DNA from: Citreicoccus inhibens
GTDB taxonomy: Bacteria > Myxococcota > Myxococcia > Myxococcales > Myxococcaceae
DNA length: 64,000 nt
NCBI RefSeq assembly: GCF_019039035.1
Contig: NZ_JAHNZT010000006.1
Span: 124,001-188,000 of the forward strand
Direction of reading: 5' to 3'
The translations under genes and the position numbers were made by a program. The notes beneath the pieces were generated by a model, which saw nothing but the letters and a program-made list of their open reading frames with translations, had not been told where the DNA came from and did no database searches. This document shows positions 1-64,000 of this stretch, piece by piece (position 1 is the stretch's first letter; the number at the start of each line of letters is the position of its first letter).

Positions 1-2
1 AC

Positions 3-725
3 GAGGCCTATTACTTCGCGCCCCAGGGCCAGACGAAAATCATGAACGAGGGGTGGGCCAGCTACTGGCACTCCACCATCATGACCCGGCGGGCCCTGCG
101 CGACGATGAAATCATCGACTACGCGGACCACCACTCGGGCACCATGGGCACGCGCCCCGGCGCCATCAATCCCTACAAGCTGGGCATCGAGCTGTGGCGG
201 GACATCGAGGACCGGTGGAACAAGGGCAAGTTCGGCAAGGAGTGGGACGAGTGCGATGACCTGCGCGCGCGCCACGCGTGGGACAAGAAGCTGGGCGCCG
301 GCCGCGAGAAGATTTTCGAGGTCCGCAAGCACTACAACGACATCACCTTCATCGACACGTTCCTCACGCCCGAGTTCGCGATGGAGCAGAAGCTCTTCGT
401 GTATGGGTTCAACGACAAGCGCAACTCGTGGGAGATCCTCAACCGCGAGTTCCGCAAGGTGAAGGCGAAGCTGCTCCAGGGCCTCACCAACTTCGGTCAG
501 CCCATCATCGAGGTGGTGGACGGCAACTTCGAGAACCGCGGCGAGATGCTCCTCGCGCACAAGCACGACGGGCAGGACCTCAAGGGCGACTACGCCCGCG
601 AGACGCTGCGAAACCTCCAATCGCTCTGGCGCCGGCCCGTGAACATCATCACGCGCTACGACGCCAAGGGCGCCATGCTGCGCTTCGACGGGCAGAACCA
701 CTCGGAGAAGAAGGTGGAGCTGTAG
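3..725 (+). CDS. spoVR: SpoVR family protein, C-terminal part (5' end outside window)
   Basis: The frame is open from the first complete codon of the window, so the true start lies upstream; about 240 C-terminal residues are present of a family usually near 500. The first residues contain the SpoVR hallmark stretch reading [19 protein letters not shown]. SpoVR proteins are cytoplasmic and act in spore cortex formation in Bacillus; in proteobacteria they usually sit behind the PrkA serine kinase and a YeaH-type VWA protein in a starvation-induced operon. In a myxobacterium a role in development or stress is likely. The upstream partners would lie outside the window. The molecular function of the family is not settled. 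Confidence 0.93.
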
Positions 726-821
726 GCCCACCCGAAGCAGCCAGCCAGGCGGGCCTGGAAGGTTTCCCAGTCAGGAGTTGGGCGAGGGCGCGGGTGTCCA
801 CTACACTCGCGCCCCTTGCTC

Positions 822-2006
822 ATGAAGACCTCTGCCCTGCTCTGTCTGCTCGCCCTGCTGGTGGCCTCGTCCTCCGAAGCCGCCATCCGCTACGACATCA
901 AGAACCGGCGCATCCAGCCGAGGCAGACCCTGGCGGGCGCGCTGCATGAAGCGGCGCTGCCGGACGCGCAGGTGGAGGCCGTCATCGCGGCGCTCGAGGG
1001 CGTGTTCGACTTCCGCAAGTCCCGCGTGGGCGACCAGTTCCGCCTGGTGATGCGCGATGGCGAGCTGGACTTCTTCGACTACCGCCAGAGCACCGTGGAC
1101 GAGTGGCAGGTGCGCCGCGACGGCGAGAAGTACGTGGGCAGCAAGCGCTCCATCGAGGTGGAGAAGCAGGTGTCGCTCGTCGCGTTGGAGATCAACACGT
1201 CGCTGTACGAGGCGGCGTTGGAGGCGGGCGAGGACCCGGCCATCGGGCTGGTGCTGTCGGACGTGTTCGCGTGGGACATCGACTTCTACCGCGACGTGCG
1301 CAAGGGAGACACGGCGCGCGCCCTGGTGGAGAAGTTCGTCTCCAAGGGGCGCGTGCTGCGCTACGGCGAGGTGCTGGCGGCCACGTACGAGGGCGGGCTC
1401 GTGGGGAACAAGAAGGTGTTCCGCTACGTGACGCCGGACGGGCAGGCCAACTACTTCCAGGAGGACGGCGCGAGCGCGAAGAAGTCCTTCCTCAAGAGCC
1501 CCCTGAAGTACGCGCACGTCACCAGCGGCTACGGCTCACGCTTCCACCCGGTGCTCCAGTACGTGAAGAACCACAACGGGGTGGACTACGGCACGCCCAT
1601 TGGCACGCCGGTGTGGGCCGTGGCGGACGGCACCGTGGTGCAGGCGGGCAACGCGGGCGCGGCGGGCAACATGGTCGTCCTGCGCCACAGCAACGGCTTC
1701 GAGACGCAGTACATGCACCTGTCGGGCTTCGCCCAGGGCGTGCGCGCGGGCCTGCGCGTCTCCCAGAAGCAGGTGATTGCCTATTCGGGCAACACCGGCC
1801 GCTCCACCGGCCCGCACCTGCACTTCGGGCTCAAGCGCGGGGGCCAGTACACCAACCCGCTCACCCAGAAGTTCCCCCGCGCGGATCCGCTGCCCAAGGC
1901 CCAGCTGCCGGACTTCCTCGCCAAGACGCACGAGCTGGCGCAGCAGCTCCAGGCCGTCTCCGTGGCCGCGGTGGCCGGGCAGGCCCCCGCCCCCGCCGCC
2001 AAGTAG
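822..2006 (+). CDS. Secreted M23 (LytM-type) peptidoglycan endopeptidase
   Basis: The protein has 394 residues. The N-terminus is a signal peptide (MKTSALLCLLALLVASSSEA), so it acts in the periplasm or envelope. The first two thirds resemble the N-terminal domain of the large exported M23 hydrolases. The catalytic M23 domain occupies roughly residues 225-350 and holds both zinc motifs: HxxxD at H251/D255 (HNGVDYG) and HxH at H332/H334 (HLHFGL). M23 enzymes cut peptide cross-links in peptidoglycan. The ATG at 822 was chosen over the in-frame TTG at 816 because the signal peptide begins there. The last 25 residues are Ala/Pro rich. It may be used in wall remodelling, sporulation or predation; the sequence does not decide which. 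Confidence 0.9.
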   Translation: MKTSALLCLLALLVASSSEAAIRYDIKNRRIQPRQTLAGALHEAALPDAQVEAVIAALEGVFDFRKSRVGDQFRLVMRDGELDFFDYRQSTVDEWQVRRDGEKYVGSKRSIEVEKQVSLVALEINTSLYEAALEAGEDPAIGLVLSDVFAWDIDFYRDVRKGDTARALVEKFVSKGRVLRYGEVLAATYEGGLVGNKKVFRYVTPDGQANYFQEDGASAKKSFLKSPLKYAHVTSGYGSRFHPVLQYVKNHNGVDYGTPIGTPVWAVADGTVVQAGNAGAAGNMVVLRHSNGFETQYMHLSGFAQGVRAGLRVSQKQVIAYSGNTGRSTGPHLHFGLKRGGQYTNPLTQKFPRADPLPKAQLPDFLAKTHELAQQLQAVSVAAVAGQAPAPAAK

Positions 2007-2013
2007 CGCGCGG

Positions 2014-2598
2014 CTAGGTCCACTCAATCACGAAGTCGAACTCCGCCAGCCCCAGGGCCGTGCCCACCACCCGGCCCTCGCGCCCCAGCGCCGCCAGGGC
2101 CGCGGCCAGGATGCCCTCGTGCACCGGCAGGGGCAGCATGTCCCCGCGGAAGTGCAGGCGGATCCTCCGCTCGCCCAGCGGCTGGTAGTCCCGCTGCCCA
2201 TAGCTCACCGAGGTGGAGTACGCCGCGGGCGCGTTGCAGTAGATGCGCTTGGGGTCCGTCCCCTGGATGAGCCGCAGGAGCGTCTGCCCCACCGCGGACT
2301 CGAAGAAGCCCTTCGCGATGGCATCCCCGCACGCGCGCAAAGCCTCGTCGCGCGAGGGGTAGTGCGCCCGGAGCGTCTCCGCCGTGCCGTACAAGAGCCG
2401 CAGGAAGTCCACGACCGGGTACGAGAAGAAGTCCACCGGGGGCCGGGAGAACAGGAGCCCCCGCAGGCGGTCCGCCGCCTCCAGCCCTTGCTTGCGCTCC
2501 ACCAGCGCGAGCACCGCCGAGAAGCTCAGGCCCCGGACCGTATCCCCCGGCCGGGACATGGCGATCCGCTGCTCCAAGTCACTGTCAAGGCGCGCCAT
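2014..2598 (-). CDS. TIGR02265/DUF2378 family protein (myxobacterial paralogous family)
   Basis: The protein has 194 residues with no signal peptide or membrane segment. It resembles the family of roughly 180-200-residue proteins that occurs in many copies in Myxococcus and its relatives and almost nowhere else (TIGR02265). Typical features are the FFxYPVVDFLRLLY stretch near residue 60, a central RDEALRACG segment, a GQTLLRL helix, and a C-terminal half rich in small residues ending in FDFVIEW. No catalytic motif is visible and the biochemical role is unknown. It is divergent from glgP across 261 bp that must hold promoters for both genes. It ends 7 bp from the convergent M23 gene. Confidence 0.85.
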   Translation of the reverse strand: MARLDSDLEQRIAMSRPGDTVRGLSFSAVLALVERKQGLEAADRLRGLLFSRPPVDFFSYPVVDFLRLLYGTAETLRAHYPSRDEALRACGDAIAKGFFESAVGQTLLRLIQGTDPKRIYCNAPAAYSTSVSYGQRDYQPLGERRIRLHFRGDMLPLPVHEGILAAALAALGREGRVVGTALGLAEFDFVIEWT

Positions 2599-2859
2599 GA
2601 TGGCGCGTTCTACTCCAATTCCAGCTTCAAACGACTCCTCACATTAACCGGAGAAGACGCACCTACTGGGCCAGCGGGTACGCACCGCGTCACGAAGTCC
2701 CGGGAGCCCCCTTGCCCCTGGGTTGTCCGAGTGAGCAGTCCCGGCGGGGCGCCCACGCTTTCCCATGCCAGGGGTGTGCGGGCACGGTAGCCTCGCGGGC
2801 CGCGCGGACCCAGGCGTCCGCGGCCCGTCCACCCTCCTGGCCCCCGAGACACTCGAACC

Positions 2860-5367
2860 ATGGCCCCTCCCGCCTCCGTCCCCCCCGCGCAGTCCCCGTC
2901 CTCGCCGGTGGGCCCCCCCGAAGACAGCGGCCGCACCGGGCTGGACGCCGCGAGCGTGCGCCGAGGCTTCCTGGAGCATGTGCGCTACTCGCGCGGGAAG
3001 AATCCGGAGACAGCCACGCCGCATGACCGCTTCATGGCGCTGTCGTTGGCGGTGCGAGACCGGCTGACGGACCGGTGGGTGAAGACGGCGCGCGCGTACT
3101 ACGAGCAGGACGTCAAGCGCGCCTATTACCTCTCCGCCGAGTACCTGTTGGGCCGCGCGCTGGGGAACAACCTGCTGAACCTGGGCATGTACGAGGCCGC
3201 GGCCGAGGCCATGCGCGAGGTGGGCACGGACCTGACGGATTTGTTGGAGATGGAGCCGGACGCGGGCCTGGGCAACGGCGGTCTGGGGCGACTGGCGGCG
3301 TGCTTCCTGGATTCGCTGGCGACGCTCGGCTACCCCGGCATGGGGTACGGCATCCGCTACGAGTTCGGCATCTTCACGCAAGACATCGTGGACGGCTACC
3401 AGGTGGAGCGCGCCGACGAGTGGCTGAAGTTCGGCAACCCGTGGGAAATCGTCCGGCCGGAGAAGGCCGTGCCGGTGCGCTTCTTCGGGCGCGTGGAGCA
3501 CCAGCAGGGCCCGGATGGCCGGCCCGTGGCGCGGTGGGTGGGCGGCAAGACTGTCATTGGCGTCCCGTACGACACGCCCATCGCGGGCTACGGCAACAAC
3601 ACCGTCAACACGCTGCGGCTGTGGCAGGCCCGGGCCAGCGAGGAGTTCGACCTCCTCTTGTTCAACGCGGGCGACTACGAGCGCTCGGTGGTGGAGAAGA
3701 ACGACTCGGAGGTCATCTCCAAGGTCCTCTACCCCAACGACGCGTTCCAGGCCGGCAAGGAGCTGCGCCTCAAGCAGCAGTACTTCTTCGTGGCGTGCTC
3801 CATCGCGGACATCGTCCGGCGCTACCTGAAGAACCACTCGGACTTCAGGGACTTCCCCAACAAGGTGGCCATCCAGCTCAATGACACGCACCCGGCCATT
3901 GGCGTGGCCGAGCTGATGCGCGTGCTGGTGGATGAGAAGCGCCTGACGTGGGACGAGGCGTGGGACATCACCCAGGCGGTGTTTGGCTACACCAACCACA
4001 CGCTCCTGGCCGAGGCGATGGAGAAGTGGCCGGCGACGCTGTTCGAGCGGCTGCTGCCCCGGCACCTGGAGCTCATCTACGAAATCAACCAGCGCTTCCT
4101 CAGGCAGGTGCAGATCCGCTACCCGTACGACGTGGAGAAGCTGCGGCGGATGAGCCTGGTGGAGGAAGGGCCGGAGAAGAAGATTCGCATGGCCCACCTC
4201 GCGGTGGTGGGCAGCCACAGCATCAACGGCGTGGCCGCGCTGCACACGGACCTCCTGCGCCGGGACGTGCTGCCGGACTTCGCGTCCATGTTCCCCGAGC
4301 GCTTCAACAACAAGACGAACGGCGTGACGCCGCGCCGCTGGCTGGCGTGGTGCAACCCGCGTCTGTCCAAGCTCATCACCAGCCGCATCGGCGATGGGTG
4401 GACCTGCGACCTGGATCAGCTGCGCAAGCTGGAGCCGCACGCCGAGGACCCGGCGTTCCGCGAGGCCTTCCGCGCCGTCAAGCGCGCCAACAAGGAGGAG
4501 CTGGCCCGGCACGTGCGTGACCTGCGCTGGGTGCAGCTCAATCCAGACGCCATCTTCGATGTGCAGATCAAACGCCTGCACGAGTACAAGCGCCAGCTCC
4601 TGGACGCGGTGCACATCGTCGCGCTGTGGATGAAGGCGCGCCGCGACCCGTCCTCCATCGTCCATCCGCGCGCGTTCATCTTCGGGGCCAAGGCGGCCCC
4701 GGGATACCACCTGGCCAAGCTGACCATCCGCCTCATCAACGGCATCGCCGAGGTGGTCAACAGCGACGCGGGCACCACTGGGTTGCAGGTGATGTTCCTC
4801 CCCAACTACCGCGTGAGCCTCGCCGAGCGCATCATCCCGGCCGCGGACGTGTCCGAGCAGATCTCCACCGCGGGCATGGAGGCGTCCGGCACCGGCAACA
4901 TGAAGCTGATGCTCAACGGCGCGCTGACGCTGGGCACGCTGGACGGCGCCAACGTGGAGATCCGCGACGCGGTGGGCGACAAGAACTTCTTCCTCTTCGG
5001 CCTCACGGCGGACGAGGTCATCGCGCGCAAGAAGGCGGGCTACCGGCCGCGCGACGAGTATCAGGCGAACCTGGAGCTGCGCGAGGCGCTGGACCTCATC
5101 TCCACCGGCTTCTTCTCGCCGGAGGACAAGAACCTGTTCCGCCCGCTGGTGGACAGCCTGCTCGAGGAGGACCGCTACCTGGTGCTGGCGGACTTCGGCG
5201 CGTACATGGCCAAGCAGGAGGAGGTCGTCCGCGCGTATCAGGACGCGGATGGGTGGACGCGCAAGTGCATCATCAACGTCGCGCGCGCGGGCATCTTCTC
5301 CTCCGACCGCACCATCCACCAGTACGCCCAGGACATCTGGCGCGTGCGCAAGACGCAGGTGGAGTAG
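2860..5367 (+). CDS. glgP: Glycogen/starch/alpha-glucan phosphorylase
   Basis: The protein has 835 residues, the full length for bacterial GT35 phosphorylases. It releases glucose-1-phosphate from alpha-1,4-glucan using phosphate and pyridoxal phosphate (PLP). The PLP-binding lysine is K682 in GTGNMKLMLNGALTLGT. Other family landmarks are AYYLSAEYLLGRAL near residue 90, GNGGLGRLAACFLDS near 130, and KTNGVTPRRWL near 485. The first 35 residues are Pro/Ser rich and look unstructured; regulatory serine phosphorylation as in muscle enzyme is not suggested. Glycogen and trehalose turnover accompany myxobacterial development, so a role in mobilising storage glucan is plausible. It converges on the M3 peptidase gene with a strong hairpin between them. 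Confidence 0.97.
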   Translation: MAPPASVPPAQSPSSPVGPPEDSGRTGLDAASVRRGFLEHVRYSRGKNPETATPHDRFMALSLAVRDRLTDRWVKTARAYYEQDVKRAYYLSAEYLLGRALGNNLLNLGMYEAAAEAMREVGTDLTDLLEMEPDAGLGNGGLGRLAACFLDSLATLGYPGMGYGIRYEFGIFTQDIVDGYQVERADEWLKFGNPWEIVRPEKAVPVRFFGRVEHQQGPDGRPVARWVGGKTVIGVPYDTPIAGYGNNTVNTLRLWQARASEEFDLLLFNAGDYERSVVEKNDSEVISKVLYPNDAFQAGKELRLKQQYFFVACSIADIVRRYLKNHSDFRDFPNKVAIQLNDTHPAIGVAELMRVLVDEKRLTWDEAWDITQAVFGYTNHTLLAEAMEKWPATLFERLLPRHLELIYEINQRFLRQVQIRYPYDVEKLRRMSLVEEGPEKKIRMAHLAVVGSHSINGVAALHTDLLRRDVLPDFASMFPERFNNKTNGVTPRRWLAWCNPRLSKLITSRIGDGWTCDLDQLRKLEPHAEDPAFREAFRAVKRANKEELARHVRDLRWVQLNPDAIFDVQIKRLHEYKRQLLDAVHIVALWMKARRDPSSIVHPRAFIFGAKAAPGYHLAKLTIRLINGIAEVVNSDAGTTGLQVMFLPNYRVSLAERIIPAADVSEQISTAGMEASGTGNMKLMLNGALTLGTLDGANVEIRDAVGDKNFFLFGLTADEVIARKKAGYRPRDEYQANLELREALDLISTGFFSPEDKNLFRPLVDSLLEEDRYLVLADFGAYMAKQEEVVRAYQDADGWTRKCIINVARAGIFSSDRTIHQYAQDIWRVRKTQVE

Positions 5368-5385
5368 TCCTGCACGAAGCGAGGC

Positions 5386-5410
5386 GGGGCGCCCGAGCAT
5401 CGGGCGCCCC
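5386..5410. terminator. Bidirectional terminator hairpin between glgP and the M3 peptidase gene
   Basis: A perfect 11-bp inverted repeat (ggggcgcccga / tcgggcgcccc) with a 3-nt gca loop lies 18 nt after the glgP stop and 12 nt from the M3 peptidase stop. There is no T-run on either side. Its placement between convergent stops supports a terminator or mRNA 3'-end-protecting role for both genes. Confidence 0.75.
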
Positions 5411-5422
5411 ACCCGCGTGGAA

Positions 5423-7375
5423 TCACGCCGCCTTGTTCAACCACGCCTCGTAGGCACGGAAGTCGTAGTCGCGCCCGAGGAAGCGGTGCACGAGGTGCGC
5501 GGCGTCATCCGAGCCCCCCGGCTCCAGCACCGCGCGGCGGTACGACTGCGCGGGCTCGGGGTTGAGCAGGCCCTTCTTCTCGAAGACGGTGAAGAGGTCC
5601 TTCGCGATGACGAGCGACCACATGTACGTGTAGTAGTTGGACGAGTACCCATCCAGGTGCCCGAAGGAGAGGTGGAAGTACGTGCCCTCCTGGTACGGGA
5701 ACGGGATGAACTGCGACTGGAGCTCGCGCACGAGCGCGGTGGGGTCCAGGTGGGTGGGGTCGCGGCGGTACAGCTCCAGGCTGAGCTTCGCGTAGAACAT
5801 CTGCTGCCGCACGAAGAGGCCCTTGCCGAACTCGTCCGCGCGGTTCATCCGCGCCACCAGCTCCGCGGGCAGCGGCTCGTTCGTCTGGAAGTGGCGGGCG
5901 AACGTCTGGAGGCACGTGGCATCCCGGCCCCACTCCTCCAGCATCTGCGACGGCGCCTCCACGAAGTCCCACTCGGTCCGCACGCCCGACACCCCGGCCC
6001 AGCGCGTGTGGCCGCCGAAGATGTGGTGCAGCAGGTGGCCGAACTCGTGGAAGAACGTCACCACGTCGCTGTGCTGCATGAGCGCGGGCTCGGCGCCGGG
6101 CTTCGGGAAGTTGCAGATGAGCGCGCCCTCCGGCAGCCGGTGCCCGGCCTTGCCGCTGGTGAGGACGAACTGGGCCGCGTGCTTGAACTTGTCCGCGCGC
6201 GGATGCATGTCCAGGAAGAAGCGCCCGCGCAGCGTGCTCCCCTCGTACACGTCATACGCCTCCACGTCCGGGTGCCACACGGCCGCGTCGGGGACGTGAC
6301 GGTACGTCACGCCGAACAGGCGCGCGGTGAGGTCCAGCACGCCCTGCTTCACCCGCGTGTACTCGAAGTAGGGACGGACCGATTGCGAGTCGAAGGCGTA
6401 CTGCTCGGCCTTCACGCGGTCATCGAGATAGCCCGAGTCCCACGGGTCCACGCGCGCGGCGCCGGGCTCGTCCTGACGCTTGCGGGCCAGCAGCTGCTGG
6501 TAGTCGCGGCCCATGCGCGCCTCGGAGGCCTGGGCGATCTTCTGGATGAAGTCCGAGGCGGCCTCCGCGCTGCGGACCATCTTGTCCTCGGTGGCGTAAG
6601 CCGCCCAGGACGCGTAGCCCAGGAGCGTGGCCAGCTCGTGGCGGCGCGACACCAGCTTGTTGAGCACGTCCACGTTGGCCGGATGGCCGCGCTGGCGGTT
6701 GGCGCGCCAGAGCTGCTCACGCGCCTTCCCGTCGCGCGCGTAGGTCATGAAGGGGATGAGGTCCGGGTAGTCCGTGGTGATGCGCACCTTCCCGTTGGCC
6801 CCGGGGGCGTGGGCCCGCACGTAGTCCTCGGGCAGGCCGCCCAGCGCCTCGGGCAGCAGCTCCACCGAGCGGGTGTCCTGGCTGATGTTGCGGCTGAAGT
6901 CCTGGCCAATGCGGACCAGCTCCTCCTGGAGCGCCTTCACGCGAGCGCGCGTCGGCTCGTCTCGGTCCACGCCCGCGCGGCGGAAGTCGCGCAGCACCTT
7001 CTCCATCCACTTGCGCGTGGCGGCGTCCTCGCGGGAGAGGTCCAGCGCGGCGAGGACGTCGTAGATGCCCCGGTCCATGCGGATGTCGTTGGCGAGCGTC
7101 TCGATGGCCTGCTCGGCGGCCTCGGCGGCCTCACGCAGCTCGGCCTTCGGGTGCGCATGACGGACGACGCTGGCGCGCGCGGAGGCGTCATCCAGGGCCG
7201 CGCCGGCCTCGTCGAGCGTCTCCAGGGCCTGACGCGTGTCGCGCGGGAGCGGCATGGACTTGAGGCGCTCGATGCCGGCGCGGGCGGCGGCCATGGCGTC
7301 CTCGCACGCGCGACGGAATTCATCCGGCGGGCACGTGACGTAGCGGCCTGCGACGGGGGTGAGGGACTCGGACAC
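5423..7375 (-). CDS. M3 family metallo-oligopeptidase (thimet oligopeptidase/Dcp-like)
   Basis: The protein has 650 residues. The zinc motif HEFGH is at H443-H447 within FFHEFGHLLHHIFGG, and the third ligand Glu lies about 28 residues on, in VEAPSQMLEEW. This is the M3 arrangement. M3 enzymes cut short peptides of under about 20 residues inside their enclosed channel; most are cytoplasmic. No signal peptide is visible, which favours cytosolic peptide recycling. The start is GTG at 7375, supported by AGGAG about 8 nt upstream; no closer ATG fits. It is transcribed alone, facing away from the metal-efflux unit and converging on glgP. Confidence 0.93.
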   Translation of the reverse strand: MSESLTPVAGRYVTCPPDEFRRACEDAMAAARAGIERLKSMPLPRDTRQALETLDEAGAALDDASARASVVRHAHPKAELREAAEAAEQAIETLANDIRMDRGIYDVLAALDLSREDAATRKWMEKVLRDFRRAGVDRDEPTRARVKALQEELVRIGQDFSRNISQDTRSVELLPEALGGLPEDYVRAHAPGANGKVRITTDYPDLIPFMTYARDGKAREQLWRANRQRGHPANVDVLNKLVSRRHELATLLGYASWAAYATEDKMVRSAEAASDFIQKIAQASEARMGRDYQQLLARKRQDEPGAARVDPWDSGYLDDRVKAEQYAFDSQSVRPYFEYTRVKQGVLDLTARLFGVTYRHVPDAAVWHPDVEAYDVYEGSTLRGRFFLDMHPRADKFKHAAQFVLTSGKAGHRLPEGALICNFPKPGAEPALMQHSDVVTFFHEFGHLLHHIFGGHTRWAGVSGVRTEWDFVEAPSQMLEEWGRDATCLQTFARHFQTNEPLPAELVARMNRADEFGKGLFVRQQMFYAKLSLELYRRDPTHLDPTALVRELQSQFIPFPYQEGTYFHLSFGHLDGYSSNYYTYMWSLVIAKDLFTVFEKKGLLNPEPAQSYRRAVLEPGGSDDAAHLVHRFLGRDYDFRAYEAWLNKAA

Positions 7376-7523
7376 GGGGAGGCTCCTGGGCCTGGGGAAA
7401 GAGGACCGCGAAGGTAATGCGCCCGCGTCGCCAGGGCATCAGGGACGTGAGCCAGAACGCACGAGGTGCCGCCCAGCGAACGCCCCGCGTGCCCTCCTGG
7501 GGCCCAGGACTCCCGAGGCGACC

Positions 7524-7556
7524 AGGGCCGCCCCGGGGTGCGTTCCGGAGCGGCCC
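7524..7556 (-). repeat. 33-bp hairpin repeat, copy A (3' of the P-type ATPase gene)
   Basis: A 33-bp element identical to one at 10324-10356. The arms gggccgc/gcggccc continue past one C-A mismatch into ccgg/ccgg and enclose an 8-nt loop. It lies 40 bp past the ATPase stop, in that gene's direction. Nearby bases on the right side (a cgatgcgagt-like stretch) also resemble copy B. It probably acts as a terminator or 3' stabiliser and belongs to a dispersed repeat family. Confidence 0.7.
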
Positions 7557-7596
7557 TGTTCTCGATGCGAGTGTCTCAGAGGGGGAACGAAGGGCC

Positions 7597-9567
7597 CTAC
7601 CCACCGACCGGGGCGCCTTGCTTCTCGCGTCCCCGTGGCAACAGGCGCGTGGAGTTGAGGATGAAAGCGAGCTCCGAGGAGACATGGATGAAGGCAGCGA
7701 CGAGCGGATTGAGCAGCCCCAGGCTCGCGAGCAGAATGCCCGCCGAGTCCACGAGCAGCGTGCCCCAGAAGTTCTGCATGATGATGGCGCGGCATCTGCG
7801 GGCCACGGTAAGCGCGTCCACCAAGACGAGCAGGTCATCGCCCAACAGCAGCACTCCCGCGCTCTCACGGGCCACGTCCGTTCCGCCGCCCATCGCAATG
7901 CCGACATGGGCCTCCGCCAGCGCGGGCGCGTCGTTGATGCCATCGCCCACCATCGCCACTCGGCGCCCTGCCGCGCGCAGCCCACGCACCCGAGCGAGCT
8001 TGTCCTCGGGGAGCAGCTCCCCACACACTTCATCCACTCCGAGCTGACGCCCCACGGTGTCCGCGACCGCGGAGGCGTCTCCGGTCAAGAGGACCGTCCG
8101 GAGCCCCAGCTGCTTCAGCACGGACACCGCACGAGGAGCCTCGGGCCGCAGCACGTCCGCGAGGTGCAGCGCGCCCAGCAATCTCCCTCCGCGCGCGACG
8201 ACGACCTCCGAGAGATGCGCCGGCAAGGACGGCAGCGCCGCCACGCCGATACCTGACTCCGTCAGGAAGGCGCGAGTGCCCACCCGGACCTCCTCTCCCG
8301 TGGGCGCGCGACACGCGATGCCCGCCCCCGGCACATAGCGGAACTCCGTCGGATACTCCGCGCTCAGGGCGAGGCGCTGTGCCCTCTCCAGGATGGCCCT
8401 CGCCAAGGGATGTTCACTCGGCCGCTCAGCGAGCGCCGCCGCCCCCAGAACCGAGGCCTCGCTCACCCCATCGACCATGACGACGGAGACGACCTCGGGC
8501 TGCCCCAGCGTCAGGGTGCCCGTCTTGTCCAGCACGACCGTGTCGATCTGGCCCAGCGCTTCGAGGTGTGCGCCACCTTTGACAATCGCGCCTCGCGCGG
8601 CGGCGCGCCCAATCGCGCCGAGGATGGCGAGCGGCGTGCCTGCCGCGATGCCACACGCGCCCGCCACGATGACCACTGAAATCGTCGCCCGTGCATCGCG
8701 GGTGATGAGCCAGGTGAGCGCGGCGGCGCCCAACGCGAAATAGACCAGGTAGCCGGCGAGCCGATCCGCGATGCGCTGAATCGGGGCGCGACTCTCCTCC
8801 GCATGCTCTACCGCTTCGATGATGCGGCCGAAGGCCGTATCCCGACCGACTCGCTCCGTCCGCACCTGCAGGGTGCCCGTTTGATTGATGGACCCCGCAT
8901 AGACCTGCGCCCCTGGGACCTTTTCCGCCGGAAGGGACTCACCGGTGATACTCGACTGATCCACGAACGAGTGGCCGCCGCACACCACTCCGTCCACGGG
9001 CAACCGCGAACCGGGGCGCACCAGCACCACGTCTCCGGCCTGCACCTCGCCGATGCGAACCGCGACCGTAGCGCCGTCGCGCGCAATGGCCGCCTCCTGC
9101 GGCATGAGCCCCAAGAGGTGCTCAATCGCATGACGCCCGCGAGACACCGTGAGGTGCTCGAGGACCTCCGCCACCAGGACGAAGAGCACGATGACGCACG
9201 CCGTGAAGGCCTCCCCAATGGCCAGGGCCGCGCCAATGGCGATGGTCATCGACAGCTCCATCGTCATGCGGCGCTTGAGGAGCGAACCCAGCGCCTCGCG
9301 ATAGATGGGGTAGCCCCCGAGCACGGCCGCGGCGAGCGCCACCACGTCAACGCGAGCGACGGGGCGCCAAAGCCCCACTCCACTCACCAGTGCCGCGAGC
9401 GCGACGAGGCCAATGCGCACCCACTCCGCCATCTCGGCCCCATGCGCATGCGCCTCATGGTCGTGCTCAGGGTCCGGGGGCAACGAGGGGCCGTGCCCCA
9501 CGGAGCCATCAGGACGCGCCTCAGGTTGACGGTCGAGTGGAGAGAGCGAATCGGAAGGCTTCGACAT
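7597..9567 (-). CDS. Heavy-metal-transporting P1B-type ATPase with non-canonical metal site
   Basis: The protein has about 656 residues. It is an inner-membrane pump, probably exporting a transition-metal ion. All cytosolic landmarks are present: actuator TGES, phosphorylation motif DKTGTLT (about residue 345), the P1B-specific HP dipeptide in SEHPLA, and the hinge GDGINDAPAL. The N-terminus carries a His-rich tract (EHDHEAHAHG) instead of a ferredoxin-like metal-binding domain. At the membrane site where Cu and Zn pumps have CPC, SPC or APC, this protein reads GAC (about residues 303-305, within GACGIAAGTPLA), so the usual proline is absent. It lies 13 bp behind an RcnR-like sensor gene on the same strand. 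The start is ATG at 9567; GTG at 9570 is possible. Ni or Co as substrate is inferred from the sensor only. Confidence 0.93.
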   Translation of the reverse strand: MSKPSDSLSPLDRQPEARPDGSVGHGPSLPPDPEHDHEAHAHGAEMAEWVRIGLVALAALVSGVGLWRPVARVDVVALAAAVLGGYPIYREALGSLLKRRMTMELSMTIAIGAALAIGEAFTACVIVLFVLVAEVLEHLTVSRGRHAIEHLLGLMPQEAAIARDGATVAVRIGEVQAGDVVLVRPGSRLPVDGVVCGGHSFVDQSSITGESLPAEKVPGAQVYAGSINQTGTLQVRTERVGRDTAFGRIIEAVEHAEESRAPIQRIADRLAGYLVYFALGAAALTWLITRDARATISVVIVAGACGIAAGTPLAILGAIGRAAARGAIVKGGAHLEALGQIDTVVLDKTGTLTLGQPEVVSVVMVDGVSEASVLGAAALAERPSEHPLARAILERAQRLALSAEYPTEFRYVPGAGIACRAPTGEEVRVGTRAFLTESGIGVAALPSLPAHLSEVVVARGGRLLGALHLADVLRPEAPRAVSVLKQLGLRTVLLTGDASAVADTVGRQLGVDEVCGELLPEDKLARVRGLRAAGRRVAMVGDGINDAPALAEAHVGIAMGGGTDVARESAGVLLLGDDLLVLVDALTVARRCRAIIMQNFWGTLLVDSAGILLASLGLLNPLVAAFIHVSSELAFILNSTRLLPRGREKQGAPVGG

Positions 9568-9580
9568 CACAGCGGCGCCT

Positions 9581-9859
9581 CTAACGAAGGTAGGTGCGAA
9601 GCACGTCGATGAGCTCCTGCGCGGCTTCGCTTTGCGGGGACCGAGGCTTCTTGTCTGGGTCGATGATGTGGTGGCGCACGTGTCCCTCGACGACCTCGGC
9701 CATCAAGCCATTCGTCGCGCCTCGTGCCGCGGCGATGAGCAGGAGCAGGTCACTGCATTCGCGCTCCTCTTCGAGCGCCCGCTCGATTGCCTCGACCTGT
9801 CCACGGAGGCGCCGCACACGCTTGAGCAGCCGGTCCTTGTCTTGAGTCGTATGCGCCAT
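9581..9859 (-). CDS. RcnR/CsoR-family metal-sensing transcriptional repressor
   Basis: The protein has 92 residues and the all-helical DUF156 fold (RLRGQVEAIERAL, then RGATNGLMAEVVEGHV). These repressors bind promoters as tetramers and release DNA when metal binds. The metal-ligand positions read His3, Cys35, His60, His64. This is the H-C-H-H fingerprint of E. coli RcnR (Ni/Co) rather than the Cys-His-Cys of copper CsoR. The ATG at 9859 was chosen because the family starts here and His3 follows it; upstream in-frame codons run into the operators. It is the first gene of a unit with the P-type ATPase, so it probably represses itself and the pump. Ni/Co specificity is inference by alignment. 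Confidence 0.92.
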   Translation of the reverse strand: MAHTTQDKDRLLKRVRRLRGQVEAIERALEEERECSDLLLLIAAARGATNGLMAEVVEGHVRHHIIDPDKKPRSPQSEAAQELIDVLRTYLR

Positions 9860-9880
9860 CGAAGTCCTCCTTCGCCCCAT

Positions 9881-9927
9881 ATACCCCCGCGGGGTATCCG
9901 GCGCTACCCATATACCCCAGGGGGTAT
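9881..9927 (-). promoter_or_regulatory. Tandem palindromic operators for the RcnR/CsoR-type repressor
   Basis: There are two near-identical inverted repeats: atacccc-cgc-ggggtat at 9881-9897 and atacccc-ag-ggggtat at 9912-9927. They start 21 nt upstream of the repressor's ATG. AT-flanked G-tract/C-tract palindromes are the known operator type of CsoR/RcnR/InrS regulators. The two sites are about one and a half helical turns apart edge to edge, and promoter elements probably overlap them. Confidence 0.8.
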
Positions 9928-10323
9928 GTGCGCCAGTGACACGCCCCCCGTTCGCCATCCGCCGGGAATACGGCAACCCACCGCGTCGCCTCGAAGCCCA
10001 CCTGCATCCCACCGACAGTCACGCGGGAAGCGAGGAGCATGGCTTGCCCATGCGTCTCGTGCTGCTCATCGAGAGGCGCCGGTCAGCGCCACCGCCCCCG
10101 AACGCCCCGCGCGAACACGTCAGTGGGCCCCAAGTGACCGTGTTTCCCGAGCCCGTCAGCGTGCATTGTCCGGAGCGATGAGGCGCTCCGGTCCGCGACA
10201 CGGTGCCCTCCACGAGCGCCAGCCCCTGCCGTCCCCGCCCTGGGGACGCGCGGCTCGAAGCGCAACGACGCGGACGGGGCCAGTGCGGCTGCGCGCGCCA
10301 ACCAGACGTGGATGGATAAGAAG
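9928..10323. other. Intergenic stretch with no gene seen
   Basis: About 400 bp lie between the metal operators and the second hairpin repeat. Open frames exist on both strands but are rich in Arg/Pro/Ser with no family pattern and no convincing ribosome binding site. It may hold the far part of the repressor promoter. No other structure was recognised. Confidence 0.5.
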
Positions 10324-10356
10324 AGGGCCGCCCCGGGGTGCGTTCCGGAGCGGCCC
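10324..10356 (-). repeat. 33-bp hairpin repeat, copy B (3' of the Ig-like lipoprotein gene)
   Basis: Identical over 33 bp to copy A at 7524-7556, with the same hairpin. It sits 32 bp past the stop of the large Ig-like gene, in that gene's direction. On the minus strand it is followed by a pyrimidine-rich stretch (ctcttctt), which makes a terminator role more credible here than for copy A. Confidence 0.7.
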
Positions 10357-10388
10357 ATTCTTGATGCGAGTCTTTCAGCCGTGCGGGG

Positions 10389-13300
10389 CTACGGGCACGT
10401 GTTGGCCGCGCCCGGCGTGGGGAGCGCCACCCCGAACACGCGGCCATCGCGACGCCCCGGGCCGCAGCGCTGGATGGACACGGTGTCCTTCGCGTTGGTC
10501 GCGTTCTCGTTCACCTGCACACGGCGCGCGTCCCCGGCGGGCCACAAGAGGACGTTCAACAGCCCCGTGGCCAGAGGCGTCGCGGCGTTGTTGTAGACGA
10601 GCGCGTCGATGAGGCGGGTGGCCGTGACGGGGGTGTTGTTGGGGAAGCTCGCGGCCGTGTTCTGGTAGACGGCCACGCCATCCTCACCGTTCTGGAGCAG
10701 GCCGTTGGCGAACGTGAGCACCGGCGCGGGCGTCATCGCCCCGGGGTTGCCCACCACCACCCGGCCACCGGCGTCCGTCGTCGTGTTCAGGTCCACCGCC
10801 AGGTACGACTGGTTGTTGGCACCGTTGTAGAAGACCAGGACGTAGCCCGAGAGGTTGACGCCCGGGACGCCCGTGGACAGCTCCACGAACTCCTTCGTGT
10901 CATTGCCCACCTGATCCGCGTCCAGCTCGGAGATGAGCAGGTCGATGACGGTGACGTTCTGGGGCGCGCTGCTCCCGTTGGGCGAGGTGACGACGATGGG
11001 CTGCGCGGCGATGGGCGTGGTGTCCGCGAGGCTCGCGATGGTGATTTGCGTGTCCGAGGCCACCGTGAACGTCTGCGCCACCCCCCCCACCGTCACGGTC
11101 GTGGCGCCCGTGAAGCGGATGCCGGCCAGGGTCAGGGTCGCGCCCCGAGCGATGACGCCCGGCGCGGCGGAGTTCACCGCGGGGCCCTGCACCGGCGACG
11201 CGACCGTCACCGAGCCGTAGGTCCCCGACGGCGGCACCGCGATGCCGGTCTGGTCGCAGTACGTCCACGACTGGCCCGGCCCTTGGAACCGGTAGCGGAA
11301 GCCATACAGGTACGTGCCCACAGTGGGGATGTGCAGGGTGGCCTGCACCTCGTCGTCGTTCGGCGAGGCGCCCGCATAGCTCGGGTTGAAGGCCGCGGAC
11401 GTCCAGGTCCACGCCTCGGGGTGCGCGACATCCGTGCCGTAACCCAGCTCGGCCTCGATGCGCGGATAGAAGTCGTTGCCCACGAGGTTCCGCGTGGTGA
11501 CATCCGGCTCATAGAAGCGCGAGGTGATGCTCTTCGAGTCCGTGGTGAGGATGGTCGCCGGGTAGTTGGCATCACCCGCCACGGGGAACGTCTTCGGATA
11601 CTGGATGGCGCACCAGTCCACGGGCGGCGTGACGGCGAGGCCACACGTGTCATTCGTCCGGTTGGGCGTCCCGCGGTCTCCTCCCGCGACGATGTCCTGC
11701 ACGGCATCGCACCAGTACCAGGGCCGTGCGCTGGCGGACGTGCCCACCAGGCTCGACGCGAGCGTCATGGCGCGCCCCGCTGTCTGCGGATAGCTGCTCG
11801 TGTACGTGAGGTCATCCACCACGGTGGCGCCCTTCTTGAGGGTGAGCCGCCCCGTGTTGCCCAACGTCAACGCCGAGCCGAACGCCAGGTCCGCCGACAC
11901 GCCCCCATTCGTCGCCGGGTTCTTGTCCTGCGCGAGCACGAGCGTGTGCGAAGCCCCCACCGGCACCGCCGCGCCCGGCCCCGCGTCCAGGGTGTAGCTG
12001 ACCACCGAGCCCGCGCCATTGTCGTAGCTGAGCGTGAGGCCCGCCGCGTCGAGCAGCTTCGTGCTCACGTTGGTCAGCTCCACGTACTGGGTGGTGCCCG
12101 CCGACGGAGAGTGCATCACCTCGGAGATGACCAGCTCACCCGCCGCCGCGCTGGACGCCGTGCCGCACGCCCCCGCGGAGCAGACACCGCCCGCGCCGGG
12201 GCACACGTTGCTCGTGGGCGTGTTCACGCATACGGGCACGCCGCCCTGCACCTCGCACGCGGACGCATACGTCACGCGCGACACGCCATCCGAGCCGCAC
12301 GCGGGCGAAGGGGGCGAGCAGGTGAAGTTCGTGCAGGGGTTGCCCGTCATCGCGCTCGCGAAGGCCAACGCACTGCCATTGCCCGCCCCGTCCACCACGC
12401 GCAGGGCGAAGTAGTACGTCGTCTCCGCCACCAATCCCGTCACGTTGACGCTCTCGGCCGAGCCCGGAGCCTGGGGCGCCGGCACGCCCGACACCGGCGT
12501 CGCGGAGGCGAAGGTGGCCTCGGAGAGGGGCGAGGTCGCGTAGCGCAGGTCATACGACTGCGCGATGCCCAGGTTTCCGTCGTCCCCCGTCGCGGTCCAG
12601 CTCACCTTGATGCTCGTGGCGGACAGCGTGCTCGCGGAGAGGTCCGCGGCCACGCCCGGCGCGGTCGTGTCCGTGATGACGAGGTTGGCGCTGGTGGCAT
12701 CGGACAGTCCGCTCGCGGTGGCGCGGAGCTGATAGGTCCCCTCCCCGTCCACCGTCAGGCCCGAGAAGGTGACCTGCCCAGCGGAGGGCGCCCGCGTGGT
12801 CGTCCCACCGAGGTTCGCCGCCCCCACGAGCGACACCGTCACCTGCGGCCCGTTGGCCTGCGTGCGGTTGCCATAGGCATCACGCAGCACCACCTCGACG
12901 TCCGCGAGCGACTGGCGAACCTGCCCCGTCGTCGGCGCGGAGGTGAAGACCAGCACGGTGGCCGCCGCGGGGCTCACGTCGCCCGTGTGCGCGGCGGACA
13001 GCGAGGCATTCGACGTGTCCGTGAAGGTCACGGTCTGCGAGCCCGCCGTGTGGAACGCCACCGAGAACGTGTGACGCCCACCGTCCGAGGCGGTGAAGGT
13101 CTGATCCGCGGGCAGCACCGCCTGCGCATCCGATGCGCTGACGTGCACCGTGCCGACATAGCCCGTGCTCACGTTGCCGTGGGCATCGCGAACCGTGAGG
13201 TCGAAGTTCACGAGCGCGCCCGCGACGAAAGGACCGGCCCCAGCCTGCACCGACAACGTCGCCGCCGGGCCCGCCACCGGCGTCACCGACACGGTGGCCG

Positions 13301-16163
13301 TGAGCGCGGGCTGCGCCGTGTCCTTCACGGTCAGCGAGCCCGGAGCCGCGGTGAGGAACGTCACCGAGAAGAGGCGCGCCCCGGCATCGGACGCGACGAA
13401 CAGGTACTCGCCCGGGAGCTGCGCCTGCGCGTCCGTGGACGTGAACGCCACCCGCCCCACGTAGCCCGTGGCCACGTTGCCGTACGCGTCACGCGCGGTC
13501 ACCGTCGCGGAGACCGGCGCACCCGCGACCGGCGACGCGTTGGCCAGCGACAGCGCCAGTGACGACGCCGGGCCTGGCGCCACCTCGGTGCTCGCGGTGC
13601 CAGTGAGCGCGGCGTTGGCCACATCCGTCACGGTGACCGAGCGACTGCCCGCCGTCTTCAGCACCACGCCCGCGAACGTCTTCCGCCCCGCGTCCGCGGA
13701 GAGGAACGTCGCGTCGGCCGGGAGCACCGCCTGCGCGTCCGTGGACGTGAAGTGCACCGTCCCCGCGTAGCCCGTGACGATGTTTCCGTACGTGTCCCGC
13801 ACCGTGACGGTGAGCGGCCGGGAGGTTCCCGCGCCCACGGAGGCCGGCAGCCCCTCCACCACCAGCGACTGCCCCCCCGACGACGAGACGTCCACGGTGA
13901 GCGAGGCCGACAGCGCCGCATTCACCGAGTCCTTCGCGGTGACGGACTGCGAACCCGCCGTCTTCAGCGTCACGCCGGAGAACACCTTGTGCCCCGCGTC
14001 GCCCGCGCCGAACGTGAAGTCCGCGGGCAGCACCGCCTGCGCATCCGTGGACGCGAAGTGCACCGTGCCCGTGTAGCCCGTGGCGACGTTGCCCGCCGCG
14101 TCCTTCACGGTGACCTCCACGCTCTGGGGCGCGCCCGCGATGACCGGCGCCACGAGGCCCACGAGCGAGAGGCTCACCGCCGCGCCCGCGCGAATGGTGA
14201 AGGACTGGCTCGTCACGGCCGGCAGCGAGCCCGAGGTCGCCGTGAAGGTGTACGTGCCCGCGGTGTCCCAGCGGAGCCCCGTGAAGGTGGCCACGCCGTT
14301 GACCGCCGTCTGCGTCACCGGAGGGAAGGACGGCTGACCCGTCAGCGCCAACGTCACCGCCGACGTGGCCTTCGTCACCGTGGTGCCCGAGCTGTCCTGC
14401 AACGCCACCCGCACCTCCGCCAGCGCCGCGCCCGACGCGCCGTCCACCGGCTGCGTCACGAAGGCGAGCTGCTCCACCTGCGGATCCTTCGTGGACACCG
14501 CGAGGCTGTCCGAACGAGCGGCCAGCCCCTGGTTGTCCGTCACGCGCAAGGCCACGTGGTACGTCTGGCCCGCCACGAGCCCCGAGATGACCGCCGACTC
14601 CGCCGTGCCAGCCACGGCGGGAGCGCCCACCGCCACGGGCGTGGCGGCGTTGAACGCGGCGGCCGAGTCGATGGGAGACGTCGAATAGCGCAGGTCCTGC
14701 GAGGTCGCGCGCCCCAGGTCCGCGTCGTCCCCCACCGCCGTCCAGGTCACCGTGACGGACGTGGAGGTGGAGCCCGCCTGGGCCAGCGCGGGCCGAGAAG
14801 GGGGCACGTCATCCACCACGACCACCTCGGTGCTGGTGGCGGCCTGGAGCCCCGTCGCCGTGGCGCGCAGTTGGAAGCGGCCCTCGTCCGGAATGGACAG
14901 CGTGGTGAAGGAGGCCAATCCATCCACCGGCGCGACGGTGACAACACCGGCCAACGACGCCCCTGCCTGCACGAGCCCCAGCGTCACCCCGGGCGTGCTG
15001 GCCATGGCCCGATTGCCGTACACGTCCTGGAGCACCACCTCCACCAACCCAAGCGGCGCATAGACCGACACCTGCGCGGTCACCTGCGCGAACGCGAGCT
15101 TCGCCGCCGCGCCCGCCGACACCCGCACGTCCTGAACGGACACGAGCGCCGAGAGGGCCGTGTCGCGGAACGCGAGGTTCTGCTCGCCCGCGCGCGTGAG
15201 CACGATGCCCGCGAAGGTGAACTGCCCCGCGTCCGTCGCGGTGAACACATGCGCCGCGGGCAGCGTCGCCCCGGCGTCCGAGCTGCTCACGCCCACGGTG
15301 CCCACGTAGTTCGTGGCCACGTTGTCGTAGGCGTCTCGCAGCGTCACGCGCGCGCTCTGCGCGGCGCCCGCCGTGACCACCGCGGGAACGTCCGACACCG
15401 CCAGCTTCACCGCCGCGCCTGGAGCCACCTCGAACGAGGGGCTGGTGGCCGCCGCCAAGCCCGTCGCCTCGGCCTTGAGCGCATAGCCCGCGCCCGCCTT
15501 CTTCAGCAGCACCTCGGAGAAGCGCGCCACGCCGTCCACCGCGTGCGCGGAGAGCGTGCCCTCCAGCGCCGCGCCACCAGGGCCCGCCGCCAGGGACAGC
15601 GTCACCTCATCCGTGGCCCCCATCACCGTGTGGCCCTGCGCGTCGCGCACCGCCACCTCCAGCCCGCCCATCAACCCGCCCGCCGTCGCGGACAGCGCCG
15701 AGGCCGTGAAGGCCAACGACACGGCGCGCGGCGCGACGAAGGTGACGGTGGGATGAGCGCCGAGCACCACCGCGCCCCCTTCCGCGTCCACCGAGGCGGT
15801 GACGGTCTTCACCCCCGCGCGCGTGGACACCACCGAGGCATGCGTGACGCCCAGCGCGTCCGTCTTCGCCCCAGGCTGCGTGACGGTGTTGCCGTCGCCG
15901 GACACCTCCACGTGCACCGTGCGCCCAGCCATGGGCGCGCCGTCCTTCTGCACCACCGTGACGGTGATGCCCACCACCGTCTGCCCGTCCGCGAGAACGT
16001 CCGCCGAGCGATCCACCACGACCTTGGAGAGCGCCGCGTCCGGCATGGGCTTCGGAGCCGGAGGCAGCGGCGAGACGGTGTCACCGCCACAACCCAGGGA
16101 CACACCCAGCAACAACACACCCAACCCGAGGCATCGGGCGAGCGGCACAAGACGTGGAGGCAT
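10389..16163 (-). CDS. Giant Ig-like/fibronectin III/lamin-tail-domain lipoprotein
   Basis: The protein has about 1924 residues. It starts with a lipoprotein signal (LLLGVSLGC), so it is probably anchored in the outer membrane. Next is a Big_1-type Ig domain (about residues 35-140). Five copies of a roughly 100-residue Ig-like unit marked NVATGYxGTVxFxSTDAQAxLP follow, one early and four later. FN3-like domains begin with PPSRPALAQAG and APGVAADLSAS. After a short Cys-rich segment (CTNFTCSPPSPAC) come a lamin-tail-type domain (GELVISEVMHSPSAGT), an IPT/TIG domain (SAAPGVIARGATLTL) and a second lamin-tail-like domain (LLISELDADQVGN) at the C-terminus. No enzyme motif is visible; an adhesin or surface-scaffold role is inference. 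ATG 16163 is preferred over 16235 because a GGAGAA site and the lipobox fit it. It stands alone. Confidence 0.88.
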   Translation of the reverse strand: MPPRLVPLARCLGLGVLLLGVSLGCGGDTVSPLPPAPKPMPDAALSKVVVDRSADVLADGQTVVGITVTVVQKDGAPMAGRTVHVEVSGDGNTVTQPGAKTDALGVTHASVVSTRAGVKTVTASVDAEGGAVVLGAHPTVTFVAPRAVSLAFTASALSATAGGLMGGLEVAVRDAQGHTVMGATDEVTLSLAAGPGGAALEGTLSAHAVDGVARFSEVLLKKAGAGYALKAEATGLAAATSPSFEVAPGAAVKLAVSDVPAVVTAGAAQSARVTLRDAYDNVATNYVGTVGVSSSDAGATLPAAHVFTATDAGQFTFAGIVLTRAGEQNLAFRDTALSALVSVQDVRVSAGAAAKLAFAQVTAQVSVYAPLGLVEVVLQDVYGNRAMASTPGVTLGLVQAGASLAGVVTVAPVDGLASFTTLSIPDEGRFQLRATATGLQAATSTEVVVVDDVPPSRPALAQAGSTSTSVTVTWTAVGDDADLGRATSQDLRYSTSPIDSAAAFNAATPVAVGAPAVAGTAESAVISGLVAGQTYHVALRVTDNQGLAARSDSLAVSTKDPQVEQLAFVTQPVDGASGAALAEVRVALQDSSGTTVTKATSAVTLALTGQPSFPPVTQTAVNGVATFTGLRWDTAGTYTFTATSGSLPAVTSQSFTIRAGAAVSLSLVGLVAPVIAGAPQSVEVTVKDAAGNVATGYTGTVHFASTDAQAVLPADFTFGAGDAGHKVFSGVTLKTAGSQSVTAKDSVNAALSASLTVDVSSSGGQSLVVEGLPASVGAGTSRPLTVTVRDTYGNIVTGYAGTVHFTSTDAQAVLPADATFLSADAGRKTFAGVVLKTAGSRSVTVTDVANAALTGTASTEVAPGPASSLALSLANASPVAGAPVSATVTARDAYGNVATGYVGRVAFTSTDAQAQLPGEYLFVASDAGARLFSVTFLTAAPGSLTVKDTAQPALTATVSVTPVAGPAATLSVQAGAGPFVAGALVNFDLTVRDAHGNVSTGYVGTVHVSASDAQAVLPADQTFTASDGGRHTFSVAFHTAGSQTVTFTDTSNASLSAAHTGDVSPAAATVLVFTSAPTTGQVRQSLADVEVVLRDAYGNRTQANGPQVTVSLVGAANLGGTTTRAPSAGQVTFSGLTVDGEGTYQLRATASGLSDATSANLVITDTTAPGVAADLSASTLSATSIKVSWTATGDDGNLGIAQSYDLRYATSPLSEATFASATPVSGVPAPQAPGSAESVNVTGLVAETTYYFALRVVDGAGNGSALAFASAMTGNPCTNFTCSPPSPACGSDGVSRVTYASACEVQGGVPVCVNTPTSNVCPGAGGVCSAGACGTASSAAAGELVISEVMHSPSAGTTQYVELTNVSTKLLDAAGLTLSYDNGAGSVVSYTLDAGPGAAVPVGASHTLVLAQDKNPATNGGVSADLAFGSALTLGNTGRLTLKKGATVVDDLTYTSSYPQTAGRAMTLASSLVGTSASARPWYWCDAVQDIVAGGDRGTPNRTNDTCGLAVTPPVDWCAIQYPKTFPVAGDANYPATILTTDSKSITSRFYEPDVTTRNLVGNDFYPRIEAELGYGTDVAHPEAWTWTSAAFNPSYAGASPNDDEVQATLHIPTVGTYLYGFRYRFQGPGQSWTYCDQTGIAVPPSGTYGSVTVASPVQGPAVNSAAPGVIARGATLTLAGIRFTGATTVTVGGVAQTFTVASDTQITIASLADTTPIAAQPIVVTSPNGSSAPQNVTVIDLLISELDADQVGNDTKEFVELSTGVPGVNLSGYVLVFYNGANNQSYLAVDLNTTTDAGGRVVVGNPGAMTPAPVLTFANGLLQNGEDGVAVYQNTAASFPNNTPVTATRLIDALVYNNAATPLATGLLNVLLWPAGDARRVQVNENATNAKDTVSIQRCGPGRRDGRVFGVALPTPGAANTCP
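12960..14190 (-). repeat. Four tandem ~305-bp coding repeats in the Ig-like lipoprotein gene
   Basis: The segment encoding N(V/I)xTGYxGxV followed by xSxDAQAxLP recurs at about 13160, 13465, 13770 and 14075, a spacing near 305 bp (about 100 residues). A fifth, diverged copy lies near 15310. Short blocks are close to identical at DNA level, so unequal crossing-over or assembly collapse could change copy number. Confidence 0.75.
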
Positions 16164-16291
16164 GGTTTCTCCGGCCAGCGAGCAGGCCTCGCGCGGCAAG
16201 CAGCCAGGCGCGAGGCAATGCCTTGTACCAGACAATCCCAGCCCCCAGGAATGCCAGGGCGGATATTTTCAGCTCAACTGAAACGGCGAAG

Positions 16292-17095
16292 TCACATCCC
16301 CATGGCCTTCATGAGTGCGCCGCCACCCAGGAGGGACTGGCCGCCATCGCACACCATGATGGAGCCGGTGATGAACGACGCGGCATCCGAGGCGAGGAAC
16401 AGCGCCAGCCGGGCGATGTCCTGGGTGGTGCCGAAGCGCTGCAGCGGCAGCGTCTGGATGATGCGCTCGCGCGAGTCCGCGCTCGGGGCCAGCCGACGCA
16501 TGCCCTCGGTGTCGTCGATGGGGCCCGGGGTGATGGCGTTGACGCGCACGCCGGCGCCGCCCCACTCGATGGCCAGCACGCGGGTGAGCATGTCCACGCC
16601 GGCCTTGGCCGCGCACACGTGGGCCTGCATGGCCATGGGCAGGTAGGCCTGGGGCGCGGAGATATTGATGACAGCGGCGCCGGGCTTGCGCAGGTGCTCG
16701 AAGGACGCGCGCGACACGTTGAACGTGCCCAGCACGTCGATGTCCATCACCGCCTTGAAGCCGTTGGACGACATGCCGAGCGCGGGAGCCGGGAAGTTGC
16801 CCGCGGCGCCGCAGACGAGCACGTCGATGTCGCCGTAGGCGTCATGCACCGTCTTCATCGCGGCCTCAACGGAGGCGTAGTCGCGCACGTCGGCGGCGAC
16901 GCCCATGGCGGTGCCGTGGGCCTGGAGCCCCTTCACGGCGGCCTCCAGCTTCTCCACGTTGCGGCCGTTGATGGCCACCTTCGCGCCCGCCTTCACGAAG
17001 CCCTCGGCGATGCCCAGGTTGATGCCGCTGCTTCCGCCCGAGATGAAGGCCACCTTGCCCGCCAGCAGCCCGTCCTTGAACACGCCATCCGCCAT
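16292..17095 (-). CDS. SDR oxidoreductase of the 2,4-dienoyl-CoA reductase (DECR) type
   Basis: The protein has 267 residues and is cytoplasmic. The NADP-binding glycine motif is SGGSSGINLGIAE near residue 18. The active-site region reads NISAPQAYLPMAMQAHVCAAKAGVDMLTR. It has the lysine (AAK) but no Tyr four residues before it. That absence is typical of 2,4-dienoyl-CoA reductases of the mitochondrial/peroxisomal SDR type, which also share the downstream WGxxxxRVNxxxPGPI and TEGMRRL segments. Such enzymes reduce 2,4-dienoyl-CoA with NADPH so that polyunsaturated acyl-CoA can re-enter beta-oxidation. It lies 57 bp behind a dienoyl-CoA isomerase gene on the same strand, which supports the assignment. 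A generic SDR role remains possible. Confidence 0.88.
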   Translation of the reverse strand: MADGVFKDGLLAGKVAFISGGSSGINLGIAEGFVKAGAKVAINGRNVEKLEAAVKGLQAHGTAMGVAADVRDYASVEAAMKTVHDAYGDIDVLVCGAAGNFPAPALGMSSNGFKAVMDIDVLGTFNVSRASFEHLRKPGAAVINISAPQAYLPMAMQAHVCAAKAGVDMLTRVLAIEWGGAGVRVNAITPGPIDDTEGMRRLAPSADSRERIIQTLPLQRFGTTQDIARLALFLASDAASFITGSIMVCDGGQSLLGGGALMKAMGM

Positions 17096-17152
17096 GAGTT
17101 CGTTCCTCGTGAAGGCGCCCGGCTCGCGGGCGCCGGTAGAAGTGCCAGCCGC

Positions 17153-17974
17153 TCAGCGCCCCTGGAAGCGGGGCGGGCGGCGCTCGGCGAAGGCCGCGAA
17201 GGCCTCCCCCAAGTCGAGCGATTGGAGGAACGCCGAGTTCCACACCGCCACGAAGCGCAGGCCATCCGCGATGGACTTGTCCGAGCAGTACTCCATCACC
17301 TGCTTGGCGCCCTGCACCACCAGCGGCGGGTTGTCCGCGATGCGCCGCGCCGTGGCGCGCGCCTCCGCGAGCAGCGCCTCGGGCGTGTCGAACACGCGGT
17401 TGACGAGCCCCATCTGGAGCGCGCGATCCGCGTCGATGTCGCCGCCCGTGTACGCCAGCTCGCGAGTGTTCCCCTCGCCGATGATGCGCGGCAGCCGCTG
17501 CAGCGCGCCCATGTCCGCGACGATGCCCAGCTTCACCTCGCGCAGGGAGAACTTCGCGTCCGTCGAGCAGTAGCGGAAGTCACACGCCGCGATGAGGTCG
17601 ATGCCCCCACCGATGCACCAGCCCTGCACCGCCGCGAGCACCGGCTTGCGACAGCGCGCCAGGCCCTCGGTGGCCAGCTGCATGGCCTCGATGAGCCGCA
17701 GGAGCTTCGTGCGCTCCAGCGCCAGATTGGCGTCGCCCGCGATGAGCGGCCCGAGCGACTCCATCATCCCCATCAGGTCGAGCCCGTAGGAGAAGTGGCT
17801 CCCCTGCCCTCGCAGGAGCACCACGCGCACGGCGTCGTCCGCCTCCAGCGCGCGGATGGCCTCGGGCATCTCCCGCCAGAAGTCCGGCCCCAGGGCATTG
17901 CCCTTGGATGGCCCGACGAGCACCACCTCGGCGACGCCGTCCGACTGCTCGATGCGCAGCGATTGGAAGTCCAT
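17153..17974 (-). CDS. Delta(3,5)-delta(2,4)-dienoyl-CoA isomerase (ECH1-like crotonase)
   Basis: The protein has 273 residues and a crotonase fold. The oxyanion-hole loops are HFSYGLDL and GWCIGGGIDL. Three acidic residues match those of mammalian ECH1 in place and spacing: D126 (GGGID), E146 (LREVKLG) and D154 (VADMG), followed by the ECH1-like ALQRLPRIIG. ECH1 moves 3,5 double bonds to 2,4 positions, making the substrate of 2,4-dienoyl-CoA reductase; a reductase-type gene lies next downstream. The ATG overlaps the dnaE stop (TGATG), so translation is probably coupled to dnaE. A GTG three bases earlier is an alternative start. A plain enoyl-CoA hydratase is less likely because the usual catalytic Glu pair pattern is not followed. 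Confidence 0.88.
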   Translation of the reverse strand: MDFQSLRIEQSDGVAEVVLVGPSKGNALGPDFWREMPEAIRALEADDAVRVVLLRGQGSHFSYGLDLMGMMESLGPLIAGDANLALERTKLLRLIEAMQLATEGLARCRKPVLAAVQGWCIGGGIDLIAACDFRYCSTDAKFSLREVKLGIVADMGALQRLPRIIGEGNTRELAYTGGDIDADRALQMGLVNRVFDTPEALLAEARATARRIADNPPLVVQGAKQVMEYCSDKSIADGLRFVAVWNSAFLQSLDLGEAFAAFAERRPPRFQGR

Positions 17975-20900
17975 CACCCGAACTCCACGACCCTCAGGCC
18001 GAACAGTTTGTCCACCGCGAGCAGCAGGTCATCCGTCACCTGCACCTTCAGCGACGTGCCACCGATGTACGCCTCGGCTTCGCCCTGGAACAACACGCTC
18101 ACGGCCACGGGCGTCGCGCCCGCGTACTTCTTCGCCAGCTCGTTGAGCTTCGTCAACCGCTCCTCGGTGAGGAGGTCCACTGGCACACGCAGCTCCAGGC
18201 GCTTGGTGCGCTTCTCACGCACGGCCTTGAGGCTCTGGATGTCCTCGACGATGAGCTCCGCGGTGGGCGCATCCTCGTCGCGCTGGGAGATCTGCACGGT
18301 GCCCGTCACCAGGATGGGGTCATCCGATTTGAGCAGCGACTCCCAGTGCTCGAAGCCCGGCTTGGGTCCCTGCTTGGCCCACTTGCCGTCCTTGCCCATC
18401 ACGTTGCGCGTGCCGTCCTTGCCGGGGAAGCACACGAGCTCGATGGAGCCGGACAAGTCCTCGATGGTCACCCAGGCCATGCGCTTGCCCGTCTTGGTGG
18501 GCCGCTCGCGCAGCGTGGTGATGATGCCAGCCACGGTGATCTTCTCGTCTCGACGCGCGCGCTGCACGGCGGTGACGGGCCGCGCGTAGCGCTTGAGCTC
18601 CTTGTCGTACTGATGCAGCGGGTGGCCGGACACGTAGAAGCCGATGGCCTCCTTCTCCAGCGCCAGCCGCTCCTTCTCCGGCCACTCCTCCGTGTCGACG
18701 TAGTCGTCCTTGAGGCCGCCTCCGCCGCCGGTCGCCGGTCCCGCCAGCATTCCGAACAGCGAGCTCTGCCCGGCGGCCTTGTCCTTCTGGCTGGCGGAGC
18801 CGCGGTTGAGGGCCTTCTCGATGGTCTCGAAAATCTGCCGACGGGGGCGCTTCTCGAAGTCGAACGCGCCGGCCTTCACCAGCGCTTCCATCACCTTGCG
18901 GTTGACGCGGCGGCTGTCCACGCGCTCGCAGAAGTCGAACAGGCTCTTGAAGGACCCTTCCTTGCGCGCCTCCAGGATGGACTCGATGGCGCCCTCGCCC
19001 ACGCCCTTGATGGCGCCCAGTCCGAAGCGGATCTTCCCCTCCACCGCGCCGAAGGCCATGTCGGACTGGTTCACGTCCGGCGGGAGCACCTGGAGGCCCG
19101 ACTCGCGCGCCTCACCGATGTGCTTCACCACCTTGTCGGTGTTGTCCTTCTCGCTGGTGAGAAGGGCCGCCATGAACTCGCAGGGGTAATGGGCCTTCAG
19201 CCACGCGGTGTGCAGCGTGACGAGCCCATAGGCCGCCGAGTGGCTCTTGTTGAAGCCGTACTCGGCGAACTTCTCCATCAGGTCGAAGATTTCGCCGGCG
19301 ACCTTCAGGTCGACGTTGTTCGTCTTGCAGCCCTCGAGGAAGCCGGCCCGCTCGGCCTGCATGACCTCGGCCTTCTTCTTGCCCATGGCGCGGCGAAGCA
19401 GGTCCGCGCGGCCCAGGGTGTAGCCACCCAGGACCTGCGAGATCTGCATCACCTGCTCTTGGTACACGATGACGCCGTAGGTGTCCTTGAGCACCGGCTC
19501 CAGCGCGGGGTGCGGATAGGACACCGGCTCGCGGCCGTGCTTGCGGTTGATGAAGACGTCCACCATGCCGGAGTCGAGCGGGCCCGGGCGGTAGAGCGCG
19601 CCGGCGGCGATGACGTCTTCAAAGCAAGACGGCTTGAGCTTCATCACCATTTCGGTGAAGCCGCTCGACTCCATCTGGAACACGCCGGCCGTGTCCCCCT
19701 TCGCCATCAACTCCCACACCTTGTCGTCGGTGAGGGGAATCTCGTGGCGGAGGATCTCCTTGTTGTGATTGCGGTTCACCAGGTCCAGCGCGTGCTGAAT
19801 CACGGTGAGCGTCTTGAGGCCGAGGAAGTCGAACTTCACGAGGCCCGCGGCCTCGACCTCGTCCTTGGCGAACTGGGTGATGAGAATCTTTTCGCCCGGT
19901 GGCTGGTAGACGGGCACGAACTCCCAGAGCGGCTTGTCCGCGATGACCACGCCTGCCGCGTGCATGCCGGCCTGCCGGTGCAGTCCCTCCAGCGCGAGGG
20001 CGATCTCCAACACGTCCTTGGTGGTGACCGGCTTGCCCTCCACCTCACCGATGTTGGTCGGCTTCTCCAACATCTCCTTGAGGCGCGGCTCCATCTCGAT
20101 CGCCTCCTTGAGCGTGATGTTGAGCACCTCGGGGACGAGCTTCGCGATGCGGTCGCCCTCGCTGAAGGGCAGGCCGAACACGCGGCACACGTCGCGCAGC
20201 ACGCTCTTGGCCTTGAGCGAACCGAACGTGATGATCTGCCCCACGTTCATCTCGCCGTACTTGCGGCCCACGTACTTGATGACCTCGTCGCGCCGGTCCT
20301 GGCAGAAGTCGATATCGAAGTCCGGCATCGACACGCGCTCCGGGTTGAGGAAGCGCTCGAAGAGGAGGTTGTACGGGATGGGATCCAGGTCCGTGATGCG
20401 CAGCGCGTAGGCCACGATGGAGCCCGCACCCGAGCCACGGCCCGGCCCCACGGGGATGTTCTGCTTCTTCGCCCAGTTGATGAAGTCCTGGACGATGAGG
20501 AAGTAGCCGCTGAACCCCATCTTCTGGATGACGCCAATCTCCAGGTTGAGGCGCGCCAGGTACAGGTCCCGGTCGATGGGGTACTTGCCGTGCAGCTCCT
20601 CGAAGCGCTCGCGCAGCCCCTGGAAGGCCAGCTCCGCCATGAAGCTGTCGGGCGTGTGGCTGTCGGGGACCTTGAAGGTGGGCAGCATGGGCTTGCCCAG
20701 CTTCAGCTCCAGCGTGCACTGCTCGGCGATGCGCTGGGTGTTGTGGACCGCCTCGGGGATGTCGCGGAACGCCTCGATCATCTCCTGGGGGCTCGTGACG
20801 TAGAGCTTGTCCGTGGAGTGCTTCATGCGCTTGTTGTCCGCCAGCGTCTTGCCGCTGGCGATGCACATGAGCAGCTCGTGCGCGCGGGCATCCTCGCGCT

Positions 20901-21522
20901 TGATGTAGTGCGCGTCCGCGGTGGCGCACAGGGGGATGTCCAGGTCGCGCGAGAGCTGCTTGAGGTTCTCGTTCGCCTTGTCCTGCTCGGGCATCCCGTT
21001 GGACTGCACCTCCAGGAAGAAGTGCCCGGGCTCGAAGATGTCCTTGTACTCCTGGGCCGCGCGGCGCGCGTGGTCCATGTCCCCGCGGAAGCACGCGCTG
21101 GTCACCTCGCCGCCCAGGCACGCGGTGAGGGCGAACAGGCCCTTGCTGTGCTCCGCGAGCACCTTCTTGTCCATGCGCGGGTGGTAATAGAACCCGTCCA
21201 TGTACGCGGTGGAGGACAGGTAGCGCAGGTTGGCGTAACCCTCCGCGTTCTTCGCGATGAGGATGAGGTGGTGCGCCACCTTCTCCGAGCGGTCCTCGCG
21301 CCCCTTGGGGCCCGCGACGTACGCCTCGATGCCGAGGATGGGCTTGATGCCGGCGTCCTTGGCCTTCTTGTAGAAGTCGATGGCGCCGAACATGTTGCCG
21401 TGGTCCGTCACGGCGACACTCGTCATCCCCTTTTCCTTCACCGTCTTGATGAGGTCCTTCATCCGGATCGCCCCATCGAGGAGCGAATAGAGGGTGTGCA
21501 GGTGGAGGTGGGTAAATGACAT
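17974..21522 (-). CDS. dnaE: DNA polymerase III alpha subunit
   Basis: The protein has 1182 residues, normal for replicative DnaE1. Its order is PHP domain (starts SFTHLHLHTLYSLLDG), the catalytic palm with the aspartate pair in PDFDIDFCQDRRDEV (about residues 397-405) and the third catalytic Asp in KFDFLGLKT, the fingers, the HhH segment, and a C-terminal OB-fold region (TVAGIITTLRERPTKTGKRM). It is the chromosomal replicase. The start at 21522 was chosen because the PHP domain begins directly after it; the upstream extension to 21558 has no homologous look. Its stop overlaps the start of the ECH1-like gene, an unusual neighbour for a replicase. It lies 285 bp downstream of the TetR gene on the same strand. 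Confidence 0.97.
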   Translation of the reverse strand: MSFTHLHLHTLYSLLDGAIRMKDLIKTVKEKGMTSVAVTDHGNMFGAIDFYKKAKDAGIKPILGIEAYVAGPKGREDRSEKVAHHLILIAKNAEGYANLRYLSSTAYMDGFYYHPRMDKKVLAEHSKGLFALTACLGGEVTSACFRGDMDHARRAAQEYKDIFEPGHFFLEVQSNGMPEQDKANENLKQLSRDLDIPLCATADAHYIKREDARAHELLMCIASGKTLADNKRMKHSTDKLYVTSPQEMIEAFRDIPEAVHNTQRIAEQCTLELKLGKPMLPTFKVPDSHTPDSFMAELAFQGLRERFEELHGKYPIDRDLYLARLNLEIGVIQKMGFSGYFLIVQDFINWAKKQNIPVGPGRGSGAGSIVAYALRITDLDPIPYNLLFERFLNPERVSMPDFDIDFCQDRRDEVIKYVGRKYGEMNVGQIITFGSLKAKSVLRDVCRVFGLPFSEGDRIAKLVPEVLNITLKEAIEMEPRLKEMLEKPTNIGEVEGKPVTTKDVLEIALALEGLHRQAGMHAAGVVIADKPLWEFVPVYQPPGEKILITQFAKDEVEAAGLVKFDFLGLKTLTVIQHALDLVNRNHNKEILRHEIPLTDDKVWELMAKGDTAGVFQMESSGFTEMVMKLKPSCFEDVIAAGALYRPGPLDSGMVDVFINRKHGREPVSYPHPALEPVLKDTYGVIVYQEQVMQISQVLGGYTLGRADLLRRAMGKKKAEVMQAERAGFLEGCKTNNVDLKVAGEIFDLMEKFAEYGFNKSHSAAYGLVTLHTAWLKAHYPCEFMAALLTSEKDNTDKVVKHIGEARESGLQVLPPDVNQSDMAFGAVEGKIRFGLGAIKGVGEGAIESILEARKEGSFKSLFDFCERVDSRRVNRKVMEALVKAGAFDFEKRPRRQIFETIEKALNRGSASQKDKAAGQSSLFGMLAGPATGGGGGLKDDYVDTEEWPEKERLALEKEAIGFYVSGHPLHQYDKELKRYARPVTAVQRARRDEKITVAGIITTLRERPTKTGKRMAWVTIEDLSGSIELVCFPGKDGTRNVMGKDGKWAKQGPKPGFEHWESLLKSDDPILVTGTVQISQRDEDAPTAELIVEDIQSLKAVREKRTKRLELRVPVDLLTEERLTKLNELAKKYAGATPVAVSVLFQGEAEAYIGGTSLKVQVTDDLLLAVDKLFGLRVVEFG

Positions 21523-21617
21523 AGGCGTGGGGGTCCGTTCGGTGTGACGCCGGAACACTAGGGCGGCGGTCTCCTGCTCGCCAGTCCAGTGTCATGGACC
21601 CGCGCCCGCCGCGCCGC

Positions 21618-21639
21618 CGGGGCCAGAAATTCGGCCCCG
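21618..21639 (-). terminator. Candidate terminator hairpin after the TetR gene
   Basis: A perfect 7-bp inverted repeat (cggggcc / ggccccg) around agaaattc lies 169 bp past the TetR stop and 95 bp upstream of the dnaE start. It may separate the TetR transcript from dnaE. No T-run follows. Confidence 0.4.
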
Positions 21640-21807
21640 CGGGCCTCTTGTGCCAGACCCACCGGTGGGGGTGAAGGAGTAACGCGAGGACCTTCCGGGC
21701 GCTCGCTCACGTGCCGCCGTCCGGCCCCACGGCCGGACCCACCTCCGAGCCCATCGGGCGCGCACTCGGCGGCCGGGCCAGGGGAACTCCAAGTGGCGGT
21801 GGCGCGC

Positions 21808-22512
21808 TCAGCGCGAGCGTCCACGAGACCGCGGTCGCGCGGGCACTCCACCCGAGCGGGCCTTGACCTTGCGCGCGGGAGGCTTCGCGCCCTCCGGCCC
21901 GCCGCCCAGGCTGGCGAGCACGATGCGGCGCAACAGCGCGAAGGCGGGCCCCGGGTCGAACCGCGAATCCAACTGGTGGTGCAGCGAGAGCCCGTCGAAG
22001 CACGCGCGCACGATGGCCGCGTACTGAACATCCACCGCGTCCGGAGTCGAGCCCGCGCCGTGGCGCACGTGGGCCACCGTCTGCGCGATGGCCGCGTCGC
22101 TCTCATCCAGCAGCTGGGCCACCGCGAGCTTCAGCTCGGGGTTGCGCAGACCCAGCGCGTACAGCTCGTGGCGCAGGCGCACCTGCTCCGGCCGCTCCGC
22201 CATCAACCGCTCGCCCCACGAGAAGCTCGCCGTCGCGAGCCGCTCCATGGGCATCTCCTCGCGCAGCCGCTTCAGCTCCACTTCGTACTGCCGCCGCGCC
22301 TCCGCGGTGACCGCGAGCAGCAGCCCATCCTTGCTGCCGAAGTAGTAGTGCACCAGCCCCTGGTTCACGCCCGCCTCGCGCGCCACCTCCTTCACCGTCG
22401 TGGCGTCGTAGCCCCGCTCGGAGAGGACGCGATAGCCCGCGGCGATGAGGCGCTCGCGCGCGTCGGGTTCCGGAGGCGTTGGGGGCTCGGGCGTGCCGCG
22501 GGGTCGGGCCAT
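21808..22512 (-). CDS. TetR/AcrR family repressor of the adjacent RND efflux operon
   Basis: The protein has 234 residues. An N-terminal TetR helix-turn-helix spans about residues 18-65 (ATTVKEVAREAGVNQGLVHYYFGSK). The ligand-binding half is poorly conserved and ends in a basic tail (residues about 210-234, rich in Arg/Lys/Pro), which could add non-specific DNA contacts. It is divergent from an outer-membrane-protein/RND efflux operon. Two inverted repeats lie in the 138-bp gap between them. By analogy with AcrR-type regulators it probably represses the operon and releases it when a pump substrate binds. Confidence 0.92.
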   Translation of the reverse strand: MARPRGTPEPPTPPEPDARERLIAAGYRVLSERGYDATTVKEVAREAGVNQGLVHYYFGSKDGLLLAVTAEARRQYEVELKRLREEMPMERLATASFSWGERLMAERPEQVRLRHELYALGLRNPELKLAVAQLLDESDAAIAQTVAHVRHGAGSTPDAVDVQYAAIVRACFDGLSLHHQLDSRFDPGPAFALLRRIVLASLGGGPEGAKPPARKVKARSGGVPARPRSRGRSR

Positions 22513-22576
22513 TCAACCCACATAGGGCACCGCATTCCCACCCGCAAGCCACGGCCCGCGTGCCCGGTCGGTTGGC

Positions 22577-22636
22577 TTGACATGCGCCCGCCCGGACCTT
22601 AGTTAGTCGTGTAACTAATTTAGTCGAACGACTAAA
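22577..22636 (+). promoter_or_regulatory. Efflux-operon promoter with two TetR-type operator palindromes
   Basis: A TTGACA -35-like box is at 22577-22582. A perfect inverted repeat ttagtta-gtcgtg-taactaa spans 22599-22618. It is followed without a gap by another, tttagtcg-aa-cgactaaa, at 22619-22636. The second ends 14 bp before the first operon ATG, next to the GGGAGAA ribosome site. The palindromes cover the expected -10 region, which fits repression by the divergent TetR protein. Confidence 0.75.
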
Positions 22637-22650
22637 AAGGGAGAACGTCG

Positions 22651-23286
22651 ATGCGAACCGATTCCGTGAAGCGCGCGCAGTGGGCGAAGTGGGTGTGGGT
22701 GGCGGCGTCGTTGGCGGCGGTCCCCGCGTGGGCGGATGACGCCGGAATGGGGATGGAGCGCCCGCTACCGGGCGCGCTGCTGGTGGAGGTGCAACCGCCG
22801 GCGCTGGATGACTCGCTCGTGGGCATCCGCTTGGAGTTGGCGCCGTCGCGGGAGGCGCCGTGGGCGTTCGGGTTGGTGGCGCGCACGGGCGGATGGAGCC
22901 AGTTCGGAGCGAAGGCCCGGTTCATCGGGACGAACTCGGGCGACGTGAAGCTCAACTACGCGCTGGGCGCGGAGGGCCGCTACACGCTGGCGTCGTTCGC
23001 GGACGGCGCGCTCCAGCCCTTCGTCGGGCTGACGCTGGGCGCGGAGGAGTTCCACGCGCGAGCCAACGCGAACGATCTGGGCAGCTACACCACGGCGTTG
23101 TTCGCGGAGCCGGCGGTGGGTGCGATGTGGCGGCCTGGCGCGGGGCGACTCGGCCTGTCCGCGCGCGTGGGCCCTGGCTTCGCCACGACGGACGTGCGGG
23201 AGCTGGAAGTGGGCAACGGCAGCGGCACGCTGAAGCTGCGCTCCGTCTATCCCAGCGCGTCGCTGAGCCTGCTCGTTGTCCTGTGA
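22651..23286 (+). CDS. Exported outer-membrane beta-barrel-like protein, first gene of the efflux operon
   Basis: The protein has 211 residues. A signal peptide is clear (WVAASLAAVPAWA, cleaved near residue 28). The rest alternates short polar and hydrophobic stretches with many Gly and aromatic residues (YALGAEGRYTLASF, PFVGLTLGAEEF), ends in hydrophobic beta-like residues, and has no transmembrane helix; this suggests a small 8-stranded barrel of the OmpW/OmpA type. It is not a TolC-type channel: it is far too short and not helical. A GGGAGAA site supports the ATG. It precedes the RND genes by 130 bp and shares their TetR-controlled promoter region. Specific family not recognised. Confidence 0.75.
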   Translation: MRTDSVKRAQWAKWVWVAASLAAVPAWADDAGMGMERPLPGALLVEVQPPALDDSLVGIRLELAPSREAPWAFGLVARTGGWSQFGAKARFIGTNSGDVKLNYALGAEGRYTLASFADGALQPFVGLTLGAEEFHARANANDLGSYTTALFAEPAVGAMWRPGAGRLGLSARVGPGFATTDVRELEVGNGSGTLKLRSVYPSASLSLLVVL

Positions 23287-23416
23287 ACGAATGGCCGCGC
23301 CCGGGGGAAGGCAGATAGTCACCACCTGAGTCAGGGCCGGGTGGATTTCCCCGGGGACTGCCACCACGCTCGGCCGCCGTCTGTCGTCGACCATGCGCCA
23401 TGCAGGAGTTGGCACC

Positions 23417-24538
23417 ATGTGGATGCAGCGCGGAGCCCTCGCCCTGGGGGTGATGTCCCTCTCATTGTTCGCGTGCGGCGGGCACGCGCCCCCACCCCAA
23501 CCTCCCACGGCCGTGAAGGTGGCGACCGTGGAGCGAGCCGGCACGGGCGCGCAGGCGCGCTACTCGGCGGAGATCCAACCCGCCACCCGCGTGGACCTGG
23601 CGTTCAAGGTCGGCGGTTACGTGGAGTCCATCGCCAAGGTGCGCGACGTGGAGGGCAAGCCTCGGCTCGTGCAGGCGGGAGACCCCGTGCGCGCGGGCAT
23701 GGAGCTGGCCACGCTGCGCAAGACGGACTACTCGCAGCGGCTCGCCGAGGCCCAGGCCGCGCTGGCCCAAGCACGCGCCGCCGCGGAGCAAGCCGAGCTG
23801 AACTTCGCGCGGACCTCCAAGCTCGTCGAGGGACAGGTGGCCACGCCCGCGCAGCTCGACACCGCGCGCACGCAGCGAGACAGCGCGGCCGGAGCGGTGG
23901 CCGCCGCGCGAGCCCGAGTGGAGGAGGCCCGCACGTCGCTGGCGGACACCGCGCTGCGCTCGCCGCTGGAGGGCGTGGTGCTCCAGCGAAACATCGAGGT
24001 CGGCGCGCTGGCCGCGCCCGGCACGGTGGCCTTCTCCGTCGCGGAGACGCAGAGCGTGCGCGTCATCTTCGGCGTGCCCGACACCGTGCTGCCCCGCGTG
24101 CGGCTGGGCGCGACGCAGACGGTGACGACGCAGGCGTTCCCCGGTGAACAGTTCGAGGGGCGCATCTCGCGCATCGCGCCGTCCGCGGACCCCAAGAGCC
24201 GCGTGTTCGAGGTGGAGATCTCCATCGCCAACGCGGACCAGCGGCTGAAGCCCGGCATGGTGGCCGCGCTGTCGCTGGGCGCGGGCGCACCCATTCCGGA
24301 GGAACTGCTCATCCCCCTGGCGGCCATCGTGCGCGCGCCCGGTCATCCGCAGTCCTTCGCCGTGTTCGTGCTCGATGAGTCCGGAGGAAAACCGGTGGCC
24401 CGCGCGCGCGAGGTCGAGCTGGGCGAGTACCTGGGGCGCGTCATCCCCGTGAAGAAGGGGCTGAAGGCAGGCGAGCGCATCGTCGTCACGGGCGCCAGTC
24501 TCTTGTCCGATGGCGAGGCGGTGGAGGTGATTCCTTGA
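23417..24538 (+). CDS. RND efflux periplasmic adaptor (membrane fusion) lipoprotein
   Basis: The protein has 373 residues and a lipoprotein signal (LSLFAC, cysteine about residue 19), so it is anchored in a membrane facing the periplasm. AcrA-type order: barrel-sandwich half with LAFKVGGYVESI, an Ala/Arg/Glu-rich alpha-helical hairpin (about residues 95-180), the second lipoyl half (TALRSPLEGVVLQRNIEVGA), a beta-barrel domain and a membrane-proximal domain ending near GASLLSDGEAVEVIP. It links the inner-membrane pump to an outer-membrane channel. ATG 23417 has AGGAG 8 nt upstream and starts the signal peptide. Its TGA overlaps the TTG start of the pump gene. No TolC-type gene is in the window, so the outer channel must come from elsewhere. 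Confidence 0.93.
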   Translation: MWMQRGALALGVMSLSLFACGGHAPPPQPPTAVKVATVERAGTGAQARYSAEIQPATRVDLAFKVGGYVESIAKVRDVEGKPRLVQAGDPVRAGMELATLRKTDYSQRLAEAQAALAQARAAAEQAELNFARTSKLVEGQVATPAQLDTARTQRDSAAGAVAAARARVEEARTSLADTALRSPLEGVVLQRNIEVGALAAPGTVAFSVAETQSVRVIFGVPDTVLPRVRLGATQTVTTQAFPGEQFEGRISRIAPSADPKSRVFEVEISIANADQRLKPGMVAALSLGAGAPIPEELLIPLAAIVRAPGHPQSFAVFVLDESGGKPVARAREVELGEYLGRVIPVKKGLKAGERIVVTGASLLSDGEAVEVIP

Positions 24539-27500
24539 GCGCGCCCGGCCCACAGGGCGGTGAGGCGACGCCGTCCTACGAAGAGAGGGAGCGCGCGAGA
24601 GACCAGGCGCGGGTGGACCACCAGCACAACACCGCCCGCTACTTCACGGAGAAGCGGCATGTGGCGTGGGTGTTCCTCGCCTTCACGCTGCTGTGGGGCG
24701 TCTTTGGCTACTTCCGCATGCCCAAGGCGAAGGACCCCGTCATCGCGGTGCGCGTGGCGGTGGCCACCTGCCTGTGGCCCGGCGCGGAGGCGGAGAAGAT
24801 CGAACAGTTGGTCACCCGGCGCATCGAACAGAAGATCTCCGAGAACGCCACCGTCGAGAAGATCGAGTCCATCAGCCGCACGAGCATCTCCGTCGTCTAC
24901 GTCACGCTGAAAGACGACGTGAACGACCGCGCCAAGGAGTTCGACGACATCCAGGGTCGGTTGAGCACGCTGCGCGACCTGCCCGCGGGCACAGGCCCGG
25001 TGAACTTCCTCAAGGACTTTGGAGACACCGCCACCCTCATGCTCACGGTGGCCAGCCCCAAGGCGGATGACATCGAGCTGGAGCTGCGCTCACGCGCCGT
25101 GGCACGCGCCATCGAAGCGGTGCGCGCGGGGATTCCCCCCGGTCCGCCCCACGCGACGCTGGTGGTGAGCTTCCCGCCCTCCATCAACGCCGCGTCCATG
25201 CAGCGCATGGGCGACCGAGCGCGCCGCTTCTTCGACACCCTCCCCAACACCCGCAACGCGCGCTTCCTCCAGAGCCCCGGCTTCATCGGGGTCGACATGG
25301 AGACCCTGCTGCCGGACGAGGTCCTGCTCGCGCAGCTCAGGACGTTCGCCCAGGACCACCTGAGCCTCTCCGAGTTGCACCCGGACGTCTGGCCCGCCAT
25401 CGTGGTGCGCGACCCCGCCGACACCCGGACCCGCCTCCAGGAGAGCGCCGGCGATCGGTACAGCTACAGACAGCTCGACGACTTCACGGACACCATCCAG
25501 CGCTACCTGCAACGGCTGCCCATCGTCTCCAAGGTGACTCGCACGGGCGTGCTCCCCGAGAAGATCTTCCTGGAGTACTCGCAGGAGCGGCTGGCCTCCT
25601 ATGGCCTTCAGCAGTCGGGACTCACCAACCTGCTGTCGACGCGCAACATCACCACGCCGGGCGGCATCATCGAGGTGGGCGAAAAGGGAGTGACCATCGA
25701 CCCGTCGGGTGAGTTCACCAGCGAGACGCAGGTGGGCGACGTCGTCGTCACCACCAGCGCCCACGGCGCGCCGGTGTACCTGCGCGACCTGGTGGACGTG
25801 CGGCGCGACTACCAGAGCCCCGCGCGCTTCCTCAACTTCCTCGTCGCCCGCGACGCGCAAGGACGCTTCCTGCGCTCACGCGCCATCACCCTGGCCATCA
25901 ACATGCGGCCGGGCGCGCAGATTGGTGAGTTCGGCCGCGACGTCAGCGCGGAGCTCGCCAATGTGCAGCGGCTGTTGCCCGAGGACCTCATCATCCGCCG
26001 CACGTCGGACCAGCCGCTTCAGGTGAAGGAGAACGTCAGCCTGTTCATGACGTCGCTCTACGAGGCCATCATCCTGGTGGTGCTCGTCGCGCTGGTGGGT
26101 TTCTGGGAGTGGCGGACCGCGCTCCTGCTCGCCCTGTCCATCCCCATCACGCTCGCGATGACGTTCGGGCTGATGGACGTGGTGGGCGTGGACATCCAGC
26201 AGATCTCCATCGCGTCGCTCATCATCGCGCTGGGGTTGCTGGTGGACGACCCCGTGGTGGCCAGCGACGCCATCAAGCACTCGCTGGCGCTGGGCTGGAA
26301 GCCGCGCATCGCCGCGTGGCTGGGGCCCACCAAGCTGGCCACGGCCATCCTGTTCGCCACGCTCACCAACATCGCCGCCTATCTGCCGTTCCTCACGTTG
26401 CCGGGAGACACGGGGAAGTTCATCCACACGCTGCCCATCGTGCTCACGCTGTCGCTCGTCTCCTCGCGCATCGTGTCCATGACGTTCATCCCCCTGCTCG
26501 CCTCCACCATCCTGCGCGCGCCGGACAAGCCCGAGCCCACTCCAGAGGAGCGGCGCTCACGAGGCTTCGCGCGGCGCTATCACCAGGTGGTGGGCTGGGC
26601 CATCGACCACCGCCTGCTCGTCTGTGGTCTGGCGCTCGTCATCCTGGTGCTCGCCGCGCTCGTGGGCTCGCGCGTGCGCTCGGCGTTCTTCCCCAAGGAC
26701 CTGTCGTATCTGTCCTATGTGGATGTCTGGCTGCCCGAGGACGCCACGCTGGCTGCCACCCGGGAAATCTCTCGACAGGCAGAGGTCGTCATCCAAGAGG
26801 TCGCCGCCGAGTACGGCAAGGCCCACCCTGGCTCCGACGGAAAGCCGCGCACCATCCTGGAGTCCGTCACCGAGTTCGTGGGCGGAGGAGGCCCGCGGTT
26901 CTGGTTCTCGGTGGCACCCGAGCAACAACAGCTCAACTACGCGCAGCTCGTCATCCAAGTGCGCGACAAGGGGGACACGCGCTCGCTCGTCCCGATCTTC
27001 CAGGAGCGCCTGTCGCGCAGGATCGCGGGCGCCCGCCTGGACGTGCGGGAGTTGGAGACGGGAAAGCCCGTGGGCATCCCGGTGTCCATCCGGCTGTCCG
27101 GTGAAGACATTCCCGAGCTTCGCCGGCTGGCGGACGAAGCCAAGAGCATCTTCCGCGAGGCACCGGGAGGCGCGCGCACGCGCGATGACTGGGGCAGCGA
27201 CACCTTCTCCGTGAAGCTGGAGGTGGATCCAGACCGCGCCAACCTCGCGGGCGTCACCAACCTGGACGTGGCCACCTCGTCGGCCATCGCCATGAACGGC
27301 GTCACGGTGGGCCAGCTCAACGAGGGCAACCATCAAATTGACATCGTCGCGCGCCTGCGCGGCGAGGAGCGCGCCCAGCTCAGTGACATCGAGAACCTCT
27401 ACGTCAGCGCGCGCAACGGGCCGCAGAAGGTGCCGCTCCAGCAAGTGTCACGCATCGCGTACTCACTCCAGACGGAGAAGATTCGCCGGCGGGATCAATT

Positions 27501-28218
27501 CCGCACCATCACCGTGGCCACGTTCCCTCAGTCAGGCGTGTTGCCTTCCGAGGTGATGAACGCGGCGAAGCCCCGGCTGGATGCGCTCGGTGGAGCGCTG
27601 CCCCTGGGCTACACGCTCGAGGTGGGCGGCGAGGCGGAGGAGCAGGTGAAGAGCTTCTCCAGCATGCGGCTGGTGCTCATCATGCTGCTGGTGTCCATCT
27701 ACCTGGCGCTGGTCGTCCAGTTCAAGAGCGCGGTCAAGCCGCTCATCGTCTTCGCCGCCCTGCCCTTTGGCGCGGCGGCGGCGTTGGTGTCGCTGGTCGT
27801 GATGGGCGCGCCCTTCAGCTTCATGGCCTTCCTCGGGGTCATCAGCCTGATGGGCGTCATCGTCAGTCACATCATCGTCCTCTTCGATTACATCGAGGAG
27901 ATGCACGAGCGCGGAGAGCCCTTGCGCGAAGCCCTGCTGGACGCCGGCATGATGCGCCTGCGCCCCGTGTTGGTGACGGTGGGCGCGACGGTGCTCGGCC
28001 TGTTCCCGCTCGCGCTGCATGGGGGCCCGCTGTGGCAGCCGCTCTGCTATGCGCAGATAGGCGGCCTGACAGTGGCGACCGTGTTGACGCTGCTGCTGGT
28101 GCCCGTCCTGTATACGATGGTCGTTCGCGACCTGAAGTGGATCCGCTGGGACGTCGCTCCCTCCCACGCAACCGACTCGGCGGGGCCCCCGCCCCCGCCG
28201 CCGCACCCGCCCTCGTAG
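24535..28218 (+). CDS. RND efflux permease, enlarged with atypical proton-relay residues
   Basis: The protein has 1227 residues against about 1040 for AcrB. It is an inner-membrane proton/substrate antiporter. The TM4 aspartate pair is present as D571/D572 (GLLVDDPVVASDAI), about 160 residues later than in AcrB, so the N-terminal porter part carries insertions plus a polar N-terminal extension of about 40 residues. In TM10 the usual V(K/N)NAIxLxD is replaced by VSHIIVLFD (S1111, H1112). The C-terminus is a Pro-rich tail. The TTG start overlaps the adaptor stop (TTGA), so the two are translationally coupled; an internal start is possible but would cut the N-terminal extension. Substrate is unknown; metals are less likely than organic compounds because heavy-metal RND markers are missing. 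Confidence 0.92.
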   Translation: MSAPGPQGGEATPSYEERERARDQARVDHQHNTARYFTEKRHVAWVFLAFTLLWGVFGYFRMPKAKDPVIAVRVAVATCLWPGAEAEKIEQLVTRRIEQKISENATVEKIESISRTSISVVYVTLKDDVNDRAKEFDDIQGRLSTLRDLPAGTGPVNFLKDFGDTATLMLTVASPKADDIELELRSRAVARAIEAVRAGIPPGPPHATLVVSFPPSINAASMQRMGDRARRFFDTLPNTRNARFLQSPGFIGVDMETLLPDEVLLAQLRTFAQDHLSLSELHPDVWPAIVVRDPADTRTRLQESAGDRYSYRQLDDFTDTIQRYLQRLPIVSKVTRTGVLPEKIFLEYSQERLASYGLQQSGLTNLLSTRNITTPGGIIEVGEKGVTIDPSGEFTSETQVGDVVVTTSAHGAPVYLRDLVDVRRDYQSPARFLNFLVARDAQGRFLRSRAITLAINMRPGAQIGEFGRDVSAELANVQRLLPEDLIIRRTSDQPLQVKENVSLFMTSLYEAIILVVLVALVGFWEWRTALLLALSIPITLAMTFGLMDVVGVDIQQISIASLIIALGLLVDDPVVASDAIKHSLALGWKPRIAAWLGPTKLATAILFATLTNIAAYLPFLTLPGDTGKFIHTLPIVLTLSLVSSRIVSMTFIPLLASTILRAPDKPEPTPEERRSRGFARRYHQVVGWAIDHRLLVCGLALVILVLAALVGSRVRSAFFPKDLSYLSYVDVWLPEDATLAATREISRQAEVVIQEVAAEYGKAHPGSDGKPRTILESVTEFVGGGGPRFWFSVAPEQQQLNYAQLVIQVRDKGDTRSLVPIFQERLSRRIAGARLDVRELETGKPVGIPVSIRLSGEDIPELRRLADEAKSIFREAPGGARTRDDWGSDTFSVKLEVDPDRANLAGVTNLDVATSSAIAMNGVTVGQLNEGNHQIDIVARLRGEERAQLSDIENLYVSARNGPQKVPLQQVSRIAYSLQTEKIRRRDQFRTITVATFPQSGVLPSEVMNAAKPRLDALGGALPLGYTLEVGGEAEEQVKSFSSMRLVLIMLLVSIYLALVVQFKSAVKPLIVFAALPFGAAAALVSLVVMGAPFSFMAFLGVISLMGVIVSHIIVLFDYIEEMHERGEPLREALLDAGMMRLRPVLVTVGATVLGLFPLALHGGPLWQPLCYAQIGGLTVATVLTLLLVPVLYTMVVRDLKWIRWDVAPSHATDSAGPPPPPPHPPS

Positions 28219-28233
28219 CCCCAGGAAGCCATC

Positions 28234-29136
28234 ATGTCCGACACCTCGCAGCCTCTCGAACTTCCTCTCCTGCCCTCGCTCGGCGCGCAGCTTCTGCGCG
28301 CGGCCGTGGCCCGCAAGCCCTCGCGCGCGGCGGAGTTCCCTCGCCTGGGCATGCGCGTGGCCCGAGTCGTCCCGGACGCCGCGCAGCTCGCGCGCTACCG
28401 GGAGGTGTGCGGCTTCGAGGCGGACGGCCTCCTGCCCGTCACGTTCCCGCAGGTGCTCGCCACGCCGCTGCACATCGCGCTGCTCAACCGGCCCGAGTTC
28501 CCCTACCGCCTGCTCGGGATGATCCACGTGCGCAACGTCATCCGGCAGCATCAACGGCTGGCGGACACCGCGCCGCTGTCCATCACGTGCACGCTGGGCG
28601 AGCAGCGCGAGGCGCGCCACGGGCGAGAGATTGACCTGCACACGCGCGTGGAGACCGAAGGCGTCCTGGCGTGGGAGGCCGTCACGACCATGCTGCGCAA
28701 GCTCCCCGGGACGGAGTCCGCCGCACGCCAGGAGCGCGGTCCGCAGACCGAGGACGTGGACCCCTTCGAGCAGAGCCGTCCCGCCGCGTGGCAGGTGGCG
28801 CTCGATACGGGTTGGCGCTACGCGAGGACGTCCGGGGACTACAACCCCATCCACCTGCACGCGATGTCTGCGCGCCTGTTCGGCTTCCCGCGAGCGATTG
28901 CGCACGGAATGTGGACCCTGGCGCGCTGCGTGGCGGAGATGGGTGAAGCCGCCGAATCCCCTGTGCTCACGCTCACCTGCGAGTTCCGTCGACCGTTGTT
29001 CCTGGGCTCCAACGTGCGCTTCCAGACCACGCGAGCCGGAGGCGCCGTGGCCTTCCGGGTCTCGGCGGAGGACGGCACGCCGCACCTCCAAGGCGACCTG
29101 AAGCCGACGGACGCGGAGCCCACCGTCCCGAACTGA
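28234..29136 (+). CDS. MaoC-like double hot-dog dehydratase
   Basis: The protein has 300 residues. The C-terminal half holds the MaoC hydratase signature YARTSGDYNPIHLH with the Asp/His catalytic pair D202 and H207, then AIAHGMW. The N-terminal half looks like a second, inactive hot-dog domain, as in eukaryotic-type hydratase 2. Such enzymes add water to trans-2-enoyl-CoA or act on enoyl-thioesters in lipid and polyketide pathways. It begins 15 bp after the RND permease with an AGGAAG site, so it is the last gene of the TetR-controlled operon. The link to efflux is unclear: the pump may carry a lipid-like compound that this enzyme modifies. Confidence 0.88.
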   Translation: MSDTSQPLELPLLPSLGAQLLRAAVARKPSRAAEFPRLGMRVARVVPDAAQLARYREVCGFEADGLLPVTFPQVLATPLHIALLNRPEFPYRLLGMIHVRNVIRQHQRLADTAPLSITCTLGEQREARHGREIDLHTRVETEGVLAWEAVTTMLRKLPGTESAARQERGPQTEDVDPFEQSRPAAWQVALDTGWRYARTSGDYNPIHLHAMSARLFGFPRAIAHGMWTLARCVAEMGEAAESPVLTLTCEFRRPLFLGSNVRFQTTRAGGAVAFRVSAEDGTPHLQGDLKPTDAEPTVPN

Positions 29137-29157
29137 GGCAGGACCGCGGAGCCCCCA

Positions 29158-29205
29158 GCCCACGGTGACTGTCACCCCAGAGAGAAGGAGACAGGAACCG
29201 TGGGC
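29158..29205. terminator. Long bidirectional hairpin between MaoC-like and immunity genes
   Basis: Arms gcccacggt (29158-29166) and accgtgggc (29197-29205) pair perfectly. Inside, ga faces ga (possible tandem sheared G-A pairs), and ctgtc pairs with gacag before a 16-nt purine-rich loop. It sits between two convergent stops, 22 bp from one and 13 bp from the other. The position supports termination on both strands; there is no T-run. Confidence 0.65.
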
Positions 29206-29217
29206 GGAGGAAATCGC

Positions 29218-29973
29218 TCACGAAGCTGCGCGCCCGCCGATCTCCGGAAACCGCTCGTAGGTCCGCTTGAGCACTTCGAGATGGGCGGGGTTGTCGTAAT
29301 CGAGTGGCGAATCCGTGAGCTTCACAACCCAGCCACCCGACGGGGTGCCGCGTGCCCGAGTGAGCAACTCGGAGTCGCGAGTTGGATCCGGGAACCCGAT
29401 GGCCTTCGCGCCAGCCGCCGACCAATAGTTCATCCACCCGAGGAAGTAGGGAGCCTCTGGCCTGGAGCTCTTCTCGGGAAGGTTGATCATCGGAAGGCCA
29501 CGAGGCGTTCGCTCCGGTCCATGCGGCGAGCGCCGAAACTGGCGCGCGACTTCTGAGCCGTAGCCATACGGTGACACGTGGCCCCAGAACGCACGCGCCC
29601 CCTCCGCCACCCCCTCAAGCAGCGCCGCAGCGGCCACGAGCGAGGGCTCATCCATGGGCAGGTCTGCATGAATTTCCGTTTGAGACTGACCGCCTGGGCT
29701 GAGCAACCCAGAGCGCACTCGCCCGCTCACCATCACGGGGGAACGCGCATCCCCGTTGCACACAATCGGGAAGCCCCCTGCCTCGGTCTTCTCCACCAAC
29801 CACACGTCACGATGCGGCAGTGCCACGGGATGCCCACCTTCGGCAAGCCTCCACGCCAAGCTCAGACCCGGCAGCGCCTGTTCCATGCCATGAACGATGG
29901 AGAGCGTCCGACCCTCATTCTCCGCGAGCGCAGGTGCATAGACGATGAGCGTGAGGGTCCTGCGGCGATTCAT
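29218..29973 (-). CDS. Putative immunity protein (DUF5953-like) for the upstream toxin
   Basis: The protein has 251 residues, is soluble and has no signal peptide, so it is cytoplasmic. It matches a myxobacterial family I recall as DUF5953 (landmarks LTLIVYAPALAENEGRTL, VHGMEQALPGL, EGARAFWGH, YFLGWMNYWSAA, IGFPDPTRDSELL). The ATG overlaps the toxin stop as ATGA, so the two are translated together, as toxin/immunity pairs often are. A GTG at 29982 is an alternative start. The immunity role is inferred from pairing and location, not shown; the gene could also encode an independent enzyme of unknown activity. GC looks somewhat lower than in flanking genes, as is common for accessory cassettes. 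Confidence 0.75.
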   Translation of the reverse strand: MNRRRTLTLIVYAPALAENEGRTLSIVHGMEQALPGLSLAWRLAEGGHPVALPHRDVWLVEKTEAGGFPIVCNGDARSPVMVSGRVRSGLLSPGGQSQTEIHADLPMDEPSLVAAAALLEGVAEGARAFWGHVSPYGYGSEVARQFRRSPHGPERTPRGLPMINLPEKSSRPEAPYFLGWMNYWSAAGAKAIGFPDPTRDSELLTRARGTPSGGWVVKLTDSPLDYDNPAHLEVLKRTYERFPEIGGRAAS

Positions 29974-30887
29974 CGCATGCACCCCGTGATGACGACTTCG
30001 AGCGAGGGATCTTCGTTCTCCAGCGCCATCTTGTGGACCGCGGTGCTCACTCCCACAACGAAGCCATAGCCACAGGCGGCTGCGGCTCGACGCTCTTTCC
30101 CTATCTGGATCACTTCTTTCTCAATCTCCTGCCTCTGGATGAATGCATTGTACGTGTCGAATCGGTCGGTCTTGACCTCCCACAGCACGCGCGCACCCAC
30201 TTGTAGAGCATCGAAGCGCACACCGGCCACAAGCACATCCATACCGGGGTAACGGTTCGGAGGAAACGAGTCGGCGCACGCGTTGTGAATCGCGTCTCCG
30301 CCCGCGTGAGGTACTGGGACAGGCTCACAGCTCGCGGGGCGCGTCCGGGCCCTGGCGCCAGGGGGCATCGGGGGCAGCCAGTCCTGCCCCGCGGGCTCCG
30401 GCTCTGGATGCGGCTCCCGCTTCGTTACGGCCTCTCGGGGTGCCCCCTTCGCTCCCCTGCCCGCGACGGCCTCCTCGTGGAAGGGGTGGCGGAGTTCATA
30501 CGCATCCAGCGCTTCTTTGATCGCGACCGCCACCACCACCACGCCCAGCACGATGACCGCCCCCAGGACAATCTCGGGAGCCGCCAGCACGCAGACTCCA
30601 AGTCCCACGGCGGCGGCGTCCGCGGAAGCGACCGTGCATCGACCCGAGGTGTCGTGGAATTCGACCCGGTCGTGGTCCAACGCGAAGTAGCACCGCTCCA
30701 CGAGCACGGACCAGGACTGAGAGGCTTCACCAACGACGCAGCGCCCTCCGTCAGTCCACGGCAACTTCGCCGCACGTTGGAGGTTGGCCACGCGCTGGCT
30801 TCGCGCTCCGCGCACACTGGGCGGCGGCGTCGACGTCGCGCACGCCGAAACGAGAATCAGAACCGCGAGACAGGCTCGGGAGCGCAT
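29970..30887 (-). CDS. Candidate lipoprotein toxin with C-terminal nuclease-like domain (DUF6310-type)
   Basis: The protein has 305 residues. A short lipoprotein signal ends in LVSAC (Cys16). A region with paired cysteines follows, then a strongly hydrophobic segment (about residues 91-123), a Pro/Glu/Arg-rich linker (about 140-190), and a compact C-terminal domain from about 195. That domain reads NRYPGMDVLVAGVRFDAL then VLWEVKTDRFDTYN: D226 followed by E237-x-K239 resembles the PD-(D/E)xK nuclease core. I recall the domain as DUF6310, seen in myxobacteria. The architecture (lipoprotein leader, membrane-crossing segment, C-terminal toxin, adjacent immunity gene) recalls the SitA toxins passed between myxobacterial cells by outer-membrane exchange. 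Nuclease activity and delivery route are inference. Confidence 0.78.
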   Translation of the reverse strand: MRSRACLAVLILVSACATSTPPPSVRGARSQRVANLQRAAKLPWTDGGRCVVGEASQSWSVLVERCYFALDHDRVEFHDTSGRCTVASADAAAVGLGVCVLAAPEIVLGAVIVLGVVVVAVAIKEALDAYELRHPFHEEAVAGRGAKGAPREAVTKREPHPEPEPAGQDWLPPMPPGARARTRPASCEPVPVPHAGGDAIHNACADSFPPNRYPGMDVLVAGVRFDALQVGARVLWEVKTDRFDTYNAFIQRQEIEKEVIQIGKERRAAAACGYGFVVGVSTAVHKMALENEDPSLEVVITGCMR

Positions 30888-30941
30888 CGCGGCATCATTC
30901 CCAATCGCCGCGCGGCTTCCATCCCCGTTCGCCGTCTTTTC

Positions 30942-30971
30942 CCCAGCGGCCCCAAGACGAGAGCCGCTGGG
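30942..30971 (-). terminator. Candidate terminator after the acyl-CoA dehydrogenase gene
   Basis: A perfect 9-bp inverted repeat (cccagcggc / gccgctggg) with a 12-nt loop lies 23 bp past the acyl-CoA dehydrogenase stop and before the toxin gene on the same strand. It probably keeps the toxin pair transcriptionally separate. It has no T-run. Confidence 0.5.
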
Positions 30972-30994
30972 TCAGAAATTTCCTCGTCCGGACC

Positions 30995-32230
30995 TCAGCT
31001 TCGCGAGAAGCCCCGCTTCGCCAGCTCGATGCGGGCGATGACGCCCTTGTGCACTTCGTCCGGGCCGTCCGCGAGGCGCAGGCTGCGTGCCTGGGCGAAG
31101 AAGTTCGCGAGCGGCGTGTCGCGCGACACCCCCGCCCCACCATGCAGCTGGATGGCGTCATCCACCACGCGCTGGAGAACGTTGGGTGCCACGACCTTGA
31201 TGGCGGAGATCTCCGTCATCGCCGCCAGCGCGCCCACCGCGTCGATCTTCCACGCGGCATACAGCGTCAGCAGTCGCGCTTGATCGATGGCGATGCGAGC
31301 GTCCGCCACGCGCTCCCGGTTCCCACCCAGGTTGAGCAGCGGCTTGCCGAACGCCGTGCGCGACATGCCTCGGTCGATCATCAACTCCAGCGCCCGCTCC
31401 GCCGCGCCAATGCAGCGCATGCAGTGATGGATGCGGCCCGGCCCCAGTCGCCCCTGTGCAATCTCGAAGCCCTTGCCGGGCCCCGCGATGATGGCGTCAC
31501 GCGGCACCCGCACGTCGCGGAAGTGGACCTCTCCGTGGCCATGGGGCGCGTCGAGGTCGCCGTAGACCGGGAGCATCCGCTGGATGCTCACTCCCGGCGC
31601 GTCCAGCGGCACCAACACCATGGAGTGCTGATGGTGACGGTCCGCGGATGCGTCTGGCGTGCGAGCCATGAAGATGGCCACCTTCGCCCGAGGGTCCCCC
31701 AAACCCGAGGTCCACCACTTCTTGCCATTGAGGACCACCTCGTCGCCCTCCACGACGGCCGTGGCCTGCATGTTCGTGGCGTCCGAGGAGGCCACGTCCG
31801 GCTCGGTCATGCAGAACACCGAGCGAATCTCCCCGGCGAGCAGCGGGGCGAGCCACTGGCGCTGCTGCGCCTCGGAGCCATAGCGCCAGAGGACCTCCAT
31901 GTTACCGCTGTCCGGCGCGTTGCAGTTGAAGACCTCGGGGGCCATCAGGCTGCGCCCCATCTCCTCCGCGAGCGGCGCGTACTCCAGCGTGCTCAGGCCC
32001 GCGCCCAGCTTGGGGTCGGGGAGGAAGAGGTTCCACAGTCCCTCGGACCGCGCCCGCGCCTTCAGCGCCTCCATCCGCGCGGGGACCTTCCACTGACGCC
32101 AGTCCGTGCCTGCGCTGCTCGCATGCACCTCGGCCCAGTACTCGGACTCCACCGGCTCGATGTGCTCGCGCATGAAGCGCCGCACCCGCTCCAGGTAGTC
32201 CTTGGCCTTGTCGCTCGGTTCGAAGTGCAT
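30995..32230 (-). CDS. Acyl-CoA dehydrogenase, ACAD10/ACAD11-like
   Basis: The protein has 411 residues and is an FAD flavoenzyme oxidising acyl-CoA to trans-2-enoyl-CoA. The substrate/FAD segment MTEPDVASSDATNM and the LNGKKWWTSG loop are typical of the ACAD10/11 branch. The C-terminal helical domain holds LGPGRIHHCMRCIGAAERAL, RTAFGKPL and QLHGGAGVSRDTPLA. The conserved Arg/His region fits a full-length soluble enzyme. It is transcribed away from a LysR gene over an 83-bp gap and is probably regulated by it. It is followed by a hairpin. Fatty-acid or branched-acyl catabolism is the likely role; chain-length preference cannot be read. Confidence 0.93.
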   Translation of the reverse strand: MHFEPSDKAKDYLERVRRFMREHIEPVESEYWAEVHASSAGTDWRQWKVPARMEALKARARSEGLWNLFLPDPKLGAGLSTLEYAPLAEEMGRSLMAPEVFNCNAPDSGNMEVLWRYGSEAQQRQWLAPLLAGEIRSVFCMTEPDVASSDATNMQATAVVEGDEVVLNGKKWWTSGLGDPRAKVAIFMARTPDASADRHHQHSMVLVPLDAPGVSIQRMLPVYGDLDAPHGHGEVHFRDVRVPRDAIIAGPGKGFEIAQGRLGPGRIHHCMRCIGAAERALELMIDRGMSRTAFGKPLLNLGGNRERVADARIAIDQARLLTLYAAWKIDAVGALAAMTEISAIKVVAPNVLQRVVDDAIQLHGGAGVSRDTPLANFFAQARSLRLADGPDEVHKGVIARIELAKRGFSRS

Positions 32231-32313
32231 CGGGGCGCTCCCGCTTGGAGGAAGGCGACCATCCTCGGGTCGTCACCATTGATGAATCCAGTGAATGTTG
32301 GTCATCTGTACAC
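32231..32313. promoter_or_regulatory. Divergent promoter region between acyl-CoA dehydrogenase and LysR genes
   Basis: This 83-bp gap turns AT-richer from about 32275 onward than any flanking gene. It includes gatga...tcatc arms (32281 to 32305) with a 16-nt spacing. LysR regulators commonly bind such imperfect dyads in the promoter they share with a divergent target. No firm -35/-10 pair was fixed. Confidence 0.4.
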
Positions 32314-33243
32314 ATGAAGGACGTTCAAGGGACGCCGAGGCTCGGTCAGCTCGACCTCAACCTCTTCCGCGTCTTCGATGTCGTCCTGCGCGAGGGCAAC
32401 CTCACGCGGGCCGCCGAAGTCCTCTTCCTCAGTCAGTCCGCCGTGAGCCACGCGCTGGCTCGCTTGCGCGAGCAACTGGGCGCGCCTCTATTCGTGCGCG
32501 AGGGCCGAGGACTGACCCCCACCCCGCTCGCCGAGCGCGTAGCCCCTGAGATTCGCGAGGCGCTCACCCTCTTCCAGCAGGCGGTGCACCGCACCCGTCA
32601 CTTCGACCCCGCGCGCGACGCCGTCCACGTCACGCTCGCCATGAACGATGAGCTGGAGCCCGCGCTCCTCCCGCCGCTGCTCGAACGACTCAGCCAGAGT
32701 GCGCCGCTCGCGCGCGTCACCAGCGTGCGGCTGGAGCGGGGCAAATTGGAACGCGACCTCGCCTCGGGACGGCTGGACCTGGCCATCGACGTGGCGCAGG
32801 CGACGAGCCCGCATCTGCGCCACGCCGTGCTCCTGAAAGACAGCTTCTGCGTGGTGAGCGCGCGCCGCCGCAGCGTGGACGTGAAGCGCTACCTCGCCGC
32901 GCGCCACGTCACCGTCTCATCTCGGCGCACGGGGCTGGCCATCGAGGACCTCGTGCTGGGCCGGCTGGGCTATCAGCGAGACCTCGCCGTGCGCTGCCAG
33001 CACTACGAGGCCGCGTGTCGCATCGTCGCGGGCTCGGACCTGCTGCTGACGATGCCTCGGCATCGCGCGAAGACCATCAACGCCCCGCTCGGCAATCACC
33101 TGCTGCCCATGCCCGTGGCCCTGCCTCCCGTCGAGTTCCACCTCTACTGGCACCGACAGGTGGACAGTGAGCCCCTGAACCAATGGCTGCGCTCGGAGCT
33201 GCTGGCGCTGGAGGCCCTCCGACCGAGGGAGCGAACCCGGTAG
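32314..33243 (+). CDS. LysR family transcriptional regulator
   Basis: The protein has 309 residues. The winged helix-turn-helix is at about residues 10-70 (LDLNLFRVFDVVLREGNLTR, then LSQSAVSHALARLREQLG). The effector-binding domain follows from about 95. DLNLF near the start and QSAVSHAL place it with the NodD/LinR/PA2206-like group. ATG 32314 was chosen over upstream codons because the DNA-binding domain begins 13 residues later. It is divergent from the acyl-CoA dehydrogenase, which is its probable target, perhaps with an acyl or aromatic compound as inducer. It likely also regulates its own synthesis. Confidence 0.9.
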   Translation: MKDVQGTPRLGQLDLNLFRVFDVVLREGNLTRAAEVLFLSQSAVSHALARLREQLGAPLFVREGRGLTPTPLAERVAPEIREALTLFQQAVHRTRHFDPARDAVHVTLAMNDELEPALLPPLLERLSQSAPLARVTSVRLERGKLERDLASGRLDLAIDVAQATSPHLRHAVLLKDSFCVVSARRRSVDVKRYLAARHVTVSSRRTGLAIEDLVLGRLGYQRDLAVRCQHYEAACRIVAGSDLLLTMPRHRAKTINAPLGNHLLPMPVALPPVEFHLYWHRQVDSEPLNQWLRSELLALEALRPRERTR

Positions 33244-33364
33244 GGCCGGCTTCATGTTTCTTCACGCGCCATACAAGCGCGCGCAATGGCCCTCCCGCAC
33301 ATTGGGCACCGTCGGAGTCGTGACGTGCCCGCGGGCCAGGTGCCCCATTTCCACGAGAGAGACC

Positions 33365-33814
33365 ATGATCAAGCGAATCGCCCTTGCCACCACCGCCGTC
33401 GCCGCCTTCGTGATGCTCACCGGCTTCGCCCTGCGCGGAGGCCACCCGGGCTGGGGCCGCGACCCCGAGCGCATGCGGCAGATGGTGACCTGGCGCCTCA
33501 ATGACAAGTTGGACGACCTGAGTGCCACCCCCGCCCAGCGCCAGTCCATCAGCGCCGTCAAGGACCGCGTCTTCGACGAGGGCAAGCAGCTCATGGAGGA
33601 CCAGCGCGCGGTCCGCGACGAGGTGGTCGCCCAGCTCGAGTCGGACACCCCCGACGCGCAGAAGCTCCACGCGCTGGTGGACGCGCGCATCGACGCGATG
33701 CGTGCCTTCGCGCACCGCGTGACGGATGCGGCGCTGGAGGTGCACCGCACCCTGACGCCCGCGCAGCGGCAGGAGCTGGCATCCGAGTACCGCGAGCACA
33801 CCGGCCAGAAGTGA
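33365..33814 (+). CDS. Spy/CpxP-like periplasmic protein (LTxxQ motif)
   Basis: The protein has 149 residues. The N-terminus is a signal peptide or anchor (IALATTAVAAFVMLTGFAL). The mature part is helical and charged, with an LSATPAQRQSI and later an LTPAQRQEL segment, the LTxxQ-type repeats of Spy/CpxP chaperones and of CnrX-like sensors. These proteins form curved helical dimers that shield unfolded proteins or sense metals in the periplasm. There is no sensor kinase or sigma factor next to it, so a chaperone/stress role is the simplest reading. It stands between the LysR gene and the M14-type peptidase, 67 bp upstream of the latter. Confidence 0.8.
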   Translation: MIKRIALATTAVAAFVMLTGFALRGGHPGWGRDPERMRQMVTWRLNDKLDDLSATPAQRQSISAVKDRVFDEGKQLMEDQRAVRDEVVAQLESDTPDAQKLHALVDARIDAMRAFAHRVTDAALEVHRTLTPAQRQELASEYREHTGQK

Positions 33815-33881
33815 ATGACAGCCAACACCCCCCTGCGCCTTCCGCCTCCGTGACGCACTCAACGGGCGGCGAGAAGGGCAG

Positions 33882-34730
33882 GTGGGCACCGTGGAGGGCC
33901 ACACCTATCGTTTTCGTGTGGACTACACCGACTATGCCCGGCGCATCCGCTCCTTCGCTTCCCTGGCCGACGTCTCCGAGTATGGCCAGGTCCTCGAAGG
34001 AGGTCGCGAGTACCCACTCTTCCGGCTCATTGTCCCGGGCAAACGCTGGCTGGTGCTCACTTCGGGCTTCCACGGTGAAGAGCCCGCGGGCCCGCTGACG
34101 CTGGCTGAGCACCTGCCCGAGGTCATCGCTTACGCGAAGGCGCGCGGCGTGGGCCTGCGCATCTACCCCTGCATCAACCCCTCCGGCTTCGAGGACGGCA
34201 CGCGCTACAACCGCAGCGACGAGAAGCCCAACAATGACTTCCTGCGCTACGAGGTCGCCCCCGGCGAGTGGCGCGGCGAGCTGAACGGAGACCCGCCCTT
34301 CCTGCGGTGGGCGCTCTACGACGGAGGGCCCAAGGAGACGCGCGCGGTGCGGACGGACCTCGCGCGCTTCGCTCCACCGGACGCCGCGCTGGACATCCAT
34401 CAGGACAACTACCTGCCGGGTCCCGCGACGTATGCCTATACCTTCGGAGACAAGGCGGCGTACCGCCCCTTGGTCGCGGCCTGCGCGGCCCGCGTGGCGG
34501 TGCTGCGACAGCGCAAGGTGGACGAGAACAACGTCACCGACGCGGACGGGCTCATCGAGTTCCACGATGGCAGCGTGACGGATTGGTACATGCGTCTAGG
34601 TGTGCCGTGGGCGGCGACGCTGGAGACCACCACGGTGACGCCTCTGGCGACGTGCCACGCGGTGAATCTCATCTGGATTCGCGGCTTCGTCGACCTGGCC
34701 GCGGGCGTGAGGCCCGGAGAGCCACCGTGA
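33882..34730 (+). CDS. M14-type zinc carboxypeptidase-like protein
   Basis: The protein has about 282 residues. The zinc-site pattern is visible: HGEE in GFHGEEPAGPL (HxxE) and a later ligand His in LDIHQDN, with a candidate catalytic Glu in ATLETTTVTP. Together these fit the M14/succinylglutamate desuccinylase fold. No signal peptide was found, so it is probably cytoplasmic. Compared with true carboxypeptidases it is short and lacks a propeptide. Substrate may be a peptide, an amidated amino acid or a cell-wall fragment. The start is uncertain: GTG 33882 (GAAGGGCAG upstream) or GTG 33891. It is followed immediately by an unrelated open remnant on the same strand. Confidence 0.8.
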   Translation: MGTVEGHTYRFRVDYTDYARRIRSFASLADVSEYGQVLEGGREYPLFRLIVPGKRWLVLTSGFHGEEPAGPLTLAEHLPEVIAYAKARGVGLRIYPCINPSGFEDGTRYNRSDEKPNNDFLRYEVAPGEWRGELNGDPPFLRWALYDGGPKETRAVRTDLARFAPPDAALDIHQDNYLPGPATYAYTFGDKAAYRPLVAACAARVAVLRQRKVDENNVTDADGLIEFHDGSVTDWYMRLGVPWAATLETTTVTPLATCHAVNLIWIRGFVDLAAGVRPGEPP

Positions 34731-35001
34731 TACGGATGCCGGCCTGGATGCGAGTCCGGCAACTCACCTGCGCTGCAAAGCCATCCAGAGCGATTCCCAG
34801 CTCGTCGCGTATCGCAACCCCCGGCCGCCAAGAGACACGGCCGCGATGCTGGCCCTGCGCGAGGCGCTGGAGCAGACTGGAAGGCGCTCCTGGGACCGGG
34901 CGAGCGTGACGCGGCCTCCACCGGGCCACGTGCGCGCGATGGAGGCAATCGAACGCCGCTGGCCCATTCACGCGCCTGGAAGCACGGTGCTGCCGCGCTG
35001 A
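34729..35001 (+). pseudogene. C-terminal remnant of an unidentified protein gene
   Basis: A frame of about 90 codons is open from the end of the M14-type gene to a TGA at 34999, with third-position GC bias like real genes but no usable start codon until two thirds through. It reads DTDAGLDASPATHLRCKAIQ, later RPPRDTAAMLALREALEQTG and finally APGSTVLPR. The beginning looks like the middle of a secreted or lipid-anchored protein. I do not recognise the family. It is probably a decayed gene whose 5' part was lost next to the peptidase gene; a frameshifted extension of the M14-type gene is the alternative. Confidence 0.4.
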
Positions 35002-35010
35002 AGGCCGCGC

Positions 35011-35445
35011 TCACGCGAACACGGGCCACGGCTTGCTGCGCAGACCGGCCGCCCAGTTGTTGTGGCGACCGTCCCAGTACCCGATGGTGAGCTGCCCCAC
35101 GTCCACCTCGTCGATGCAGTTGATGTTGACGGAGACGAACGCACCGCCGAGTTCCTCGACGTAGCCCGCGCCGAAGCACTGGACGCCGCAGTGCTTGCAG
35201 AAGGAGCGGCTGTTCAGGCTGCCCTCCTTGCGGAACTCGCCCAGGTGCTCGGCGCCCGCGACCAGCCGGAATGCATCCGGCTTCAGCCCCACGGACGTCA
35301 CGCCGAACTTCGTGCAGTAGGTGCAGTTGCACTGGCTCGCGCCACGGCTCAGGTCCATCCGCGCCTCGAACCGCACCGCGCCACAGAGGCAGGTCCCCGT
35401 GTAGGTCTTCTCGTTGCTCGTCGCCTTCGAATCGGTCTGGCTCAT
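35011..35445 (-). CDS. GFA (glutathione-dependent formaldehyde-activating) family zinc protein
   Basis: The protein has 144 residues. It shows the GFA cysteine set: CLCG (C19, C21), CNCTYC (C39, C41, C44) and CKHCG (C83, C86), which bind two zinc ions. The founding enzyme condenses formaldehyde with glutathione; most bacterial homologues are uncharacterised and may act on other aldehydes or thiols. It is cytoplasmic and monocistronic. Formaldehyde dehydrogenase genes are not nearby, so the substrate is open. Its start is ATG 35445. Confidence 0.9.
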   Translation of the reverse strand: MSQTDSKATSNEKTYTGTCLCGAVRFEARMDLSRGASQCNCTYCTKFGVTSVGLKPDAFRLVAGAEHLGEFRKEGSLNSRSFCKHCGVQCFGAGYVEELGGAFVSVNINCIDEVDVGQLTIGYWDGRHNNWAAGLRSKPWPVFA

Positions 35446-35648
35446 GGTGTGTCTCCGGTGTGCGGTGTGTGCGCTGCGATGGGAAGGTTCTATCTTCGCC
35501 AGATGACAGCCTTTTGTCAGGTTTCTTCCAGGTGACCTCCAGTCCCGCGCGTCCTCCGGTGCCGCGCACGAAAAGTCGCTAATTCTGGGATGCGGGCGGA
35601 GGCCCGCCCTCCTCTACGTGGAAGGCCCTCCCCCCTCAGGTTCCGCCC

Positions 35649-36866
35649 ATGCCGCCCGATTCCGTTCCCCGCGCCGAGTCACCTCGGGCAGACCGTCCCG
35701 TCCGACGCACGGCATGGCGCGTGGTGGCGTTGGGCGCGGCGCTCCTCGTGGCAGGTGTGGGCTGGTGGACCTGGCGAGCCCCCTCCGTGGCTTCTGAGCA
35801 GCACACGACGGGATCCAGTCCCGCGGTGATTGCACAATCTGGCGAGACGCATCACAGCGCGGCGCAGGCCAACACGCTCGCGGAGGGCGAGGCCACCGCC
35901 GCGCCACGCCGGTTCGATGCGCCGCCATGTTGGCAGGACCTGGAGCGCTTCAACGCAGAGGTGACGCTCGGCACGTTCCGGGAGTGGGCCGCGCCATTGC
36001 TCGGCTCGGGTGATGCGCTGGTGCGCGAGTACCTCCAGGCGCGGCTCGCGGAGCTGATTGGCCGAGATGCGGCGAAAGCAGGCGAGGTGCTCGACTGGGC
36101 GCGCGAGGCGCCCGCCGACGAGTTGGAGGTGCTGCTGTCCGGACTCAAGGACAGCGAGGCGGTCCACCTGCCACAGGTCGCCGCGCGCCTCACGGCCATG
36201 AGCCTGGATGCGAGCCTCGATGCCGAGCGGCGCACGGGGCTGCTGCTCGCCCTGGAGACGCAGCGCCACTTCGAGCCCGCGGTGCTCACGCGACTGACCG
36301 CGTTCGCCAAGGACCCCAGCTCGGGCGAGGCGGGCTGGGTGGCCACGCGCACGCTGGGCAAGGTGATGGCCGAGGACGCGCGCCGCACGGGAGAAGTGCG
36401 GCCGTATCTCGACAGCCTGCTCACCGTGAGCGCCGAGTCCCCCGACGAGCAGATCCGCTACCTCGCGCTGACGATGCCTCTGCACGCGGACCCCGTGCTC
36501 GACGCGAAGAGCACCGAGCGCTACGCGCACATCCTCACCTCGGAGGGCAGCGAAGACGGGCGGCAAGCGGCGGCGCACGACCTCTCACTGGCCGAGGACA
36601 AGGCCCACGTGCTGGAGCTCTACGCGAAGGCATTCCCAGCGGAGCAGAACGTCTGCGTGCGCTGGGCGCTCTTCCGCTTCGCCGCGCGCGCCGCGGGCCG
36701 CGAGGCCCTGCCCGTCATGGCCACCATGGCGCTCGTCGATCCGCGCTTCCAACCGACGTACCAGGACTTCGAGCGCATCTACGCCAGCGGCGTCGTCGAC
36801 TTCGAGCGCGTGTGGTTGAGCCTCTCCACGCAAGACCCCTTCGGCTGCCTCCACCACGACGAGTGA
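35649..36866 (+). CDS. Membrane-anchored helical (HEAT-like) protein, first of a three-gene cassette
   Basis: The protein has 405 residues. One transmembrane helix lies at about residues 22-42 (TAWRVVALGAALLVAGVGWWTW), preceded by a basic tail, so most of the chain would face the periplasm. The rest is a series of amphipathic helices with Ala/Leu/Glu-rich pairs every 35-40 residues, as in HEAT/ARM-type repeats, ending in DPFGCLHHDE. No catalytic motif is visible. It lies 5 bp before a second exported HEAT-like protein and upstream of a secreted M23-type protease. A scaffold, chaperone or inhibitor for that protease is possible; function is unknown. Confidence 0.75.
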   Translation: MPPDSVPRAESPRADRPVRRTAWRVVALGAALLVAGVGWWTWRAPSVASEQHTTGSSPAVIAQSGETHHSAAQANTLAEGEATAAPRRFDAPPCWQDLERFNAEVTLGTFREWAAPLLGSGDALVREYLQARLAELIGRDAAKAGEVLDWAREAPADELEVLLSGLKDSEAVHLPQVAARLTAMSLDASLDAERRTGLLLALETQRHFEPAVLTRLTAFAKDPSSGEAGWVATRTLGKVMAEDARRTGEVRPYLDSLLTVSAESPDEQIRYLALTMPLHADPVLDAKSTERYAHILTSEGSEDGRQAAAHDLSLAEDKAHVLELYAKAFPAEQNVCVRWALFRFAARAAGREALPVMATMALVDPRFQPTYQDFERIYASGVVDFERVWLSLSTQDPFGCLHHDE

Positions 36867-36871
36867 GCCCC

Positions 36872-37855
36872 ATGCCTGTCTCCCACGTCTCTCGCGCCAG
36901 CGTCGCCGGGCTGCTGCTGGTGCTCTCACCCGTCGTGAGCGCCCACGCCCAGACGCCTTCGCCTCCTGTGCTGAAGGCCGAGACGTGCTCACTCGACGGG
37001 TTGATGGACTCCATCCGCCGCGGACTCGGCTCGAAGTCCGAGGCGTATCGCGGCTATCTGCGCGCGCTGTTGCGAGAGACCGCCGTCACGCTGCCAGAGG
37101 CCCAGCTCCGCGACGCGTTCGCGCGGGAGCGAGACCCCGCCATGGTCGAGCATCTGGCCGCGGCGCTGGTGGCGCGAACCGACCGAGGTCTGGAGTCGAG
37201 CGCGCTGGACGCGGTCCGTGAGCGCGCCCTGGGAGATGCCGACCCCGCGGTGCGCGCCGCGACCGTGCGCGCCATGCGGCGAAGCAGCGCGATTGAGCGC
37301 ACCGGGGACATGTACGAGCGGCTGATGCGTGACGCCTCGCCCGACGTGCGGCGCGAGGCCGCGACGAACCTCATCGAGGACAACCAGTTCGTCTACTCGG
37401 GCCACCACGGTCCCGCGGCGGACGCGGCGGTGGCGGCGGCGGTGGGCTCGACGGACGCGAGCCTCACCGCGCGAATCCTCGGCACCGTGTCCACCGAGGC
37501 CATCAGCGCGGACTCGCAGGCGCGGCTCCAGCGGATGCTGCGCGGTGGAGACTCCAGCGTTCGCGCGGCCGCGGTCACCGCGCTGGGCGGCGTTCCCGCC
37601 TCCGGCATGAAGTCCTCTCGGGAGTCCTTGCTCGCCATGTACCGCGAGGAAGAGGACCCCGAGGTGCGCAAGGCCATCCTCCAGAGCATCGCCCGGCTGG
37701 GGTTCTCCGGCGCGGTGCCGGACCTCCAGCGCTTGCGGGAGGTGGACCCACGCCTGGCGCCCGAGGTGGACGCCTGGACGCGGGTGCTCGGCATGGGACT
37801 CCAGGAGTGGAGCCTGCTCCTGAGGGAGAAGCAGCGGTTGAGTCAGGCTCGGTGA
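36872..37855 (+). CDS. Secreted HEAT-repeat-like protein, second gene of the cassette
   Basis: The protein has 327 residues. A signal peptide ends near AHAQ (about residue 29). The mature chain has repeated helix pairs such as DADPAVRAATVRAMRRSSAI, DASPDVRREAATNLIEDNQF and EEDPEVRKAILQSIARLGF; the D(P/S)xVRxxA signature at about 35-residue spacing is typical of HEAT/PBS-lyase repeats. It acts as a binding scaffold in the periplasm or outside the cell. The ATG at 36872 is placed directly after the previous stop; upstream in-frame extension overlaps that gene. It is 28 bp upstream of the M23-type protease gene, so the three genes are probably one transcript. Confidence 0.85.
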   Translation: MPVSHVSRASVAGLLLVLSPVVSAHAQTPSPPVLKAETCSLDGLMDSIRRGLGSKSEAYRGYLRALLRETAVTLPEAQLRDAFARERDPAMVEHLAAALVARTDRGLESSALDAVRERALGDADPAVRAATVRAMRRSSAIERTGDMYERLMRDASPDVRREAATNLIEDNQFVYSGHHGPAADAAVAAAVGSTDASLTARILGTVSTEAISADSQARLQRMLRGGDSSVRAAAVTALGGVPASGMKSSRESLLAMYREEEDPEVRKAILQSIARLGFSGAVPDLQRLREVDPRLAPEVDAWTRVLGMGLQEWSLLLREKQRLSQAR

Positions 37856-37883
37856 AACGACCTGAAAGGAACAAGGAACCACG

Positions 37884-38399
37884 ATGCGCAACACGACGAA
37901 GATGCTGGCGGCGCTGACGTCCCTGGCGCTCCTTCCCACGGCCTCGAGCGCGTACAGCGTCCGCTCGCCCTTCCCTGGCTCCGTCACGGCCACGACGTAC
38001 TACTCCTCCGGCACGTTCCACGGCGCGGTGGATATTGGCGCGAGCAGCTGCAACTACTGGGGCGCCGAGACGGGCGTGGTGGCCACCCTGTCGTGGGACG
38101 TCTCCATCCGCACCACGGGCGTGGTCTGCAACGGCAACGGCAGCGGCAACCAGAACGAGGCCAAGCACGCCTGGTCGGATGGCTACACGTTCCGGCAGTG
38201 GCACTGGATCAAGACGAGCGACTCCTACGACCGCACGTGTGACCGCTGCCAGGTGGGCAACATCGGCGGGACGGGCAACGCGACGGGCCCGCACGCCCAC
38301 CTTCAGTACGACCGCTACGGCACCAACGTCACGTCCTGGTACAGCGTGTCGAAGGGCCAGAGTGTCAACCGCAGCACGGACGTGGGCAGCATCCGCTAG
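37884..38399 (+). CDS. Small secreted M23-type metalloendopeptidase
   Basis: The protein has 171 residues. A signal peptide (MRNTTKMLAALTSLALLPTA) is followed at once by the catalytic domain. The zinc motifs are HxxxD at H46/D50 (FHGAVDIG) and HxH at H137/H139 (GPHAHLQYD). Cysteine pairs (SSCN, VVCN, CDRC) suggest disulfides, as in extracellular lytic enzymes. M23 enzymes cut glycyl or interpeptide bonds of peptidoglycan; without a propeptide or anchor this one is likely released. AAAGGAACAAGG precedes the start. It follows two exported HEAT-like proteins. A role in prey lysis or own-wall turnover cannot be decided from sequence. Confidence 0.85.
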   Translation: MRNTTKMLAALTSLALLPTASSAYSVRSPFPGSVTATTYYSSGTFHGAVDIGASSCNYWGAETGVVATLSWDVSIRTTGVVCNGNGSGNQNEAKHAWSDGYTFRQWHWIKTSDSYDRTCDRCQVGNIGGTGNATGPHAHLQYDRYGTNVTSWYSVSKGQSVNRSTDVGSIR

Positions 38400-38571
38400 T
38401 CCCGTGTCGTGACCTGGAGCGCCTTTCGGAGCGCCCACGAGGAGCCCCCTGGCCTACGTGCTACGGTCCCCTCGCTGTCGCTCCGGAGCCCCCGCTCCCA
38501 GCCCCGGCGGACGCCTTCGCCTCTGACGCGAAGGCGCCCGTCGCACTCCCCAGCCCCGCGATGAAGCCCCG

Positions 38572-39174
38572 ATGAGCCCACAGACCTCTTCCCCCCGTTC
38601 AGCGGCCCACCGCCCGTCGCGCGCCGATGCGCGGCGCAACTTCGAGCGCCTGCTGGCCGCGGCCGAGTCCGCCTTCATCGAGCGCGGCACGGACGCCTCG
38701 CTGGAGGAGATCGCCCGCCGTGCCGAGGTGGGCATTGGAACGCTGTACCGGCACTTCCCCACGCGCGACGCACTGCTCGCGGCGCTGCTCCAGGACCGGC
38801 TCCGCGTGCTGGGGCAGCGAGCCACGGAGTTGCTCGACGCCCCCTCCCCCGCCGAGGCGCTGGCCACGTGGTTGCGAGCGCTCGTGCAGCACAGCGCGAC
38901 GTACCGGGGGCTCGCGGGGCCCATGCTGCAACTGCTGAGCGCGGACGAGGACCTGACCAGCGCGTGTCATGACATGCGTGATGCGGGGCAGCGCGTGCTC
39001 GCCAGGGCCCAAGCGGCGGGAGTCATTCGCGCGGATGTCAGCGCGCCGGATGTGATGGCGCTCGCCAACTCGGTGGCCTGGGCCGCCGAGCAGTCCCCCG
39101 TGGATCCCGCCCGCGCGGAGCGATTGCTCGCCATCATGCTCGAAGGCCTGCGCGCCACGCCTCCCGCGACTTGA
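38572..39174 (+). CDS. TetR/AcrR family regulator
   Basis: The protein has 200 residues. The DNA-binding domain spans about residues 20-70 (FERLLAAAESAFIERGTDAS, then IARRAEVGIGTLYRHFPTRDALL). The C-terminal half resembles the SBP-type TetR domain (LVQHSATYRGLAGPML). It lies 191 bp upstream of the multihaem cytochrome gene on the same strand. It may or may not control that gene. No clear palindromic operator was found in its own upstream region. Confidence 0.9.
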   Translation: MSPQTSSPRSAAHRPSRADARRNFERLLAAAESAFIERGTDASLEEIARRAEVGIGTLYRHFPTRDALLAALLQDRLRVLGQRATELLDAPSPAEALATWLRALVQHSATYRGLAGPMLQLLSADEDLTSACHDMRDAGQRVLARAQAAGVIRADVSAPDVMALANSVAWAAEQSPVDPARAERLLAIMLEGLRATPPAT

Positions 39175-39365
39175 CGCAACCCTCGAGCGCCGTGCCACGG
39201 TCCTCGGGCCGTGGGTCGCTATTCAACCGTGGACATGGGCCTGCCCGGGCAGCCCACACGCGCCCGGCTTCCTGACAGTCCCGCGCCCGGTCAGCGAGGC
39301 GCAGCGAACAGAGCTGCCACGCTGGTCCTCGCCCGCCACTGCTGGCGGCACCTCACGGGGGACCC

Positions 39366-42335
39366 ATGCGCAATCCGTGTCGCTGTGCGGTCTGGCTCAT
39401 CTTGTCCTGTCTCTCGATGGCGACGCTCGCTCGCGCGGAGGACCTCGCATCGCCCCCCGCAACCCCCAGCGCCGCCGCGGAGTGCCTCCCATCCGGCGAA
39501 CCGCCGCCCAATGACGGGCGCTACAAGACGGAGCAGGAGCTGTGCTGGCTCGCGCCCCGCGGCATCCCGGCGGTGGGGTTGGCGCCTCCCGTCGGCCCGC
39601 TGTGGGAGGCCGCGGAGGAGCCCTACGCCCTGCTGCTGCGCAAGTTCATCCTCGACCGGGTCTACACGACCCAGCTCGGATGGCTGTCGGATACGCACTG
39701 GCGTCTGAGTGGCCCCGTGCAGGGCTGCCCCCAGGACAAGACGCTCAAGAACCTGGGGGTCCATCCCGCCGTGCGCATCTATTACTCCCCGGAGATGATC
39801 GCCTGGATGTGTGGAGGCCGGGTGGGTGTACCGCCGCCCGGGGCAATGATTGTCAAAGAGATGCACGCGTTGGATGAGAAGACCCTGTACATCCAACCCT
39901 CCACGCAGAACCTCTACGTGCGGCAGAGCACGGTCGCCGACAGCTTCACGGTGATGGTGAAGTCCTCGGGAGGCTCTCGGGACCAGTGGTACTGGGCGTA
40001 CTTCGACTACAAGCAGGTGGGCAATCCCCCCATCCGGGATCGCTCCGGCGTGAGCCTCTCCAATTTCCCCGCGCATCCGACGCAGTTGGATCCAAGCTGG
40101 CTGCCCACCGGCAATCCCCAGGGCACCGTCGTGTTCCCCTATTACGGGTTCGGGCCTGACTGCATCAACTGCCACGCCTCCGCGGAGAAGGAGTCCACCT
40201 TCATCGCACTGGAGAGCCTCATCGGGCGCGAGCATGTCTATCATTACCAGGGGCGGGTCGCGGCCTTCGCGCCCAATGCCATCGCCTGGGACTTGCTGGG
40301 GCCACACCCCGCCGTCCCCGCGCGCGCGGTCCCGGCCTCCCTCCGGGCGGCGGCACCTCCCGCGGCCCGCCCCAGCGGTGACTTCCTCCGCGAGTTTCCC
40401 CAGCTCTCGGCGCTCTCCTTCGAGCAGGCGTGGGAGCTGCGCTTCCCGGCCGAGACCTACGACCACGTGCCCGCCCCACCCGGACCTGGAGCGCCGGCGA
40501 TGTTCCTGACCTCCGACCAGTGCATCTCCTGTCACGACGCCACGGTGACCACGGGCAAGACGCCGAACATGATCCAGATGCGCGAGCACGGCGCGCCCCT
40601 CAACCTCTCGCCCTATGCCGAGTGGCGGGCAAGTCCCATGGGCCTGGCGGGAAGAGACCCCATCTTCTTCGCCCAACTCGAAAGCGAGCTGAACCTCGCG
40701 GTCGCCCAGGCGGGGCTGAAGGGCAAGGGCAAGTGCATCGAGAACCTCTGCCTGCATTGCCACGGAGCCATGGGGAAGCGACAGCTCGCGCTCGACACGC
40801 AGCTCATTCCCCCGGACCCGGCCTGCAAGGGATTGCTGCCAGACGACCAACTGCGTGGCGGCAAGCTCTTCTCCCGGAAGATGGCGGCGGCGTGGCGGGA
40901 TGAGCAGCCCGCCCTGGCGAAGTACGGCGGGCTCGCGCGGGATGGCATCTCCTGCGCGGTCTGCCATCACATCTCCAACGAGGGCTTCGGGAACGAAGCG
41001 ACCTACACGGGCAACTTCAAGCTCACCTCCACCACCGAGTTGGTGGGGCCGTACGCGGACGTGAAGGTGAAGCCCATGGAGCACGCGCTGGGAATCACCC
41101 CACGCGGGGCGCCGTACACCCAAGACGGGGACCTCTGTTCGAGCTGCCACGCCATCCGGCTGCCCGTGTTCTCCAATGACGGCACCTTGCACGGCGTGCA
41201 CTACGAGCAGGCCACGTATCTGGAATGGCTGAACAGCGACTCCCATGACACGGCCTGCCAGGACTGCCACATGTCCCAGAAGCATGACGGCAAGCCGTTG
41301 ACGTTCAAGATCGCCAACATCGAGGACGACACCTTCCCCATCACCGAGGGGCGGCTGCCGGACTCGGAGCTGGCGCTCGCGCCGCGCAGCACCTACTCAC
41401 GGCACACGCTGTTCGGGCTCAACCTCTTCCTCACCGCGTTCTTCGAGCAGTTCCCCTTGCAGTTGGGGATCCGGCAAGTCGACTACATGAACAGCGGCCC
41501 GGTGCCGGCGCTCGTCACCGCGCGAGAGGCCGTGCTCTCGGAGATGCGGCCGTTGACCGCGAGCCTCGCCATCCCCTCCATCCAACCCATTCCGCAGGGA
41601 GTGGCCGTGACGGTCACCGTCACGAACAAGGCGGGCCACAACTTCCCCAGCGGGGTGGGCTTCCGGCGCGCGTTCATCGAGTTCCTCGTGCTGGACGAGA
41701 GCGGCCGTCCGCTCTGGGCCTCGGGGCGGACGTCGGCGGTGGGCGAGCTGCTGGATGGCCTGAGCAACACCGTCTTGCCGAGTGAGTTCTTCCTGCCGGG
41801 CCCGCAGGGGCAGCAGCTCTTCCAGCCGCACCACCAGGTCATCCAGCAGGGCAACCAGGTGCAGATCTACGAAGAGTTGATCCGCGACTCGGAGGGGCGC
41901 TTCACGACCAGCTTCCTGCACCAGTATCAGGTGGAGAAAGACAATCGCCTGCGGCCCCGAGGCTGGAGCCCCACGGGCCCCTTCGCGAGCGAGACGAAGT
42001 CCACGGGGACCGGCACGGACCCGGACTACGTCCCGAACCCGAAGCTGAGCGGCACGGACTCGGTGCGCTACGAAGTGACGTTGCCGCCCAACGTGCTGTC
42101 GCAAGTGCGGAGCATCCAGGCCACGCTGTACTACCAGGCCACTCCGCCGTACTACCTGGCGCAGCGCTTCGACAGCGGCCGCAAGGGGCCCTCACGGCTG
42201 GACATCCAGCGGCTGTATTACCTCGCCAGCAACCTGGACGTGGACGCGCCCGCCGAGGACGGCAAGCCCTATCTCCAAGGATGGAAGCTGCCCATCACCC
42301 AGGCCCGCGTGGACGTGAAGCCCGCACTCCCGTGA
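39366..42335 (+). CDS. Exported six-haem c-type cytochrome
   Basis: The protein has 989 residues. A signal peptide ends near LARA (about residue 24). Six CxxCH haem-attachment motifs occur, with first cysteines at about 266, 386, 462, 530, 591 and 631 (CINCH, CISCH, CLHCH, CAVCH, CSSCH, CQDCH). The C-terminal third (about 700-980) has none and looks beta-rich (VTVTVTNKAGHNFPSGVGFR). Haem would be attached in the periplasm and the protein may sit in the periplasm or on the outer surface. Multihaem cytochromes move electrons to terminal acceptors or between periplasmic enzymes. No other cytochrome or reductase gene is adjacent. It resembles uncharacterised long myxobacterial cytochromes; the redox partner is unknown. 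Confidence 0.9.
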   Translation: MRNPCRCAVWLILSCLSMATLARAEDLASPPATPSAAAECLPSGEPPPNDGRYKTEQELCWLAPRGIPAVGLAPPVGPLWEAAEEPYALLLRKFILDRVYTTQLGWLSDTHWRLSGPVQGCPQDKTLKNLGVHPAVRIYYSPEMIAWMCGGRVGVPPPGAMIVKEMHALDEKTLYIQPSTQNLYVRQSTVADSFTVMVKSSGGSRDQWYWAYFDYKQVGNPPIRDRSGVSLSNFPAHPTQLDPSWLPTGNPQGTVVFPYYGFGPDCINCHASAEKESTFIALESLIGREHVYHYQGRVAAFAPNAIAWDLLGPHPAVPARAVPASLRAAAPPAARPSGDFLREFPQLSALSFEQAWELRFPAETYDHVPAPPGPGAPAMFLTSDQCISCHDATVTTGKTPNMIQMREHGAPLNLSPYAEWRASPMGLAGRDPIFFAQLESELNLAVAQAGLKGKGKCIENLCLHCHGAMGKRQLALDTQLIPPDPACKGLLPDDQLRGGKLFSRKMAAAWRDEQPALAKYGGLARDGISCAVCHHISNEGFGNEATYTGNFKLTSTTELVGPYADVKVKPMEHALGITPRGAPYTQDGDLCSSCHAIRLPVFSNDGTLHGVHYEQATYLEWLNSDSHDTACQDCHMSQKHDGKPLTFKIANIEDDTFPITEGRLPDSELALAPRSTYSRHTLFGLNLFLTAFFEQFPLQLGIRQVDYMNSGPVPALVTAREAVLSEMRPLTASLAIPSIQPIPQGVAVTVTVTNKAGHNFPSGVGFRRAFIEFLVLDESGRPLWASGRTSAVGELLDGLSNTVLPSEFFLPGPQGQQLFQPHHQVIQQGNQVQIYEELIRDSEGRFTTSFLHQYQVEKDNRLRPRGWSPTGPFASETKSTGTGTDPDYVPNPKLSGTDSVRYEVTLPPNVLSQVRSIQATLYYQATPPYYLAQRFDSGRKGPSRLDIQRLYYLASNLDVDAPAEDGKPYLQGWKLPITQARVDVKPALP

Positions 42336-42378
42336 GCTGGCGTCAAACCCTCGCGCGACGGCTTCACTGAAGACAGAT

Positions 42379-42402
42379 GCCGGCCGGTGACTACCGGCTG
42401 GC
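42379..42402. terminator. Bidirectional terminator hairpin between cytochrome and solute-binding genes
   Basis: Arms gccggccggt and accggctggc pair over 10 bp with one G-T wobble around a gact loop. It overlaps the stop codon of the solute-binding gene (42391-42393) and lies 43 bp past the cytochrome stop. Its position favours termination of the cytochrome transcript; for the other gene it may act more as a 3' stabiliser. Confidence 0.55.
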
Positions 42403-43575
42403 CATCAGGCGCGTCCACAGCGTGAGCAGGTTGCGGACCACGGGGCCCTCGGGAATCTCTGCCACGGGGGGCACGTCCACCTGCACGCCTTGCTCCGCCA
42501 GCCGCGTGAACGGGTTCGCCGGGTCCTGCGTCTTCAACGGCACCGAGGGGTCCGCCGGACGGAAGCCAAACGCCAGCGCCCGCTCCTGCACCGGGCGGCT
42601 GTGCAGGTAGCGCAGCCACTCGGCCGCCGCGACCTTCTGCTTCGGCGTCACCCAGCTGGCCTGCAGCACCGCCGCCGGATGGTCGCTCCAGAGCGTCAGC
42701 GAGGGGTAATACACCTTGAGGTTCCCCCACCGGCCCTGCGCGTTGGCGATCTGCGAAATCGCCAGGTTCTCGTACACCACCGCCACGTCGTACTTGGAGG
42801 GCCCGAAGCGGACCATGTCCGTCATGAACGTGCCCGTGGAGGGCTCGAAGCGCGTCACGCCCTTCTCCAACTGCTTCACCCAGTCCTGGAACTTGGGGTC
42901 CAGGAGGTCCCCCACCGTCAGGCCCGTGCGCTTGCCGTAGAACTCCATCGTCGCCAGCAACAACGCCTGCAATCCCGAGTTGGAGCGCGTGGGGTCCGTG
43001 TGGCCCAGCTTCACGAAGCCCCAGTCCGCCTTGCCGCCGATCGCCGGCCAGCCCTGGTCGCTCGCCACCGCCTTGTGCAGCGTCTTCCACGACACGCCCT
43101 GCCCCGCGTTCGCCTTCTGGAGCACCTGCGCCCGGTCCTCCCACACCACGAACACGAGCGGCGTAATCACCAGCGGCTGCGGCGCCGCGTCCCCATCCGT
43201 GGCGAACAGCGCACCTCGCGTGGGGTCCGTGGCCCAGTCCGAGGAGAGCATCCGCAACACCGCGCTGTCCGCCGGGCTCCACACCGTGGGCTTCTCGCGC
43301 CCATCCAGGATGGCCTGCGCCGCGTCCAGCGAGCCCCGCCCCACCAGCGTCACCTTGATGTCCGGGTGCTCCTGCTGGAAGCCCGCCGCCGCGGCCTCCA
43401 CCCAGTCCTTCTTCTCCGTGCTGTAGAGGAAGGAGATCTCCGTCACGTCCCGAGACGGCGTCGCCGCGCTCGCGGTGCTGGCGCCCGGCACCTCGTCCCC
43501 CCGCTTGGAGGTCAGGTAGAAGACGCCGCCCACCGCGGCGAGGAATCCGATGATGATGAGGACCTTGGGCTTCAT
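42391..43575 (-). CDS. Membrane-anchored extracellular solute-binding protein, last gene of VWA module
   Basis: The protein has 394 residues. An N-terminal hydrophobic segment (VLIIIGFLAAVGGVFYLTS) without a lipobox anchors or exports it. The body is a periplasmic binding-protein fold with SFLYSTEKKDWVEAAAAGF, VWSPADSAVLRML and VVYENLAISQ. It resembles the binding half of the VWA lipoprotein upstream, most clearly in LWSDHPAAVLQASWV, RPVQERALAFGFRPADPSV. The two are therefore duplicates. No ABC permease or ATPase gene is adjacent, which argues against ordinary import. Its ATG overlaps the coiled-coil gene's stop (ATGA), so it is translationally coupled to it. Confidence 0.85.
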   Translation of the reverse strand: MKPKVLIIIGFLAAVGGVFYLTSKRGDEVPGASTASAATPSRDVTEISFLYSTEKKDWVEAAAAGFQQEHPDIKVTLVGRGSLDAAQAILDGREKPTVWSPADSAVLRMLSSDWATDPTRGALFATDGDAAPQPLVITPLVFVVWEDRAQVLQKANAGQGVSWKTLHKAVASDQGWPAIGGKADWGFVKLGHTDPTRSNSGLQALLLATMEFYGKRTGLTVGDLLDPKFQDWVKQLEKGVTRFEPSTGTFMTDMVRFGPSKYDVAVVYENLAISQIANAQGRWGNLKVYYPSLTLWSDHPAAVLQASWVTPKQKVAAAEWLRYLHSRPVQERALAFGFRPADPSVPLKTQDPANPFTRLAEQGVQVDVPPVAEIPEGPVVRNLLTLWTRLMASR

Positions 43576-44381
43576 GACGCGACTCCCACCGCTTGGAACG
43601 ACTGGAGGGACTCCTCGAAGGCACCGAGCTCGCCGTTCATCCGGCCCAGTTCCTCGTTGAGGTCCCCGTACATGCTTTCGGTTGCCTGCGCATCCAGCGC
43701 GCGCAGGCGCATCACTTGGGCGGGCAGGCCCTGCATCGTCGCGGCGATGCGCGTCAGGTTGGCCAGCACCCGGTCATGCGCCGCGCCAATGTCCCGCAGC
43801 GCCTGGAGCTGCGCCTCGTGCGCCGCCCGGGCGCTCTCGTACTGAGCCCGCGCCTCGGCGTCCTTCGCCTGCGTCGCCTGCTGCGAGGTGACGCGAATGG
43901 CCTCTCGCACCGCCTGGGCGTCCGTCGCGCGCAGGAAGGCGGACAACTCGTCACCGCGCGCGGCCAACCGCCACGCCCGCTCCTCCAACTCCCGCAACGA
44001 CGTCAGCGCCAGCCCCAGTTGGGCCCGCACGCCCGCGGGCGCATCCTCCAGCGCATTCTCCAACGAGCGCCGCGCGCCGAGCATGCCGAGCATGGCCTCG
44101 CGCACCCGGGGGTCCGCGAAGGCCCGTGCGTCCAGCGGACCGCCGGGCCGCGCGCCCTGGGGGCGGGACAACACCCCGCGCCAGAAGTCCGGCGAGGCCA
44201 CGTCCCACGCCACCATCGCCGCATAGGCTGCGCCGCCCAGCGCGAGCACCGGCCACGAGTGCAGCGCCGCCGCGCCCAGGGCTCCGGCCCCCGCCACCCC
44301 GAGGTTCAAGGGAGCCGCCGCCGCGCGCCCCAGCACGCGGGGCAGGTGTTGCAGCAAGGTGCTCACGCCGCGCTCGGCCAT
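43572..44381 (-). CDS. Membrane-associated coiled-coil protein of the VWA module
   Basis: The protein has 269 residues. An N-terminal hydrophobic region (about residues 25-60, LNLGVAGAGALGAAALHSWP and ALGGAAYAAMVAWD) could form one or two membrane segments. The rest is almost entirely helical: RSLENALEDA, then a long Ala/Glu/Gln/Arg-rich stretch (about 130-260, e.g. QQATQAKDAEARAQYESA) typical of a coiled coil. No enzyme motif is visible. It sits between two solute-binding paralogues, 58 bp after the VWA lipoprotein gene and overlapping the next one by 4 nt. It may organise the two binding proteins into a membrane complex. Similar proteins occur in families annotated for toxic-anion resistance, but I cannot confirm that. 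Confidence 0.75.
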   Translation of the reverse strand: MAERGVSTLLQHLPRVLGRAAAAPLNLGVAGAGALGAAALHSWPVLALGGAAYAAMVAWDVASPDFWRGVLSRPQGARPGGPLDARAFADPRVREAMLGMLGARRSLENALEDAPAGVRAQLGLALTSLRELEERAWRLAARGDELSAFLRATDAQAVREAIRVTSQQATQAKDAEARAQYESARAAHEAQLQALRDIGAAHDRVLANLTRIAATMQGLPAQVMRLRALDAQATESMYGDLNEELGRMNGELGAFEESLQSFQAVGVAS

Positions 44382-44439
44382 CGAGGTGCCTCCCAGTCGG
44401 CGGTGGAAGCGTAGGCGGTGGAAGAAGAACGGGGCATGG

Positions 44440-46137
44440 TCAGAAGAACGAAGCGACGTCCCGGTATACCTGGACGATGTCCTCCACGTTGCCGCGAGAG
44501 AACGAGCCCTTGCCCGACTCGGCGATCTGCTCCAGGACCTGCCCCTCCGCGTCGTTGCCGTAGGCGATGGTGAAGACGCGCACCGTGGACTCGCGCTCGC
44601 TGTCTCCCGTGAGCCCCGCCTTGAGCTGCGCGAGCGACAGCACGCTGCTCTCATCCCGTCCGTCCGTCATCACCACCACCGCGTGGATGCGGCCGGGCGC
44701 CACCTTCGCCCGAGCCTGGGAGGCCCGGTACGCGGCCAGCGTGGCCTCGTACAGCGCGGTGCCACCATCCGCGAGCGCCGTGTCGATGCGGCTGCCCAGC
44801 TCCGCGCGCCCCGCGGCGTCCAGCACGCGCGGCCCCACCACCGGATAGACGTTGTTGTCGAAGAAGAGCAGGGCCACCTCGTCCCGGTCGGAGAGCGTGT
44901 CGAGGAAGCGGCGAGCGCCGACCTTCGCCTCGGCCAGCGGGCGGCCCTTCATGCTGCCGGACTTGTCGAACACGAAGACGATGTCGGTGGCCTTCTTCGT
45001 CTGGCGCCACGTGGCGAGCAGCGACTCCAGCACATTCGCCTCGGGGACCTCCAGGAGCGTCTGCGGCTGGCGCGGGTCCGCGCCGTGCGCGGCGTCCACC
45101 GGCGTGGTGATGGCGATGGAGGGATCCGCCGGCCGGAAGCCGAGCGCGAGCGCCCGCTCCTGCGCGGGCCGGGCCTTGAGGAAGGCGAGGAACGCCGCGG
45201 CCGCCGCCCGCTCCTCCGGGCCCACCCACTCCGCGTCCAGCACCGCATAGGGGTGGTCCGACCAGAAGGTGCCCTCCACCGGGTAGAGCGACACGAGCGG
45301 GAACGGGGCGTCGGAGGCCTTGCCCTGGGACTCGATGACCAGGTTCTCGTACAGCACCGCGGCGGACATGTAGCCCGGGCCGCGCTGGAGCATCTTGTCC
45401 GCGAAGAAGCCGGTGGACTTGCCGTAGTGCACCACCGTGGACTCGATGCGCTGGAGCATCGCCCGCGTCGCCTCCGAGCCCACGTCCTGAGCCGTCAGCC
45501 CGCGCGTCTTGCCGGCGCCCGCATAGGCCTCGGCGAGCACGGCCAGGAGCCCCGAGTTGGAGAACTCGGGGTGGGTGTGGCCCAGCTTGAAGCTCCCCCA
45601 CTCGGGGTGCCCGTAGTCGGCCCAGCCACGCGGGCTGGCCGCCACCTTGAGGAGGTCCGCCCACCCCAGCTGCTTCGCGGGCCAGCCCAGCGCCTCCGCC
45701 ATGGGCTTCCACATGGCGATGACGATGGGCGACAGGAGCACCGGCTCGCCCTGCCCCACCAGCGGCTGCGTGCGGCCGGACGTGGCCATCCAGGCGCTGT
45801 TGAGCAGCGGCAGGTACGCGGTCGAGGCCGGGCTGAAGACGTGGGCCTTGAGTCGCCCGGACGCAATCTCCTGCACCGCCTCGCCCGACCCCAGGGCCTT
45901 GCCCACCACGCGGATGGGCCGGCCGCTCGGCGTCACGGCGCCGCTGGCCTCGAAGGCCCGGGCCTGCTCCTCCAGCCACGTCTTCTTCTCGCTGCCGTAG
46001 GCCACGGTCAGCACCAGCGCGCGGTCTGGCACCGCCTCGGCGCGCGCGGTGGCCTCGTCCCGGGGCCCCTCGCCCGTCCCGCACTTGCAGGCGCTCAGCA
46101 GCACCAGCGCCAGCATTCCGATGTGGACCTTCCGCAT
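44440..46137 (-). CDS. Solute-binding plus VWA domain lipoprotein
   Basis: The protein has 565 residues. A lipoprotein signal (LVLLSACKC, Cys about 15-17) anchors it. Residues about 35-345 form a periplasmic binding-protein domain resembling the downstream paralogue. Residues about 370-560 form a von Willebrand A domain with an intact metal-ion (MIDAS) site: DKSGSMKG, a Thr in the DGGTALYEATL region, and TDGRDESS. VWA domains bind protein partners through the metal. The fusion of a ligand-binding and a protein-binding domain suggests ligand-regulated assembly rather than uptake. It is the first gene of a three-gene unit with a coiled-coil protein and the paralogue. NCBI-type naming for such fusions is substrate-binding and VWA domain protein; function is unknown. 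Confidence 0.88.
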   Translation of the reverse strand: MRKVHIGMLALVLLSACKCGTGEGPRDEATARAEAVPDRALVLTVAYGSEKKTWLEEQARAFEASGAVTPSGRPIRVVGKALGSGEAVQEIASGRLKAHVFSPASTAYLPLLNSAWMATSGRTQPLVGQGEPVLLSPIVIAMWKPMAEALGWPAKQLGWADLLKVAASPRGWADYGHPEWGSFKLGHTHPEFSNSGLLAVLAEAYAGAGKTRGLTAQDVGSEATRAMLQRIESTVVHYGKSTGFFADKMLQRGPGYMSAAVLYENLVIESQGKASDAPFPLVSLYPVEGTFWSDHPYAVLDAEWVGPEERAAAAAFLAFLKARPAQERALALGFRPADPSIAITTPVDAAHGADPRQPQTLLEVPEANVLESLLATWRQTKKATDIVFVFDKSGSMKGRPLAEAKVGARRFLDTLSDRDEVALLFFDNNVYPVVGPRVLDAAGRAELGSRIDTALADGGTALYEATLAAYRASQARAKVAPGRIHAVVVMTDGRDESSVLSLAQLKAGLTGDSERESTVRVFTIAYGNDAEGQVLEQIAESGKGSFSRGNVEDIVQVYRDVASFF

Positions 46138-46363
46138 CGACGTCTCTCCCCCTTCGGTGAGTCGATGCCCACTGTGAAAGGCCCCGCCGTGGCCCCACAA
46201 GTCAGCCCCCCGTCTCCGCTGCCGTTCTCACCCCCTCGTCACACGGGCGTCACCTGTTCGTGGCAGTCGTGCCCGCCTGCTCATACGGGGCGTGGGTGAA
46301 TTTCGACTGCACGCAGGCTCCTCGTCGTTGGTTTGCCTTCCAACCGGCTGGCACAGTGGCCGG

Positions 46364-47224
46364 ATGAAGGTGATTTGGCGGCGGATGGCCCTCCTGGGCC
46401 TGGGCGCGGCGCTGGGCGCCTGCGCGACGACCCCCGCGCCCCCCGTCCAGCGGTACTCCCTGGGCATGGCGCGCGTGGACTACCGAGACTACGCGGCGGC
46501 GAAGTCCAACCTCTGCAAGGCCGAGCCGCGGTGGCTGTCGGACGAGCTGTCAGCGGTGAACGGGATGCTGGCGCGCTTCCTCCAGGAGACGGCGGACGCG
46601 ACGCATCCGGATGCGGTGGAGCATCCCCAGCACCTGGCGCTCTTGCAGGAGGCCGCGCGCAGCCTGCCCCCGGTGCTCACGGTCCACCAGCGCAACCTCA
46701 CGAAGTTGCAGGAGTGCCGCTTCCGGCGCGCGGGGGCCTTCCCGGACATCGCCCAACGCGGCGCGGCGCTGGTGAAGGAGGCGCAGGAGAGGCTGGCCCA
46801 GGCGCCTCAAGCGGCGGCCGCGGCGGCGCTGAGCGAGGCCCGTCAGAAGTGGCGCGACGAGGCCGAGGAGCGCGAGGCCACGGCCCGGCGCACCTGGTGC
46901 TCGAAGAAGCCGCAGATGGGCGAGCCGGACCTGTACTTCGCGCGTCAGGCGGCCAACGAGCGCATCGAGTGGCTCTTCTGCGACGGGCACCGCGTGGAGC
47001 AGGGCGAGGACGGCGCGCTACAACTGGTGAGCCCCGACGGACTCAGCCGCCAGGAGCGCAAGCGCCTCCAGGCCCAGCGCTACCTGGAGGCCGCGCGCGA
47101 GTACCCGTCCGAGGAGATCGACCGGCCGCCGCGCACCGTGCCCGCCGAGGCGCCCGCGACCGATACGAGCGCCCCGGAGACTCCCGCCCCCAAGGAACCC
47201 GCCCCGCCGTTCGAGTCGCCCTGA
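46364..47224 (+). CDS. Uncharacterised coiled-coil lipoprotein
   Basis: The protein has 286 residues. A lipoprotein signal (LGLGAALGAC) begins it. The chain is mostly helical, with a heptad-like Ala/Glu/Arg segment (about 140-190, QERLAQAPQAAAAAALSEAR), a cysteine-bearing stretch (WCSKKPQMGEPDLYFARQAA) and a Pro-rich C-terminal tail (about 255-286). No known domain was recognised. ATG 46364 was chosen because the lipoprotein signal starts there. It converges on another lipoprotein gene, the stops being 1 bp apart. An envelope structural role is guesswork. Confidence 0.75.
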   Translation: MKVIWRRMALLGLGAALGACATTPAPPVQRYSLGMARVDYRDYAAAKSNLCKAEPRWLSDELSAVNGMLARFLQETADATHPDAVEHPQHLALLQEAARSLPPVLTVHQRNLTKLQECRFRRAGAFPDIAQRGAALVKEAQERLAQAPQAAAAAALSEARQKWRDEAEEREATARRTWCSKKPQMGEPDLYFARQAANERIEWLFCDGHRVEQGEDGALQLVSPDGLSRQERKRLQAQRYLEAAREYPSEEIDRPPRTVPAEAPATDTSAPETPAPKEPAPPFESP

Positions 47225-47225
47225 C

Positions 47226-47936
47226 TCAAGGCGTGTAGGTGACGATGACGTGGTTGCCCGTCACCATCAGCCGCCGGGGCGTCGCCGAGGTGCCCTGGAT
47301 GGAGAGGTCGAACACGAGCGGGAGGCGCAGCGCGCGCTGGTTCATCTCGTCCGTGAGCTGCCGCTCGTAGCCCGCGCCCTCCTTGGAGTTGAAGCGGGCC
47401 TGCACCGCCTGGGCGCGCGCCTGGACGGAGGACCCCTCCAGCGTGAGCTGCACCTCCAGGTCGGCCACCGCGCCCGCCGCCACGGCGCGCTCGAAGTCGC
47501 GCACCTGCCCCTTGGCGAAGGACGGCACCTTCCCGGTGTAGCGCACGTTGTCGCCGCGCAGGTGGGCGCGACAGGCGAGCCGGTTGCGAGACAGCGGGCG
47601 GAAGTCGGTGAGGCGCTCGACGACGATGTCGCCGGCGAGCTTGCTGTGGAAGTCCCGGCCCGGCATCCGGTACGGCACCATCCGCGAGGCCGCCTGCTCC
47701 AGCGTGGCGGGCGCGTAGTACAGCGAGAAGGTGTTGCCCGCTTTCGCTGGGGACTGAAGCTCCTCGGAGTACTCGGCCGAGGCGCGCACGGCTTCGTCCG
47801 CCGCCTGGGTGGCCTGGGTGAGCCGGGCGTTCTCCTGCTCCAGCGCCATCATCCGCGCGCGGGGATCCGACGCGCAGCCCATGAGCCCCGTCCACGCGAC
47901 CAGTCCCATCGCGGACCAACGACTCGCGGCCCTCAT
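47226..47936 (-). CDS. Uncharacterised lipoprotein, second of a coupled pair
   Basis: The protein has 236 residues. A lipoprotein signal ends in GLMGC. A short coiled coil (MMALEQENARLTQATQAADE) is followed by a beta-rich domain with NTFSLYYAPATLEQAASRM, DFHSKLAGDIVVERLTDF and a hydrophobic C-terminus (RRLMVTGNHVIVTYTP). The ATG overlaps the stop of the preceding lipoprotein gene (ATGA), so the two are coupled. Its N-terminal coiled coil may pair with that of the partner. No family was recognised; anchored outer-membrane accessory protein is the most that can be said. Confidence 0.75.
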   Translation of the reverse strand: MRAASRWSAMGLVAWTGLMGCASDPRARMMALEQENARLTQATQAADEAVRASAEYSEELQSPAKAGNTFSLYYAPATLEQAASRMVPYRMPGRDFHSKLAGDIVVERLTDFRPLSRNRLACRAHLRGDNVRYTGKVPSFAKGQVRDFERAVAAGAVADLEVQLTLEGSSVQARAQAVQARFNSKEGAGYERQLTDEMNQRALRLPLVFDLSIQGTSATPRRLMVTGNHVIVTYTP

Positions 47937-48358
47937 GGCGAGGCCACCTGGCACGTGCCCTGGGACACCTTCCACGTGCCCACCGTGCGCGCGGGCGTGA
48001 AGGAGGTCGTCACGCGATAGCTCTGGCGCTGGAGCGCGAGCTTCGCGTGCACCGCGCCCGAGCGAGGCAGTCCGCGCGCGGGCGAGGCCGAGGGCGTCGC
48101 GCCGGCACAGCCCAGCGAGCCGAGCTGCGCGGCATCCTCCGCGCGAGTCACCGCCGCGAAGGACTGCTCGACCTCCGCCTCCTTGCGGCGCAGCTCCTCA
48201 CGCAGCTGTTGGTTGCGCTCCTCGAGCGCGTCCGCGCGCTTCTCCATGCTCGCGTCGGACGCCATGTTCGGGTTGCGCCCAGCACTCCGGGATGCGCAGC
48301 CCACCGTCGCCAGCAGCACGCACAGCGCCGCCAGCCCCCCACGTGACGAGATGTTCAT
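47933..48358 (-). CDS. Uncharacterised small coiled-coil lipoprotein, first of a coupled pair
   Basis: The protein has 141 residues. The lipoprotein signal ends in LLATVGC. Residues about 40-75 form a heptad-repeat coiled coil (EKRADALEERNQQLREELRR). The C-terminal half carries GCAG and ends in GTWKVSQGTCQVASP, where two cysteines may pair. It overlaps the next lipoprotein gene by 4 nt and shares its N-terminal coiled-coil layout, which suggests the two proteins form a complex at the envelope. Start 48358 was preferred over the upstream extension because the signal begins there. Confidence 0.75.
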   Translation of the reverse strand: MNISSRGGLAALCVLLATVGCASRSAGRNPNMASDASMEKRADALEERNQQLREELRRKEAEVEQSFAAVTRAEDAAQLGSLGCAGATPSASPARGLPRSGAVHAKLALQRQSYRVTTSFTPARTVGTWKVSQGTCQVASP

Positions 48359-48388
48359 GCCTGCCCAGGCTAGCACCGGGCCCGGGCT

Positions 48389-49243
48389 TCACGCCTCCAG
48401 GCGCGTCCTGCGCTTGGCGACGTGCGCGTCACCCTGGGTATCCAGCGCCCCCAGCCACGCGGCGAACGAGCCGCCCGCGTCCGTCAGGTGCGCTTCCACG
48501 TGCGGGCGCAGCTCGGTCCAGCGCTTGCCCCAGCGGTCCTCGGAGTGGCCCCGCAGCTCCGGCCGCTCCACCAGCAGCGCGCCCACGCGCAGCGCCAGCT
48601 CGGGCTCGGAGAGGGCGTCTGCCTGCTTCACCACCACGCTGGCGCCGGGCACCGGCGTGGCCGCGCGGCGCCAGACGTCGAGCGTCCGCACGAAGGCCGC
48701 CACATCCACCGCCGACAGCAGCGCCAGCGCATGGCGCACCGGCAGGCGCGCCCGGCCCGTGGCCACCACGCGCTCCATCAGCGAGGCGAACGGGCCCGAC
48801 AGCTCGGCGTGCGCGGCAGGGTCCACGCCGCCCAGGGCGCGCAGCGTCCTGCGCGCGCGCAGGGCCTCGCGCGTCACCCGCCAGCTTCGCCGGCCGAGGC
48901 TCTTGTCCAGCCCGATGAGCGCGGCAGCCGCGGCGGCCACCTGCTCCGGACGCGCGGTGAGCGCGGGCACGCGGCGAGGCAACGCGGGCCGAGCCGGCGG
49001 CCCCGCGGGCACGGGCGGCGCGGCGGGCGCACCGTCCCCGGAGACCTCGCGGTAACCCTCGCGCAGCTTCTCCGCGACCTTCTTCTCGTACTCACGCCGG
49101 GCGCTGGCCTCGTCGGCGAAGGCCTTCTCCTTGCGCTGGCCCGCCGTGCCGATGCGACCGAACGTGACCGTGAAGACGTTGCCCGTCTGCTCCGGCTCCC
49201 AGAACTTGGAGCTGCTGCCCTCGACGAACTCGAACCTGCGCAT
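48389..49243 (-). CDS. WGR domain protein
   Basis: The protein has 284 residues. The N-terminal 75 residues form a WGR domain (RRFEFVEGSSSKFWEPEQTG, then FGRIGTAGQRKEKAF), a module that binds nucleic acid or interacts in PARP-type and MolR-type proteins. A Pro/Ala linker (about 80-105) leads to a helical C-terminal domain without recognised motif. In other bacteria such WGR proteins are encoded with MolR-like regulators. It is cytoplasmic and lies 30 bp from the preceding lipoprotein gene's start, which is on the same strand downstream. Precise role unknown. Confidence 0.85.
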   Translation of the reverse strand: MRRFEFVEGSSSKFWEPEQTGNVFTVTFGRIGTAGQRKEKAFADEASARREYEKKVAEKLREGYREVSGDGAPAAPPVPAGPPARPALPRRVPALTARPEQVAAAAAALIGLDKSLGRRSWRVTREALRARRTLRALGGVDPAAHAELSGPFASLMERVVATGRARLPVRHALALLSAVDVAAFVRTLDVWRRAATPVPGASVVVKQADALSEPELALRVGALLVERPELRGHSEDRWGKRWTELRPHVEAHLTDAGGSFAAWLGALDTQGDAHVAKRRTRLEA

Positions 49244-49304
49244 GCCGCGCTTCCTCCCGCGAACCTCGTGAACTCCAGGCTATCTCACGACGGGCCCTTC
49301 TGGC

Positions 49305-50300
49305 TCAGGCGGCCTTCGGGGGCTGCTCGCGGAACTCCGCCGTCAGCCCTCTCAAGCCCGCCTCGCGCGTCATCCGCCCCTCGTAGCCCAGCTCCAGCCG
49401 GGCCTTGGCGTCGCTCACCGTCACCTCGCGCCCCACCAGCAGGTACTCCGTGCGGCTGAGCGGCGGCGGGCTCGACAGGCCCAGGAAGCTCCACGTCACG
49501 TCGCCCAGCAGCGCCACCGTGGCCGCCAGGGCACTGGGGAACGAGCCCGTCCCCGGCTCCACGCCGCGCGTCTTCAGGAGCGCGGTGATGAACTCGCGGA
49601 ACTCCACCGGCTCGCCATCCGTGAGGAAGTAGGACTGCCCCCCGCGCCCCTTCTCCGCCGCGAGCAGCAACCCCTCCACGCAGTTCTCCACGTGGCAGGT
49701 GGAGGTGAGGTAGCGCCCCCCGTCGATCCACTTGAAGCGTCCCGAGCGCACCGCCTCCACGAAGCCCGGCAGCACCGTGGTGTCCCCAGGTCCCCAGATG
49801 AAGCGGGGGCGCGCTACCACCGTGGTCAACTCCGCGGAGTTGACGCTGAGCACCAGCCGCTCCGCCTCCGCCTTGGTGGAGGCGTAGTTCCCGATGGGCC
49901 GCTCCGGGATGGGGCGCGTCTCATCCACGCGAACGAGCGGCTCGCCATCCAGCAGCACGGCCTCCGTGCCCACGTGCACCAGCCGCTTCACGCCCGCCAG
50001 GCGCGCGGCCTCCAGCACCCGCTCGGTCCCGCGCACGTTGGCCTCGAAGAAGTCCGCGCGCGGTCCCCACGTCTTCACGTAGGCCGCCGCGTGGAAGACC
50101 GTGTCACAGCCCTCCATGCCCTGGCGCAGGCGGTCCACGTCGGACAGGTCGCCCTCGACGGGCTCCGCGCCCGCCGCGCGCACGGCCTCCACCGCCGCCG
50201 GAGAGCGCGCCAGCGCACGCGCAGGCGTCCCTTTGCGCTGAAGCTCCGCGATGAGGTGCCTGCCCACGAAGCCTGAACCGCCGGTGATGAACGCGCGCAC
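49305..50300 (-). CDS. Extended SDR (NAD-dependent epimerase / 3-beta-HSD-like)
   Basis: The protein has 331 residues. The cofactor motif GGSGFVG begins at residue 7. The catalytic Tyr/Lys are in YASTK (about 141-145), with a Thr at VGTEAVLL in the position of the usual Ser/Thr. RPRFIWGPGD and the SCHVENCV-like region resemble 3-beta-hydroxysteroid dehydrogenase/NSDHL-type SDRs, which oxidise sterol or other cyclic alcohols; nucleotide-sugar epimerase is also possible. Some myxobacteria make sterols, but no sterol genes are near. It is cytoplasmic, possibly peripheral through a C-terminal hydrophobic stretch (ALAATVALLGDVTWSFLGL). It lies 87 bp downstream of the acetyltransferase gene. Confidence 0.88.
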   Translation of the reverse strand: MRAFITGGSGFVGRHLIAELQRKGTPARALARSPAAVEAVRAAGAEPVEGDLSDVDRLRQGMEGCDTVFHAAAYVKTWGPRADFFEANVRGTERVLEAARLAGVKRLVHVGTEAVLLDGEPLVRVDETRPIPERPIGNYASTKAEAERLVLSVNSAELTTVVARPRFIWGPGDTTVLPGFVEAVRSGRFKWIDGGRYLTSTCHVENCVEGLLLAAEKGRGGQSYFLTDGEPVEFREFITALLKTRGVEPGTGSFPSALAATVALLGDVTWSFLGLSSPPPLSRTEYLLVGREVTVSDAKARLELGYEGRMTREAGLRGLTAEFREQPPKAA

Positions 50301-50387
50301 GTCCCTGTCCTTCCTGCCGTGAAGCCCCCAGCGATGGAACGACTCCGAGCGGCGCGCCGGTCTCCGCCGCTCGGTCTCTTGCGTGAG

Positions 50388-51575
50388 TCAGAACATGTCG
50401 CAGAGCGACGGCGCAACGCTCGCGAAGAGCGCCGAGGCCGTCCGCACCGAGCCGTCATCCGCCTGCACCAACCCCACCTGACGCAGGGCCTCGGCCGATT
50501 GGAAGCCGGTGTACAGCGACGCGAGGTCGCGCACGTGCAACCGCATGCGCCCGTCCCCGCCCGCTCGCACCCGCGCTCCTCCCCCGGAGACCTCCAGCAC
50601 GAAGCGCCCCTGGTTCTCCGGGAACAGGTCGTCGTCCACCTCCAGGTGCAGCGCGCCCGAGACCTCCTCGGGCCAGCCGCGCGCCTCCATCGCCCCGCGG
50701 ACATCCACCAGCCGCGCCATCCAGTGCATGTGCAGCTTCACCTGGTAGGCCTGCTCGCGCAGCAGCATCAACAGCGGATCATTCGAGGCGCCAAACCACG
50801 CCACCTCATGCGCGAGCGAGCGATGGTCGCCCAGGAAGCGCAACAGCCGCCGAGCCGCGGCGGGCGTGCTCGCCACCAGGTCCGTCAGGAATATCTCCTG
50901 CCGGAGCTGCGGCGGAGGCGGCGCGCGACGCACCAGGTAGACATAGCCCTCCACGCCCGAGGTGCCCTCCACCACGTAGCCATAGGCCACCTCGCCGCGA
51001 GGCTGCCGCACCCGGCTCCACGCATTCACCCCGCGGTCCAGCCAGCCCTGGCGGTGCTGGGCCACGCGGCGGTAACACTCGGTGATAGCGGCCTCGTCCG
51101 AGGGCCGCACGGGGCGCACGCTCAGGCTCCGCTCGCCCAGCTCCAACTCGCCCGCGCGCACGCGAACCTCGAAGCGTGAACCGGCCAGCTCGTAGCCCAC
51201 GCGCCGGTACAGCGGCTGCGTGGCGGGGTACAGGACGGACAGCGGCACCCCTTCCGCGCGCACCTCGCGCAGCAGCGCCTGCATCATCCGCGTGGCCACA
51301 CCCGAGCCGCGGTGCGCGGGCGACACGCCCACCGAGCCCACGCCCACTATGGGAACCGAGCGTCCCCCCAACCACTGCCCCATGCGCAGATACGACAGCG
51401 TGGACGCCACGCGGCCGTCCTCGCGGAGCACGCGATAGCCCGCGGCACCGACCCGCTGCACCAGCGTCAGCGAGTCCGCCGGAGACATCGCGAACGCCTG
51501 CGCCACGATGTCCGCCACCGCGGCCTGCTCCTGCGCATCTCGAGGTGGACTGAAATCCGCCTGCGTCTGCTCCAC
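50388..51575 (-). CDS. Eis-like GNAT N-acetyltransferase
   Basis: The protein has 395 residues. The N-terminal GNAT domain has the acetyl-CoA loop VSPAHRGSGVATRMM and a catalytic-Tyr region YPATQPLYRRVGYE. A second GNAT-like domain and a C-terminal sterol-carrier-like region complete the three-domain Eis fold (LHVRDLASLYTGFQSAEAL). The chain ends in Phe; in mycobacterial Eis the C-terminal Phe carboxylate acts in catalysis. Eis enzymes acetylate amines, including aminoglycosides, at several positions. GTG 51575 is chosen because AGGAGG precedes it by 6 nt; GTG 51620 is the longer alternative. Physiological substrate here is unknown. Confidence 0.88.
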   Translation of the reverse strand: MEQTQADFSPPRDAQEQAAVADIVAQAFAMSPADSLTLVQRVGAAGYRVLREDGRVASTLSYLRMGQWLGGRSVPIVGVGSVGVSPAHRGSGVATRMMQALLREVRAEGVPLSVLYPATQPLYRRVGYELAGSRFEVRVRAGELELGERSLSVRPVRPSDEAAITECYRRVAQHRQGWLDRGVNAWSRVRQPRGEVAYGYVVEGTSGVEGYVYLVRRAPPPPQLRQEIFLTDLVASTPAAARRLLRFLGDHRSLAHEVAWFGASNDPLLMLLREQAYQVKLHMHWMARLVDVRGAMEARGWPEEVSGALHLEVDDDLFPENQGRFVLEVSGGGARVRAGGDGRMRLHVRDLASLYTGFQSAEALRQVGLVQADDGSVRTASALFASVAPSLCDMF

Positions 51576-51784
51576 GACCCGCCTCCTCACGTCAGTCCCG
51601 CGCCGCCACCTGCCTAGCACGGCGCCCCCGGTGGGTCAGCCCACGCCGCCGCTCCCTCCTGGCCGTTCGCCATCGGGCAAACCACCCACCCCACCGCTTG
51701 CTCGCGCGCGCGCTCGCGTGCGAACTTGAGTTCTAGATATTTCCAGAATTTCCACTTTCCAGGCGACATCTTCTCGGAGGCGAC

Positions 51785-53392
51785 ATGCACCCCCGTTCGG
51801 TCCATCCCTGGCTCGTCGTGGCACTCGCTCTCGGAGGGCTCGTGGCAACGGGCTGCAACTCCGATCCCAAGCCCCAGCCCGGCAACGCGGCCCCTCGCCT
51901 GTCCGGGCCCACCGCGCCCTCCGATGAGTTCGCCTCGGGCGACCGCGTGGCGCTGTCGCTGACGGCGACGGACCAGGAAGGCGACACGCTCACGTACGCG
52001 TGGACGCAAGAGCCCGCCGTGCCCGCGGGCACGTTCAGCAGCACGACCGAGGCGAGCCCGACCTGGTCCGCGCCCTCCGTGACGCAGGACACCTCCTTCG
52101 TCCTCACGGTGTCGGTGTCGGACGGCAAGGACGGGGTGAGCAAAGGCTCCGTGAAGGTGCTGGTCCACGCGGCCCCCATCCTCAACCGTGCGCCGCACAT
52201 CACGAATGGCCCTCGCGTCAGCACCCCCTCTGTCGCGGGACCCGCGCCGGTCGTGCTCGGCGTGACCGCCACGGACGAGGACGGAGATGCGTTGAGCTAT
52301 GCCTGGACGCAAGCGCCCACGACGCCCGCCGGGACCTTCACCGACGCGCACGTCCCTGCTCCGGCCTGGAGTGCGCCCGCCGTCACCGCGGCCCAGCGGT
52401 TCACCCTGATGGTGGTGGTGTCCGACGCACGGGGCGGCAGCACGCAAGGCGTGGTGGACGTAGAGGTGACCCCGCCCGTGGCCGGCAACACGGCGCCCAC
52501 GCTGAGTCAGGTGCCGGTGTCCAGCGCGGCCACCGTGGACGAGGGCAAGGCCGTGACGCTGTCCGCCGCCGCCACGGATGGGGACGGCGATGCGCTCACC
52601 TACCTCTGGACGCAGGTGTCACCCGCCAGTCCCACCGGCACCTTCGCGAACGTGCTGGGTGACCACGTGACGTGGACCGCGCCGCTGGTGCGCAGCTCCA
52701 CGACATACACGTTGCGCGTCACCGTCACGGATGGCCGAGGCGGGGTGACGCAAGGCGATGTCACCGTCGGCGTGCGGGACTTGAACCGGCCGCCCACGGT
52801 CGCGCCGACCATCACCGCGCCGGACTCGCTCGTGGCGGGCGACACCGCGACGCTCGACATCGCGGCCGAGGATCCAGATGGAGACACGCTCACCTATGCG
52901 TGGACGCAGACCGCCCCCGCGACCCAAGGGCACTTCATCGCGGGCACGAGCGGCGCGAAGGCGAAGTGGTTCTCTCCCGACCTGAGCGCCGAGACCTCGT
53001 TCACCTTCAGCGTGTCCGTCACCGATGGGCAGAGCGCGCCCGTGGTACGCACCGTCATCGTGCCCGTGCACGTGCCGACGTACGCGGACGTGCAGCGCGT
53101 CTGGACGCAGAACTGCATGGGGTGCCACGACACGCAGAGCACCAACGGGCTGGTGCTCGCCGTGGGCAGCAGCCACGCCAACCTCGTGGGCATCACCGCA
53201 CGCAACCCGAGCTGCAACACGCTGGCGCGGGTGAGCGCGGGGGACCCCGACAGCTCGGTGCTCATCCGGAAGATGTCGGGCACGAGCTGCGGTGACCGCA
53301 TGGCCAAGAACAATCCCGGGCTCTTCGACGCCCAACCCGGCGACCTCGTCCGGGTGCGCTCGTGGATCCTCGCGGGCGCCAAGGGGCCGTGA
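51785..53392 (+). CDS. PKD/Ig-repeat lipoprotein with C-terminal c-type haem domain
   Basis: The protein has 535 residues. A lipoprotein signal ends in GLVATGC (about residue 24). Four PKD/cadherin-like units of about 90 residues follow (about 38-430), each with a TDxxGDxLxYxWTQ core. The C-terminal 100 residues form a cytochrome-c-like domain with one CMGCH site (C444-H448), like the domains that end many planctomycete and myxobacterial surface proteins. Haem attachment would occur in the periplasm, and the repeats would act as a spacer. It is 129 bp upstream of a porin gene on the same strand; shared transcription is possible. Function in electron transfer or signalling is not shown. Confidence 0.88.
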   Translation: MHPRSVHPWLVVALALGGLVATGCNSDPKPQPGNAAPRLSGPTAPSDEFASGDRVALSLTATDQEGDTLTYAWTQEPAVPAGTFSSTTEASPTWSAPSVTQDTSFVLTVSVSDGKDGVSKGSVKVLVHAAPILNRAPHITNGPRVSTPSVAGPAPVVLGVTATDEDGDALSYAWTQAPTTPAGTFTDAHVPAPAWSAPAVTAAQRFTLMVVVSDARGGSTQGVVDVEVTPPVAGNTAPTLSQVPVSSAATVDEGKAVTLSAAATDGDGDALTYLWTQVSPASPTGTFANVLGDHVTWTAPLVRSSTTYTLRVTVTDGRGGVTQGDVTVGVRDLNRPPTVAPTITAPDSLVAGDTATLDIAAEDPDGDTLTYAWTQTAPATQGHFIAGTSGAKAKWFSPDLSAETSFTFSVSVTDGQSAPVVRTVIVPVHVPTYADVQRVWTQNCMGCHDTQSTNGLVLAVGSSHANLVGITARNPSCNTLARVSAGDPDSSVLIRKMSGTSCGDRMAKNNPGLFDAQPGDLVRVRSWILAGAKGP

Positions 53393-53521
53393 TCCGCCCA
53401 TCGTCGACCGCTTGAACTGGCTTCATCGCCACGGCGTGTCGAGTACAGGACGTTTGAGCGCGGCCGCGCCGCGAGGACACAAGAAACCTCGTGACTGTGA
53501 TGGGGATGGCGGCTGCGCTCG

Positions 53522-54640
53522 ATGGGAGACATGACACCGCCCATCCTCCGTTGCTCGCTCGTGGCCGTGCTCTCGGCCTTGGTGTTGCTCTCCTCCGCGC
53601 CCGCCTCCGCCGCCAAGATTCCCCTGGGCGACGACGCGAGCCTCAACGTCGGCGTCCTGATTCAACCGCAGATGCAGCTCACGAAGGATGGCGCCCCCGT
53701 GGGAGACGTGGGGACCGACTTCTTCCTGCGCCGCGTGCGGCTCATCGTGGGGGGCTCCATCACGAAGAAGCTGTCGTTCTTCGTCGAGACGGAGCAACCC
53801 AACTTCGGAAAGAACGGCGACTGGAACCCGGCGTTCTTCATCCAGGACGCCTATGTGTCGTACGAGTTCGCCGAGAAGGTCTGGGTGGACACGGGCTTCT
53901 TCCTCGTGCCGCTCGCGCACCATACGGTCCAGGGCGCCGCGTCGCTGAACACGCTTGACCTCCACGCGGACCTCATCCGCTACCCACCCAGCGCGGGCAA
54001 GGCCTTGCGCGACGCAGGTGTCCAGGTACGCGGCCTCGCCGGACCGCTGTCCTTCCGCGCCGCGGTCTTCCAAGGCGTCGAGGGCGCGGTGCTGGACTCC
54101 GGGCAGACCGTCAATCCGGATGACCTGCCTCGCGTCACGGGCATGGCGCGCTGGAACTTCCTCGGCCGTGAGGAGGACATGTTCCTCAAGGGCATCTACT
54201 TCGCGAAGTCGCCGCTCGTGTCCGTGGGCGTGGGTACGGATTATCAGTTCGCATCCGTCGCGACAGCCTCGGGCGTGCACGACGCGCTGGCGCTCGCGGC
54301 GGATGTCTTCGTGGACCTTCCCTGGAACGAGCAGGACGAGCTCATCTTCCAGACCGACGTGCTGTCCTGGCAGCAAGGCATCGACAATCCGCGCAGCGGC
54401 ACGGGCTTCTTCGCGGAGCTGGGCTGGCGCCACGGAATCTTCGAGCCCCTCTTCTCCGCCGAATACTTCGCCTCGCGCGTCGACGCGAGGGACCTGCTCG
54501 CCCTGCGCCCTGGCTTCAACTTCTGGTTCAACCAACACACCTTCAACCTGAAGACCGAGGTGGCCGTGTCCTGGCAGGGTGACATCTCCCAGGCGCGCAC
54601 GGGCATCGCGGGCACCGCGCAGCTCCAGCTCTATTACTGA
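53522..54640 (+). CDS. Phosphate-selective porin-type outer-membrane protein (OprP/OprO-like)
   Basis: The protein has 372 residues. A signal peptide ends near APASA (about residue 31). The mature part has repeated amphipathic strands and family-type segments FFLRRVRLIVGGSITKKLSF, EKVWVDTGFFLVPLAHHT and LRPGFNFWFNQHTFNLKTEV. It ends in LQLYY, an aromatic C-terminus as needed for outer-membrane barrel insertion. Relatives are anion porins induced in phosphate starvation; here no Pho gene is adjacent, so phosphate selectivity is only a family label. The start is uncertain: ATG 53522 or ATG 53531, nine bases later. Confidence 0.87.
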   Translation: MGDMTPPILRCSLVAVLSALVLLSSAPASAAKIPLGDDASLNVGVLIQPQMQLTKDGAPVGDVGTDFFLRRVRLIVGGSITKKLSFFVETEQPNFGKNGDWNPAFFIQDAYVSYEFAEKVWVDTGFFLVPLAHHTVQGAASLNTLDLHADLIRYPPSAGKALRDAGVQVRGLAGPLSFRAAVFQGVEGAVLDSGQTVNPDDLPRVTGMARWNFLGREEDMFLKGIYFAKSPLVSVGVGTDYQFASVATASGVHDALALAADVFVDLPWNEQDELIFQTDVLSWQQGIDNPRSGTGFFAELGWRHGIFEPLFSAEYFASRVDARDLLALRPGFNFWFNQHTFNLKTEVAVSWQGDISQARTGIAGTAQLQLYY

Positions 54641-55067
54641 CGCGCCCGGTGAGACGTCCTCCACGGCTCGAATGCGGGAACCCAGCCGTGGAGTGGACCG
54701 AGGCGCGGTGCGAGCCGCCCTCGGTTCGCGTCAGCACGCCTCGACAGCGGACCGGGTCCAGTACGGCGTCTGATGGCCTGTCGTCACCGCGAGGGCCCCG
54801 CAGTTACAGAGCGTGCGCATGAACGCTCCGGTCCTTGAGTCTGGTTTGTGCGGCATCATGAGGATACGGAGAGCCGAGGCCCCGCAGGCAATGCGAGGCA
54901 GGCCAGACCCACGAGCCGCGCACCGCAATCCCTATCACCTCACTGCGAGACATGACCGCATGAGGTCTGGCTGGAACCAGGGCGGGTGTGACTCTTCACC
55001 GGGCGCCGAGCCATGACACCGAGGCGTGATATCGCTTCAGCTCTCGATGCGAGGAGGAGCGGTCACG
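54641..55067. other. Intergenic stretch with no convincing gene
   Basis: About 427 bp between the porin and the small lipoprotein gene. A 67-codon plus-strand frame near 54813 has no ribosome site or family pattern. The final 60 bp should hold the promoter and a strong GAGGAGGAG ribosome site for the next gene. Confidence 0.5.
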
Positions 55068-55493
55068 ATGCGCAAGGGATGCTGGCTGGTGTGCGTGCTG
55101 TGCGCGATGGGCTGCGGCAAGAACGAGTCCGCGACAGTGTCACTCGTTCCCGTCGATGACTCAGGCATCTCGGGGACCCTGACCGTGGAGGAGACCGAGG
55201 GAAAGGCTGGACTGGGCGAGGTCCGCTTCGCGTTCACCTTGGACAACCCCGCGGACGTGAAGACGATTGGCTACGTCCACGAAGGCCGCTGCACCAACCT
55301 GGGCATGCACGAGCACACCGAGGGCTTCGAGCCCGACAGCTACCTGCGTCAGGCCTACGCACCGCGCGAGGGACACTCCTTCCACCTGGAGCATCTGGAC
55401 GCCTATCAAGACAATCACGCCTTCGCGGTCCACGCGTATGGAGACAGCTCCACCGACGCGAGCGGTCGCGTGCTGGCGTGCGGCGACATCTGA
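55068..55493 (+). CDS. Small uncharacterised lipoprotein
   Basis: The protein has 141 residues. The lipoprotein signal ends in VLCAMGC. The mature part has two acidic/His-rich segments (GRCTNLGMHEHTEGF and HSFHLEHLDAYQDNHAFAVH) and ends in VLACGDI. The HxHxxxF and C...ACGD pattern resembles the layout of Cu/Zn superoxide dismutase loops, but length and spacing do not match a working enzyme; metal or copper binding is possible. ATG 55068 has GAGGAGGAG about 10 nt upstream. It ends 7 bp before the convergent MocR gene. Family not recognised. Confidence 0.75.
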   Translation: MRKGCWLVCVLCAMGCGKNESATVSLVPVDDSGISGTLTVEETEGKAGLGEVRFAFTLDNPADVKTIGYVHEGRCTNLGMHEHTEGFEPDSYLRQAYAPREGHSFHLEHLDAYQDNHAFAVHAYGDSSTDASGRVLACGDI

Positions 55494-55500
55494 CGGGCCT

Positions 55501-56943
55501 TCACGAATCGTCGGACGACACCGAGGCTTCGAGAACGCTGCGCAGACGGCGCACGCCCTCGCGGATGCGCTCCGAGGGGAGCGTGCCGAAGCCCAATACC
55601 CAGCCTGGGCGCGCGGGCCTGGCCAAGAAGTAGCGTGAGAGGTTCACGAGCCCGACCCCCGCCTCACGCGCTCGCGTCGTGACGTCGCGCTCCAATCGCA
55701 AGCCGCCCTGGCGCAGCAGCACGCTCAAGTGCAGCCCGGCCGTCGAGGGCAAGGGTTGGAGCCATTCCCCGCCTTCGCGGTCCAACTCCTCCAGGATGCG
55801 CTCGTGGCGGTCTTCGTACTCACGGCGCATCTTCCGGATGTGTCGCGCCAGGAGTCCCGTATCGATGAACCGCGCCAAAGCCGCCTGCGAGGCCAGCTGG
55901 GTATGCCAGTCCGTCACGCGCTTCGCCGCGCGCAGGGCCCCTTGCACGGACGGCGGAGCGACCAGGAATCCCAACCGCAGCTCCGGCAACATCACCTTGG
56001 AGAACGAGCCGACGTAGAAGACCCGCCCGGAGCGATCCAACCCGTGCAACGTCTCCAGCGGTCGTCCTCCGAAGCGGAACTCACTGTCGTAGTCGTCTTC
56101 GATGATGACCGCGTCGCGCCGCTTCGCCCACTCCAGCAGCGCGAGCCGCCGCGCGGGAGACAAGGCCATCCCGAGCGGGAACTGGTGCGAGGGCGTCACA
56201 TAGACGAGGCGCGCCGAGTCCGGGAGCGCGCTCACCACGAGCCCCTCGGCGTCCACCGGGACGGGGATGATGCGCGCCCCCATGCTCTGGAAGAGGAAGC
56301 GCGCCGGTGAATAGCCGGGCTCCTCCAGCGCGATGCAGTCACCCGGCTCGATGAAGACGCGGCCAATGAGGTCCAACGCCTGCTGCGCACCATGCGTGAT
56401 GAGGATGTCGTCCGGGCTGGCTCGGACCCCTCTCGCGAGGCCCACGTGGCGCGACACCGCCTCGCGCAGTCCCCGCAGGCCGGCGGTCTCGGCATAGCCC
56501 TCGGACCGAGTCGTGGCGCGAAACTGGCGTGCCATGAGCCGACGCCAGGACTCGAACGGGAACGTGCGCGTGTCCGGTACGCCCACGCGGAACTCATAGG
56601 GCACGGCGGCCTCGCGGGCGCGCTCGGGCGGCAGCGTGCTCCAGATGTCCCGTGCGCGCAGGTGCACACCCGGCGCCATCCTCGTGCTTCCACCTGGGGC
56701 GGTAGCGGCTCCCTGCACGAAGCTCCCCGCGCGGGTGCGCCCCGCCACGAGCCCTTCGGCGGTCAGCCATTCGTACGCCACGCTCACGGTGTTGCGAGAC
56801 ACCGACAGGCTCCGAGCCAGATCGCGCGTGGGTGGGAGCCGCTCACCCGGCTTCAGCCGGCCATCGAGTATGGCTGCCCGCAACGCTCGGTAGATCTGCC
56901 CCGCGAGGTCTCGCCGGTCTTCGAGGTTGACGTGAAGGTCCAT
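55501..56943 (-). CDS. MocR/PdxR family regulator (GntR-HTH fused to aminotransferase fold)
   Basis: The protein has 480 residues. The GntR winged helix is at about residues 10-80 (DLAGQIYRALRAAILDGRLK, then LSVSRNTVSVAYEWL). A linker leads to a type I aminotransferase-like domain with the PLP lysine at about residue 316 (YVGSFSKVMLPELRLG), DDYDSEFRF and HGAQQALDL. MocR proteins use PLP or its adduct as effector; family members regulate vitamin B6, GABA or other amine pathways. ATG 56943 is preceded by an AGGGGCC site. It is divergent from the cupin/DoxX pair, which is its likely target. Pyridoxine-synthesis genes are not adjacent, so PdxR proper is doubtful. Confidence 0.92.
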   Translation of the reverse strand: MDLHVNLEDRRDLAGQIYRALRAAILDGRLKPGERLPPTRDLARSLSVSRNTVSVAYEWLTAEGLVAGRTRAGSFVQGAATAPGGSTRMAPGVHLRARDIWSTLPPERAREAAVPYEFRVGVPDTRTFPFESWRRLMARQFRATTRSEGYAETAGLRGLREAVSRHVGLARGVRASPDDILITHGAQQALDLIGRVFIEPGDCIALEEPGYSPARFLFQSMGARIIPVPVDAEGLVVSALPDSARLVYVTPSHQFPLGMALSPARRLALLEWAKRRDAVIIEDDYDSEFRFGGRPLETLHGLDRSGRVFYVGSFSKVMLPELRLGFLVAPPSVQGALRAAKRVTDWHTQLASQAALARFIDTGLLARHIRKMRREYEDRHERILEELDREGGEWLQPLPSTAGLHLSVLLRQGGLRLERDVTTRAREAGVGLVNLSRYFLARPARPGWVLGFGTLPSERIREGVRRLRSVLEASVSSDDS

Positions 56944-57044
56944 GGCCCCTGCCCATAGATTGGCCCAGTGAGATTCGTCAATCCTGGCTCTCCCATCGGG
57001 CCAGCATCGGGCGCACAGTGCCGTCACTTCCAACGGAGACACTC
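56944..57044. promoter_or_regulatory. Shared promoter region of the MocR regulator and the cupin gene
   Basis: This 101-bp divergent gap includes tggccc (56961-56966) and gggcca (56998-57003), an inverted repeat with 31 bp between. MocR regulators typically bind paired sites in the shared promoter with their divergent target. Promoter boxes could not be fixed. Confidence 0.4.
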
Positions 57045-57494
57045 ATGACCGCGCTCGCCTCCCTCCCCGTCCACGCTGACCGTATCCCCTGGATTCCGAT
57101 GGGCCCTCCGGGCCTCTCGTTCAAGCCGCTGCGCTTCTACAAGGACAACCGCGGCTGGACGTACTTGTTCCGCGTCGAGCCGGGCACCGTCATCCCGCGC
57201 CATCGCCACACGGGTGAGGTGCATGCCATCAACCTCGTGGGCAAGCGCCAGTTGCTCGACACGGGTGAGGAGGTTGGCCCGGGCACCTACGTCTACGAGC
57301 CTGTCGGCAACGTCGATAGCTGGATGGCCGTGGGCGACGAGCCCGTGGTCATCTTCATCACCATCTTCGGAGCCATCGAGTACATGGGCCCGGATGGAGC
57401 GGTCACCAAGCGGGTGACGTCGGATGACCGGCTGGAGACCTACCGCCGCTGGTGCGAAGCGAACGGCGCCGAGTTCCTCGCCACCCTGGAGTAA
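57045..57494 (+). CDS. Cupin (2,4'-dihydroxyacetophenone dioxygenase-like)
   Basis: The protein has 149 residues and a single cupin barrel. Metal ligands are HRH in PRHRHTGEVHAINL plus the later EVHA His and a Glu. The opening IPWIPMGPPGLSFKPLRFYK and the YVYEPVGNVDSWMA segment resemble a family named after 2,4'-dihydroxyacetophenone dioxygenase, which cleaves an aryl ketone C-C bond with Fe; many members have no tested activity. It is cytoplasmic. ATG 57045 is supported by a GGAGA site. It is followed 7 bp later by a DoxX-type gene and is divergent from a MocR regulator. Confidence 0.85.
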   Translation: MTALASLPVHADRIPWIPMGPPGLSFKPLRFYKDNRGWTYLFRVEPGTVIPRHRHTGEVHAINLVGKRQLLDTGEEVGPGTYVYEPVGNVDSWMAVGDEPVVIFITIFGAIEYMGPDGAVTKRVTSDDRLETYRRWCEANGAEFLATLE

Positions 57495-57501
57495 GCCCGC
57501 C

Positions 57502-57960
57502 ATGACGACCACCGCGATCTCCTCTTCCGTGTCTGTTTCTGTCTCGGCGTCCTCCACCCGCGAGGACGGCCTGGAGCGCTGGGCCATCGGCTACGCGCGC
57601 ATCGCCCTGGGCGTGGCCTTCCTCTCCGCCGTGGCGAGCCGGTTCGGCCTCTGGAGTGGAGAGCCCTGGAGCCCTCGCTTCGAGCGCTTCATCGCGTACA
57701 CCGCACAGGTGAACGCCTTCGCACCAGCGGCGTGCATCCCATTCCTCGCCTGGGTCGCGACCCTCGCGGAGACGACGCTGGGCACGCTGCTCGTGCTCGG
57801 GCTGTGGCGCAGGCATGTGGCCTTCGCCAGCGCCGCGGTGCTGGCGGTGTTCGGCACGGCGATGGCGGTGTCGCTCGGGCCCAAGGAGCCGCTCGACTAC
57901 TCGGTGTACTCCGCGTCCGCGGGCGCCCTTCTCCTGGCGCTGGCCTCGCGTCGAAAGTGA
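57502..57960 (+). CDS. DoxX-like four-helix membrane protein
   Basis: The protein has 152 residues. Four hydrophobic helices can be seen: about 33-50 (YARIALGVAFLSAVASRF), 75-95 (PAACIPFLAWVATLAETTLG), 95-115 and 130-148. A polar helix/loop with FGLWSGEP is typical of DoxX/SURF4-like proteins of the inner membrane. Their function is unclear; some associate with superoxide or thiosulfate metabolism. The Ser/Thr-rich N-terminus (TTTAISSSVSVSVSASS) precedes helix 1. It is 7 bp downstream of the cupin and certainly in one transcript. Confidence 0.85.
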   Translation: MTTTAISSSVSVSVSASSTREDGLERWAIGYARIALGVAFLSAVASRFGLWSGEPWSPRFERFIAYTAQVNAFAPAACIPFLAWVATLAETTLGTLLVLGLWRRHVAFASAAVLAVFGTAMAVSLGPKEPLDYSVYSASAGALLLALASRRK

Positions 57961-58048
57961 GTCACACACGCCATTCGTCCGGTAGTGCACGAATGGCATT
58001 GGGGTCCCCGAGGAGGCATCCAAGGGTGGTGCATAGGATGCCGCCCGG

Positions 58049-59638
58049 ATGCCCCGGCCCCACCCTCCACCCGCGGAAGTGGACGAGGAGTCACTGGTCC
58101 ACCAGTTCTCCGGGCTCGACCGGAAGGCCACCGGCGTCTTCTTCACTCCCGCGCCGCTGGTGGAGCGCACGCTGGCCCTCGCCCTGCCGTACCTGGGTGA
58201 AGGGCCGCTCGCGGTGGTGGACCCCGCATGTGGCGCGGGCGCGTTCCTCGCGGCGACGGCGCGACTGCGGCCGGATGCGAGGCTGTGTGGTCTGGAGTTG
58301 GACGCGGACGTGGCGCGCATGTGCCACGCGCGAATCCCAAGCGCGGACATCCGTCCCGGGGATGCGCTGCGCGATGGATTGGAGCCCCTGCTCGCCGCCA
58401 TTCCGCCCAACCACCGCGAGCTGTGGATTGGAAATCCGCCGTACAACGGAACGTCCGCGCTGCTGAAGGACCGTGCGGCCTATGCGCGGCTGCGCGCGCT
58501 CCTGCCTCGCGAGCTGCCCGCGGGAACCAGCCTCCGGGATGACTTCGCGTTCTTCCTGCTCGTCGCGGCGAGCCGTCTGGCCACGCGCCCCGGAGTGCTC
58601 GCCTTCATCACGCCGAGCAGTCTGCTCGAATCGTTCCTGTACGCGCCGCTGCGCCACGCGCTGCTGGAGACATTGTCGCTGCGCGAGGTGGTGGACCTGG
58701 GGCCTGGAGCCTTCGCGGGCACGCAGGTCCGCACGTGCATCACTGTTTGGACGTCGCCTCCCGGCGCGGCGGCCCTGCCCCGCTTTGAGAGGCAAGGCCA
58801 GACACAGTCCTTCCATCCCGAGGCACCCGAGTGGCGATTGGTCCCTATCTCGCCGGAGGCCGTGGCGCTCGACACGGAGTGGCGCGCGGAGGGTGAGCTG
58901 CTCGATGCGCTCGTCCCGGTGAGCCTGCCCGGCGTGAAGACCCGCTTCGATGAACTGCTCGTGGATGAGGATCCGGAGCGATTGCTCTTACGCGTGCGAG
59001 CCTTCGCGGCGTGTCCTCGGGATGCGCTGACGGACTTCGCGAAGGCGCACGGCCTGCCGTTGTCCGTGCTGTCGAAGCTGCATGCGCTGAAGGAAGGGGC
59101 ACCGCTGGACGTGGACGCGAGCCACCTGCGGCCCTTCTTCCGATACGGCGGGGCGAGGCATCGCGGCACGGTGCCACCCGAGGCGCGGGCGTACTGCTAT
59201 CTGGATCGGCGGCTCATTCCTCGGGGCGATCACCGGCTGCGCGGCCCGTATGACCCGCACCTGGGCGCGGTGAAGCTGCTGTTCAACGTGCGCGAGTTGC
59301 CGCTGTCCGCCGCGTTGCTGGAGGAAGAGGGCTGCGTGCATGATCATCGTCACGCGCGCTTCGCGCCCCTCTTCGTCCCGGAGCGGATCCGCGACCACGG
59401 ATTGGGAGTCACGCGGGCGGCCCTGACGCGCGAGGAGTTGGGGCCACTGGTCCCGAACCTCTCGGTAAGAGGCCGCGCCTGGGCCGACACCGTGGGAGGT
59501 CCCGCCGAAGCCTTCGGGCTCCTGGTGCGCTTCCTCAACAGCGAGCAGGTCCAACAAGTGTGGGCGCCAGCGTTCGGAGCATCGCGGGTAGTCCCCGTGC
59601 CGCTCGCACACCTGTCCGGGGTGGATGCAGAGACCTAG
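58049..59638 (+). CDS. Orphan gamma-type N6-adenine DNA methyltransferase
   Basis: The protein has 529 residues. Motif X-like GVFFTPAPLV, motif I DPACGAGAF (about residues 58-67) and motif IV NPPY (about 129-132) are present in the order of gamma N6-adenine methyltransferases, as in TaqI, type IIG and PglX-like enzymes. The C-terminal half (about 260-529) would be the target-recognition part (PFFRYGGARHRGTVPPEARA). No nuclease domain or motif PD-ExK is visible, and no restriction or BREX gene lies next to it. It may be a solitary regulatory or self-marking methyltransferase, or part of a system split elsewhere. It starts at ATG 58049. Confidence 0.88.
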   Translation: MPRPHPPPAEVDEESLVHQFSGLDRKATGVFFTPAPLVERTLALALPYLGEGPLAVVDPACGAGAFLAATARLRPDARLCGLELDADVARMCHARIPSADIRPGDALRDGLEPLLAAIPPNHRELWIGNPPYNGTSALLKDRAAYARLRALLPRELPAGTSLRDDFAFFLLVAASRLATRPGVLAFITPSSLLESFLYAPLRHALLETLSLREVVDLGPGAFAGTQVRTCITVWTSPPGAAALPRFERQGQTQSFHPEAPEWRLVPISPEAVALDTEWRAEGELLDALVPVSLPGVKTRFDELLVDEDPERLLLRVRAFAACPRDALTDFAKAHGLPLSVLSKLHALKEGAPLDVDASHLRPFFRYGGARHRGTVPPEARAYCYLDRRLIPRGDHRLRGPYDPHLGAVKLLFNVRELPLSAALLEEEGCVHDHRHARFAPLFVPERIRDHGLGVTRAALTREELGPLVPNLSVRGRAWADTVGGPAEAFGLLVRFLNSEQVQQVWAPAFGASRVVPVPLAHLSGVDAET

Positions 59639-59727
59639 CTCTTTGGGTCTCACCGAGAGAGCGCGTTGGGCGATGATTCGAGCGTTTGCCGAACGTGCAC
59701 TTCGTCCTCCTCTGTTCATGGAAACCC

Positions 59728-60141
59728 ATGACGACTCATCCGAATCCCATTTTGGTGGTGTTGGTATCGGTCCTCCTGAGCGCAACCGGATGCCGGCGCG
59801 ATGCCGATTCATCGCGGATTTCCGCTCCATCCCTCGCGCAAATCGGAACTCCCTGCACCTCGATTTCAGATTGCGGGAAGGGGCTCACCTGCGCGGGTGG
59901 TTCCAACTTCTCGCATGAGGATGCCGGCTCCACCTGTCAGATGGCGTGCACGCCATCGACGAACAGTGGATGTGCCGAAGGATGGAGTTGCGTGATTGTA
60001 AGTGATGGGCCCGGCAGTGCCCTTCCCGGGGTATGCCGACACTTTGACAAGGCAGACTTCGAATCCCTGCGCTCGACTCGCCCCGCCGGCGCTGCTTCCG
60101 AGTGCGCTATGCCGGTTCACGGTGTTGTTCGCCCGAGTTGA
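59728..60141 (+). CDS. Small Cys-rich lipoprotein
   Basis: The protein has 137 residues. A lipoprotein signal ends in LLSATGC. The mature chain carries repeated cysteines (GTPCTSISDCGKGLTC, STCQMACTPSTNSGC, WSCVIVSDG), a layout of short disulfide-linked loops seen in many secreted myxobacterial proteins. No domain was named. GC is lower than in most of the window. The ATG at 59728 is chosen for the signal peptide; a GTG-type start upstream is possible. It is followed by two more small uncharacterised genes on the same strand. Confidence 0.7.
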   Translation: MTTHPNPILVVLVSVLLSATGCRRDADSSRISAPSLAQIGTPCTSISDCGKGLTCAGGSNFSHEDAGSTCQMACTPSTNSGCAEGWSCVIVSDGPGSALPGVCRHFDKADFESLRSTRPAGAASECAMPVHGVVRPS

Positions 60142-60200
60142 GGCCCTCTGCCGCAGCCGGCGAACCACAAGCGGTCCCTGATTCAGGAGGCCATCAAGTC

Positions 60201-60527
60201 ATGGCCGCGTCGTGGAGGACAGAGAGGTCGCGTGTCGCCATCGTGTCGAAGTGGGTGGGGTTTAGCATCAATGCATCGCCCTGGTGCGAAGAGTGGACCG
60301 TGAGCAGATACGCAGGAGTCGTGCTGGTTTGGCTGTTGATCACGACCGGCTACGCCGCCATGTACGTCCACAGCCGAACAGGGATGGATTCCCCCGAGCT
60401 GTACGCCAGAACCTGGCAGTTCCAGCTTCTGATGTTCGGGATCTTTCGACTGCCATTGCTCGTACTGGCACTCATCATCACCCTGATAGGCGTGTCACGA
60501 ATTCTACGCCTCCGGAGGAGTTCGTGA
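60201..60527 (+). CDS. Small two-helix membrane protein
   Basis: The frame encodes 108 residues from ATG 60201. Two hydrophobic helices (AGVVLVWLLITTGYAAMYV and LPLLVLALIITLIGV) lie in the second half, with a short loop between them. A GTG at 60300 would give a 75-residue protein containing only those helices and may be the true start. No family was recognised. It lies in a lower-GC strip between a Cys-rich lipoprotein and a small unknown gene. A membrane-anchoring role is all that can be proposed. Confidence 0.5.
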   Translation: MAASWRTERSRVAIVSKWVGFSINASPWCEEWTVSRYAGVVLVWLLITTGYAAMYVHSRTGMDSPELYARTWQFQLLMFGIFRLPLLVLALIITLIGVSRILRLRRSS

Positions 60528-60572
60528 CCTTGGGCAACAGCTGGGGTGCAGAGCCAGAATCCAAACTCGTTC

Positions 60573-60806
60573 ATGGACAGCGAATGGGGAATAATTGAAT
60601 CCAACCGTGCTGGCCGTAGCGCAATCGCACCCACTGACGACACCCGGACACGCCTGCTGCTCGACATTGGCGCCGTTGAAGATCGGGTTCTCGCTATTCG
60701 GCCGATGGCCCCGGAATTGGCGTCCGAGCTCGCGACCGTCATGGGGAGCCTGGAGGCTTTCGCGAGATTGATTGCTCAGACAGTGCCGGGACACGGTCGC
60801 CCCTGA
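60573..60806 (+). CDS. Small hypothetical protein
   Basis: The frame encodes 77 residues from ATG 60573, with no signal or membrane segment; an alternative GTG start is at 60546. The C-terminal part (LLLDIGAVEDRVLAI, ATVMGSLEAFARLIAQ) could form two amphipathic helices. It ends 5 bp before the convergent AAA ATPase gene. Composition is coding-like but no homologue was recognised, so it may not be a real gene. Confidence 0.35.
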   Translation: MDSEWGIIESNRAGRSAIAPTDDTRTRLLLDIGAVEDRVLAIRPMAPELASELATVMGSLEAFARLIAQTVPGHGRP

Positions 60807-60811
60807 CCCGT

Positions 60812-61555
60812 TCAGTCTTCGAAGAGATGTCGAAAGTAACGCTCTCGGTGCTCCAAGAAGTCTCGCGTCAGCCTGTAGTGGTCCGTGTCCTCGTACCTCA
60901 CCGGTTCGAGGCCCGTCTCTGACAAGTGGTAGAGGCTGGCACCAGGGTAGGCAAGAATCAGCGGGGAATGGGTCGCGATGATGAACTGGCATCTCTCACG
61001 GACGCGATCGTGGATCAATTTCAGCAAGGCCAGTTGGCGTTGTGGTGAGAGGGCGGCTTCAGGCTCATCGAGAATGTAGAGACCACCCGGCCCGAATCGA
61101 TTGGTCACGAGCGCGATGAAGGACTCTCCATGCGATTTCTCGTGGAGAGTTCGCCCTCCATAGCTGTTAATGACGGGCGGTCCGAGAGCAAATCCTGTGT
61201 CCAGCTTCTCGATCTCGGTGGCCACGTTGAAGAAGCTCTCGGCACGGAGGAAATACCCTGTCCTTGGACGGCGAACGCCACGGGCAAGGCTTAGGTACCG
61301 ATGCAGGTCTGACTCGGACCTGCGCGTGGCAAAGTTGAAGTTGTTGCTGCCACCCTCAGCATTGAAGCCGGCCACAACGGCGATGGCCTCGATGAGCGTG
61401 GACTTGCCGCTGCCGTTCTCCCCCACGAAAAAGGTGACCTGGGGATGGAAGTCGAGTCGCTCCAGATTGCGCACGGCTGGGATGGCGAACGGGTACACCC
61501 TGAAGTCGGGCACCTCGTCGCGGCGCAGCTCCATATATCGAAGGAACACGTCCAT
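60812..61555 (-). CDS. AAA/SMC-like ABC-type ATPase (COG3910-like)
   Basis: The protein has 247 residues. Walker A is GENGSGKST, Walker B LYILDEPEAALS, and the H-loop ATHSPLIL, the pattern of OLD/COG3910-type cytosolic ATPases. The segment LRRDEVPDFRVYPFAIPAV near the start is typical of that group. Members are linked to DNA repair or defence, often unstudied. It has no partner nuclease gene nearby. ATG 61555 was chosen because the family starts near MELRRDEVP and GGAG precedes it; ATG 61609 adds an 18-residue basic tail. Confidence 0.85.
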   Translation of the reverse strand: MDVFLRYMELRRDEVPDFRVYPFAIPAVRNLERLDFHPQVTFFVGENGSGKSTLIEAIAVVAGFNAEGGSNNFNFATRRSESDLHRYLSLARGVRRPRTGYFLRAESFFNVATEIEKLDTGFALGPPVINSYGGRTLHEKSHGESFIALVTNRFGPGGLYILDEPEAALSPQRQLALLKLIHDRVRERCQFIIATHSPLILAYPGASLYHLSETGLEPVRYEDTDHYRLTRDFLEHRERYFRHLFED

Positions 61556-61912
61556 GCCGGGATCTCCGGGGTGCCCCTTCCCTCTTCGCTCGCGTTCGGA
61601 TCTGGCCATCTGCCACACAGTACCTGGACGCCCGGGTACGACGAGGGCCGTGTGCACCATCCCCTCCGCCGAGGACCCAGCCCACCGATTTCACAACAGG
61701 GTTGTGGCCTTCAGGGCCGGCCGGCACGGACGCGGATGAGTCCGCGCTCGAACTCCGCGAGGGCGGCGATGGGCTGAACCAGGAGCCTGCCGGTGGGTGG
61801 GGAGGTGTCGTGGAGCGGTGGATCCCGTGCCGCTCGGCCTACTTTCCAGAGCGGCGGCAGAGGGCCGGCGCTAGTGTCCTGCCTCGTCACCGAACCCTGG
61901 AGGTCTCGCGTC
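61556..61912. other. Intergenic region between AAA ATPase and sodC
   Basis: This stretch of about 357 bp must contain the promoters of the divergent AAA ATPase and superoxide dismutase genes. It may also include the optional 5' extension of the ATPase (to 61609). No operator, repeat or further gene was recognised. Confidence 0.45.
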
Positions 61913-62485
61913 ATGAAGATCCGCTCTCTGCTGCTCGCCGCCTTGCTCACTGCCGCTACGCCCGCGCTGGCACAAGGCGCGAAGCCCGCGGCTCCTGCTC
62001 CCGCGAAGGCTCCGGAGAAGAAGGACACGCCCGCTCCCACGAAGGGTGAGTCGGCGAAGGCGAGCCTCAAGGACGCTCAGGGCAAGGACGTGGGCGAGGT
62101 CACCCTGGAGCAGACCCCGCACGGCGTGCTGGTGAAGGGCTCGCTGAAGAACCTTCCCGAGGGCGAGCACGCCATCCACATCCACGAGGTCGGCAAGTGC
62201 GACGCGCCGGACTTCAAGACGGCGGGCGGCCACTTCAACCCCGAGAAGAAGGCCCACGGCATCCTCTCCCCCAATGGCAAGCACGAGGGTGACCTGCCCA
62301 ACCTTCACGTGGGCGCCGACGGCAAGGTGTCCTTCGACTTCTTCGCCAACCAGGGCCTCACGGTCGCGTCGCTCTTTGACGCGGACGGCTCGGCCTTCGT
62401 GGTGCACGCCAAGCAGGACGACTACCACACGGATCCCGCGGGCGACGCGGGCGGCCGCATCGCGTGCGGCGTGGTGGTGAAGTAA
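61913..62485 (+). CDS. sodC: Periplasmic Cu/Zn superoxide dismutase
   Basis: The protein has 190 residues. A signal peptide ends near PALAQ (about residue 20), followed by an Ala/Pro/Lys linker (about 22-52) that holds the enzyme away from the membrane. Metal ligands are present: HIHEVGKC, GGHFNPEKKAHG, GDLPNLHV, VVHAKQDD and the catalytic Arg in GGRIACG, as well as the Cys pair of the family. It converts superoxide to H2O2 and oxygen in the periplasm. An AGG-rich ribosome site (ggaggtctcg) supports ATG 61913. It is divergent from the ATPase. No nearby regulator is obvious. Confidence 0.95.
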   Translation: MKIRSLLLAALLTAATPALAQGAKPAAPAPAKAPEKKDTPAPTKGESAKASLKDAQGKDVGEVTLEQTPHGVLVKGSLKNLPEGEHAIHIHEVGKCDAPDFKTAGGHFNPEKKAHGILSPNGKHEGDLPNLHVGADGKVSFDFFANQGLTVASLFDADGSAFVVHAKQDDYHTDPAGDAGGRIACGVVVK

Positions 62486-62615
62486 GGACGCGGTGTCGAA
62501 CCTCGCCGCGCCGGAGCAAGTGCCCGGAAGGGAACGGAACCACGGTGCGGTGAGGGACTCGGCCCGCAGGAGGCGCCTACCCTGAGGCGCGAACGTCTTC
62601 GCGTTGGGAGGCACC

Positions 62616-63224
62616 ATGCGGGTCGTCGTCGTGGGCGCCACAGGCACCATCGGTCGAGCGGTGGTCCAGGCATTGTCCAGCCGCCACGAGGTCGTCGAAG
62701 TCGCCCGCAAAGGCGGGAAGCATCAGACGGACATCGCCTCGAAGGACGCGCTGGAGCGACTCTTCAAGGCGGTGGGGCCGTTCGATGCGCTCGTCTCAGC
62801 GACAGGTGCCGCGGCGTTCAAGCCCCTGGTCGCGCTGAGCGACGACGACTTTCAATTCAGCCTGAGCAACAAGCTCATGGGACAGGTGAACCTCGCACGG
62901 GTGGGGCTCGCGCACGTGCGTGACGGTGGCTCCATCACGCTGACGAGCGGCGTGCTCGGACAACAGCCGATGCAGGGTTCAGTGGCGGTGAGCCTGGTGA
63001 ACGCGGGACTGGAGGGGTTCACGCGCGCAGCGGCGTTGGAGATGCCGAGAAACATCCGCATCAACGTCGTGAGCCCTCCCTGGGTGGATGAGACGCTCAA
63101 AGCCTTCAACATGAAAGGCATTCCAGGAATGCCGGCTGCGGAGGTCGCCCGCGCCTATCTCGCCAGCATTGAAGGCAAGAGCACGGGTCAGGTCATCGAC
63201 GCCCGCGCGTTCGCGACTCCCTGA
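62616..63224 (+). CDS. SDR-fold protein lacking the catalytic Tyr and Lys
   Basis: The protein has 202 residues. The nucleotide-binding motif GATGTIG (residues 8-14) and the SITLTSGVLGQQ strand follow the classical SDR pattern. At the place of YxxxK the chain reads SVAVSLVNAGLEGFTRA, aligning Tyr with Val and Lys with Asn. The protein may therefore bind NAD(P) but use another mechanism or act as a redox sensor. This short subgroup occurs across bacteria with unknown activity. ATG 62616 is preceded by GGAGG at 5-8 nt. It overlaps the end of the convergent PhyH gene by 37 bp. Confidence 0.85.
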   Translation: MRVVVVGATGTIGRAVVQALSSRHEVVEVARKGGKHQTDIASKDALERLFKAVGPFDALVSATGAAAFKPLVALSDDDFQFSLSNKLMGQVNLARVGLAHVRDGGSITLTSGVLGQQPMQGSVAVSLVNAGLEGFTRAAALEMPRNIRINVVSPPWVDETLKAFNMKGIPGMPAAEVARAYLASIEGKSTGQVIDARAFATP

Positions 63225-63970
63225 GTTTGCGCAGGGCCCGGCCCGCCAATGCGGGTGTGCCATTCGAGCCCCGCGGGCAGCTCGCACGCCGCGAACTCCA
63301 GGTGCAAGACGCGACGGTGCCGGGGCACCCGCGCCGGTGACGAGGCATGCAGGAGCAACGGCCGCATCACCAGGAGTCCTCGCGCGGACGCGAGGCAATC
63401 CTCGGCGGGCTGTTGCTCCAGCCGGGCTTGAGTCTGCACGGGCGATAGCCGCCCGTCGCGGTGCGAGCCCGGCAGCACGCGCACCGGCCCGTTGTCGCTC
63501 CCGCAGTCGTCCAGGTGCAGGCGCACGGCGACCATGGATTCCAACACTTCGGATGGAGGCTGCACACACTCCACACCGGCCTTGTGCGACCAAGGGCCAA
63601 ACCCTGGCACCTCTCTGCGCTCACGCACCGCGATGGTCAGGTCCTGATGCCAGATGACCTTCCAGTTCGACTCGGGAGTCTTGTCGAACATCAAGCCCCG
63701 CACCGCGAAGCAGTCACGTCCGAGGACGCGCTCCGCGACATCGCGCACGGGCCCCTGAAGCGCCAGCGCCTGGACCTCGGGCACGTCCTCCAAGAGGTTG
63801 CGCACACCGCCGCGTCGAGATGCATTCGAGGACGACTCAACTGACGGGAGCGCGCGGAGCAGGGACTCGACAGTTTCAGCGGAGACGGCTTCGGGGATGA
63901 GCGCGAAGCCCTCGTGCTCCAGTCGAGTCCGCCACGGCGAGGACAGCGGACCCAACACGAACTCAGACAT
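63188..63970 (-). CDS. PhyH-family Fe(II)/2-oxoglutarate dioxygenase
   Basis: The protein has 260 residues. The iron triad is visible: HxD in IWHQDLTI and the distal His in RPLLLHASSPA, with the 2-oxoglutarate-binding Arg in HRRVLHLEF. The pattern VLPGSHRDGRL is typical of phytanoyl-CoA dioxygenase-like enzymes, which hydroxylate lipids, amino acids or natural products. It is cytoplasmic. ATG 63970 is near the end of the window, so an upstream partner may lie outside. Its 3' end overlaps the SDR-like gene by 37 bp on the opposite strand. Substrate cannot be read. Confidence 0.92.
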   Translation of the reverse strand: MSEFVLGPLSSPWRTRLEHEGFALIPEAVSAETVESLLRALPSVESSSNASRRGGVRNLLEDVPEVQALALQGPVRDVAERVLGRDCFAVRGLMFDKTPESNWKVIWHQDLTIAVRERREVPGFGPWSHKAGVECVQPPSEVLESMVAVRLHLDDCGSDNGPVRVLPGSHRDGRLSPVQTQARLEQQPAEDCLASARGLLVMRPLLLHASSPARVPRHRRVLHLEFAACELPAGLEWHTRIGGPGPAQTQGVANARASMT

Positions 63971-64000
63971 AGCCAAAGCGGCGACGCGCGAACCACTCCG

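Follow-up and report, generated by a model that had tools for sequence, protein, structure and literature searches.

A permease-free module of two ancient solute-binding paralogues, a VWA domain and a membrane-hairpin rod protein in Citreicoccus inhibens, with a possible role in envelope-stress reception

In most phyla, the input signals of PspA and TelA are little understood. Ravi et al. 2024 (PMC11237479) reported operons in which PspA is accompanied by a two-AAA+ protein, TM-Snf7, ABC genes and a solute-binding protein (SBP); the main text of that paper nowhere mentions VWA or Willebrand, and does not describe a pair made of an SBP and an SBP fused to a VWA domain (SBP-VWA). TelA is part of an envelope module, XpaC/TelA, represented by Listeria lmo1966-1967 (PMC12791056). 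The FtsZl1/vWA operons of Makarova and Koonin 2010, for which membrane remodelling was predicted, encode VWA proteins whose MIDAS is mostly intact and some of which have signal peptides (PMC2875224). An NCBI annotation, 'substrate-binding and VWA domain-containing protein', with records from Streptomyces and Variovorax, denotes the same architecture as SBP-VWA; it is a name only, and we found no function or module described for it. In the open-licence literature we did not find the trio of SBP-VWA, SBP and rod protein described; an earlier description within a Ter/TelA stress network is possible.

The window, a stretch of 64,000 nucleotides of Citreicoccus inhibens DNA, contains this trio as a three-gene locus on one strand (Table 1), and all of its open reading frames lie where the initial annotation had placed them. 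The rod gene has a GGGAGG upstream of its ATG. Its overlap with the second SBP gene, also described initially, is an ATGA, which suggests that translation of the rod protein and of the TM-anchored SBP is coupled. No ABC transporter subunit is encoded in the locus, and neither a PspA gene nor an AAA+ gene adjoins it. Two lipoprotein-like neighbours (46292-47224 and 47226-48376) are syntenic with the SBP in many Myxococcaceae. Convergent to the module, a plus-strand gene (39366-42335) encodes a protein of 989 aa that contains six CxxCH haem motifs and has weak Pfam matches only.

Table 1. Positions of the trio and of its features in the window.
Feature	Position	Strand	Remark or basis
Trio of Citreicoccus inhibens	46137-42391	minus	gene order SBP-VWA, rod, SBP
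SBP-VWA lipoprotein, 565 aa	44440-46137	minus	gene one; ATG at 46137
Lipobox L-S-A-C (LLSAC), residues 14-17	46087-46098	minus	from sequence
SBP_bac_11 domain, residues 43-335	45133-46011	minus	Pfam; AF2 model; PDB fold matches
VWA domain, residues 385-543	44509-44985	minus	Pfam; fold matches to known VWA domains
MIDAS loop DKSGS, D391-S395	44953-44967	minus	site completed by T460, D492
TM-hairpin/helical-rod protein, 269 aa	43572-44381	minus	gene two, middle
Membrane hairpin, residues 24-62	44196-44312	minus	AF2 model; conserved in alignment
Long-helix rod, residues 91-266	43584-44111	minus	AF2 model; predicted cytoplasmic
ATGA overlap	43572-43575	minus	rod stop and SBP start, from sequence
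TM-anchored SBP, 394 aa	42391-43575	minus	gene three
N-terminal TM anchor of second SBP, about residues 5-22	43510-43563	minus	from sequence

Both domains of the SBP-VWA lipoprotein were recognized by Pfam (SBP_bac_11, PF13531, 1.4e-19; VWA, 5.9e-17). In its predicted structure (pLDDT 90.9, pTM 0.87), the SBP part matches the folds of AfuA, sulfate-binding and ferric-binding proteins, and the VWA part those of extracellular VWA domains, among them inter-alpha-inhibitor heavy chains. The MIDAS, reported initially as intact, could be assigned to five residues, D391, S393, S395, T460 and D492, which are kept in 58-59 of 59 aligned homologues. The C-terminal FF of SBP-VWA (window 44443-44448) is near-invariant (56 of 59).

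The TM-anchored SBP carries the same Pfam domain (SBP_bac_11, PF13531, 1.5e-20), and the blocks SDHPxAVL, (A/V)QERALA(F/L)GFRPADPS and YENL are present in both SBPs as originally quoted. The two share about 39% identity (E about 1e-58), far beyond chance, as expected of the duplicates they had been taken for. In a maximum-likelihood tree of 56 SBP domains (quick search, SH-aLRT support, no bootstrap), VWA-fused and TM-anchored SBPs formed two reciprocally monophyletic groups split by a branch with SH-aLRT 100. Both groups contain Myxococcota, Chloroflexota, Verrucomicrobiota, Planctomycetota and Pseudomonadota; Acidobacteriota were sampled in the VWA-fused group and also occur among the aligned SBP partners. 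Since each of the two clades spans several phyla, the duplication is older than the spread of the pair, and the two SBPs are ancient paralogues. Fifty-two near-invariant positions are common to 59 SBP-VWA and 50 SBP sequences.

A Pfam search returned no family for the middle protein. Its AlphaFold model (pLDDT 90) has a short helical hairpin followed by long helices, and the charged ends of the hairpin point to the cytoplasm as the side of the rod. A PDB fold search, which also bears on a possible ESCRT-III fold, gave no match with E below 0.001. Rods from SBP-VWA-rod-SBP arrangements (group C1) and rods from PspA-containing arrangements (group C2) align with each other over 186 columns (E 1.6e-8). 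Unlike the TM-Snf7 of the published PspA operons, rod proteins match neither Snf7 nor PspA in Pfam (neither is listed for 38 rod-family members), and hhalign showed no sequence homology of the rod to PspA (probability 0.3-1.4%).

We surveyed 80 SBP-VWA loci from genome contigs, several of which end within the module, by six-frame profile searches in which partners were counted on the same strand. The trio is a recurrent unit: an SBP partner was found at 66 loci and a rod protein at 50, with PspA at 10 and an AAA+ protein of family PF00004 at 8, frequencies that do not describe solo SBPs because the survey was seeded from SBP-VWA matches. An ABC permease lay within 6 kb at only two of the 80 loci, both of them Pst phosphate operons, and an ABC ATPase was near six. 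The module, which recurs in six or more bacterial phyla and lacks a transporter there, is thus permease-free as first described; an adjacent permease/ATPase pair, whose presence in most genomes would have marked an importer, was looked for and is rare, which argues that the module is not an ordinary importer. In Myxococcota the genes run SBP-VWA, rod, SBP and in Chloroflexota SBP, SBP-VWA, rod; the order SBP-VWA, SBP, PspA, rod, AAA+ ATPase was seen in some Verrucomicrobiota, Acidobacteriota and Pseudomonadota. In Granulicella aggregans (L088), PspA belongs to the run.

SBP-VWA was absent from 37 of the 45 sampled genomes with an SBP orthologue, which speaks against a strictly interdependent trio; flanking genes were kept where inspected. 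The trio is not obligatory, since many Myxococcaceae retain just the SBP; SBP-VWA in turn stands alone in some genomes (loci L150 and L151). Because the trio also occurs elsewhere in Myxococcota (Polyangiaceae, Kofleriaceae and one Anaeromyxobacter MAG), its loss in part of Myxococcaceae is the simpler reading. In Myxococcus sp. RHSTA-1-4 (L075) and at G127:C64:26042-28472, a shortened SBP-VWA, matching residues 2-384, immediately precedes the SBP, and the search turned up no rod gene. Both loci are apparently decaying through loss of the VWA domain and the rod.

The C. inhibens genome has one PspA, on contig C45. It is encoded in a run on one strand with a TM-anchored NMT1-type SBP, which differs from the SBPs of the window, a C2-type rod and a lipoprotein-like protein; an ABC ATPase, an FtsX permease, a kinase and a two-AAA protein belong to the same run. 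With its PspA, AAA+ protein with an inactive N-terminal copy, TM-anchored coiled-coil protein and SBP, this run resembles the operons of PMC11237479, whereas the window trio differs from both in having neither PspA nor AAA+. Coordinates from 59 genomes of the order, read by eye, place 19 genes of the rod family at most about 3 kb away from pspA; weaker rod-profile matches elsewhere in those genomes resemble other coiled-coil proteins. This link of the rod family to cytosolic envelope-stress machinery is new here.

A sister branch includes TelA, as does the Listeria module. Nonomuraea, Variovorax and Sphaerotilus share the order TM-anchored SBP, TelA, SBP-VWA, TM-helical protein, which Deinococcus has without TelA. 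The upstream protein matches the SBP-partner profile (339 columns, E 6.8e-18), and the downstream protein has a rod-like architecture with marginal sequence similarity to the rod. SBP-VWA proteins of this branch end in IRxYQ instead of FF. In Streptomyces and Miltoncostaea, the gene after SBP-VWA encodes a C1-type rod. XpaC was not identified in a Pfam search of both branches. Unlike the TelA module, the genome of the window has no TelA (PF05816), so that a TelA/XpaC system was ruled out there as regards TelA. On a Variovorax plasmid (L169 9493-11446), JetA-type Wadjet genes lie ~2-3 kb from the TelA/SBP-VWA run.

The FtsZl1/vWA system, with which the window VWA shares an intact MIDAS, was ruled out, as this genome has no Tubulin_2/FtsZl1 (PF13809). 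A reading as a defence system was also rejected, the PADLOC match to the trio being single and weak (0.0072) and the linked AAA+ proteins matching IetA mainly over the ATPase part.

The rod family's ties to PspA/AAA+ operons and the presence of TelA in the sister branch argue for envelope stress rather than generic sensing. The initial annotation had proposed that the module could sense a ligand in the periplasm and pass the signal on by metal-dependent protein binding, a proposal to which conservation lends some weight; the duplication, the MIDAS and the lack of a permease on which it drew have stood, the trio proved to recur, and what it missed was the PspA/AAA+ tie of the middle protein and the TelA branch. 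Our tentative preference, to which we give somewhat less than an even chance, is that the trio forms a periplasmic receptor complex, a permease-free envelope-receptor module feeding PspA- or TelA-type membrane protection. Such a module would probably be an undescribed means by which the cell senses damage to its envelope or a solute that harms it. The two periplasmic SBPs, one lipid-anchored and VWA-fused, the other TM-anchored, would bind a ligand, either a solute or one that signals stress, and would change partners, probably via the MIDAS metal site. The middle protein, with a putative inner-membrane helical hairpin and cytosolic rod, may link the SBPs to PspA/AAA+ or TelA-type membrane-protection machinery; gene linkage and folds together suggest the complex, the direction of the signal and the role in envelope stress. 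Against the receptor reading, PspA and AAA+ occur at the minority of surveyed loci given above (10 and 8 of 80) and neither is in the window, the parts of the trio exist apart, and the rod has neither a PDB match nor similarity to PspA. A more far-reaching form of it, which taken as a whole we consider doubtful, would make the module a deeply conserved envelope sensor with two receptors, in which periplasmic solute binding is coupled via the MIDAS VWA domain and the hairpin rod to PspA/AAA+ or TelA, with interchangeable cytosolic effectors and transmembrane signalling that uses neither permease nor kinase.

The SBPs might instead be orphan importer components that feed an ABC permease encoded elsewhere, with the VWA domain and the rod as accessories. 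The SBP fold is indeed closest to SBPs that serve importers, namely AfuA, sulfate-binding protein and ferric-binding proteins, a ligand site could be among the 52 near-invariant positions that the paralogues have in common, and the genome has other SBP_bac_11 proteins, some of them, by inspection, beside permease-like genes. We nevertheless find this unlikely, since a permease is near so few loci (the two Pst operons), each SBP has an anchor and one of the two carries the VWA fusion, and the linkage is to PspA, AAA+ and TelA instead. Rather improbable in our view is a chaperone for assembly or metal insertion, in which VWA and AAA+ proteins would bring an envelope complex to maturity in the manner of NorQ/NorD and RavA/ViaA: the VWA domain has the intact MIDAS, an AAA+ protein is linked at eight loci, and VWA/AAA+ pairing is, according to two papers (PMC9976466, PMC10585395), known for MoxR systems, but the VWA domain here sits on a predicted lipoprotein outside the cytosol whereas AAA+ is cytosolic, the linked AAA+ proteins match PF00004 and not a MoxR family, and the window has no AAA+ neighbour. 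Least weight goes to adhesion to the surface or to peptidoglycan, with metal-dependent binding of a wall protein or a matrix protein by VWA and the SBPs serving as structural domains, which would suit the lipoprotein anchor and the resemblance of the VWA fold to extracellular VWA domains such as those of inter-alpha-inhibitor heavy chains. This has only a slim chance of being right, as SBP positions are strongly conserved in both paralogues, suggesting that the cleft is in use, and the rod family is linked to cytosolic PspA and the sister branch to TelA.

The receptor question is directly testable in cultured Myxococcota or Acidobacteriota. If the receptor reading is true, PspA and TelA would have a conserved receptor in the periplasm, with a membrane link to it, and the occurrence of an importer-annotated SBP family without a transporter would be explained.
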